Below are positions 1-31,468 of a DNA stretch of 31,468 nt, in pieces. The stretch is from positions 1 to 31,468 of the IMG/VR virus record IMGVR_UViG_3300037088_000848; one strand, 5' to 3'. Source of the stretch: a virus. How positions within the stretch are numbered: the first letter of the stretch is position 1; every line of letters starts with the position of its first letter. The notes under the pieces were generated by a model, which saw nothing but the letters and a program-made list of their open reading frames with translations, had not been told where the DNA came from and did no database searches. The translations under genes and the position numbers were made by a program.

Positions 1-122
1 TCTCGGTAAATGCTGTTACAAAACAGAGTGCTATAGGCAATGTACACGCTTTTGAAAATGGCCTTACAGCCGAATTGAAAGCACAATTTTGGAAAGAGGT
101 ACAGCAAGCTTGTAAGGGATAA
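1..122 (+). CDS. C-terminal end of an unknown virion-module gene (partial)
   Basis: An open frame enters from the left edge (first full codon at base 3) and stops with TAA at 120-122, giving about 39 residues that end in LKAQFWKEVQQACKG. It sits 33 bases upstream of the major capsid gene, where phages often place a scaffold, protease or portal gene. The visible piece is too short to assign and no family was recognised. Confidence 0.55.
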   Translation, partial: SVNAVTKQSAIGNVHAFENGLTAELKAQFWKEVQQACKG

Positions 123-155
123 AACTCTTCTGGTTCGTATACAGGAGAACTTCCT

Positions 156-1103
156 ATGGGTATAACAACCACAAGTGTGCTTAGCGCACCCTTGCAACAG
201 AGCTTCTCAATGAAGTTACTCAGCATCCCCGTGCCTTATTTGATTCACAAAATTCCGGCTGACTTGAAAACGATGCCGAGAAATGGTGGTACTAGCCTAC
301 GTGTGAGACGGTATAACAGATTGGCAACCGCCCCAGTTCCATTGGGTAACACTGGAATTACTCCGCCTCCACAAGTGCTCACAGCGATTAATTTGGACGC
401 AACTATGAGCTTCTATGGAAGCTTCGTGATACTGAACGAACAGGTGACGCTCCAGGCGCAGGATTTAGTGCTTAACGAAGCGATTAAGCTTCTTGGCATT
501 TCGCTTCGTATGACGGAAGATCAATTAATGAAGGATCATTTAAAAGGATCTACGGCCCAAATCAACGCCACAAATGGATTAAATGGAGACATTCCCACAG
601 AAGTTTCGAGACAAGACATAGATCTCGTTATCCGTACGCTCAGAGGGCATAATGCCTATTCCTTCCTCACAGGTATTCCTGGAGAGAATCGCTTTGGCAC
701 AAGCCCCGTAAGAGATGCCTACTTTGCACTAGGATCGACGGATTTAATCGGCCAGATCGATACTGTCAATGGATTTAAACAGAAATGGGAATATCCAAAC
801 CAAGCTTCAACTTTGGAAGCGGAATGGGGCTGTGTAGCCAACCTTAGATTCCTTTTATCAAGTGAAGGGTCAAAAACTTTGACCTCCTCTTTACTTGGTG
901 CGGATATCTATAACATCTTCTGCGTAGGTCGTGAAAGCTATTGTGCAATTGACCAAGATTCTTACAATTCACAATTTATCTATCGTCCTGCTATCTACGA
1001 CTCACCTTTGGCGCTAAATGCCTCATGCGGATGGAAAATGGCCGAAATTCCCCTGATCGAAAATGACCAATGGTGCCTAAACCTACGTGTAACCCTAGCA
1101 TAA
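156..1103 (+). CDS. Major capsid protein, N4-gp56-like family
   Basis: This 315-aa protein probably forms the icosahedral head shell. The call rests on overall resemblance to the N4-gp56 capsid family: an N-terminal segment rich in basic residues (NGGTSLRVRRYNRL), then a central stretch of the type 'LNEQVTLQAQDLVLNEAIKLLG' (about residues 93-115), which in the family reads tEQVtL...DPvLneavelLG, and a C-terminal beta-rich part. The length suits the family. The ATG follows GGAGAA with about 8 bases between. The next virion gene follows after only 11 bases, so the two are probably co-transcribed and made in large amounts. The terminator after that next gene fits a strongly expressed capsid pair. 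Recognition is from motif memory, not a search. Confidence 0.75.
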   Translation: MGITTTSVLSAPLQQSFSMKLLSIPVPYLIHKIPADLKTMPRNGGTSLRVRRYNRLATAPVPLGNTGITPPPQVLTAINLDATMSFYGSFVILNEQVTLQAQDLVLNEAIKLLGISLRMTEDQLMKDHLKGSTAQINATNGLNGDIPTEVSRQDIDLVIRTLRGHNAYSFLTGIPGENRFGTSPVRDAYFALGSTDLIGQIDTVNGFKQKWEYPNQASTLEAEWGCVANLRFLLSSEGSKTLTSSLLGADIYNIFCVGRESYCAIDQDSYNSQFIYRPAIYDSPLALNASCGWKMAEIPLIENDQWCLNLRVTLA

Positions 1104-1114
1104 GGAGAAAAAAC

Positions 1115-2092
1115 ATGAGTACACCTCTTCACGCAATGATATCAGGGACTTTCTCCACAGCGGCAACGCTTGTGCCCATATATATTTCATTACCTTGTGG
1201 TTATGATTATATTGAGATTCTTAACTTAACTGATTTTGGAAGTGTTGCAGCAAATACGCACACCATGATCGCGCGAGGATATTCCTCCCTGCCTGATGGT
1301 TATGCATTGTATATTCCAAAAACAAATGGTGCTGCCACCTTTGGAACACAGACCATGACCTTAACAGGTGGATTTTCTTTCATAGCAGATTCAGCTGCGC
1401 AGCCCCTTGGTGTTCCAATTGCCATTACAGCCATCACGGCTGCCAACCCTCCTGTTGCCTCGTCTGCAACTACAGGATCAATTGGTGATATAGTACGTCT
1501 TTATGGTACTACAGGGATGCTTCAAATTAGTACAATGGATTTTACCGTTACTGCGGTAAACGCTGGCGTAAGTCAGTCATTTGGGTATTTGGTGGCAGCT
1601 GGTGGGTTCGCAGCTCCTGCGACAGCCGGTTTCTATCGGAAACTTCCATTCGATGAAGGGCGTTTCTATCCTAGAAGTAGATACATCACAGCAATTTCAC
1701 AAGCAAATCCAGCTGTAATTCAATTTTCCGTCACACACAAATTCGTAGTTGGCGAGAAATTGCGTATCAACATACCTTCAGGATGGGGAATGCCTCAGAT
1801 GAATGGCCTACTTGTTACTGTAGTAGCCGTCAATACAGCTACAAATACTATCACAACTGATATTGATAGTTCTTTGTTTACTGCATTTGCGTTTCCAACA
1901 TCCGCTGTTGCAGCAACTGGCATTTCATTCCCAATGGCAATCCCAATTGGCGAAACAGCAGCTGCACCATATGGAGCACTGTTCGATGATTCCAGACTAA
2001 ACGATTCGTTTACTGGGGTTAAAATCGACACTACGGTTCTTGATGCTTCTGTAACTTATTCTTATAGAGCATACAAAGGATTGCATATCTAA
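1115..2092 (+). CDS. Virion structural protein downstream of the capsid gene
   Basis: This 325-aa protein of unknown family is beta-rich, with many Gly, Ala, Thr and Ser residues and few Lys or Glu, a composition typical of capsid decoration or other virion beta-sandwich proteins. An in-frame ATG at 1070 lies inside the capsid gene. The start at 1115 is preferred because AAGGAGAAAAAAC precedes it directly and it begins just after the capsid stop. The gene shares the capsid transcript and is closed by a terminator at 2112-2144, so it is probably made at capsid-like levels. A head decoration or minor capsid role is inferred from position and composition only. Confidence 0.6.
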   Translation: MSTPLHAMISGTFSTAATLVPIYISLPCGYDYIEILNLTDFGSVAANTHTMIARGYSSLPDGYALYIPKTNGAATFGTQTMTLTGGFSFIADSAAQPLGVPIAITAITAANPPVASSATTGSIGDIVRLYGTTGMLQISTMDFTVTAVNAGVSQSFGYLVAAGGFAAPATAGFYRKLPFDEGRFYPRSRYITAISQANPAVIQFSVTHKFVVGEKLRINIPSGWGMPQMNGLLVTVVAVNTATNTITTDIDSSLFTAFAFPTSAVAATGISFPMAIPIGETAAAPYGALFDDSRLNDSFTGVKIDTTVLDASVTYSYRAYKGLHI

Positions 2093-2111
2093 TTAAAATT
2101 GGAATTTGACC

Positions 2112-2144
2112 AAATGGCCTCCGTTCTGGGGGCCATTTTTTTTA
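2112..2144 (+). terminator. Rho-independent terminator after the capsid operon
   Basis: An 8-bp stem AAATGGCC/GGCCATTT (2112-2119 with 2131-2138) has a C/G-rich inner part and is followed by an uninterrupted T run (2137-2143). It lies 20 bases after the stop of the second virion gene and separates the capsid pair from the next genes. Confidence 0.85.
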
Positions 2145-2193
2145 TTGTGATAAAAATTATTTTATGGAGAATAAAAATAAACCAGGAGGTGTT

Positions 2194-2673
2194 ATGTCAA
2201 GATTGAAAAATAAAGTTGAAGAATCTGTGGATGAAACTAAAACTTTGTCTTCTGAACCTGTATTTAGCCAAAAAGACGAGGCGAAGTCATTGTTAGCCAA
2301 GGTAAAAGAAGAAGGCATGAAGATGATTAGAGGTAGGTTCAGGAATCTTGATCACCCAGGAGAACCTCAACCAATCATTCATGGAAAATTCAAAAATGTT
2401 CCTATCTTCGACAAGATTCTTGAAGATGGAAAAATCTATACCATTCCCAAATATGTAGCATGGTTCATCAATGGGGAAGATCCTCTCGCTCCCCAAGCCT
2501 CTGAAAGAGCGAATACGTGTTGCTTCAAGATACATGGCCTTGAATTAGATGCTTCTGGAGCCTTGAAACAAGGAAATATGATGGGAGAGGGACTTCCAGT
2601 CATTGGTGTATCGCCAGATAAATACAAGCAACGATGTTCATTTGAATCGCTGGAATTCAGTATGGAGAAATAA
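2194..2673 (+). CDS. Unknown protein between capsid and adaptor genes
   Basis: This 159-aa protein has a charged, probably helical first third (MSRLKNKVEESVDETKT onward) and a more globular C-terminal part with two adjacent cysteines (NTCCFKIHG). The in-frame ATG at 2164 was rejected in favour of 2194, because AGGAGGTG stands just before the latter and would otherwise be coding. The gene lies between the capsid terminator and the adaptor-like gene, only 2 bases ahead of it, so a head or head-completion role is plausible. No family was recognised. Confidence 0.6.
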   Translation: MSRLKNKVEESVDETKTLSSEPVFSQKDEAKSLLAKVKEEGMKMIRGRFRNLDHPGEPQPIIHGKFKNVPIFDKILEDGKIYTIPKYVAWFINGEDPLAPQASERANTCCFKIHGLELDASGALKQGNMMGEGLPVIGVSPDKYKQRCSFESLEFSMEK

Positions 2674-2675
2674 TT

Positions 2676-3728
2676 ATGGTAGTCGACAGGCAGTTAATAA
2701 AAGATAAGATTCGAAGATTGACAGCTCGACCTTCAGACAATCAAATCACTGACACGCAACTGAATGAATATATTCAAAATTACATTCTATATGACATGCC
2801 AGTTCACTTAAAGTTAGAAAGTTTTAGAAACCTTTATCAGTTTATTACTCAGCCTAACGTTGACACATATAATTTCCCTACAGATTATTATATTGAAACT
2901 ATGCCCCCAGTCTATGTTGGGGGCTATCAAGTCATCATGTCGCAAAGTCGAGATAGCTTTTTCAAGTTTAATCCTCGATTGACGTTCATGGAAAAGAATG
3001 TATCTACAGGTACAGGCGCAACAGGTCCTTATTCAGGCACTTTAACGAACATTCCAGCTATGAGAGGCCATTACCCTAATTTTGGTGGTAGCCTCACCAT
3101 TCCCATGAACTACATGATTTATGGCATCCTTATTTCAGGAGACAATGGCATGGGAGGAATGACTAATCTTGTAGATGATGGTTTTGGCTTTCTTTATTCT
3201 CCCGATTCAACTGTAGGTGATGTATTTGATCCTTCAGGGGCAGGAGCCCTAAATAGGGGAACAATAAATTATTTGACTGGTGCCTTCACAGTTAATGCTG
3301 GTCTTTTAGGTTTTACCAGTCCAGTAAGTGCAGGAGGTGCAATCAATGCCCAATATATTCCTTATGTCGCAAGCCGTCCTCAATCAGCGTTGTTCTATCA
3401 AGATCAAATCACTCTTTCTCCCATACCAGACCAAGCTTACACAGTTTCATTTGAAGCATTTAAAAAAATGAATGACCTCATCTCTGATGCTGATATGCCT
3501 GAATTGAAAGATGTGTGGCAGGTGATAGCGTTTGGAGTAGCGGGCAAGATCTTTGAGGACAATGGCGATTTAGAAAACGTAGTGAAATTCCGTCCTCTTC
3601 TAGATGAGCAAATTCGCCTAAGCACACGTAGGACTATAAGCCAATATTCAACTGAGCGCGTAGCGACTATCTTCACTGAGCAAACAGGGCTTTTACAGAA
3701 CTTTAACAATTTATTTGGTGGCATATGA
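2676..3728 (+). CDS. Head-to-tail adaptor-like protein
   Basis: The 350-aa protein begins with a helical region of the type seen in head-tail connector or adaptor proteins: IKDKIRRLTARPSDNQITD, then LNEYIQNYILYDMP, where the 'ITD..L...I..Y' pattern is typical. The middle holds a beta module ending in GTINYLTGAF (about residue 196), which recurs in the nozzle-like gene at 4296. The C-terminal part is again helical (LKDVWQVIAFGVAGKIFEDNGD) and resembles the end of gp4/gp11-type adaptors. It follows the preceding stop by 2 bases and overlaps the next gene by 4 (ATGA). An adaptor sitting between portal and nozzle is inferred from this pattern and the order of genes. Confidence 0.55.
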   Translation: MVVDRQLIKDKIRRLTARPSDNQITDTQLNEYIQNYILYDMPVHLKLESFRNLYQFITQPNVDTYNFPTDYYIETMPPVYVGGYQVIMSQSRDSFFKFNPRLTFMEKNVSTGTGATGPYSGTLTNIPAMRGHYPNFGGSLTIPMNYMIYGILISGDNGMGGMTNLVDDGFGFLYSPDSTVGDVFDPSGAGALNRGTINYLTGAFTVNAGLLGFTSPVSAGGAINAQYIPYVASRPQSALFYQDQITLSPIPDQAYTVSFEAFKKMNDLISDADMPELKDVWQVIAFGVAGKIFEDNGDLENVVKFRPLLDEQIRLSTRRTISQYSTERVATIFTEQTGLLQNFNNLFGGI

Positions 3729-4294
3729 CATTCATATCTGGCGAACCAGTTGCAACAAGAACATTAGCAACCTCTCAACCTATCATCAAAGACAACTTTA
3801 CTTTATCAAATCAATATTTTGGTATTGATCATTATGCCTTTGATGATCCTTCTGCATTCAAAGGATTGCATAAAGTTTGTAGATTTCAGGCAGCATCAAC
3901 ACATTCTACCGCAGCCACACAATGTGCCATTTACAGTAAGAATCAGCATGGAAGGCCAGAACTGTATTTTAGAAGGGAAAGCAGTGGAACAGAAATTTTA
4001 ATGACCAACTACCATTCTCCAACTGATGGAGTCTTGGGTAGTTCCTTTTTGCCAGGAGGATTGCTTATTCAATGGGGTATTTCTGGGGTTATAGCAAGAA
4101 ATGGAGATGAAGTTGAAACATTTGACGAAACTTTTACTGTCGCTCCTTATAGCATAGTTCTTACTGGAATACATCATGGCGGAGAAGTGGTTAGTGGAAA
4201 TGTCCATACCGTGAATCTAACAGATTTCACATTAAGAAACACTTCAGACAGTGCTCGCCAGTTTTATTGGATGGCCATTGGGCAAAGGCTTTAA
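3725..4294 (+). CDS. Tail-fibre or knob protein with gp53-like C-terminal domain
   Basis: This 189-aa protein resembles the small beta-sandwich found at the ends of many phage fibres (gp53-like C-terminal domain). The signature runs from GGLLIQWGIS (about residue 111), through a central strand with FTVAPYSIVLTG, to FTLRNTSDSARQFYWMAIG at the C-terminus. That domain usually contacts the host surface. Here it is a stand-alone protein with about 100 residues ahead of the domain, lying between the adaptor and nozzle-like genes rather than with the other fibre genes. It overlaps the upstream gene by 4 bases, and the next start is 1 base past its stop, so the three are coupled in translation. Confidence 0.6.
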   Translation: MTFISGEPVATRTLATSQPIIKDNFTLSNQYFGIDHYAFDDPSAFKGLHKVCRFQAASTHSTAATQCAIYSKNQHGRPELYFRRESSGTEILMTNYHSPTDGVLGSSFLPGGLLIQWGISGVIARNGDEVETFDETFTVAPYSIVLTGIHHGGEVVSGNVHTVNLTDFTLRNTSDSARQFYWMAIGQRL

Positions 4295-4295
4295 T

Positions 4296-6656
4296 ATGGG
4301 TTACCAACCATTTTACATAAGTAATTTTGATGAAAATGGCGGGTTAAACAACTTCTACGAATCATTCCTTACCCCAGAAAAAGCATTTCAGACTTTAGAA
4401 GATGCAATGTGTTGGCGTGGTAAGGTAATGAAACGACCATGTATAACAAAAATTGGACGATTGAGGAGGGACCTTGGTACTCAGACTTTTGATAATCAAG
4501 CTACTGGGGGATCATACATAGTAGCTGATATTTTCAGTGATCCCAACATTGATTTAAGGGCCACTATCCCAGCCCTTGGCCTTCCTGAACCATATGCAGA
4601 AATCCAACCTACCACTGTTGTCATAACTGTTTCTGGAAGAATCTTCACCGATCCTATGGGCAATGGAGTTTTGACAGAGGCGGGAGGAAGTTCTGGCACA
4701 ATAAATTATGTTACTGGTGCTTTATCATTAACATTTGCTCCTCCTTTTGGTGGATTACATAATGTAACAGTTCAATTCTTCTATTTTCCTGGACTTCCCG
4801 TCATGAGTCTAAATCGAAGAGAAGCAGATAATATCAACGATGAGCAGAATATTGCATTCGACACCAAATATGCTTATACAACTTTAATGGGTCAATTTAT
4901 TGAACTTCCTTCTGGTACCAAATTTACATGGAACGGAGCTGATTGGCAGCTTTTTTGGACAACAAATTTCTATACAAAAACAATAGGGCTTGCCAGAGAT
5001 AAGTTTTTTTGGGCTACAAATTATAACGCTGAGAATATTGCCCCTTCCATCAGAGATCATATAAATTATTATGATGGAAGCGACTGGTTTCTTCTTGAGC
5101 CGCATGTAAATCCAACAACTTTTCTTGAACAATGTAAAATTCTCATTGGATATAAATCTCGATTGATTGCAATGAATCTTTGGGAAGGGCCAGATATATA
5201 CAATGTCTTTCATTACCCAAATAAGATTAGGTGGTCAGTAAATGGAGACCCAACTGACATAAATGCTTGGAGAGAAGACATTCCTGGCCAAGGTTCGTAT
5301 TTATATGCTCCTACAAATGAAGCCATCATCTCAGTTGCTTTCATAAGAGACATCTTGGTTGTTAAGTTTGAAAGATCATCATGGAGACTTTCATACACAG
5401 GAAATGAAAATTTACCCTTCGTCTTCCAAAAAATAGATACCGACTTAGGATCTGAAAGTCCATTTTCTTTGATCACGTTTGGTAAAGGTCTCCTTTCTGT
5501 CGCTGATAAAGGTATTACTGTTGACGATGGGATGAGCGTTAATAGGATTGATACAAACATTCCTCAGCAAGTCTTCAAAATAAAAAATAACGCCAATGGC
5601 ACTGACAGAGTTTATGGAATAAGAGACTTCGTTAGTGAATTAGCCTATTTCTCCTTCCCAAGTTTCAACACAGTGAAATTTCCAGACAGGGTTTTGGTTT
5701 ACAATTATAATAACGCGACATGGGCAATATTCAAAGATTCATTTACATGTTATGGTAATTATCAACGAGATTCAGATGAAACATGGGCTGCTTTTACTGA
5801 TGAGAGATATGATACATGGGCTGCTTTATACCAAACATGGAATGAAGGGGCAACTAGTGCTTTAGTCCCAAATATAGCGGCAGGAAATCAAGCTGGTTTT
5901 GTTTCTGCCCTAACTCCTGCAATAGCTCCTGCTACTGTCAATAGTCCTACCTTATTCATAAATGCCCTCGACGTCGCTTCAATCCCTTGTAGAATAACGG
6001 TTCCAAACCACAATCTCGAGACAGGTACATTTATCAAAATATCTGGGGTGCTGGGTATTAGTCCCCTCAATCCATCCATTTTAAACAACATTCCTTTTCC
6101 AGGAATGAATCTAATTTATCGTGTTACGGTTATTGACCAAAACACACTGTCGTTGGAAGTCTGGGATACTGTCGCTTTAGTTTTTGATGGATTGGATATT
6201 TCAGCATATGTTGGTGATTATATAGGAGGAGGAGTAATCACAGTATTAAATAGATTTGACATCATAACAAAAGAATTTTCTCCTTTCTATGAAACTTCTG
6301 GCCAATGCCGTTTAGGATCTGTCGACTTTTTTACTTCCACCACTCCTACAGGAGAATTTATAGCAGAGATTTACATAAATTCCAATTTAAGCATTTCCAT
6401 GACAGATCAACCATCTGTTTTGGGAACCAATATTGTTTTCACCAAGCCAGAAAATAACGCACTTATTCCTTATCAGCAATTTCAAGAGAAGATTTGGCAT
6501 AGAATGTACATCCATGCAATTGCCCAAAACTTCACTCTTGAAATGACAATGTCTGATGAACAAATGGGTCGTCCAGATCTTGATATGAGTACTGAAATCT
6601 TCACCCTCCATGCTTTAGCCTTCTATCTGTCTAAAAATGCGAGGTTGGTACAATGA
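4296..6656 (+). CDS. Large tail nozzle/hub-like virion protein
   Basis: This 786-aa protein starts at MGYQPFYISNF; an upstream in-frame ATG at 4251 lies inside the previous gene and was rejected. It opens with a segment on replacing or fitting subunits (FLTPEKAFQTLEDAMCWRGKV), then a module ending GTINYVTGAL (about residue 134) that matches one in the adaptor-like gene. A long beta-rich centre follows, with patterns such as RWSVNGDPTDINAW, FIRDILVVKFERSSWRL and GKGLLSVADKGI that recall the propeller-like tail nozzle proteins (T7 gp12 or P22 gp10 type). Size and position after the adaptor agree. It ends in an ATGA overlap with the next gene. The nozzle role is inference; a general tail hub protein is the alternative. 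Confidence 0.5.
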   Translation: MGYQPFYISNFDENGGLNNFYESFLTPEKAFQTLEDAMCWRGKVMKRPCITKIGRLRRDLGTQTFDNQATGGSYIVADIFSDPNIDLRATIPALGLPEPYAEIQPTTVVITVSGRIFTDPMGNGVLTEAGGSSGTINYVTGALSLTFAPPFGGLHNVTVQFFYFPGLPVMSLNRREADNINDEQNIAFDTKYAYTTLMGQFIELPSGTKFTWNGADWQLFWTTNFYTKTIGLARDKFFWATNYNAENIAPSIRDHINYYDGSDWFLLEPHVNPTTFLEQCKILIGYKSRLIAMNLWEGPDIYNVFHYPNKIRWSVNGDPTDINAWREDIPGQGSYLYAPTNEAIISVAFIRDILVVKFERSSWRLSYTGNENLPFVFQKIDTDLGSESPFSLITFGKGLLSVADKGITVDDGMSVNRIDTNIPQQVFKIKNNANGTDRVYGIRDFVSELAYFSFPSFNTVKFPDRVLVYNYNNATWAIFKDSFTCYGNYQRDSDETWAAFTDERYDTWAALYQTWNEGATSALVPNIAAGNQAGFVSALTPAIAPATVNSPTLFINALDVASIPCRITVPNHNLETGTFIKISGVLGISPLNPSILNNIPFPGMNLIYRVTVIDQNTLSLEVWDTVALVFDGLDISAYVGDYIGGGVITVLNRFDIITKEFSPFYETSGQCRLGSVDFFTSTTPTGEFIAEIYINSNLSISMTDQPSVLGTNIVFTKPENNALIPYQQFQEKIWHRMYIHAIAQNFTLEMTMSDEQMGRPDLDMSTEIFTLHALAFYLSKNARLVQ

Positions 6657-7183
6657 CGACAGCCTACGAAGGTCCAGACAATCCAAACAATTTCCTTCCT
6701 ACAACTGAAAACTTTCCTAAAGAAGGTGTGGAATTTTCCAATCGATTGCATGAAATTTATGTTGATATAGCTAGAAATGTAAACTCAAGAGAGATTTCAA
6801 GATACGAACTGACAGAGATGCTCAATGGGCAGACATTTTATGATTTGAAAGATAATCAGAATAGGAAATATGTATATAGGAAATGTTTTAGTTTTGGCGT
6901 AATAGCTGGGGGTGCAACACTTTTGATTCCTCATGGAATAAAAGGACTGCCAGATGCTGGCCATCCAAGCAATAAGACAATTTTGACGAGAATATATGGC
7001 ACTTATCTTGATACTACTTATTATCAAAAGCCAATTCCTTATACTGCATTTAGCGTTCCAAATATTGGATACCAATTTGATATTAAAATAGATTCTACTA
7101 ATATCGTACTTGTCAATGGAACCGTAGGTACGGCAATTCCAACCATCTCTGGTCAAGTAGTGCTTGAATACTTAAAAAATTGA
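6653..7183 (+). CDS. Virion protein of unknown role following the nozzle-like gene
   Basis: The 176-aa protein has an acidic, helical N-terminal half (FSNRLHEIYVDIARNVNSRE then YELTEMLNGQTFYD) and a beta-rich C-terminal half (KCFSFGVIAGGATLLIPHG). The pattern of a helix ending in 'vN.reI..Ye..E.lnGqt' followed by a small beta domain is familiar from phage structural gene clusters, but I cannot tie it to a named function. It overlaps the upstream gene by 4 bases and is followed by a 58-base gap, so it probably belongs to the tail-tip set. Confidence 0.5.
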   Translation: MTTAYEGPDNPNNFLPTTENFPKEGVEFSNRLHEIYVDIARNVNSREISRYELTEMLNGQTFYDLKDNQNRKYVYRKCFSFGVIAGGATLLIPHGIKGLPDAGHPSNKTILTRIYGTYLDTTYYQKPIPYTAFSVPNIGYQFDIKIDSTNIVLVNGTVGTAIPTISGQVVLEYLKN

Positions 7184-7241
7184 TTTTACATTACTCCATA
7201 AATTTTTAGTCTTGCTAATATAACAAAAAACAGGGGGATAT

Positions 7242-7979
7242 ATGGTTGATATACTTGGTAAAATCATGGATGTGCCGCATAGGCTTTTTGGAAGTATTGG
7301 AAAGAAAGTTAACAAAGTAATAAAACCAATAGGGAAATCGATTTCAAAAGGAGCGAAGGGAACGCCTGGAAAGATTGAGAAAGTAGAAACTCTATCTAAA
7401 GAACAACAAAAATTACTTAGGAAAACCACCCGACATGTTGATGTGAAGGATTTTGATGTTTCTAAAGATAAGACATTCATGGCTGGTCAGAATTTTGTAA
7501 AGGATATGCTCAATCCCTCCTCCAAAGCTTATGCTAAGTTTGAAAAACCCTACATGAAACAATTTCAAAAAACTCTAATGCCAAAATTGGCACAAAGATT
7601 TGCGCAACAAAATGCTATGGGTGGCGGGGGGTTAAAGGCAGCTGCTGAACATGAAGCAGGAAGTCTATCAGAAAGGCTGGCAGCCCTACGTACACAAGGG
7701 ATGGGAAATGCAGCACAGCAGGCAATGAAGTATGCCCAGGTCCAGCCAAATATCTATCAAAACATGATCAATACTTCCCTAGGGACTCCATCGCAAGGAT
7801 TTATGGTAATGCCAGGCGAGGAAGGATGGGGACAGGCGTTATTAGGTGGTGCAGCACAAGGGGCGGGACAAGGATTATCGAATTGGGCTTCACGACCGGC
7901 ACAACCTCAATCTCCGCCAATTAAGACTGTAGACCCAATGAATCAATATCCAATGCAATTGAATTATGGACGTCCATAA
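7242..7979 (+). CDS. Internal (ejection-type) virion protein, paralogue of the next gene
   Basis: This 245-aa protein has a basic N-terminus, a helical centre and a Gly/Ala/Gln-rich C-terminal third. Its centre matches the next gene along about 130 residues: FDVSKDKTF versus FNVSKDKGF, KPYMKQFQKTLMPKL versus APYLRQFEEEIVPKV, and EAGSLSERLAALR versus EAGGLEERLAGLT. Position between the nozzle-like and fibre genes, composition and lack of other domains fit the small internal proteins that podoviruses eject with their DNA. GGGGG ahead of the ATG serves as ribosome site. The function is inferred from place and composition. Confidence 0.5.
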   Translation: MVDILGKIMDVPHRLFGSIGKKVNKVIKPIGKSISKGAKGTPGKIEKVETLSKEQQKLLRKTTRHVDVKDFDVSKDKTFMAGQNFVKDMLNPSSKAYAKFEKPYMKQFQKTLMPKLAQRFAQQNAMGGGGLKAAAEHEAGSLSERLAALRTQGMGNAAQQAMKYAQVQPNIYQNMINTSLGTPSQGFMVMPGEEGWGQALLGGAAQGAGQGLSNWASRPAQPQSPPIKTVDPMNQYPMQLNYGRP

Positions 7980-8001
7980 TAAAAAATGAAGGAATGGTAA
8001 T

Positions 8002-8553
8002 ATGTCAAAATTTTCTGGTTCGGCATCAAAATTAAAAACGTTTGAGACATTGACGAAGGGGCAAAGAAGCAAACTTAAGGACTATATTCAAGCTATTCAT
8101 CCTGGAGCATTTAATGTATCGAAAGACAAAGGATTTAGAGAAGCTGGGCATTACTATCAAGATTTGATGGACCCAGAATCAAAACTCAATCAGAAAATGC
8201 AAGCTCCCTATCTGAGGCAATTTGAAGAAGAAATTGTTCCCAAAGTATCTGAAGGCTTCGCGGGGGCTGATGCAATGGATTCAGGGGCATTCAATCTTGC
8301 AATGTCTAAGGAAGCTGGCGGACTTGAAGAACGACTTGCTGGCCTAACAGAACAAAATCAATTACAGGGTGCACAGGGCGCGATGGAATATGGGCAAATT
8401 CAGCCCAATCTTTGGCAAGGTTTAATGAACACAGGGATGAGAACCTCAGGGTTTGATTATGCATATCTTCCAGGGAAATCAGGGATGTTGAATCCAATAT
8501 TAAGTGCACTTGGCAAAGGCGGTGCAGCTGCTGCCTTAGCAGCGATCCTTTAA
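8002..8553 (+). CDS. Internal (ejection-type) virion protein, tandem paralogue
   Basis: This 183-aa protein is a shorter tandem relative of the gene before it, sharing the FNVSKDKGF, APYLRQFEEE and EAGGLEERLAGL blocks and the spacing between them. It ends in a hydrophobic Ala/Gly-rich tail (GGAAAALAAIL) that could insert into or cross a membrane. The gene starts after AAGGAATGG, 22 bases behind its paralogue, and is followed by the next gene after 14 bases. A role inside the virion or in DNA ejection is suggested by position only. Confidence 0.5.
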   Translation: MSKFSGSASKLKTFETLTKGQRSKLKDYIQAIHPGAFNVSKDKGFREAGHYYQDLMDPESKLNQKMQAPYLRQFEEEIVPKVSEGFAGADAMDSGAFNLAMSKEAGGLEERLAGLTEQNQLQGAQGAMEYGQIQPNLWQGLMNTGMRTSGFDYAYLPGKSGMLNPILSALGKGGAAAALAAIL

Positions 8554-8567
8554 AACATAGGTGAATT

Positions 8568-10310
8568 ATGGTTCAATTTGTAACGTTACCACGAACAAGA
8601 TCTGTTGGCGAGGCAATCGCTGAAGGCTTAGGACAGGGCATCTCTGAAGGGGTGTCAATGGGATTGCAAGAACGAATGGAAGTACGTAGAGAGGAAAGGA
8701 AGCAGGAAGGCGTAAAGAAGAATATTTTGGATTATGCCCAGGCCAAGGCGGACAAACTTGGTATTGGAAGCAATAAGGCTGTGGTTGGATTTCTTTACCA
8801 GACAGGGTTAATTGATCCTAAATCAATGGTTGCTTGGGACCCCAGCCCAGAAGAGCTGGAACATCTTCAAGGTGATTTGAAAGAACACCTAAGTGATTCA
8901 TTTGCGCCTGAAGCAGAACAAGATGGGAAACCTATAACCCCAGGGAATATTGATCTTGCTAATAGGCCGCGTGTAAGAAATCCAGATGGTTCCATAAGTA
9001 CTGTCGCTTCGAGATCATACAATATAGATGGAAAAGAAGTTCTTCTTCCCACTGTAAGTGAAGATGGAAGAATAATGGACGACCAAGAAACAGTTGAACA
9101 ATATAAAAAAACAGGCAAACATCTTGGTATTTTCAATTCTCCTGAAGAAGCAACTAAATATGCCAAACAACTACACGAAGATCAAGCTAAATTAATTCAA
9201 CAGGATTCGGGACAACAAGCCCAACATCCAATGGAACAAGGATTTAATTTACAATCAAGTAGGCGAGGCCTCCCAAATGCCCCAGGTTCAACGACCGTGA
9301 ATCCATTAGCCGTACCACCTTCCCAAATAGGTCCGCAGCAACCTGGAACGATTAAAGGGCCTGCTGAGGCGCCACCATTTCCTAAGCCTGCTATTCCTCC
9401 ATCTGATGAGGATCGTTTTCGTACAGTAAGGATAAAAGGTAAGGATATTCAAGTAGTTAAAAGTCCAAAGGATGTTAGGACATTGGAGGAAGCTCATGCC
9501 TATGCTGATACAGTCTTGCCAGAAAGCAAACGAAAAGATTTCATGACAAGTGCTAGGGCGGATATTAATGCTCGTGAGAAAGAGCAGAAAATTCCTATTT
9601 TAAAACAGCAATTGGAACTTAAACAAAAAGCGTTTGAAGCAGAAGAGAAAGAAAAAGAACATAAAAAGATTGAGCCATTAATTAAAGAAATTGATGATGC
9701 TCGTGAGTCAGTTTTAATTCAAAAGGCAGATATTGATTTACAAGAAAATATTGTACGTGAAGGAGATACAGATTCTTTAGTTCAATATTTAGCTTCGCAT
9801 TATAATTGGGAACCAGGAAAAAGTCCAAGTGCATCTATGTTAGACACGTTAAATAAAGAATTATTAACAGGAAGTTTGAAAGGAATAAAAGCGAAAGCAT
9901 TAAATCAATTTATAGAACAAAGAATAAATCGAATGTTTGCTACAATAGGAAGATCTAAAGAATCAAATTTATCGACGCTAGAAACATTAAGGTTTTTTAG
10001 CGATCTTGCGAGTGAGAAAATTAGATTATTTGATGAATTAAAAGGAAAAGTTCCGAATGAAGATTTGTCAAAAGAAATATACAAAAAACTTGGGGATTAT
10101 GCAGAAAATAGAAAAGAAAAATTTTCAGAAAAATTGTCTGAAATAAAAGACGAATTTTCTAGCGATGTAGAGCTTAAATCCACAAAAAGACCTCCAGAAG
10201 GTACATATATGACAAAGCGGAGGCGTGATGCTCTTTATAAAATTTTAGGGACTGCCAAAAAAGTTCAAGAAACTGCACTTAAGTTAGGTTATAAAACTCC
10301 TGGAGAATAA
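8568..10310 (+). CDS. Large internal virion protein with a recurring phage-virion domain
   Basis: The 580-aa protein opens with a Gly-rich stretch (EGLGQGISEGVSMGLQERM). At about residues 125-205 follows a domain I recognise from many phage virion proteins, sometimes beside lysozyme-type domains: it begins with GNIDLANRPRV, continues with NPDGSISTV and LLPTVSEDGRI and ends with TGKHLGIFNS and YAKQLHEDQ. A Pro/Gln-rich linker (about 215-280) leads to a long charged, helical, coiled-coil-prone part (about 335-540). The chemistry of the domain is not known to me. Between the small internal proteins and another helical virion protein, it most likely belongs to the ejected or internal set. AGGTGA stands before the ATG. 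Confidence 0.5.
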   Translation: MVQFVTLPRTRSVGEAIAEGLGQGISEGVSMGLQERMEVRREERKQEGVKKNILDYAQAKADKLGIGSNKAVVGFLYQTGLIDPKSMVAWDPSPEELEHLQGDLKEHLSDSFAPEAEQDGKPITPGNIDLANRPRVRNPDGSISTVASRSYNIDGKEVLLPTVSEDGRIMDDQETVEQYKKTGKHLGIFNSPEEATKYAKQLHEDQAKLIQQDSGQQAQHPMEQGFNLQSSRRGLPNAPGSTTVNPLAVPPSQIGPQQPGTIKGPAEAPPFPKPAIPPSDEDRFRTVRIKGKDIQVVKSPKDVRTLEEAHAYADTVLPESKRKDFMTSARADINAREKEQKIPILKQQLELKQKAFEAEEKEKEHKKIEPLIKEIDDARESVLIQKADIDLQENIVREGDTDSLVQYLASHYNWEPGKSPSASMLDTLNKELLTGSLKGIKAKALNQFIEQRINRMFATIGRSKESNLSTLETLRFFSDLASEKIRLFDELKGKVPNEDLSKEIYKKLGDYAENRKEKFSEKLSEIKDEFSSDVELKSTKRPPEGTYMTKRRRDALYKILGTAKKVQETALKLGYKTPGE

Positions 10311-10311
10311 T

Positions 10312-11709
10312 ATGCCCGAATTAAAATCTTTTTATGCTGAACTTGAGTCACCAGAGCCCCGAAAAATGCAACCAACACAAAAAACGGAAAGCATTTTACC
10401 CTTTTATCAATCTTCTGGAAAAGGACAAGAAGAAATAACAAAGCCAGGTGAAGAAACTACAGGACATTTCATTGGTCGAAATATTGCCAGAACCGCAGAA
10501 AAAGTCGGTATTGAAGCTCCTCTTGAAACTATAGAAAGCATCGGCGAAGTAGCAAAATCTATTTCTCCAATTGATAAAATTATGAACTGGATTGGAACTA
10601 CAAAATTAACACCAGAACAACATAATGAGTTAAAGAAACGTGTTGCTAAATACAATATTCATGTTCCTGGCGTGTCTGAACCGCCAATTTCATCTGAAGG
10701 AGTAAAAAAGGGACTTCAAAAAGTTGCTGGTCAATATTTTGAACCTCAATCAGATTTAGAAGATTATTTTGATCAATCTTTAAAATCAGCTAGTCAGATA
10801 CTCTATGGCGGAGAATTTACTAAAGGAAAGTTGTTACGCGCTGGTATTGGTGGATTGGGTGGTGAAGCTGCAAAAAGAGAAACTGAAAAATATCTAGGCA
10901 AAGGTGTTACACCGGAATTAGCAAAATCTTCTATAATGATGTTTACTAGTATGTTTAATTGGAATGGTGCCAAGAAATTAGCTAGTTCTTATTTTAATAA
11001 GGCTGAAGGAGCTAACATTAAAGGTGTTTTAGGTGATGCTATAGATTATGAAAAAGATTTAGATTCGTTAATTTCCAAATGGGAAAAAGGCGGAACTACA
11101 TGGTCTGATAAAAAAGCAATAGAACAAGCTAAAGCAATAAAATCTAGAATTAATAATGGTACACTTGAATATGATGAAGCATGGGAAGCAAAGAAAAAAT
11201 TGAATGAAAATGCAAAAGGACTATATTCAATTAAAGAACCAGGATCTTCTGCTGAAGCAATTGAAGCTACAAAGGGAAAATTTGGAGAAATTAGAGATGC
11301 AACTAAAAAATTTATGAAAAAATCTATGCAAACCCATCCAGATTGGTACCCAAATATAGAAAAGGGAGATGAAATTTTTGGAGCAATACAAAATAGTAAA
11401 TGGATAACAAATTGGATACAAAGAAAACTTCCATTTCTAAAGGAAGATTCCTTAATAAAGACTCTTTTTGCTGGTGCAGAAATTGGAGTGTCTAAATTTT
11501 CACCGTTAAGTGGCGTTGCTGGTATTGGCGCAATTGCAACAAATAAAGCTATAGCCATTGGAAGACAAATGCATAAAAGTCCTATTTTAAGAAAATATTA
11601 TATAGATCTAGTAAAAAATGCATCCAAACAAAACTCCGCAGGATTCCTTAATTCATACAATAGATTTAAGAAAGAATACGAAAAAGAATCTGAAAATAAT
11701 GAAGATTAA
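10312..11709 (+). CDS. Large helical internal virion protein
   Basis: This 465-aa, Lys/Glu-rich protein is mostly helical. Two Gly/Ala-rich, weakly hydrophobic stretches stand out: LRAGIGGLGGEAAKR (about residues 175-190) and SPLSGVAGIGAIATNKAIAIG (about 400-420). Such helical proteins with amphipathic parts are common among ejection proteins. It starts 1 base after the upstream stop, following GGAGAA, and ends the plus-strand virion block. Its stop codon interlocks with the stop of the minus-strand 27-aa gene. No named family was recognised; the AT-richness is higher than in the capsid gene. Confidence 0.45.
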   Translation: MPELKSFYAELESPEPRKMQPTQKTESILPFYQSSGKGQEEITKPGEETTGHFIGRNIARTAEKVGIEAPLETIESIGEVAKSISPIDKIMNWIGTTKLTPEQHNELKKRVAKYNIHVPGVSEPPISSEGVKKGLQKVAGQYFEPQSDLEDYFDQSLKSASQILYGGEFTKGKLLRAGIGGLGGEAAKRETEKYLGKGVTPELAKSSIMMFTSMFNWNGAKKLASSYFNKAEGANIKGVLGDAIDYEKDLDSLISKWEKGGTTWSDKKAIEQAKAIKSRINNGTLEYDEAWEAKKKLNENAKGLYSIKEPGSSAEAIEATKGKFGEIRDATKKFMKKSMQTHPDWYPNIEKGDEIFGAIQNSKWITNWIQRKLPFLKEDSLIKTLFAGAEIGVSKFSPLSGVAGIGAIATNKAIAIGRQMHKSPILRKYYIDLVKNASKQNSAGFLNSYNRFKKEYEKESENNED

Positions 11710-11789
11710 TATCTAACAGGAGGTCCTTCTAATGTATCAAATATTGCCCATAAAATCATTCCGATAAATATTGCGATTATTAAGCCCAT
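11706..11789 (-). CDS. Tiny membrane protein (27 aa)
   Basis: This 27-residue reading frame starts 2 bases after the stop of the 72-aa membrane protein, with GGAAGGAATAGGT as ribosome site. It begins MGLIIAIFIGMILWAIFDTL, a single membrane span of about 17 residues, and ends with a short charged, Pro-containing tail. Placement at the end of a cassette of small membrane proteins, with a stop that interlocks with the convergent virion gene, makes it credible despite its size. Role unknown; a holin-like or modulator peptide is possible. Confidence 0.4.
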   Translation of the reverse strand: MGLIIAIFIGMILWAIFDTLEGPPVRY

Positions 11790-11791
11790 AC

Positions 11792-12010
11792 CTATTCCTT
11801 CCCCATCTTCTTTCTTTCCTCAATAGCACAAAGCCTGCCATGGAAGTCTTTGATCTCTGCTTGAATTTCTCTATAAATTGAAGCAATCAAATCTTCAATT
11901 CTTCTACAATCTGCACGAGATTCAGATCTTGACCACAAAAACATAGATCCAGTTGCCACTATGATTGCCAAAATTGCGCCTACTATCGTAAGTACTTGAG
12001 TCCAATCCAT
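11792..12010 (-). CDS. Small membrane-anchored coiled-coil protein
   Basis: This 72-aa protein has an N-terminal membrane span (about residues 6-26, LTIVGAILAIIVATGSMFLW) and then a charged helix of the type SRADCRRIEDLI...IQAEIKDFHGRLCAIEERKK. Short proteins of this layout, with the 'EIKDFHGRLCAIEE' ending, recur near phage tail and lysis genes. Candidate roles are holin or lysis accessory, or an exclusion protein. It lies 3 bases after the upstream gene's stop and is followed directly by the 27-aa gene, so the cassette is co-transcribed. No endolysin lies next to it, which weakens the lysis idea. Confidence 0.6.
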   Translation of the reverse strand: MDWTQVLTIVGAILAIIVATGSMFLWSRSESRADCRRIEDLIASIYREIQAEIKDFHGRLCAIEERKKMGKE

Positions 12011-12013
12011 AAG

Positions 12014-12202
12014 TTAACCTTTAATTTTATATTCTAATGTTATAATTTTCTTTTCTAGTTGATATATTTTATTTTCGTATTTATCTTCTGATTTTTGAAT
12101 TTTTCTTTCTAATTTAGTATACATAACTAAACCTAAAAAAAACATCCAAAAAATAATCATAATCAACCAATATGCATTTATATTTATTTGAGTATCTGTC
12201 AT
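12014..12202 (-). CDS. Small membrane-anchored coiled-coil protein
   Basis: This 62-aa protein has a hydrophobic span at about residues 11-27 (YWLIMIIFWMFFLGLVMY) followed by a Lys/Glu-rich coiled-coil helix (KLERKIQKSEDKYENKIYQLEKKI). The layout is N-out or N-in span plus one helix, as in the neighbouring 72-aa protein, and similar to inner-membrane spanins or holin partners. It starts 3 bases after the stop of the Phd-like gene, whose last bases (AAGGAGTAGGAG) form its ribosome site. The sequence does not decide between a lysis and an exclusion role. Confidence 0.55.
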   Translation of the reverse strand: MTDTQININAYWLIMIIFWMFFLGLVMYTKLERKIQKSEDKYENKIYQLEKKIITLEYKIKG

Positions 12203-12205
12203 CTC

Positions 12206-12397
12206 CTACTCCTTCAACTCCCTTTTTTCATCTTCTTCTCTCATGCGTTCCTCAATGATCTGCCAGTCATCCCATGAAAGCATCACAGTCATTGGCTTGT
12301 TATTTTTACAAAGAACATACCGTTCATCATTGTAACAAGACAAGTGTACCATCTTAGAAAATTCTCGTGCAGCTTTCTTCAAGTTGATCTTTTGCAT
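12206..12397 (-). CDS. Phd/YefM-like antitoxin-type DNA-binding protein (orphan)
   Basis: This 63-aa protein begins MQKINLKKAAREFSKMV and continues with ERYVLCKNNKPMTVMLSWDDWQ, matching the Phd/YefM pattern (a short helix, then 'vvit.nGkPvavLvs.edye'). Such proteins bind palindromic operators with their N-terminal half and often neutralise a toxin with their C-terminal half. An in-frame ATG at 12418 exists, but GGAGGTAAGG directly before 12397 decides the start. No RelE/YoeB/Doc-type toxin follows. Instead come three tiny membrane proteins on the same transcript. A TGTACA-type inverted repeat overlaps the promoter upstream, which fits autoregulation of the family. Confidence 0.6.
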   Translation of the reverse strand: MQKINLKKAAREFSKMVHLSCYNDERYVLCKNNKPMTVMLSWDDWQIIEERMREEDEKRELKE

Positions 12398-12419
12398 CCT
12401 TACCTCCATGTTAATCAAT

Positions 12420-12448
12420 AGTATGCACGTGTTGTACTATTTGTACAA
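12420..12448 (-). promoter_or_regulatory. Promoter of the Phd-like cassette
   Basis: Read on the minus strand, TTGTAC (12448-12443), a 17-base spacer and CATACT (12425-12420) form a sigma70-like promoter with one or two mismatches in each box. It ends about 22 bases before the Phd-like ATG. Confidence 0.5.
12432..12448. promoter_or_regulatory. Candidate operator: TTGTAC/GTACAA inverted repeat
   Basis: TTGTAC (12432-12437) and GTACAA (12443-12448) form a perfect 6-bp inverted repeat with a TATTT spacer. It contains one exact TGTACA (12442-12447) and one single-mismatch copy (12433-12438). TGTACA is the core recognised by the E. coli YefM-YoeB complex. It overlaps the -35 box and spacer of the cassette promoter, a good place for autorepression by the Phd/YefM-like product. 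Confidence 0.5.
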
Positions 12449-12483
12449 TACATATCTTATTTTTTCCAAATTCTAATTTTATT

Positions 12484-12510
12484 TTGACATCCGAAAAATG
12501 TTGTTATAGG
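12484..12510 (+). promoter_or_regulatory. Possible promoter for the fibre genes
   Basis: A perfect TTGACA (12484-12489) is followed after 15 bases by TATAGG (12505-12510), 36 bases before the fibre ATG. The spacer is short. An inverted repeat GTTGTT/AACAAC (12500-12505, 12522-12527) lies over the start region. Confidence 0.35.
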
Positions 12511-12546
12511 TTTAAGTAAAAAACAACCTTAACAAAAGGATGAATT

Positions 12547-15006
12547 ATGACAGGACGTGGAAATGCTTCCAATTTACTTTATGGAAGCCCGAATGGGTTG
12601 ACACAACAAAACCCACTACCAATTGTAGCAAAAAGATCGCCAACGACAAGTGACACAGCATATTTGGTTGGTCAACTTTGGGTGAACAAAGTTTCTAATC
12701 AATGCTGGATTCTAACTAGCGTGGCGGCTGGCCTGGCTACATGGGCTCTGGCCTCTCCAGGAGCTTCAGACGTTGATACTGTCAACTCCTTATCTCCTGT
12801 AGCTGGCGACATAATTGTTGCTGGTGGAACCAACCTTGGCGTAGTCAATGCTGGTCATACAATCACACTGAATTTGATCCCAGCAATCACCCTTGCCACC
12901 TCCGTCACCTCGCCTTTGTTCACTTCAGGGGCAGGCGTACCGGTACAAATTACAGCTCCAGCAAACCGAAACGTAATTATTCAGCTTGGAGATGCAGCAG
13001 GGGCACAAAAACTGTCTATAACAAACAGTGCAACGGCTGAGGTCTGGAGCGTCAACTCTCTTGGGGTATTTGGTGCTTTAGCTGGCATGACTGTAACTGG
13101 AGCTTTGACTCAAACAGCTGGTGTGGTCAATATCGGCCAGGACAATGCTGCAAATGCGATTAATATTGGTGCTGGAAACGTTGCTAGGGCAATTGCTATT
13201 GGTGCTGGAGCGGCTGCTCATACAGTAGCTATTGGTTCAGCTTCGGCAGGGGCAATGTCCATTGATTCAGCCGCAGGGATTTCCCTTGATAGTGCTACAG
13301 CCTCCAACTTTACTGTCACGGGCGTGGCAGACCTTACTCTTGCATCAACAGGCGGATCAGTCAACATTACCGCGACAGAAGCGGCCGTAGATGCAATAGC
13401 AATCAACGCATCCAATGCAGCTGGTGGGATCGATATGAACTCTGGAACTGGAGGGATTGATATCGACTCAACTGGAGCTATTGGAATTGATGCTGGCGCA
13501 GCTTCCAACTTCACAGTAACAGGGGCATTCGACCTGACATGTTCTTCTACTCTGGGACGACTTATCCTCAACTCAGAAAAAGCCGCTGCCGATGCAGTCA
13601 GGATATTGTCAGTAGCTGGTGGATTGGATACAAATGTAGCTTTGCAAATGAACCTTGATTCTTCCCAAGCTGCGGCAGATGCCGTACGCATAATAGCTTC
13701 AAATGCAGCTGGTGGAATTGACGTCAATGCCGGCACAGCTGGTATAGATGTTGCCACTACTGGGGTTCTGTCAATCGATTCAGCTGGAACCTCCAACTTA
13801 ACAACGACAGGAGCTTTCGATTTTACCGTTTCCTCAACCGCAGGATCTGTCATTGTATCTGGTGGTGAAGCAGTTGCAGACGCGGTGCAAATCACATCGT
13901 CAAATGCAGCTGGGGGCGTTTTAGTCACAACTGGAACAGGTGGATTTGCAGCAAATGCAGTAGGGGCAGCAGCTCCCATAACCTTGGATGCTGTAGGCGT
14001 GCTGGAACTCAATTCATCTGGAGCTGCAATTAGTATAGGACAAGATGCTGCTAACTTCGCAGTAAACGTAGGGACGGGCGGAACAAGAACTGTCACCCTA
14101 GGGTCGGCGACATTGACTTCAAGTACGGTTATAAATTGTGGTACTGGTGCAGCTAATATTGCCTCCAATGCCACTGACCATACCACCACAGTAGGTTCTG
14201 TAACTGGGTCTTCGCCAACAGTTATTAGGTCTGGTACTGGAAGAATCACAGTCACTGGGACAGTAAAAGAAATTGATGCTGAGTTTTTAACCAGAAGTGG
14301 AGTCGACGTTACTTTCCAATCTTCTCCCATTGTTCAAAGCTTGGCAAACACAGGTGCTGCGCCAACAGGAGCAACTGGCGATGTAAACCTTTTGCATTTC
14401 CAAGAAGGATTTATATTGGAAGAGTTTGTAAAAGGAGCTGGTGAAACAATTATAGCCCCCAGGATGACTGCCACCGGCCTTTTGATTAGTGGAGATCTCA
14501 CAGCTACAGAAGGATACGAGATAAACGCTGGAGCAGTGAGAGCAAATTCTCCATTAAGCTATACGATTGGCACGTCTCCAGCATTCTTTGCAGAACTGTC
14601 GTTCACTCCCGCTGACGTTTCTGGACTTGAACCTGCGTACTTTGGTTTTAGGAAAACACAAGCCAATGATGCGACATATACCAACTACACAGACTTTGTG
14701 GGATTTGGGATTGACAACCTTGTTTCAACAGGGAAAGCGATTATCCAAACTCAGTTAAATACTGGTGGATTGATCTCCACAGACACAACGGATGCCTGGG
14801 TAGATAACGCAACCCATACACTTAGAGTATTGGTTTCAGCAGCTGGTGTAGTCACCTTCACCATTGATGGTATCGCTCCGGCAGTAACCCAAGCTTTCAC
14901 ATTTGATGCCGGTGATGTAGTTCACTTCTGGTGGACACATGTATTTGGTTTGGGAGCTCCAGGGACTATTAACTGGAATAGTATCAAAATCGGCTTCCAA
15001 CCATAA
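12547..15006 (+). CDS. Repeat-rich tail fibre protein
   Basis: This 819-aa protein is a probable fibre. The N-terminal 70 residues (AYLVGQLWVNKVSNQCWIL...ATWALASPGA) resemble virion-attachment modules at the start of phage fibres. Residues about 190-245 and 490-560 hold short beta-helix-like repeats such as INIGAGNVARAIAIGAG. Between them come three degenerate repeats of about 60-95 residues, each with a SNFTVTGAFDLT-like start and a SNAAGGIDVN...GIDI-like end. The last 205 residues (from about LLHFQEGFILEEFVKG) look like a lectin-type beta-sandwich that could bind the host. AAAGGATG precedes the ATG. Composition (Ala, Gly, Thr, Asn) is uniform across the repeats. A long reverse-strand open frame here is only a shadow of the repeats. 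Confidence 0.7.
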   Translation: MTGRGNASNLLYGSPNGLTQQNPLPIVAKRSPTTSDTAYLVGQLWVNKVSNQCWILTSVAAGLATWALASPGASDVDTVNSLSPVAGDIIVAGGTNLGVVNAGHTITLNLIPAITLATSVTSPLFTSGAGVPVQITAPANRNVIIQLGDAAGAQKLSITNSATAEVWSVNSLGVFGALAGMTVTGALTQTAGVVNIGQDNAANAINIGAGNVARAIAIGAGAAAHTVAIGSASAGAMSIDSAAGISLDSATASNFTVTGVADLTLASTGGSVNITATEAAVDAIAINASNAAGGIDMNSGTGGIDIDSTGAIGIDAGAASNFTVTGAFDLTCSSTLGRLILNSEKAAADAVRILSVAGGLDTNVALQMNLDSSQAAADAVRIIASNAAGGIDVNAGTAGIDVATTGVLSIDSAGTSNLTTTGAFDFTVSSTAGSVIVSGGEAVADAVQITSSNAAGGVLVTTGTGGFAANAVGAAAPITLDAVGVLELNSSGAAISIGQDAANFAVNVGTGGTRTVTLGSATLTSSTVINCGTGAANIASNATDHTTTVGSVTGSSPTVIRSGTGRITVTGTVKEIDAEFLTRSGVDVTFQSSPIVQSLANTGAAPTGATGDVNLLHFQEGFILEEFVKGAGETIIAPRMTATGLLISGDLTATEGYEINAGAVRANSPLSYTIGTSPAFFAELSFTPADVSGLEPAYFGFRKTQANDATYTNYTDFVGFGIDNLVSTGKAIIQTQLNTGGLISTDTTDAWVDNATHTLRVLVSAAGVVTFTIDGIAPAVTQAFTFDAGDVVHFWWTHVFGLGAPGTINWNSIKIGFQP

Positions 15007-15017
15007 GGAGGTGACTT

Positions 15018-15365
15018 ATGGCTTACGGAAGAATAGTTGCCTTCGAAGCTCTTAGAGAAATTGCTTTTGGTGGGATAGGGGCGGCTTATGCTGCCCTTGG
15101 CCCTGCCACAACTGATTATGCAAGGCTGATAACAATTCACAATACCTCTGACGCTGATGTGTATATCACAACAGATTTAAGAAAAAATGAAATGAGGATA
15201 GCCGCTGGTTCAGCCAGGGTCTTTGATTGGACAACCAATAAAGTTAGAGACGACGGCCTTATGGAAAGAAAAGGGACCGTATTTTACCTAAAACAAACAG
15301 CAATGGGAGCTCCTACACAAGGGAACGTTTGGATAGAGGTTATCTATGCTGATGGAGGTATCTAA
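15018..15365 (+). CDS. Small beta-rich virion protein in the fibre operon
   Basis: This 115-aa protein is beta-rich (ARLITIHNTSDADVYITTD, then ARVFDWTTNKV, GNVWIEVIYADGG). The pattern of a conserved strand 'itIhN.sd.dvyIt.d' and an 'aaGsarvfDwttNk' loop is common in small phage virion proteins of unknown place. A strong AAGGAGGTGACTT site stands in front of the ATG. The stop overlaps the start of the next gene by 1 base, tying it to the accessory fibre proteins. Confidence 0.55.
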   Translation: MAYGRIVAFEALREIAFGGIGAAYAALGPATTDYARLITIHNTSDADVYITTDLRKNEMRIAAGSARVFDWTTNKVRDDGLMERKGTVFYLKQTAMGAPTQGNVWIEVIYADGGI

Positions 15366-15892
15366 TGTCACAAATTACGATCCTTCCACCTCCTGTAACC
15401 CCTGGTCCCGGACCCGTCCAAACCATCACAGGTGATGTAGGTGGAGCAGTCTCAGCAGATGGAACGTCAACTATTTATTTGGTTACAGGGCCTGGACTAA
15501 CCTCAACTGGCGTGCCCGTAAATAACACCATCATTTTCACATTGGATGGATTGACACAAGCCACAGCTCAAACAATTGGGGCAGTCACAGCAGACATTAT
15601 CACCATCAATCTTGGTGCAGTGCCAACCACATGGATAGTTGAGGCGAAGATTGTGGGATTCGAGGCAACTACGCCAGCTGGATGTGGGTATAACCTAATA
15701 GGCGTTGCAAGAACAAATGGAGTGGTTGGAACGCTTGTTTCTGCTCAGGATAAATACAATGCAGAAGAAGCCACCCTACTTCCAGGGGATGCGAATTTCG
15801 TGGTGGTAGGAAATTCAGCCATCATAAGAGTACTTGGAACAATTGGCCTCACGATTAATTGGAAGGCCACAACTGTACAGATGGGGGTTTAA
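15365..15892 (+). CDS. Accessory fibre protein with TG-rich N-terminal linker
   Basis: The 175-aa protein begins with a Pro-rich leader (PPPVTPGPGPVQTITG), then DVGGAVSADGTSTIYLVTGPGL, a linker motif found in many tail-fibre genes. The rest is a beta-rich globular domain (IVEAKIVGFEATTPAGCGYNLIGVARTNG). It overlaps the upstream gene by 1 base and ends 1 base ahead of the next start. It may form a knob or a trimer-capping part on the main fibre. Confidence 0.5.
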   Translation: MSQITILPPPVTPGPGPVQTITGDVGGAVSADGTSTIYLVTGPGLTSTGVPVNNTIIFTLDGLTQATAQTIGAVTADIITINLGAVPTTWIVEAKIVGFEATTPAGCGYNLIGVARTNGVVGTLVSAQDKYNAEEATLLPGDANFVVVGNSAIIRVLGTIGLTINWKATTVQMGV

Positions 15893-15893
15893 T

Positions 15894-16436
15894 ATGCCAG
15901 GTTGGGACAATGATTGCGCGTTTTTCGCACACGGGATTGATACTCGAGGTGTTGACCCAATAGTCAACCAAATGAATGTGGATGGCAAGGTTCTTATTGC
16001 ATCCACAGCATTTCCATATATCAGGGCAAATTTCCTCACAGCAGGGCCAGGCATAGGAATTGTAAATGGGCCAGGCACTATCCAGATCAGCAACACCTCT
16101 GGTGGTTTCATATGGAACGTGGTCATCTCTGCTACAAACCCTAATGGTTTGGTGGCTGAAAATGGTTACATAGCCAAAGGAGCTGGGGTAGTTCATTTCC
16201 TCCTTCCAGCGGCTGCTAATGTTGGAGACACATTTCAGATAGCAGGCTATGGAAACTTGTGGGTGCTCAATCAGAATGCTCTTCAATCCATCTTTTTAGG
16301 AAACCACACAACATCCGTAGGGGTTGGTGGTAGCCTTACTGCAACCCATATAAAAGATACTGTGGAGTTAGTTTGCGTAACTGCGAATAGTGAATTCCAA
16401 GTATTAGATTCAATTGGAAACATTACAGTCATTTAA
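15894..16436 (+). CDS. Accessory fibre protein with WxV...GNITV domain (copy 1)
   Basis: This 180-aa protein ends with a domain of about 105 residues that recurs in the next gene. It runs from WNVVISATNP, through LVAENGYIAKG and FLLPAAANVGDTFQIAGYG, to SVGVGGSLTAT and DSIGNITVI. I recognise this domain from fibre-like proteins of phages and Legionella- or Chlamydiae-type genomes. The N-terminal part has a GPGIGIVNGPGTIQISN linker, also shared with the next gene. ATG at 15894 was chosen over 15834, which lies inside the preceding gene. It follows that gene's stop by one base. Confidence 0.55.
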   Translation: MPGWDNDCAFFAHGIDTRGVDPIVNQMNVDGKVLIASTAFPYIRANFLTAGPGIGIVNGPGTIQISNTSGGFIWNVVISATNPNGLVAENGYIAKGAGVVHFLLPAAANVGDTFQIAGYGNLWVLNQNALQSIFLGNHTTSVGVGGSLTATHIKDTVELVCVTANSEFQVLDSIGNITVI

Positions 16437-16451
16437 CTTAAAGGATAAATT

Positions 16452-17042
16452 ATGCCAACAAATAACGCGATTAACCTTAACGCCGTTGGGATACCAAAAT
16501 ATGATGGAGCAGGTACGTTCACTGCCATCACCCTAACCCAATATTCTCCCTTAATTGGTGGAGCGTCCAATGCCATCACAAGTCTTGGTCCCCTAACAAA
16601 TGGTCAATTGGTCATTGGCAGTACAGGTGTTGTTCCAGTTGCAGCAGCTATTACCCCTGGTACGGGCGTCTCTATAACAAACGGAGCTGGGTCAATCCAA
16701 ATCGACATGGTCGGTGGTGGGATGACTTGGACTGTTGAGGCTGGTGCGACCAACATGGCTGTAAATAATGGCTATGGTTCAAACGCTGGTGGAGCAATTG
16801 CATTCACCTTGCCAGCAACTTCAGCTGTGGGAGCGACCATTGCCATAGTGGGGATGCAAGGTTCATGGAACGTTGTGCAGGCAGCAAACCAAAGGATCTT
16901 CATAGGAAGTTCGGCTTCGACACTTGGTGCCGGCGGGTCGATTGCGAGTACCAACGCTTTTGATGCAATAACTTTAGTTTGTTTGGTCGCTAACCTTTTG
17001 TGGTATGCAAGAAGTGTGCAAGGTAATATAACAATCGCTTAG
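16452..17042 (+). CDS. Accessory fibre protein with WxV...GNITI domain (copy 2)
   Basis: This 196-aa protein is a paralogue of the preceding gene: TPGTGVSITNGAGSIQID matches its linker and MTWTVEAGATN...VNNGYGSNAG...FTLPATSAVGATIAIVG...GAGGSIAST...VQGNITIA matches its C-terminal domain. Its first 17 bases and first five residues (MPTNN) equal those of the next gene. AAAGGATAAATT stands before the ATG. A knob or side-fibre role is inferred. Confidence 0.55.
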   Translation: MPTNNAINLNAVGIPKYDGAGTFTAITLTQYSPLIGGASNAITSLGPLTNGQLVIGSTGVVPVAAAITPGTGVSITNGAGSIQIDMVGGGMTWTVEAGATNMAVNNGYGSNAGGAIAFTLPATSAVGATIAIVGMQGSWNVVQAANQRIFIGSSASTLGAGGSIASTNAFDAITLVCLVANLLWYARSVQGNITIA

Positions 17043-17067
17043 GGCCTAAATCAATCGGAGGGTATAA

Positions 17068-17706
17068 ATGCCAACAAATAACGCCTGGAACTCAAATGTT
17101 CCTGTAGAGATATCCAAGGGCGGTACGAATGCAACCTCAATGACAAACACTGATGGGGTTTGCTACTTTGATGGGACAAGGGTAGTCACAACGACTGTGG
17201 GGAATACCACGGAAGTGTTGACCTCGAATGGGGCAGGGGTTGCGCCGACATTTCAACCAATACCTAGTTCTGGTGTACAAGTTCTATCAGTAAAAAGGAA
17301 GATCACTTCTCAAGAAATAAAAGCAATCAATGGAACTCCTATTACCTTAATAAACGCTCCAGGAGCTAATAAAATTATTAGTGTAATAAGTTGCTGTTAT
17401 AAATATGTTTATGGAGGAAGCAATGTTTTTACAGCAGCCGCAAGCCAATCAATAGGTGTTTATTATACTGGAGATTCGGTAAATATATTTGGAGCAGCAA
17501 TAGTTCCCAATAGTACATTAATACAAACTAACAGTATGTTTGGCGTTTCTCCATCCGGTTCTAAACTCAACGTATCTGTAGGCGATGTAGATAATCAAGG
17601 AATAATGATCAAAAATCCAAATGCAACAGAAATATCAGGGAACGCAGCGAACGATAATTATATAATGATTCAATTATTTTATTTTATAAGTGATAGCCTT
17701 GCTTAA
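17068..17706 (+). CDS. Accessory fibre protein with MPTNNAW attachment-type module
   Basis: This 212-aa protein has an N-terminal module I have seen at the start of many fibre-like phage proteins: PTNNAWNSNVPVEISKGGTN, then DGVCYFDGTRVVTTTVG and EVLTSNGAGVAPTFQP. A second, different domain follows (from about residue 75; IKAINGTPITLINAPGANKI, then FYFISDSLA at the end), which may be the receptor-contacting part. The two halves differ in base use: the second is AT-richer with more ATA and TTA codons, which suggests a recently swapped tip. CGGAGGGTATAA precedes the ATG. Confidence 0.6.
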   Translation: MPTNNAWNSNVPVEISKGGTNATSMTNTDGVCYFDGTRVVTTTVGNTTEVLTSNGAGVAPTFQPIPSSGVQVLSVKRKITSQEIKAINGTPITLINAPGANKIISVISCCYKYVYGGSNVFTAAASQSIGVYYTGDSVNIFGAAIVPNSTLIQTNSMFGVSPSGSKLNVSVGDVDNQGIMIKNPNATEISGNAANDNYIMIQLFYFISDSLA

Positions 17707-17726
17707 ATTTTATTGAAGGATAGAAA

Positions 17727-17939
17727 ATGATTTATATGATTAAAAGAGTAATTCCGATATCAGTTCTTTGGCTAGTCATGTTACTTGTAATGTCAACTTT
17801 TCTATTGACAGGGTGTACCCTAAGCTACACAGTAACCCAAGCCCATGGCTCAGGTTCAGATATCGTGGATGAGGATCAAAAAACTGATGCGGAACCAAAT
17901 TTCACTATCCCAAATCCATTAAACATCTTAAAAACTTGA
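17727..17939 (+). CDS. Small lipoprotein
   Basis: The 70-aa protein has a hydrophobic signal segment (about residues 10-26) ending in LLTGC with Cys30, a standard lipobox; the mature part is only about 41 residues, acidic and Pro-rich (DIVDEDQKTDAEPNF). After cleavage it would be lipid-anchored in a membrane. Small lipoproteins next to fibre genes in phages can be outer-membrane spanins or exclusion proteins; the sequence does not decide. GAAGGA lies 7 bases before the ATG. The next membrane protein begins at a coupled ATG 1 base after this stop. Confidence 0.55.
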   Translation: MIYMIKRVIPISVLWLVMLLVMSTFLLTGCTLSYTVTQAHGSGSDIVDEDQKTDAEPNFTIPNPLNILKT

Positions 17940-17940
17940 T

Positions 17941-18206
17941 ATGAAATTTTAACTGCCGCAATAATTTCTGTTGCTGCTTTAGTTGGATATGTAAGCTATA
18001 TAGTTTGGGGTCCAGAGAATAAAGTAGAAGAAGCCTGCGAACTAGTGATACAAAAAGAATCTGGCCAAGATGTAGAGCTTTCTCCTGTTCAGACTTCACA
18101 ATCTTCAGCCACAGGACCATCACAACCCGCCCCAGTAATCCAGAGCGGGCAGACAGCTGATGAAATTGTTGATGCTGTGGTAGAAGGCATTACCAAGAAG
18201 AGCTAG
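17941..18206 (+). pseudogene. Small membrane protein with a frameshifted start
   Basis: A good coding frame runs from about 17946 to the TAG at 18204-18206: a membrane span (ILTAAIISVAALVGYVSYIVW), then a soluble tail with KVEEACELVIQKESGQDVELSP, a pattern known from small phage membrane proteins. No ATG, GTG or TTG opens this frame ahead of the span. The ATG at 17941, coupled to the lipoprotein stop, reads MKF and then TAA after the run TTTT. One more T in that run would give MKFLTAAIISVAAL and the intact gene. Either a one-base loss inactivated the gene, slippage in the T run restores it, or the base is a sequencing error. Confidence 0.55.
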
Positions 18207-19107
18207 TAACTATTGGCTCATTCGTTGCGTAAGCCTTGATCCCAGGGATCAAAGGAAGTTCTGTAGCAAATGGAATGAAGAAGTGATTCTTATGATAATA
18301 AGTCAATATCTTTTTCATTCCATGCTTACTAATTAGAAATGACTCAGCCTTACTTCTTGTATAAATCTGAAGTATCTTTTCTGAAATGTGCAAACCTGTC
18401 TCATGATCAAACTCTGGCTTATCATAATTTAACTTCACATCTGGCCTTGAGATCATATTAGTTTCTGCACCAGTCGGCCAAGATTCAGTTTGCTCTAGGG
18501 GGTCTGTATACAATACGTCCCACCGCCTATCAATCGACTGTAGGTCAAGCAAATAGCCTTCTATACGATTGGGGTCGCTTGCTATCTTCACAGCATCGTC
18601 CATTACCCAAACAACCTTATACTTACTTTTATATGCATCGCTTATAATTGACAAATAATCCAAGTCTCTTGAGATGCTCTCTTTATTCATGCATGGATGG
18701 AAATAAGTCTTGTCTTCATTAGTCATTAGCGCTGGAGTAAATTTTGGCCTAATAATCTTATGAGAGAAAAACCATTTGACTAAATCTCTCTTTACTACCA
18801 AAGCATCAAAATTCGAACACTTACTAGAGCCCCTCACTCCAAGATTCAAAGCCTTTTTGTAGCTTAGTAACGATGGGTCTTGTGCGTTGTATCTGTAGGG
18901 GATAATATCATATTTGTTAAACTCAGTCTTGTGGCTTCGAAATGTGTCAATATTCTTTTTGAGATTGATCATGTACATAAAATCTACCCCTTCAACAAAA
19001 TTGAGGTGTTTTTTATGCTTGCATTGACTGAAGGAAGACTCTATGCCACTGTGGAGAGGGCCAAAGAAGGAAAAGCAGCATAGAGCCAAAAGGAAGAACC
19101 AGCGCAT
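18190..19107 (-). CDS. Secreted GT25-like glycosyltransferase
   Basis: This 305-aa protein starts MRWFFLLALCCFSFFG, a signal peptide or membrane anchor, so it probably acts outside the cytoplasm or in the envelope. The body resembles glycosyltransferase family 25: FMYMINLKKNIDTF (about residue 43, 'vyvINLdrr..r'), YDIIPYRYNA, and VVWVMDDAVKI with Asp170-Asp171 where the family has its 'lEDD' metal/sugar-nucleotide motif. GATGGAGGTTTT decides the ATG at 19107 over one at 19143. The gene is convergent to the preceding membrane protein (17-bp overlap) and lies 10 bases behind the 101-aa gene. Placed on the opposite strand at the end of the fibre operon, it looks like an accessory gene that alters host surface sugars or the fibres. 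The family call is from motifs, not a search. Confidence 0.55.
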   Translation of the reverse strand: MRWFFLLALCCFSFFGPLHSGIESSFSQCKHKKHLNFVEGVDFMYMINLKKNIDTFRSHKTEFNKYDIIPYRYNAQDPSLLSYKKALNLGVRGSSKCSNFDALVVKRDLVKWFFSHKIIRPKFTPALMTNEDKTYFHPCMNKESISRDLDYLSIISDAYKSKYKVVWVMDDAVKIASDPNRIEGYLLDLQSIDRRWDVLYTDPLEQTESWPTGAETNMISRPDVKLNYDKPEFDHETGLHISEKILQIYTRSKAESFLISKHGMKKILTYYHKNHFFIPFATELPLIPGIKAYATNEPIVTSSSW

Positions 19108-19117
19108 AAAACCTCCA

Positions 19118-19423
19118 TCATGGTTTTTCCAGAAACTTACCATTCGACTGCTTTTTTTCCAACACCTTTTCCAAAAATCTTATCAGCCAGGGTTCAAAAA
19201 AGCACATTATGTCAATGCTGTTTAATTGTTCAAATGAATCGTATATAGAATAGTTTTTATTCAGTCCGTGCAAGAACATGTTTAAATCAGTCATGAGAAA
19301 ATTGAAGTTTGCTTTGCTATATTTTCTAATATCAAAATTTAGTTTATACAATAAATCAGCTGCCTGACTAGTTTGAAAAATGTCCAACACTTGACTGCGC
19401 ATGTCTTTTTGTAGGCAAGGCAT
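19118..19423 (-). CDS. Unknown 101-aa protein upstream of the glycosyltransferase
   Basis: The protein is helical and fairly hydrophobic, with no clear membrane span (DLLYKLNFDIRKYSKANFNFLMTDLNMF). AAGGAGGAGT stands directly before the ATG at 19423, so the upstream ATG at 19486 was rejected. With 10 bases to the glycosyltransferase start it shares its transcript, and may assist it. No family was recognised. Confidence 0.5.
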   Translation of the reverse strand: MPCLQKDMRSQVLDIFQTSQAADLLYKLNFDIRKYSKANFNFLMTDLNMFLHGLNKNYSIYDSFEQLNSIDIMCFFEPWLIRFLEKVLEKKQSNGKFLEKP

Positions 19424-19513
19424 ACTCCTCCTTATTTCAAAATATGTTGAGAAAAATGTTGTAGCATTAAGACAAATTTTGTACAAGGAAGAAAATTAGT
19501 ATGAGGTGAGAAA
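19424..19513. promoter_or_regulatory. Divergent intergenic region with TTGTACAA palindrome
   Basis: This 90-base gap separates two divergent genes. A perfect 8-bp palindrome TTGTACAA (19479-19486) includes TGTACA, the same core as the operator at 12432-12448. On the plus strand TTGTAG, 17 bases, TACAAG is a weak promoter. On the minus strand TTGTAC followed by TACAAC after 17 bases is another. Confidence 0.3.
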
Positions 19514-19657
19514 ATGTTGTATCTAGCTTTTCTTGAATGCTTAGATGAGATATGGTACGCTTTTATGTGTGGATTTTTTGTAACATTGGGAATGTTGACA
19601 GCGGTCTATCTTGTTGCAAGAATATTTGGATATTGGGATGAGGAAATCTATATTTGA
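19514..19657 (+). CDS. Small membrane protein (47 aa)
   Basis: ATG at 19514 follows GAGGTGAGAAA. The product begins MLYLAFLECLDEIWYAF and has one hydrophobic span (about residues 17-38) ending VYLVARIF, with an acidic tail. It stands alone on the plus strand between two minus-strand operons and its last 10 bases overlap the convergent 123-aa gene. It could be a late or exclusion peptide; there is no further clue. Confidence 0.45.
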   Translation: MLYLAFLECLDEIWYAFMCGFFVTLGMLTAVYLVARIFGYWDEEIYI

Positions 19658-20019
19658 TCATCTTCTCCATGTTCTTCATCCTTAGGGAGATTTTTTCTAT
19701 CTATTTTTACCAATTTGCTATCTGTAAAATTACGCATTGCCTTGGATACTTCTTCAATAAAAGTAATAGGGTAAGGATGGTATCTAAAATTCAATTCAGC
19801 TATTTTCAATATTAAACAATTTAATACAATTCTTAGACTTTCTTTGTCCTCCATATTTCCAGAGATATTGATCAGCTCATCCAATGCCCCAGAAAACACT
19901 CCAATTCCTTCATTAACTCTTTTCTCGGCCTCTTGTCTCTCTGACAGTTTAGCTTCAATTTCGGCTATATGTTCCACTAGATCTTTCAAACTTTCTGTCA
20001 TGTCTTTATGTTCTTCCAT
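19648..20019 (-). CDS. Unknown helical protein, end of the early operon
   Basis: This 123-aa protein has a Glu/Lys-rich coiled-coil-like start (DLVEHIAEIEAKLSERQEAEKRV), a helical centre and an acidic tail (DEEHGEDDQ). AGAGGG stands before the ATG. It is the last gene of the leftward block, and its start overlaps the 55-aa gene by 22 bases. Family unknown. Confidence 0.5.
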   Translation of the reverse strand: MEEHKDMTESLKDLVEHIAEIEAKLSERQEAEKRVNEGIGVFSGALDELINISGNMEDKESLRIVLNCLILKIAELNFRYHPYPITFIEEVSKAMRNFTDSKLVKIDRKNLPKDEEHGEDDQI

Positions 20020-20165
20020 TTTTTTACCCTCTTTTGTCCTCTTAAGTTAACAGCCCAACCATCGTTAACCAGTTTACTAAATGATTGAAAATTAGAAAAG
20101 GTGATTTTTTTACCCATGGCGAGAGGCCCATTAGCCTTATCCTTTCTCATTATGATTCTTGCCAT
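19998..20165 (-). CDS. Small basic protein (55 aa)
   Basis: The frame opens with an ATG at 20165 behind GCGAGGTTTAG and reads MARIIMRKDKANGPLAMGKK, then ITFSNFQSFSKLVNDGWAVN and a very basic end (GQKRVKKWKNIK). A second Met at residue 17 (20117) is possible. High charge and overlap with the next gene are typical of small phage early proteins that bind nucleic acid. Support rests on the ribosome site and position only. Confidence 0.4.
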   Translation of the reverse strand: MARIIMRKDKANGPLAMGKKITFSNFQSFSKLVNDGWAVNLRGQKRVKKWKNIKT

Positions 20166-20230
20166 CTAAACCTCGCTAGGTTCAATTATCTTCATTAGCT
20201 GTATGGTTGCCCAGGCCACCACATAGTAAT

Positions 20231-20264
20231 TGATTCTAAGGCGTTTTAAAGGCGTTGTGAATCA
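20231..20264. repeat. Direct repeats inside an inverted repeat
   Basis: AAGGCGTT occurs twice (20238-20245 and 20249-20256), 11 bases apart or one helix turn, between arms TGATTC (20231-20236) and GAATCA (20259-20264). The element lies in the 101-base gap between the 63-aa and 55-aa genes. A protein-binding site is possible. Confidence 0.35.
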
Positions 20265-20266
20265 TT

Positions 20267-20458
20267 CTATGGAGACCTTCTGATTTCAACTCCTTCTCCT
20301 TCTTTTTTCTTTACTAATTTATACCCATACCAATCAGCACTGATTTGTAATTTTTCAAAATCAGTAAGACTTCCAGGAGCCTTTTGAATAGTTGCTCCAT
20401 TTTCAAAATCTTCTTTCATTTGCTTTATTGAAATTTTGTCTTTTTTTGTCTTTTTCAT
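20267..20458 (-). CDS. Unknown 63-aa protein after the O-like gene
   Basis: The start (MKKTKKDKISIKQM) overlaps the O-like stop by 4 bases (ATGA), so translation is coupled. The product is basic at both ends with a KLQISADWYGYKLVKKKEGEG strand-like centre. Family unknown. Confidence 0.5.
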   Translation of the reverse strand: MKKTKKDKISIKQMKEDFENGATIQKAPGSLTDFEKLQISADWYGYKLVKKKEGEGVEIRRSP

Positions 20459-21498
20459 TTTTTCTTTACCCTAAAACTTTCATTCCATTCATATAATTTT
20501 CTTCTAAATTCTGGATCGTCGCAACTCAATTTTTCAAACTTTTTCGTTGAGATTATGTAAATTTCAGCTGTTTTTGTTCCTTCATCCCATCGAAAAACTT
20601 TCGCGGGTGGTTTGTAGACTTCCATGAAGTATTTTACTTCTTCAAGAGATTTTTCTTTCTCGGATTTTTCGTTCGTGTCTGATTTTTTGATAAATCTAGA
20701 AGATTTTTTCTTTTGGTCCTTCAATCCCCAGTCAAGGATATCTTGATAAGGACTTTTGTTGGTATATGCAGTTGGTTCAGATCGCATGAGATCTTCTGCA
20801 TTTTTGATTTTTGCATTTGCCATTTTATCACCAAGCTTATCCCTCAATGTCATTTTTTGATGATCTGTAAGCCAGATTTGTGGCTTTTGTTGCTTGCCCT
20901 TCTTTTTCACTTTTGAAAAAGCAGTAGTAGAAGCCGACGAAGGAGGCGTTTCGGGATTCTTAGGTTCATCAACTTCTCTACTACTTACCTGTATATTAGA
21001 ATATCTTTCGTATTTCTTTAGGGCTCTACGTCCAGGGGTGTTTTTAAAACACTCCCCAGGGGTGTTTTTAAAACACTCCGAAACATTATTTGAATCATCT
21101 TCCATGCAAATATGATAATAGTTTTCTACATGGTTTACAGGGCCTTCCTGTCTTTTTTCTATTAAGCGTTTCTTTGTCAAACTTTTTATTGTGCTTATGC
21201 AGGTACGCTTGATCATTCCTGTGCCTTTTGCGATTTGTTCGAACGTTATCTTTTCCCAGTTTTTATGCCATCCGTATGTTTGACGAATGAGAAATAGCAT
21301 AATTCTAAGCTCACCTTCTTTAAGCATTGGGACTATGTAGTCAAAAAAATCGTTCGGTGTTTGAGTATGGTTGGGGAAAGGAAATTTGTAATTATTTTCA
21401 AGGAAGTCTGGAGTTTTTTTATCAAGAATTTCTTTTTCTGAATTCTTTTCGTTTTTTCTTGCTGCTTTATTTGATGGAGTGTTATAAGATTGAGTCAT
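20455..21498 (-). CDS. Phage O-like replication initiator with internal repeats
   Basis: The 347-aa protein has a winged-helix domain at about residues 47-130 (TPNDFFDYIVPMLKEGELRI, then FLIRQTYGWHKNWEKITFEQIA and RTCISTIKSLTKKRLIEK), matching the N-terminal origin-binding part of lambda O-like and other phage initiators. Residues 141-156 are a perfect tandem repeat of ECFKNTPG, coded by two 24-bp DNA repeats (21032-21079) that look like iterons. Past a Ser/Pro linker lies a basic C-terminal half of unknown fold that may recruit a helicase or loader. Lambda's origin likewise lies inside O. AAAGGATC, inside the preceding 56-aa gene, is the ribosome site. No helicase or loader gene was recognised in the window. 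Confidence 0.65.
   Translation of the reverse strand: MTQSYNTPSNKAARKNEKNSEKEILDKKTPDFLENNYKFPFPNHTQTPNDFFDYIVPMLKEGELRIMLFLIRQTYGWHKNWEKITFEQIAKGTGMIKRTCISTIKSLTKKRLIEKRQEGPVNHVENYYHICMEDDSNNVSECFKNTPGECFKNTPGRRALKKYERYSNIQVSSREVDEPKNPETPPSSASTTAFSKVKKKGKQQKPQIWLTDHQKMTLRDKLGDKMANAKIKNAEDLMRSEPTAYTNKSPYQDILDWGLKDQKKKSSRFIKKSDTNEKSEKEKSLEEVKYFMEVYKPPAKVFRWDEGTKTAEIYIISTKKFEKLSCDDPEFRRKLYEWNESFRVKKK
21032..21079. repeat. Two perfect 24-bp tandem palindromic repeats (candidate replication origin)
   Basis: Units 21032-21055 and 21056-21079 are identical and each contains the 15-base palindrome GTGTTTTTAAAACAC. They lie in the linker-coding part of the O-like gene, coding ECFKNTPG twice. Identity over all 24 bases, third codon positions included, points to selection or recent duplication of the DNA itself. 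By analogy with lambda they are candidate iterons. Confidence 0.55.
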
Positions 21499-21499
21499 G

Positions 21500-21670
21500 T
21501 TATGATCCTTTATTGGAGAGCCTTAATCTTTGCCGATTGTGGGGCTCTCTGATTTCTAGTATTTCCCAAACCTTACCTTTCCTGATCTTAAATTGCAAAA
21601 TGTCTTTGCTTGATCTTTTTTTCTGAAAAGACTTGCCTGAATTTGAAGGAGTGGTATAAGATTGGGGCAT
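21500..21670 (-). CDS. 56-aa protein sharing the N-terminus of the O-like initiator
   Basis: The frame starts at 21670 behind GGAGAAGCTT and opens MPQSYTTPSNSGKSFQKKRS, then SKDILQFKI. The O-like protein opens MTQSYNTPSNKAARKNEKNS, then EKEILDKKT, so the two share their first 25 residues in pattern. The rest (WEILEIREPHNRQRLRLSN) is unrelated and basic. Its stop is 1 base from the O-like start, and its last codons carry that gene's ribosome site. It may be a leader peptide, or what remains of a duplicated initiator or of a rearranged start. Confidence 0.5.
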   Translation of the reverse strand: MPQSYTTPSNSGKSFQKKRSSKDILQFKIRKGKVWEILEIREPHNRQRLRLSNKGS

Positions 21671-21686
21671 AAGCTTCTCCGCTTAA

Positions 21687-21730
21687 AAAGACCCGGGAAA
21701 TCTTGGCAGAAGTCCGGGTCTTTGTTTTTA
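21687..21730. terminator. Strong bidirectional terminator hairpin
   Basis: A perfect 10-bp stem AAAGACCCGG/CCGGGTCTTT (21687-21696 with 21714-21723) has a 17-base loop and T-rich flanks on both strands. On the minus strand it would end the ERF operon ahead of the 56-aa and O-like genes. It implies that these have their own start or depend on readthrough or antitermination. Confidence 0.7.
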
Positions 21731-21790
21731 AGGTTGATAAAAATTCAATCCTATCCTTTCAAGTCTTATACTTCAAAGAAAATCATTCAC

Positions 21791-22480
21791 TCAAGCCACT
21801 TTAGCTTTCTCAAGCCATCTCTGGTATGATTCAACAAGTTTAGGTGGATTGTTCATCCAAAAATTATAGACGGGCCCAAAAGGCTTTTTCATCTCAGCAA
21901 TGCATTTCTTTTCCGCTGCACGTAAGTAGACAAGTAAATCAGAGGGATTCAGTTCTGTTTTACTAGCCATTTCCTCTGCAAGCTCATATATCTGGACGTT
22001 GTCAAGATAGAAAAGCTCTTCTTCCACAAGCTCTGCAGGGATTTCTACTTTATTAACTTGTATAGGTTTTTTAGTAGGTTTGCATGCCTCTTCTCCATCA
22101 TCGTCCTCTGGTGCCACTCCGAATGCAGAGGATAAGCTATATCTTCTAGCATAAGTAAGCCCCGAACCATAGCCTTGAGCGTCATTTTTGCTTATTGGTA
22201 CAGACATAACGCCACACGAAATCTTTTCACCAGAACTGTGAATGATAACAGTTTCCACGGCTGCACACCCTGTTACTTGGTGAATTACTTGATAAAACCA
22301 CAAGCCGTATTTCGTAATTACTGGCTTGATTGCGTCAATAACGTTCCCTAAACTGGCATACTTTGATTTAAAATGCGGGTTCGTTTTGTCTGTTACCGCA
22401 CCACCTATTTCTACAAAAGCCTTTGCCATTGCCTCACAAAGCTGTTTTATTGGTTCTTCTCTTGTTTGCACAATACTCAT
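21791..22480 (-). CDS. erf: ERF-family single-strand annealing protein
   Basis: This 229-aa protein pairs complementary single strands during phage recombination and genome circularisation. The ERF signature is clear: NPHFKSKYASL at residues 34-44 ('n..fkskYa.l'), then NDAQGYGSGLTYARRYSLSSAFGVAPEDDDG at about 99-129, the core 'GsalTYarRYsL.aalGia.eddDg'. The C-terminal part is variable and acidic-basic mixed, as in the family. Downstream of a coiled-coil gene and a PD-(D/E)XK nuclease, it completes a typical annealase-nuclease pair. AAGGAG precedes the ATG, and a strong terminator follows the stop. Confidence 0.85.
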   Translation of the reverse strand: MSIVQTREEPIKQLCEAMAKAFVEIGGAVTDKTNPHFKSKYASLGNVIDAIKPVITKYGLWFYQVIHQVTGCAAVETVIIHSSGEKISCGVMSVPISKNDAQGYGSGLTYARRYSLSSAFGVAPEDDDGEEACKPTKKPIQVNKVEIPAELVEEELFYLDNVQIYELAEEMASKTELNPSDLLVYLRAAEKKCIAEMKKPFGPVYNFWMNNPPKLVESYQRWLEKAKVA

Positions 22481-22481
22481 G

Positions 22482-23096
22482 TTACTTACTCCTTATGATG
22501 GTTTTTGTCTCTGATATGATCTTAAGTCCTGCTATGGAAGAAATGCCTAGCTTCAATGCTAGTTTAACCTTCTTTTCGTCCACGCACAAGTACTCCATAG
22601 GTACTTTTGATATATCTTCAAGCTCGAATGTTTGTACTGTTTGTTCAAACGCAGTGGCGCCTTCCGACTTGATTTTGGAAGTGTCTTCTGGCATGTAGGG
22701 ATTCAATTCAACCCCAAATTCCTCGCTGAAAAATGCTGCTTGATCTTTGTTCATCTCTGCTTGGCTCTCAAGCTTCTTCCATGCCTCTACCTTGCTGGAT
22801 ATGGATTGATCTATTTGTTCCAGCTTATCTGTAAATCCATCGGCAATGTCTTTTAGCTTTGCAAGAAACTTCTTGGCTGGCTCTCCTAATTCCTTTCGTG
22901 TTGAATCTATCTTCTTCTTTATCCCTCTAGATTCAGCTACAACATTAATGGCAATTCCAGCCGAAATTTTGTCTGTTACAACAACCTTGACAGCCAACTG
23001 CACCGCCCATTCAACGTGCGATGTAAACTCTGATAGCTTTTGATACACGTCTTCATTTTGCACTTGATTAAAATAATTACTTTGTGACAACGCCAT
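22482..23096 (-). CDS. Coiled-coil protein paired with the ERF gene
   Basis: The 204-aa protein has a long helical first part (SRGIKKKIDSTRKELGEP, then KFLAKLKDIADGFTDKLEQID) and a small C-terminal domain with ISKVPMEYLCVDEKKVKLALKLGISSIAGLKI. That end matches the 'vP.eyl.vDe..v...lk.gi..IpGi.i' pattern found in proteins placed next to phage annealases and RecT. It ends 1 base before the ERF start. A role in assisting recombination is likely from context. GGAGACC precedes the ATG. Confidence 0.6.
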   Translation of the reverse strand: MALSQSNYFNQVQNEDVYQKLSEFTSHVEWAVQLAVKVVVTDKISAGIAINVVAESRGIKKKIDSTRKELGEPAKKFLAKLKDIADGFTDKLEQIDQSISSKVEAWKKLESQAEMNKDQAAFFSEEFGVELNPYMPEDTSKIKSEGATAFEQTVQTFELEDISKVPMEYLCVDEKKVKLALKLGISSIAGLKIISETKTIIRSK

Positions 23097-23134
23097 ATGG
23101 TCTCCTTTTTTTGTAAAAATATGATTTTCTTTCT

Positions 23135-23329
23135 TTAAATAATAGGGAAAATTTGCATAGCCTTTATACGCACATCCTGTAACGTATTGCTGGCCTCAAG
23201 GCGAGCTATCTTTAGCTTGAGCATGAAAATCTCTTCATGCAAAATCCATAGCTCGCCAAGATAATCAAGGTTGGTTTTAGATTCCCCTTGCAAAAATTCG
23301 CAAGATGGTTGTAAATTTTGGGTAAACAT
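23135..23329 (-). CDS. Small helical protein of the early operon
   Basis: The 64-aa product has a long amphipathic helix (LGELWILHEEIFMLKLKIARLE). AAAGGAGATTAC directly precedes the ATG, as for its neighbours. Family unknown; a dimeric coiled coil is likely. Confidence 0.45.
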   Translation of the reverse strand: MFTQNLQPSCEFLQGESKTNLDYLGELWILHEEIFMLKLKIARLEASNTLQDVRIKAMQIFPII

Positions 23330-23355
23330 GTAATCTCCTTTGTGGTTAATGTTTG

Positions 23356-23392
23356 CCTAGGCGATACCTCCCTTGAAGTAGTATCGCTTAGG
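23356..23392. repeat. 12-bp stem-loop between early genes
   Basis: CCTAGGCGATAC (23356-23367) pairs with GTATCGCTTAGG (23381-23392) with one G-T pair and a 13-base loop. It starts right after the 76-aa gene's stop on the minus strand. There is no T run after it, so an RNA processing or stabilising hairpin is more likely than an intrinsic terminator. Confidence 0.45.
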
Positions 23393-23394
23393 AT

Positions 23395-23625
23395 TTAGTC
23401 TTCACTCACTTTCTTCGCGCCGATGTTTTCTAAAATTAGGCTTTCCTCTCCAATATATTCAATCTCCATGCCTTCATCTTGAGCCCACAATAGGTTTTCA
23501 AGGCTGAGGGTTTGGATATTCTTGTTGTAAGTCTTCTTCACCCTTACAACCCATCGCGAAATAGGGCATTCTGGGTAAAACCATGAGCCCTTATCCTTCC
23601 TTACTTTAATCTTTGTCACTTCCAT
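23395..23625 (-). CDS. Unknown 76-aa early protein
   Basis: The product begins MEVTKIKVRKDKGSWFYPEC and has a central helix (SLENLLWAQDEGMEIEYIG), probably a small alpha-beta fold. AAAGGAGG lies 5 bases before the ATG. An upstream TGTTAAGCT element is shared with two other genes of the operon. Family unknown. Confidence 0.5.
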   Translation of the reverse strand: MEVTKIKVRKDKGSWFYPECPISRWVVRVKKTYNKNIQTLSLENLLWAQDEGMEIEYIGEESLILENIGAKKVSED

Positions 23626-23681
23626 TTTTCCTCCTTTCTTGTTTTGAATAGCTTAACACATTTAATACAATTAAGACAACG

Positions 23682-24239
23682 TCATTCGTCTTTGAAATAT
23701 TTGTAAGCCATGATACAAGCCATAGCCTGTTGCTTCACCCTTGGGGTGATATCGTACTTGCATATCATGGGCATTTCCCCTTGCTTATCAAGCTTTACAA
23801 ACATGCACTGATCTAAGGTTTGCACTCCATTAACATGCAAAAGATCTTTGTACATTGCCCCTTGCATGGTCCATAGTTTCTTTTCTTGTGAAGCTGTGCT
23901 CTTCCAGTCGCAAACAATAAGATCGTCTCCAAGTTTTATAACAGTGTCCACCTTCCCTGTTATCTTGAGAGAATCATTATAATATCTTTGTTCGTTCTTC
24001 ACTACGATGGGCTTGATTGTGTCGTACCACCTAAGCCAGCTGTCAAAGTAGGGCTGTGCACTATCTGATAAGGGGTAGCCATACCCATCGATATGGCATG
24101 TGATAGCTGAATGCACCTCCTCACCTATCAATCGCTTGCGCTCAATGACTGATTCATCCACCTTGGCGAAAGATTGCTTCCACCAAGGTTTGAGAATTTG
24201 GGATACCCTATCGTAGCCGGGTTTGATTTCTTCACTCAT
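23682..24239 (-). CDS. PD-(D/E)XK nuclease (RecB/Cas4-like exonuclease)
   Basis: The 185-aa protein shows the PD-(D/E)XK nuclease core: GEEVH (His43, the RecB-type helix motif), TGKVDTVIKL with Asp98, then LIVCDWKST with Asp111 and Lys113, and the Gln126 of MQGAMYKDLL. These match the catalytic D...(D/E)xK and the downstream Q motif of RecB and phage exonucleases. It should resect double-strand ends to single strands for the ERF protein in the same operon. Short for RecB-like phage exonucleases, but all key residues are present. AAAGGAGATAAA precedes the ATG. Confidence 0.75.
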   Translation of the reverse strand: MSEEIKPGYDRVSQILKPWWKQSFAKVDESVIERKRLIGEEVHSAITCHIDGYGYPLSDSAQPYFDSWLRWYDTIKPIVVKNEQRYYNDSLKITGKVDTVIKLGDDLIVCDWKSTASQEKKLWTMQGAMYKDLLHVNGVQTLDQCMFVKLDKQGEMPMICKYDITPRVKQQAMACIMAYKYFKDE

Positions 24240-24260
24240 TTTATCTCCTTTGTGTTTGTT

Positions 24261-24464
24261 TTAATAAGCTAACATAAAATCATTTGGGTTTTCATCGAAC
24301 CACCCTACTAAAATGCAATCGCTATCATCAAATGTGTACGCCCACACTTCATACAAGCAATCTTCTTTTGAGCCTGCATAGGGAAGCTCTTTGATATAGT
24401 ATCGTGTTCCTTGGTGCTTGAAGGACTTTCCAACTAACTCTTGGAAGGTTGAAACGTGTTCCAT
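24261..24464 (-). CDS. Unknown 67-aa early protein
   Basis: The product starts MEHVSTFQELVGKSFKHQ and is probably a small beta fold (TRYYIKELPYAGSKEDCLYEV, then YTFDDSDCILVGWFDENP). It begins directly at the stop of the zinc-ribbon gene with no gap; AAAGGAGAAAATC is its ribosome site. Family unknown. Confidence 0.5.
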   Translation of the reverse strand: MEHVSTFQELVGKSFKHQGTRYYIKELPYAGSKEDCLYEVWAYTFDDSDCILVGWFDENPNDFMLAY

Positions 24465-24767
24465 TTAGATTTTCTCCTTTAAACATGTATCACATAATTC
24501 TTTATCTTTCGAAGTAAAGCCTTCATTTGCGAATCCTTCTTTTCCACATTCGCAACAAATGTAGAAAGTCTCAAGCTTGTCTACATTAATCATGGCAATT
24601 TGTAAATTATCGTTAACAAGAAATACATTACCAGATTCCTCATTCACAGCAATATAAATACCTTCTTGCTCAAAATCTTCCGGGCAATTGCCATTTGCAT
24701 ACTCCTCCAAAAGCCGTGAAGCCATTTTCAGCTCCCGAGCTCCAAACTTATTTAAATCTGTCTCCAT
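24465..24767 (-). CDS. Zinc-ribbon protein at the head of the early operon
   Basis: The 100-aa product has a globular N-terminal part (ELKMASRLLEEYANGNCPEDF, then YIAVNEESGNVFLVN) and a zinc ribbon at the C-terminus: CCECGKEGF and, 17 residues on, CDTCLKEK (two CxxC pairs). AAAGGAGATTAG decides the start at 24767 over 24797. The 'PEDF...eGI...n..sGnvFL.n...Q.am' pattern is familiar from phage early regions, without a named role. Confidence 0.55.
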   Translation of the reverse strand: METDLNKFGARELKMASRLLEEYANGNCPEDFEQEGIYIAVNEESGNVFLVNDNLQIAMINVDKLETFYICCECGKEGFANEGFTSKDKELCDTCLKEKI

Positions 24768-24900
24768 ATCTAATCTCCTTTGGTTTTTCGATAGCATAAG
24801 CTTAAACCATTTAAGCTATTTAACACAAGCATAAAAAGAAAAAAGAATTTGTAATAAATTACTTTGTGTTGTATCTCTCGAATTTTACGAGGAAAACCGC
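24768..24900. promoter_or_regulatory. Divergent control region between early and RusA-terminase operons
   Basis: This gap lies between leftward and rightward operons. It contains two inverted repeats: AGCTTAAA/TTTAAGCT (24799-24806, 24810-24817) and GTAAT-AA-ATTAC (24851-24862). Either could be a repressor operator. Promoter boxes are weak: TTGTAA, 17 bases, TATCTC on the plus strand. TAAGCT elements similar to the first repeat recur ahead of two more early genes. Confidence 0.4.
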
Positions 24901-25392
24901 TTGGAAATTCTTGATATCTGTGCCTTACCTATACCATGGAAACGACCTGGATATGCAAAACGGGGCTCACATATTTTTGTGTACGATCAACAGAAAAAGG
25001 AGAAGGCACAAACCAAATGGTTGCTTAGGGGACAGTATGGAGGCGCAATTCTAACTGTGCCCATCCACATGAACATAATCTTCTACCTTCCGATACCAAA
25101 ATCCACCTCCAAGAAAAAGCGTCGTGAGATGAACCTAGGGCTCATTTCAGCGATGCACAAGCCCGATGTGGATAATCTAGTCAAGTTTTACATGGATTGC
25201 ATGACTGACGTTATATACATGGACGACGCACAGGTGGTTGATCTGCATGCCCAAAAGAAGTATGCAGACAATCCACATGTACTCATTAGCTTCTCGCCAT
25301 TGAACGAGAAGGAAGTAGCGGACTATGAGGAGATGAAGGAACAAAGTAAAAATATAAATCCAATAGCTTGGGAAGACAATGATTGTTATTAG
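24901..25392 (+). CDS. rusA: RusA-family Holliday junction resolvase (TTG start)
   Basis: This 163-aa protein should cut Holliday junctions formed in phage recombination, clearing branches before packaging. The RusA signature is present: PIPKSTSKKKR (about residues 63-73), KPDVDNL with Asp89 and Asp91, then YMDDAQVV with Asp108 and Asp109, and a K-rich strand after it (AQKKYADNP). The three to four acidic residues are the metal ligands of the family. No ATG opens the frame; the TTG at 24901 lies 7 bases past GAGGAAAA. Its end overlaps the next gene by 14 bases. Confidence 0.8.
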   Translation: MEILDICALPIPWKRPGYAKRGSHIFVYDQQKKEKAQTKWLLRGQYGGAILTVPIHMNIIFYLPIPKSTSKKKRREMNLGLISAMHKPDVDNLVKFYMDCMTDVIYMDDAQVVDLHAQKKYADNPHVLISFSPLNEKEVADYEEMKEQSKNINPIAWEDNDCY

Positions 25393-25567
25393 TGAAACCG
25401 TGGACGACGAACAGTATTGGGAACTTACTCTCTCTGAACATGAGCTTAGATTCCTTGAGAAGAACAAGAGCTATCACCAGAAAGCTTTAGTGACTGGAAA
25501 GGTTATTAACGTAGGCATAAGGGTGAATTGCCCCGACACATGCCCTAACTATGAGGATATGGAATGA
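25379..25567 (+). CDS. Unknown 62-aa protein
   Basis: The product (MIVISETVDDEQYWELTLSE, then CPDTCPNYEDME) overlaps RusA by 14 bases and the next gene by 4. Two cysteines near the end (CPDTC) might bind metal. Family unknown. Confidence 0.5.
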   Translation: MIVISETVDDEQYWELTLSEHELRFLEKNKSYHQKALVTGKVINVGIRVNCPDTCPNYEDME

Positions 25568-25743
25568 AGAAGAAAGTATCTGCAAAGATGGAGAAGGTAA
25601 TGCACGAATACAAAGAAGGCGAACTGCACAGTGGTTCCAAGAAAGGGCCAGCTGTGAAGTCACGCAAGCAAGCAATAGCAATAGCAATGAGTGAAGCTCG
25701 CAAGTCTGGTATCAAACTCCCTAAAAAGAAAGGAATGAAGTAA
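25564..25743 (+). CDS. Small basic DUF6496-like protein
   Basis: The 59-aa product reads EKVMHEYKEGELHSGS, then KKGPAVKSRKQAIAIAMSEARKSG, the pattern of the DUF6496 family ('vMhEfk.G.LhSGs..g..Vk.rkQAiAIalsEArk'). The family's function is unknown; the high charge suggests contact with nucleic acid. The start overlaps the previous stop (ATGA). Confidence 0.65.
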   Translation: MKKKVSAKMEKVMHEYKEGELHSGSKKGPAVKSRKQAIAIAMSEARKSGIKLPKKKGMK

Positions 25744-25910
25744 TGCAACCAAATGAAACCAAACCAACGCCCCCTGCAGAACTTAGCCTCAAGTTCATGG
25801 CATGGGACATCAAACAACTAGCTAAGTCAATGACTGAGGTTGTTATTGCAATACGTGAGCTTACAGCTGCAATCAATGGCAAGCCTAAGTCTCCCGAGGT
25901 TCCGTTCTAA
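25743..25910 (+). CDS. Unknown 55-aa protein before the terminase genes
   Basis: ATG at 25743 shares a base with the previous stop, and the stop at 25908-25910 shares one with the next start. The product has a Pro-rich head (MQPNETKPTPPAEL) and one amphipathic helix (DIKQLAKSMTEVVIAIRELT). Not recognised; tight coupling on both sides supports it as a gene. Confidence 0.5.
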   Translation: MQPNETKPTPPAELSLKFMAWDIKQLAKSMTEVVIAIRELTAAINGKPKSPEVPF

Positions 25911-26422
25911 TGGCTAAGTGTGGACGTAAAAGGAAGTGGACAAGCGAGAACCCAGTCAATGATTGCAATGGAATGAAGGCTAAGAGGAAGTATCGATCAT
26001 ACAAGAAGAAGGGCAAGGAAGAGCTTGGCACAACAACTCTTGAACTTGACGTTAGACAGATACGAGAGCTAGGCAAGATTCATTGTACGAACCAAGAAGT
26101 AGCAAGGGTGATGGGTTGTTCTTACAGTCTCATAAGATCTAAATATCTTGACGTTATCGAGGAAGGGCGTGAGCAAGGCAAGGCCTCTTTACGTCACGCC
26201 CAATACAAGCGAGCCATGGAAGGCAACCCAACCATGCTTATATGGCTTGGGAAGCACTTGCTTGGCCAACGTGACGAGATACGTTTGTCAACCGTTGAGC
26301 CTGAGGCTCGAGAGTTTCTTAGGCGTTTAGAGGAAATGACTCCCGCAGGACTTGATCAAAAAACAGCTGACGTCAAGCTCGAGATTGACGGAACAACCAA
26401 ACTGTTGGATAACTTGCCATGA
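25910..26422 (+). CDS. terS: Terminase small subunit
   Basis: The 170-aa protein has a basic N-terminal arm, a helix-turn-helix (about residues 50-85: IRELGKIHCTNQEVARVMGCSYSLIR) and the region GREQGKASLRHAQYKRAMEGNPTMLIWLGKHLLGQRD (about 95-130), a pattern seen in small terminase subunits ('slrr.q~~~A..GN~tm.iwlGK..LGQ'). The small subunit recognises phage DNA and guides the large subunit. Two genes on lies the large subunit, as expected. The acidic C-terminus (about 140-170) may contact it. Confidence 0.75.
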   Translation: MAKCGRKRKWTSENPVNDCNGMKAKRKYRSYKKKGKEELGTTTLELDVRQIRELGKIHCTNQEVARVMGCSYSLIRSKYLDVIEEGREQGKASLRHAQYKRAMEGNPTMLIWLGKHLLGQRDEIRLSTVEPEAREFLRRLEEMTPAGLDQKTADVKLEIDGTTKLLDNLP

Positions 26423-26601
26423 CAAACGAAACAGAGACGTTCCGGCCTATCATTACAAATGAAAAATGGATTGAATACAGTAAAGATATCAAATATGAGG
26501 AGTTTTGTTCCATATGCAAACGACATTATTCCTCACCCTCTCATGATGATCATGTATGTTCATTTAAGGAGAAGAGCGATTGTTCAGCGATAAGCAGTTA
26601 A
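26419..26601 (+). CDS. Small Cys/His-motif protein between the terminase genes
   Basis: The 60-aa product has CSICKRHYSSPSHDDHVC, which may bind zinc (Cys/Cys, His, His, Cys). Its start overlaps the small-subunit stop by 4 bases and its last 22 bases overlap the large-subunit gene in another frame. Its reading frame contains the large-subunit ribosome site. Not recognised as a family. Confidence 0.5.
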   Translation: MTNETETFRPIITNEKWIEYSKDIKYEEFCSICKRHYSSPSHDDHVCSFKEKSDCSAISS

Positions 26602-27857
26602 TTTCTCTACACGAAAGCACAGCCCGAATCAACGTATGGGAAGGTGCTGTTCGTTCAGGGAAGACTTACATCTCCTTGTGGCGATTCTTGAAAGAGCTCA
26701 TGGAAGGTCCAGCTGGCGAGTACTGTATCATTACGCGTACCTACGATACGTTCAAGCGAAACGTGTTACCAACACTCACAAGAATGATTGGTGCAGACGC
26801 ACATTACTATGCTGGCAAGAGAGAGCTCAACATATGGGGTAAAACAATCTTTGTTATTGGCGCGGACGACTCTACTGCAGAATGCAAAATTCGAGGACCT
26901 ACGTTCAGTGGGGCGTACGTGGATGAGGGAAGCATAATCCCCGAGTCAGTGTTCAAAATGCTAATCAGTCGATGCGCCATGAAGGATGCACGTATCTTTG
27001 TTACCACTAACCCCGACTCGCCATATCATTGGCTAAAGAGAGACTACCTTGAGAACAATTCCGACGTTAAGTCGTGGCAATTTAAACTTGAAGACAATCC
27101 AGCACTTACGAAAAAAGACATGGCCTACCTTCGGAGACAATATAAAGGTCTTTGGTATCAGCGATTCATCGAGGGCTTGTGGGTCATGGCCGAGGGGGCT
27201 GTATTTGATACTTTCGATTGCTCTACTTGCGTTATTCCTTTCCCTCCTGGCAACCCTCAGTATACTTTGGTGGGGGTAGATTATGGAACGAACAACCCCA
27301 CCTCTTTCGTGTCAATATCAGTCAATCTAAGTAAGTTTCCTAATATATGGGTTGACGATGTTTATTTTTACGATTCTAAAGCCCACCAGAGACAAAAGAC
27401 GGACAACGAATACGCTGCGGACTTGAAGAAGTTCATTGTTGGCAAGCCTTTGCGAGCCATTTACATTGACCCTAGTGCAGCAAGTTTCAAACTCGAGTGC
27501 GCGAAACATGATATACCTAACATTTATGACGCTGAAAATGAAGTGCTGGATGGTATACGACTTTTGGGAGATTTTTTCAATAAAGGAACGTTGAAAATTT
27601 GTCGCCACTGTGAGCAATTGATCAAGGATATTCAGAGTTATGTGTGGGATTCCAAGTGCGCCATGACTGGCGTTGACAAACCATTAAAACAGAATGACCA
27701 TACCATCGACGCCTTGCGTTACGCTGTCTACAGTCACTTCTACAACAAACCACATATCTCCTTATCAGCACATGACATTGATCGAGCCTACAACGAATCA
27801 AGGGGTATAGGACCTAACTTGCCCGAACCATTCAGAGATCCAAGGGAGTACTATTGA
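26580..27857 (+). CDS. terL: Terminase large subunit, PBSX-like (TTG start)
   Basis: This 425-aa protein is the ATPase-nuclease that packages DNA into the head. Visible parts in order: Walker A GAVRSGKT (residues 22-29), Walker B AYVDEG with Asp115 and Glu116, a coupling motif TTNPDSP (about 140), and the C-terminal RNase H-like nuclease with GVDYGTNNP (Asp234), IYIDPSA (Asp297) and DHTIDALRYA (Asp377). The layout and motifs fit PBSX-type terminases. An in-frame stop at 26565-26567 leaves the TTG at 26580, 8 bases past AAGGAG, as the only good start. It overlaps the next gene (TTGA). Confidence 0.9.
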   Translation: MFSDKQLISLHESTARINVWEGAVRSGKTYISLWRFLKELMEGPAGEYCIITRTYDTFKRNVLPTLTRMIGADAHYYAGKRELNIWGKTIFVIGADDSTAECKIRGPTFSGAYVDEGSIIPESVFKMLISRCAMKDARIFVTTNPDSPYHWLKRDYLENNSDVKSWQFKLEDNPALTKKDMAYLRRQYKGLWYQRFIEGLWVMAEGAVFDTFDCSTCVIPFPPGNPQYTLVGVDYGTNNPTSFVSISVNLSKFPNIWVDDVYFYDSKAHQRQKTDNEYAADLKKFIVGKPLRAIYIDPSAASFKLECAKHDIPNIYDAENEVLDGIRLLGDFFNKGTLKICRHCEQLIKDIQSYVWDSKCAMTGVDKPLKQNDHTIDALRYAVYSHFYNKPHISLSAHDIDRAYNESRGIGPNLPEPFRDPREYY

Positions 27858-28120
27858 GAAATATCAAGAAATGCAAGCAATGCGAGCAAGATTTCTTCAC
27901 AAGTAAATCTTTTAAGACATATTGCTCCAAACGATGTTTGCAAGACTACGAACGCGAGATGAGGAGAAGAAAGTATTGGGCGAAAAGAGCAGAGAAGGAA
28001 AGAGAATTGCATTGCAAGCATTGTGGGAAAATGTTTATAGGTACCAAGAATCCATTTTGCTCAAAGGAATGTAGATATTTGTATTCTTGGGTGAATGGGA
28101 AATCAAATTATTTAACTTAA
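27854..28120 (+). CDS. Double zinc-ribbon protein (TTG start)
   Basis: The 88-aa product has two similar four-Cys motifs, CKQCEQDF...YCSKRC (about residues 7-28) and CKHCGKMF...FCSKEC (about 53-72), so it is probably an internal duplication of a zinc finger that binds nucleic acid or protein. The TTG start overlaps the terminase stop (TTGA) and follows AAGGGAG by 5 bases. Such small Cys-rich proteins often lie next to terminase or HNH-like genes. Confidence 0.6.
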   Translation: MRNIKKCKQCEQDFFTSKSFKTYCSKRCLQDYEREMRRRKYWAKRAEKERELHCKHCGKMFIGTKNPFCSKECRYLYSWVNGKSNYLT

Positions 28121-28128
28121 GGAGATGT

Positions 28129-28407
28129 ATGGAAGAAGAAAAGAAGGAAGAAGCGCCGCTAGTTGAATACAGCAATGAGCAAATTGATCTATGGATAAAA
28201 GAGATGCAGAATGCTATCATAGACACCTTGAATGCCAAGATCAAGGAACATGACTCAAAATTACCTCTCATATGTATCTTCAATGGTATTATCTCTGCTT
28301 ATCTCTCTGTTTTGTTGTCTGCAAAGCTCAAGGAACAAAGAGAGGAATTCCTCAATGCCATGCATGAAAGAATGAAAGAGGTGTTGAAGGCGAGGAACGA
28401 GATTTAG
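28129..28407 (+). CDS. Unknown 92-aa helical protein
   Basis: The start at 28129 follows AAGGAGATGT; an in-frame ATG at 28087 lies within the previous gene. The product is helical (SNEQIDLWIKEMQNAIIDTL), with one hydrophobic stretch (ICIFNGIISAYLSVLLSA, about residues 48-65) that may be a membrane span or the core of a helix bundle. Family unknown. Confidence 0.5.
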   Translation: MEEEKKEEAPLVEYSNEQIDLWIKEMQNAIIDTLNAKIKEHDSKLPLICIFNGIISAYLSVLLSAKLKEQREEFLNAMHERMKEVLKARNEI

Positions 28408-28411
28408 GTTA

Positions 28412-28440
28412 GCCAATTATATACTAAGTATATAATTGGC
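28412..28440. repeat. Perfect 13-bp inverted repeat with 3-base loop
   Basis: GCCAATTATATAC (28412-28424) and GTATATAATTGGC (28428-28440) are exactly complementary, separated by TAA. No T run follows, so it is not a typical intrinsic terminator. It starts 5 bases past the TAG (28405-28407) of the 92-aa gene and 17 bases ahead of the tRNA. Confidence 0.75.
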
Positions 28441-28457
28441 ATACACATTTCCTAATT

Positions 28458-28532
28458 GACTCCATAGTCTAGACTGGCTTAGGATATCAGATTTTCACTC
28501 TGATGACGTGGGTTCGAATCCCGCTGGGGTCA
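28458..28532 (+). tRNA. tRNA-Glu (anticodon TTC)
   Basis: Acceptor arms GACTCCA/TGGGGTC pair over 7 bp. The D arm is GTCT...AGGA. The anticodon arm ATCAGA/TCTGAT has loop TTTTCAC with TTC at 28494-28496. The T arm is GTGGG/CCCGC with TTCGAAT. No CCA is encoded; base 73 is A. It would read Glu GAA and GAG codons, which are frequent in this phage. Confidence 0.92.
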
Positions 28533-28551
28533 TTATCCCTACATTAAGTAG

Positions 28552-28581
28552 AAACCTATAGCCTCCGAGCTGTAGGTTTTT
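28552..28581 (+). terminator. Rho-independent terminator after the tRNA
   Basis: AAACCTATAGC (28552-28562) pairs with GCTGTAGGTTT (28569-28579) with one T-G pair and a 6-base loop; a short T run follows. It would end the tRNA or terminase transcript ahead of the recombinase. Confidence 0.75.
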
Positions 28582-28674
28582 CATACATACCTATGTACGA
28601 TTTTCATACATCTCCCTCAGTCATTGCAGTTATTCTTTGATTCCCGTACACTTTCCTATTCATTAGGAGGGTTT
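28582..28674 (+). other. Intergenic region ahead of the recombinase
   Basis: This 93-base stretch contains a direct repeat of TTTTCATACAT (28578-28588 and again from about 28601) and a GGAGGGTTT ribosome site before the recombinase ATG. An attachment site could be here, but nothing in the window proves it. Confidence 0.3.
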
Positions 28675-29360
28675 ATGCGAATAATAGCGTATCTTAGGGT
28701 TAGTTCAGATCAACAAGTAAAAACAGGATATGGACTTGCGAGGAGTTTGCCCAACGCAAAGGATGGACTATCTCTGAATGGTTCATGGATGAAGGGATAA
28801 GTGGGAAACTTGGCTTAAACAAACGACCGGGGCTGGATGCTGCACTCAAATCGCTTAAACGTGATGATGTTTTACTTTGTGTCTGTCGGGACAGGATTGC
28901 AAGAAGCGTCGATTTACTGATTCAAATAGGCAAGATTATCAAAAAGAAGAAAGCAAGTATTTTCACATGTGATGGAACAGGCGACCTTGAAATGAATGCC
29001 CATAATTGGCTTGCAGTTATAATGAGGGACGTGGTAAGTGAATTCGAAAGATTGAATTGTGGCGAACGTACTCATCGTGCTTTAATGGACAAAAAGTCCA
29101 AGGGTTTGGTATATGGTGAGATTCCATATGGATGGAGGAAGGCGTCTGATGGGATGCACTTGGAGAAGGACGAAAGGGAACAAGAGATCATTGAAGAAAT
29201 CTTAAGGATGCATGAGTCTGGCATACCTATTAGGAAGATTTGTCCAATATTGAACGAAAGGGGCATTAAGACAAAGAAGGGCGGGACGTGGGCGAAGACA
29301 AACCTTGGGTATATTATGAAGAGAGTGAGGGGTGAAGAAGAAAATAGAAGAATTAATTAA
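28675..29360 (+). pseudogene. Serine recombinase (resolvase/integrase), frameshifted
   Basis: The first frame, from ATG 28675 behind GGAGGG, reads MRIIAYLRVSSDQQVKTGYGL with the catalytic Ser of the LRVS motif, then runs out of family sequence and stops at 28800. The rest of the protein continues in the +2 frame from about 28737 (CEEFAQRKGWTISEWFMDEG), with DRIARS, the basic 'FERLNCGERTHRAL' helix, YGEIPYGWR and the recombinase domain up to 29360. The 'EAQ..aC' stretch that normally follows 'GyGL' is missing. The gap fits a 19-base loss between two CTT triplets. Without a frameshift no active enzyme is made. A sequencing error is less likely than for a single base. Confidence 0.75.
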
Positions 29361-29481
29361 ATTTATTAATTTGAAAACAGATAAAGAATATGCGGATGAT
29401 TTTCCAATTTATGAAATAGAAAATTGGATAAGAGAATTTTTTAAACAAGATGAAAAAGCCAGCCCCAAGGATGAGGAATGA
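29332..29481 (+). CDS. Small helical protein (49 aa, GTG start)
   Basis: The frame begins at a GTG inside the end of the recombinase and reads VKKKIEELIKFINLKTDKEY, then IENWIREFF and the tail KASPKDEE. Composition and ending resemble those of the next genes, but no clear ribosome site stands before the GTG. The family is unknown. Confidence 0.35.
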   Translation: MKKKIEELIKFINLKTDKEYADDFPIYEIENWIREFFKQDEKASPKDEE

Positions 29482-29520
29482 GGAAAGGGTATGAGCGAAA
29501 AATAGAATATAGGAAAAATT

Positions 29521-29808
29521 ATGGATCCACTTAATCAAAATACCCATGAGCTTCTGTATTGGGCGGTCCGCAGAGGTGTTGCTCATGCTATTTGGGATAT
29601 AGCTGCGGCAACTAAGAAACTTGACATAGAAGATGATTTCTTTGATGCCCTAAAGGAGAACATAAACGCAGGTTTGAAAACCTTAGAGGGAAAATCGGAA
29701 GAACATCAAAAGAAGATGGAGGGGGAAATAGTCCATATACTAGATCAAGTTAGCGAAGTTTTATCCAGATTGAGTACCGAAGAAACCAAGCCCAAAGGTG
29801 AGGAGTGA
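29521..29808 (+). CDS. Unknown 95-aa helical protein
   Basis: The product starts MDPLNQNTHELLYWAVRRGV and is helical throughout (coiled-coil-like KEELEGK.. pattern near residues 45-70), ending with EETKPKGEE. That tail recurs in its neighbours. The next gene's GTG overlaps its stop (GTGA). No strong ribosome site precedes it (GGAAAAATT only). Confidence 0.5.
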   Translation: MDPLNQNTHELLYWAVRRGVAHAIWDIAAATKKLDIEDDFFDALKENINAGLKTLEGKSEEHQKKMEGEIVHILDQVSEVLSRLSTEETKPKGEE

Positions 29809-30026
29809 GGAAGAAAGAGAAAACTGTCAAAGTCAACTGTGACTACAAATCAATCCTCATTTCCGACCATGATAAATCAATTGCAATATTCAATATACCA
29901 CCAGAATTATATAAAGACATTCATATAATATGCACTAGAGATAAAATGAGCCTAGCTGATTTTGTACTTAGTGCATTGGATATGGCTGCTACTTTTTGTA
30001 AAGAAACCAACCCCAAGGGTAAGTGA
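29805..30026 (+). CDS. RHH-like small regulator (GTG start)
   Basis: The 73-aa product has NIPPELYKDIHIICTRDKMSLADFVLSALDMA, the strand-helix-helix pattern of ribbon-helix-helix DNA-binding proteins (strand 'iaiFnIp', then two helices). It is a relative of the C-terminal half of the gene at 30205. The GTG start overlaps the previous stop and follows AGGTGAGGA. The tail is KETNPKGK. Probably a dimeric repressor of nearby genes. Confidence 0.5.
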   Translation: MRKKEKTVKVNCDYKSILISDHDKSIAIFNIPPELYKDIHIICTRDKMSLADFVLSALDMAATFCKETNPKGK

Positions 30027-30041
30027 TGAGCAGGCAGTGGC

Positions 30042-30236
30042 ATGATAAAGATCATTAAAGGATACCAATGGAAACTCCATAAAGTTAAGAAAGGCTATTG
30101 GGCAGAATGTCTTGACCTACCGAATCTTGTGACTCAAGGCGATGATATGAACGATCTTCTGTTTATGATAGATGACATTGTTAAGTTATATTTTGAGGAA
30201 GAAAATGGAAAAAAAGAAGAAAGACAAAGACCTTAA
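30042..30236 (+). CDS. HicB-like antitoxin-type protein without DNA-binding tail
   Basis: The 64-aa product has the HicB partial-RNase-H-like fold signature: WKLHKVKKGYWAECLDLPNLVTQGDDMNDLLFMIDDIVKLYFEE ('..GyWaec.dLpg..tqGdt.eEal.n..e....~~'). The C-terminal HTH or RHH of true HicB is absent, and no HicA toxin (which is a small protein with a GGSH motif) is next to it. It may act as a stand-alone domain or with the RHH protein encoded by the next gene. Confidence 0.6.
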   Translation: MIKIIKGYQWKLHKVKKGYWAECLDLPNLVTQGDDMNDLLFMIDDIVKLYFEEENGKKEERQRP

Positions 30237-30585
30237 GATCACAAAGGGTGGAATAAGCGTTTGGCATGACCTTGGCTATCCAAATGCAGACGAAATGGTG
30301 TATAGGTGTGAGCTCGCCGACAAACTTGCTAAGGAGAATGGCACAAGAAGAGAAGACGAATTTAAGAAGTTATGCAGTAATGATCGTGATGAGCAGTTGG
30401 AAAAAAAAGGTATTGTAAGCATTGAAGTAGAAATTCCAAGGAAAATGTATAAAAATATCGAGAAGGTTTGTGAAGAGGATGGAATTACAGTTCATGAGTT
30501 TATACTCAAGGCTATACAACTATCATTAGATATGCGTAATTGGTTGAAATGGGCAGAGGGTGTGAAAAAGAAGAAAAAAGAATAA
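30205..30585 (+). CDS. Chimeric regulator: XRE/HigA-type head fused to RHH-like tail
   Basis: The 126-aa protein starts at 30205, behind GAGGAAGAAA, overlapping the HicB-like gene by 32 bases. Residues 16-45 (GISVWHDLGYPNADEMVYRC, then ELADKLAKENG) match the start of HigA-type XRE antitoxins ('vfaDLGfpnaeEa..ra.la..i'). The HTH that should follow is cut short. From about residue 70 (IVSIEVEIPRKMYKNIEKVC, then GITVHEFILKAIQLSLD) a ribbon-helix-helix-type domain takes over, close to the one in the gene at 29805. The result would be a DNA-binding protein made of two regulator fragments. Confidence 0.5.
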   Translation: MEKKKKDKDLKITKGGISVWHDLGYPNADEMVYRCELADKLAKENGTRREDEFKKLCSNDRDEQLEKKGIVSIEVEIPRKMYKNIEKVCEEDGITVHEFILKAIQLSLDMRNWLKWAEGVKKKKKE

Positions 30586-30611
30586 ACAAAAGAAAGAAAT
30601 AAGGAATTGTG

Positions 30612-31468
30612 ATGAGTAAAATTTTTACATTAAATGATGCTTCAAAGTATTTAAGAGTTAAGCAAAGTATTATAACAGATCAAATAAAATCAAATAACGT
30701 TCCTCATTTTTATTTATTAGGAGAATTACGTTTTAAAAAGGAGGATCTAGATAAATGGTTGAAAGATACTTTAAACATTGCGATTGATAATGGATATCAA
30801 GATGAAAAGAAAATGGAACAACAAGAAGAAGAAATAGAAGAAGATATTAAAGAAATATTTGATGAACAAGAAGATAAAAATGATGTTTCCGTTGAAGAAC
30901 AAAATGGACATAAAATAGAACGGAAAAACTCTCAAATTTGTTGTAAGATAACAGATGAGGAATATTCTGTTCTAGAGGATCTTACTGTGTTAGCTACAAA
31001 TAAAGTTGGCAAGGGAGTTAATATTGCTTCTATAATTAGATGTTTGATAAGATTTGGTAAGGAGAATAAAGAAAACTTGATATTTTCAGATATGAAAGAA
31101 AATGATCCATTACCAGTAAAAAAAATAGAACTTAAAGAAATATTTGATGCAGGCAAAGTCGTTTTATCAATTCCTGATCATGAAGTTAAAGAAAAATTAA
31201 TAGAAAAACCAATTCTTTATTTAACAGAACACCAATATGACATTTTAGAAACAATAAAGAGCATATTCGATGAAAAAGATCCCGATGATTCTATATGTAG
31301 TCTTATGATTGGAGGATCAACAGAAACAGAGAGAAGTAAAAACATGGATGAATCAGCAAAATTAGAAAGAAAACAACACAGGAATTTTCCTGTTGTTGGT
31401 TTTACAATTTCTATCGAAAATCATAAGAGATTAGAAGAGATGCAATTATTTTTTACAAATAAATTCAA
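30612..31468 (+). CDS. HTH protein with repeated RHH-like segments (runs off the window)
   Basis: ATG at 30612 follows AAGGAATTGTG; the frame stays open to the right edge (285 codons). Residues 5-50 (FTLNDASKYLRVKQSIITDQ, then PHFYLLGELRFKKEDLDKWL) form an excisionase-type helix-turn-helix of the MerR-like fold. An acidic linker (EQQEEEIEEDIKEIFDEQE) follows. Then come two or three segments of similar outline (for example ITDEEYSVLEDLTVLATNKV, LTEHQYDILETIKSIF and FTISIENHKRLEEMQLFF), each like the start of an RHH domain. It may regulate excision or early genes. The end is not visible, so total length and function are open. Confidence 0.6.
   Translation, partial: MSKIFTLNDASKYLRVKQSIITDQIKSNNVPHFYLLGELRFKKEDLDKWLKDTLNIAIDNGYQDEKKMEQQEEEIEEDIKEIFDEQEDKNDVSVEEQNGHKIERKNSQICCKITDEEYSVLEDLTVLATNKVGKGVNIASIIRCLIRFGKENKENLIFSDMKENDPLPVKKIELKEIFDAGKVVLSIPDHEVKEKLIEKPILYLTEHQYDILETIKSIFDEKDPDDSICSLMIGGSTETERSKNMDESAKLERKQHRNFPVVGFTISIENHKRLEEMQLFFTNKF

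Follow-up and report, generated by a model that had tools for sequence, protein, structure and literature searches.

In Salmonella phage P22 the genes of the sieA region are arranged in the order gene 16 (+), sieA (-), orf59a (-), mnt (-, coding for an RHH protein), arc, ant and gene 9, the tailspike gene (+). Mutations conferring escape from SieA were located in the ejection genes 16 and 20. In the prophages that were studied sieA lay between homologues of genes 16 and 9, and it is present in only 22 of 66 P22-like phages (PMC10883804). Antitoxins of the Phd type are known as partners of Fic/Doc, PIN, RelE and MazF-like toxins, and no type II toxin-antitoxin system with a membrane component was known at the time of a survey in 2009 (PMC2701414). 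YefM operators contain two TGTACA palindromes spaced 12 bp apart (PMC7730913). Here we describe a viral locus in which a Phd/YefM-type gene is followed by three genes for tiny membrane proteins. We give about an even chance to the interpretation that a podovirus whose genes are ordered much as in P22 carries here, in a slot equivalent to sieA/immI, an accessory moron cassette under the control of a repressor, and that the likely role of this cassette is superinfection exclusion.

The DNA analysed (the window) is the entire IMG/VR record IMGVR_UViG_3300037088_000848, 31,468 bases in length. In the region of interest the order is virion gene (+), membrane proteins (-), regulator (-), fibre gene (+), with the following features:

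10312..11709, plus strand: left flank, 465-aa gene, last of the internal virion genes and placed like P22 gene 16, convergent with the cassette
11706..11789, minus strand: ORF of a 27-aa membrane peptide (P0004), last in the cassette
11792..12010, minus strand: 72-aa ORF (P0003) of a large phage family, with an N-terminal span and an KDFHGRLCAIEER tail
12014..12202, minus strand: 62-aa ORF (P0002), an N-terminal membrane span followed by a charged helix
12206..12397, minus strand: 63-aa Phd/YefM-type ORF (P0001), first in the cassette, with GGAGG 5' of the ATG
12398..12451, minus strand: leader with the presumed promoter, holding an inverted repeat at 12429-12451
12547..15006, plus strand: right flank, gene for the tail fibre, placed like P22 gene 9, divergent from the cassette

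The four minus-strand ORFs of 63, 62, 72 and 27 aa listed in the initial annotation proved to be real, and the description of the last three as one-span membrane proteins behind a Phd-like gene was borne out by a single, strongly hydrophobic stretch in each. In the 62-aa protein the span covers approximately residues 13-29, with positive residues behind it. Since in both the 62-aa and the 72-aa protein a positively charged helix follows the span, the charge distribution predicts an N-out/C-in topology for the two. The cassette is antisense to its surroundings and has a virion gene on one side and the fibre gene on the other, in agreement with its earlier classification as an accessory (moron) locus. 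The left-flank virion gene is syntenic with L162:16113-17975, in an order like that of P22; its position makes it a candidate ejection gene. The N-terminal part of the fibre gene is shared with L086:1818-2639 and with other relatives. Members of the Erf, Phage_rep_O, P22-type portal and DnaB-type helicase families were found in the window or in record G025.

A search with the capsid protein as query yielded 80 related loci. The cassette was found at the same place in a syntenic relative, IMGVR_UViG_3300038461_000263 (40.3 kb; L043, L086 and L162), where both the order and the spacing of the genes recur. Identities between the window and this relative were 44% for the Phd-like, 90% for the 62-aa and 72% for the 72-aa protein. 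Of the four-gene order that had been proposed as a possible conserved unit, the first three genes are thus retained in one relative, and the 27-aa peptide is replaced there by a 20-aa hydrophobic ORF (L086:996-1058). Comparison of the 62-aa gene with its L086 counterpart gave a dN of 0.043 and a dS of 0.43 (dN/dS ~0.1), and the two copies of the Phd gene were near synonymous saturation. These values indicate that the membrane genes are real, and they point to recent exchange or tight constraint.

Some genes outside the cassette were also compared with the relative. The serine recombinase of the window (28624-29360, plus strand) is broken, its coding sequence being split over two frames; the relative has an intact copy of 237 aa (L163:16105-16818), and no other integrase was identified in the window. 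The capsid gene of the relative (L162:5589-7300) is interrupted by a homing-endonuclease-like ORF of 186 aa, possibly as part of an intron. Behind the fibre genes of the window lies a 70-aa lipoprotein-like ORF (17727-17939, plus strand; LTGC lipobox), which is strongly conserved in the relative (L163:2087-2299), matches YgdI/YgdR weakly and is possibly a spanin or an exclusion lipoprotein. A 317-aa ORF with a signal-peptide-like start (18190-19143, minus strand; counterpart L163:2607-3506) had no convincing NCBIfam match; it may resemble glycosyltransferase family 25.

The assignment of the 63-aa protein to the Phd/YefM family, made earlier from the sequence alone, was corroborated by profile searches. 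The homologue in the relative (L086:1462-1653) scored above the cut-off of NCBIfam TIGR01552 phd_fam (28.2 against 20.8 bits). The window protein itself had no NCBIfam match; it matched Pfam PF02604 PhdYeFM_antitox with E=1.8e-6 (28.1 bits, cut-off 29.8), and a profile built from the two sequences identified PDB entry 9g12_C, a Phd-type 'antitoxin RelB' (E=2.3e-5). The AlphaFold2 model consists of a helix, three strands and a helix at low confidence (pLDDT 66.5), and Foldseek searches with it returned nothing significant. Used alone as query, the protein had no matches in IMG/VR and phage GenBank. The N-terminal half is the most divergent part between the two copies, and the C-terminal third (SWDDW..EE..RE.DEKR.LKE) is better conserved than the DNA-binding half. 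Since the profile match stops at residue 53 of 63, leaving only about 10 residues, conserved between the two copies, any toxin-binding tail must be short. As stated in the initial annotation, no toxin of known type is encoded downstream: no Fic/Doc, RelE, PIN or MazF partner was detected, either among the neighbours or in a scan of 82 proteins from the window and G025.

The same annotation had proposed a YefM-like operator over the promoter of the Phd-like gene. The inverted repeat (GTGTTGTAC-5nt-GTACAATAC, 12429-12451) is present, but when the intergenic region was subjected to 500 dinucleotide shuffles, 188 of the shuffled sequences contained an inverted repeat that equalled or surpassed the best real one. 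There are 8 copies of TGTACA in the 31.5 kb, close to chance expectation, and near the promoter there is one copy, at 12442, instead of two palindromes 12 bp apart. The repeat is absent from the 40.3-kb relative. Because of the shuffling test and the missing conservation the YefM operator was rejected. A sigma-70 scan found no minus-strand promoter directly upstream of the Phd-like gene. At the equivalent place the relative has TTGACG-17-CATAAT, as read from the sequence, and alignment with this L086 element suggests TTGTAC-17-CATACT as the -35/-10 candidate of the window. Of the promoter claimed earlier, what stands is this weak, alignment-based candidate.

The 72-aa protein belongs to a family that was found at 51 IMG/VR loci in a search with a two-sequence profile. 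Its members combine a variable N-terminal span with a near-invariant tail, E-x-KDFHGRLC-x-IEE (alignment A4). AlphaFold2 predicted a single continuous helix for the window protein (residues 3-68, pLDDT 92.7), and 28 of 30 members are richer in Lys/Arg after the span than before it. There was no convincing Pfam or PHROG assignment, neither source indicated a function, and P0003 and the family consensus found no match among GenBank phages and plasmids. A record contains between 1 and 11 copies, which are often arranged in tandem; the 24-kb record G066 contains 11 members, six of them in tandem (L121:8055-9367 and elsewhere). Many copies lie antisense among virion genes. Others are near replication genes or serine recombinases, so that the slot described here is not the only location of the family. 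The sole genome match was a 5.6-kb contig in a 1.5-Mb alphaproteobacterial MAG. Since the 287 genomes around this MAG contained no further match to the family and only three distant capsid matches, no host assignment is claimed; nor do we claim that the family is chlamydial.

The significance of the terminal peptide was assessed by counting ORFs of 18-45 aa that encode a membrane peptide, have a ribosome-binding site and directly follow a member of the 72-aa family. Such an ORF was found after 11 of 85 family members, compared with 13 of 1206 control genes (Fisher p=6.6e-8). Shuffled downstream DNA gave 0.84 tiny ORFs on average (sd 0.89, maximum 4), approximately 13-fold fewer than the 11 observed. 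This excess indicates that the 27-aa ORF is part of a recurring architecture.

Only one of 39 capsid-protein relatives carries the 72-aa family, the other 38 being without it. This distribution, together with the presence of up to 11 copies in other records, speaks for an accessory cassette. Where the fetched DNA of the relatives reaches the antisense slot, the slot contains mostly an RHH protein of HicB/Arc type near the fibre gene; four of six tested (L022, L023, L032 and L042) were above the PF05534 HicB cut-off. In several relatives other small membrane proteins, the counts of which depend on a simple hydrophobicity rule, occupy the slot beside the virion gene. Examples of RHH (HicB/Arc-type) genes that stand together with small membrane genes before the fibre gene are:

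L022:13711-14199, antisense
L080:20314-20769, antisense
L083:18740-19139, antisense

RHH genes also head cassettes of the 72-aa family (L094, L099, L109 and L141), and a profile of these heads matched RHH proteins of the PDB (8.4e-6). In the window and in G025 there is no RHH repressor in the slot; a Phd-type protein is found instead, at the position taken by the RHH repressor in relatives. Of the 42 records that contain the 72-aa family, 2 have Phd. A view of Phd as the defining partner of the membrane proteins is not supported: the family is widespread without Phd, and the slot is more often occupied by RHH.

Three functions had originally been considered, a toxin-antitoxin arrangement with a membrane-acting toxin, lysis timing, and exclusion. 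Exclusion is the best supported of them, the slot being equivalent to that of sieA/mnt in P22. It is possible, though in our estimation unlikely, that the Phd-like protein neutralizes or transcriptionally silences a membrane-acting toxin, the likeliest candidates being the 62-aa product of the adjacent gene and the 27-aa peptide. The Phd and 62-aa genes are separated by 2-3 bp and were found only together (2/2), and the better-conserved C-terminal third of the regulator goes along with a highly conserved 62-aa neighbour; however, the conserved C-terminus and the downstream gene could represent a single recombination block, and only some 10 residues extend beyond the Phd domain. Protein antitoxins paired with membrane-depolarising toxins are known (PanAT and RosmerTA, PMC10440598), and the RHH fold that usually occupies the slot is likewise one of antitoxins. 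On the other hand, none of the known partners of Phd is present, and the regulator folds are swapped among relatives (Phd, RHH, HTH), unlike in a co-evolved binding pair. A toxin-antitoxin system of an undescribed kind, in which an exchangeable RHH/Phd repressor would be combined with tiny membrane poisons or depolarisers next to the ejection genes of phages without a recognisable endolysin and might serve abortive defence or cell exit, is distinctly improbable.

Holins of the BhlA/XhlA type are built of a one-span helix with a charged coil. The cassette proteins resemble this architecture, and it is conceivable, if quite unlikely, that holin-like proteins and a small lysis peptide form a lysis or lysis-timing cassette in phages without a normal endolysin. 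A neighbour in L136 matched XhlA weakly (0.0015), one of 30 members of the 72-aa family matched a holin PHROG (0.0084), and no Phage_lysozyme, Amidase_2 or SLT was found in 39 related records, nor any lysin family among the scanned ORFs of the window and G025. (The 39 records are the window, G025 and 37 related ones, mostly 25-41 kb in size.) Four of these phages (G004, G011, G015 and G034), however, lack the same lysin families and the 72-aa family as well. Since the cassette is oriented opposite to the late genes, many relatives do without the 72-aa family, and no endolysin gene is adjacent, lysis can be regarded as unlikely; the cassette also has its own regulator, and up to 11 copies of the family are scattered in one genome. 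Rather improbable, too, is a chance assembly of a regulator and unrelated small membrane genes at a tolerated insertion site. The strong turnover of the slot content and the occurrence of the 72-aa family in several other places would fit such a loose moron, but the succession of repressor, membrane proteins and tiny peptide recurs, and the 62-aa gene is under purifying selection.

The cassette thus probably serves accessory self-defence and is not a classical toxin-antitoxin pair. If superinfection exclusion is its role, it would be expressed from a prophage or early in infection. The antitoxin-fold DNA-binding protein, Phd here and usually RHH in relatives, would be made first, and the Phd-type regulator would most likely repress its own operon. 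The other products of the operon would be membrane-anchored helices in N-out, C-in orientation and a membrane peptide of 20-30 aa. Most likely these proteins would enter the inner membrane of the host and stop DNA entry of related phages, as SieA of P22 does. This interpretation suggests a positional rule, according to which uncultivated phages with P22-like gene order carry a cassette of a repressor and membrane peptides at the place of sieA/mnt, and both parts can be replaced by unrelated proteins. It also provides a testable function for a family of small membrane proteins that had been unannotated. The antitoxin-fold protein is probably a plain repressor, and caution is warranted before every Phd gene is called one half of a toxin-antitoxin pair.

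When compared with known systems, the cassette proteins share with BhlA/UviB and XhlA holin-like proteins the short length, the one span and the charged coiled tail; they differ from them in that the 72-aa family has no profile match to these proteins, no endolysin gene adjoins and the coding strand is opposite to that of the late genes. With the Phd/YefM family (PF02604, TIGR01552) the regulator shares a profile match over the whole DNA-binding half and a place at the head of a compact operon, but the Doc, RelE, PIN or MazF partner and the YefM-type double palindrome are missing and the tail is very short. PanAT and RosmerTA (PMC10440598) likewise occur on phages and have a small gene for an antitoxin or DNA-binding protein next to membrane proteins; their antitoxin domains are, however, different, and where they have one toxin the cassette has several membrane genes. 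Homology to P22 proteins was tested and not detected: comparison of the 72-aa family with SieA (hhalign of A4) gave a probability of 0.3%, and the neighbouring virion proteins had no detected similarity to P22 gp20, gp10 and gp7, the three proteins to which this comparison extended. SieA is also larger (162-164 aa, three spans, against 27-72 aa and one span), mnt codes for an RHH and not a Phd protein, and sieA is transcribed from a promoter of its own, not in an operon with mnt, whereas the cassette forms one apparent operon. In both phages, nevertheless, an accessory antisense slot lies between the ejection genes (in the window, candidate ones by position) and the tailspike or fibre gene, with the membrane protein on the virion-gene side and a small repressor on the fibre side. 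The likeness to the sieA locus is one of position and architecture only, and by this analogy the two may work alike.
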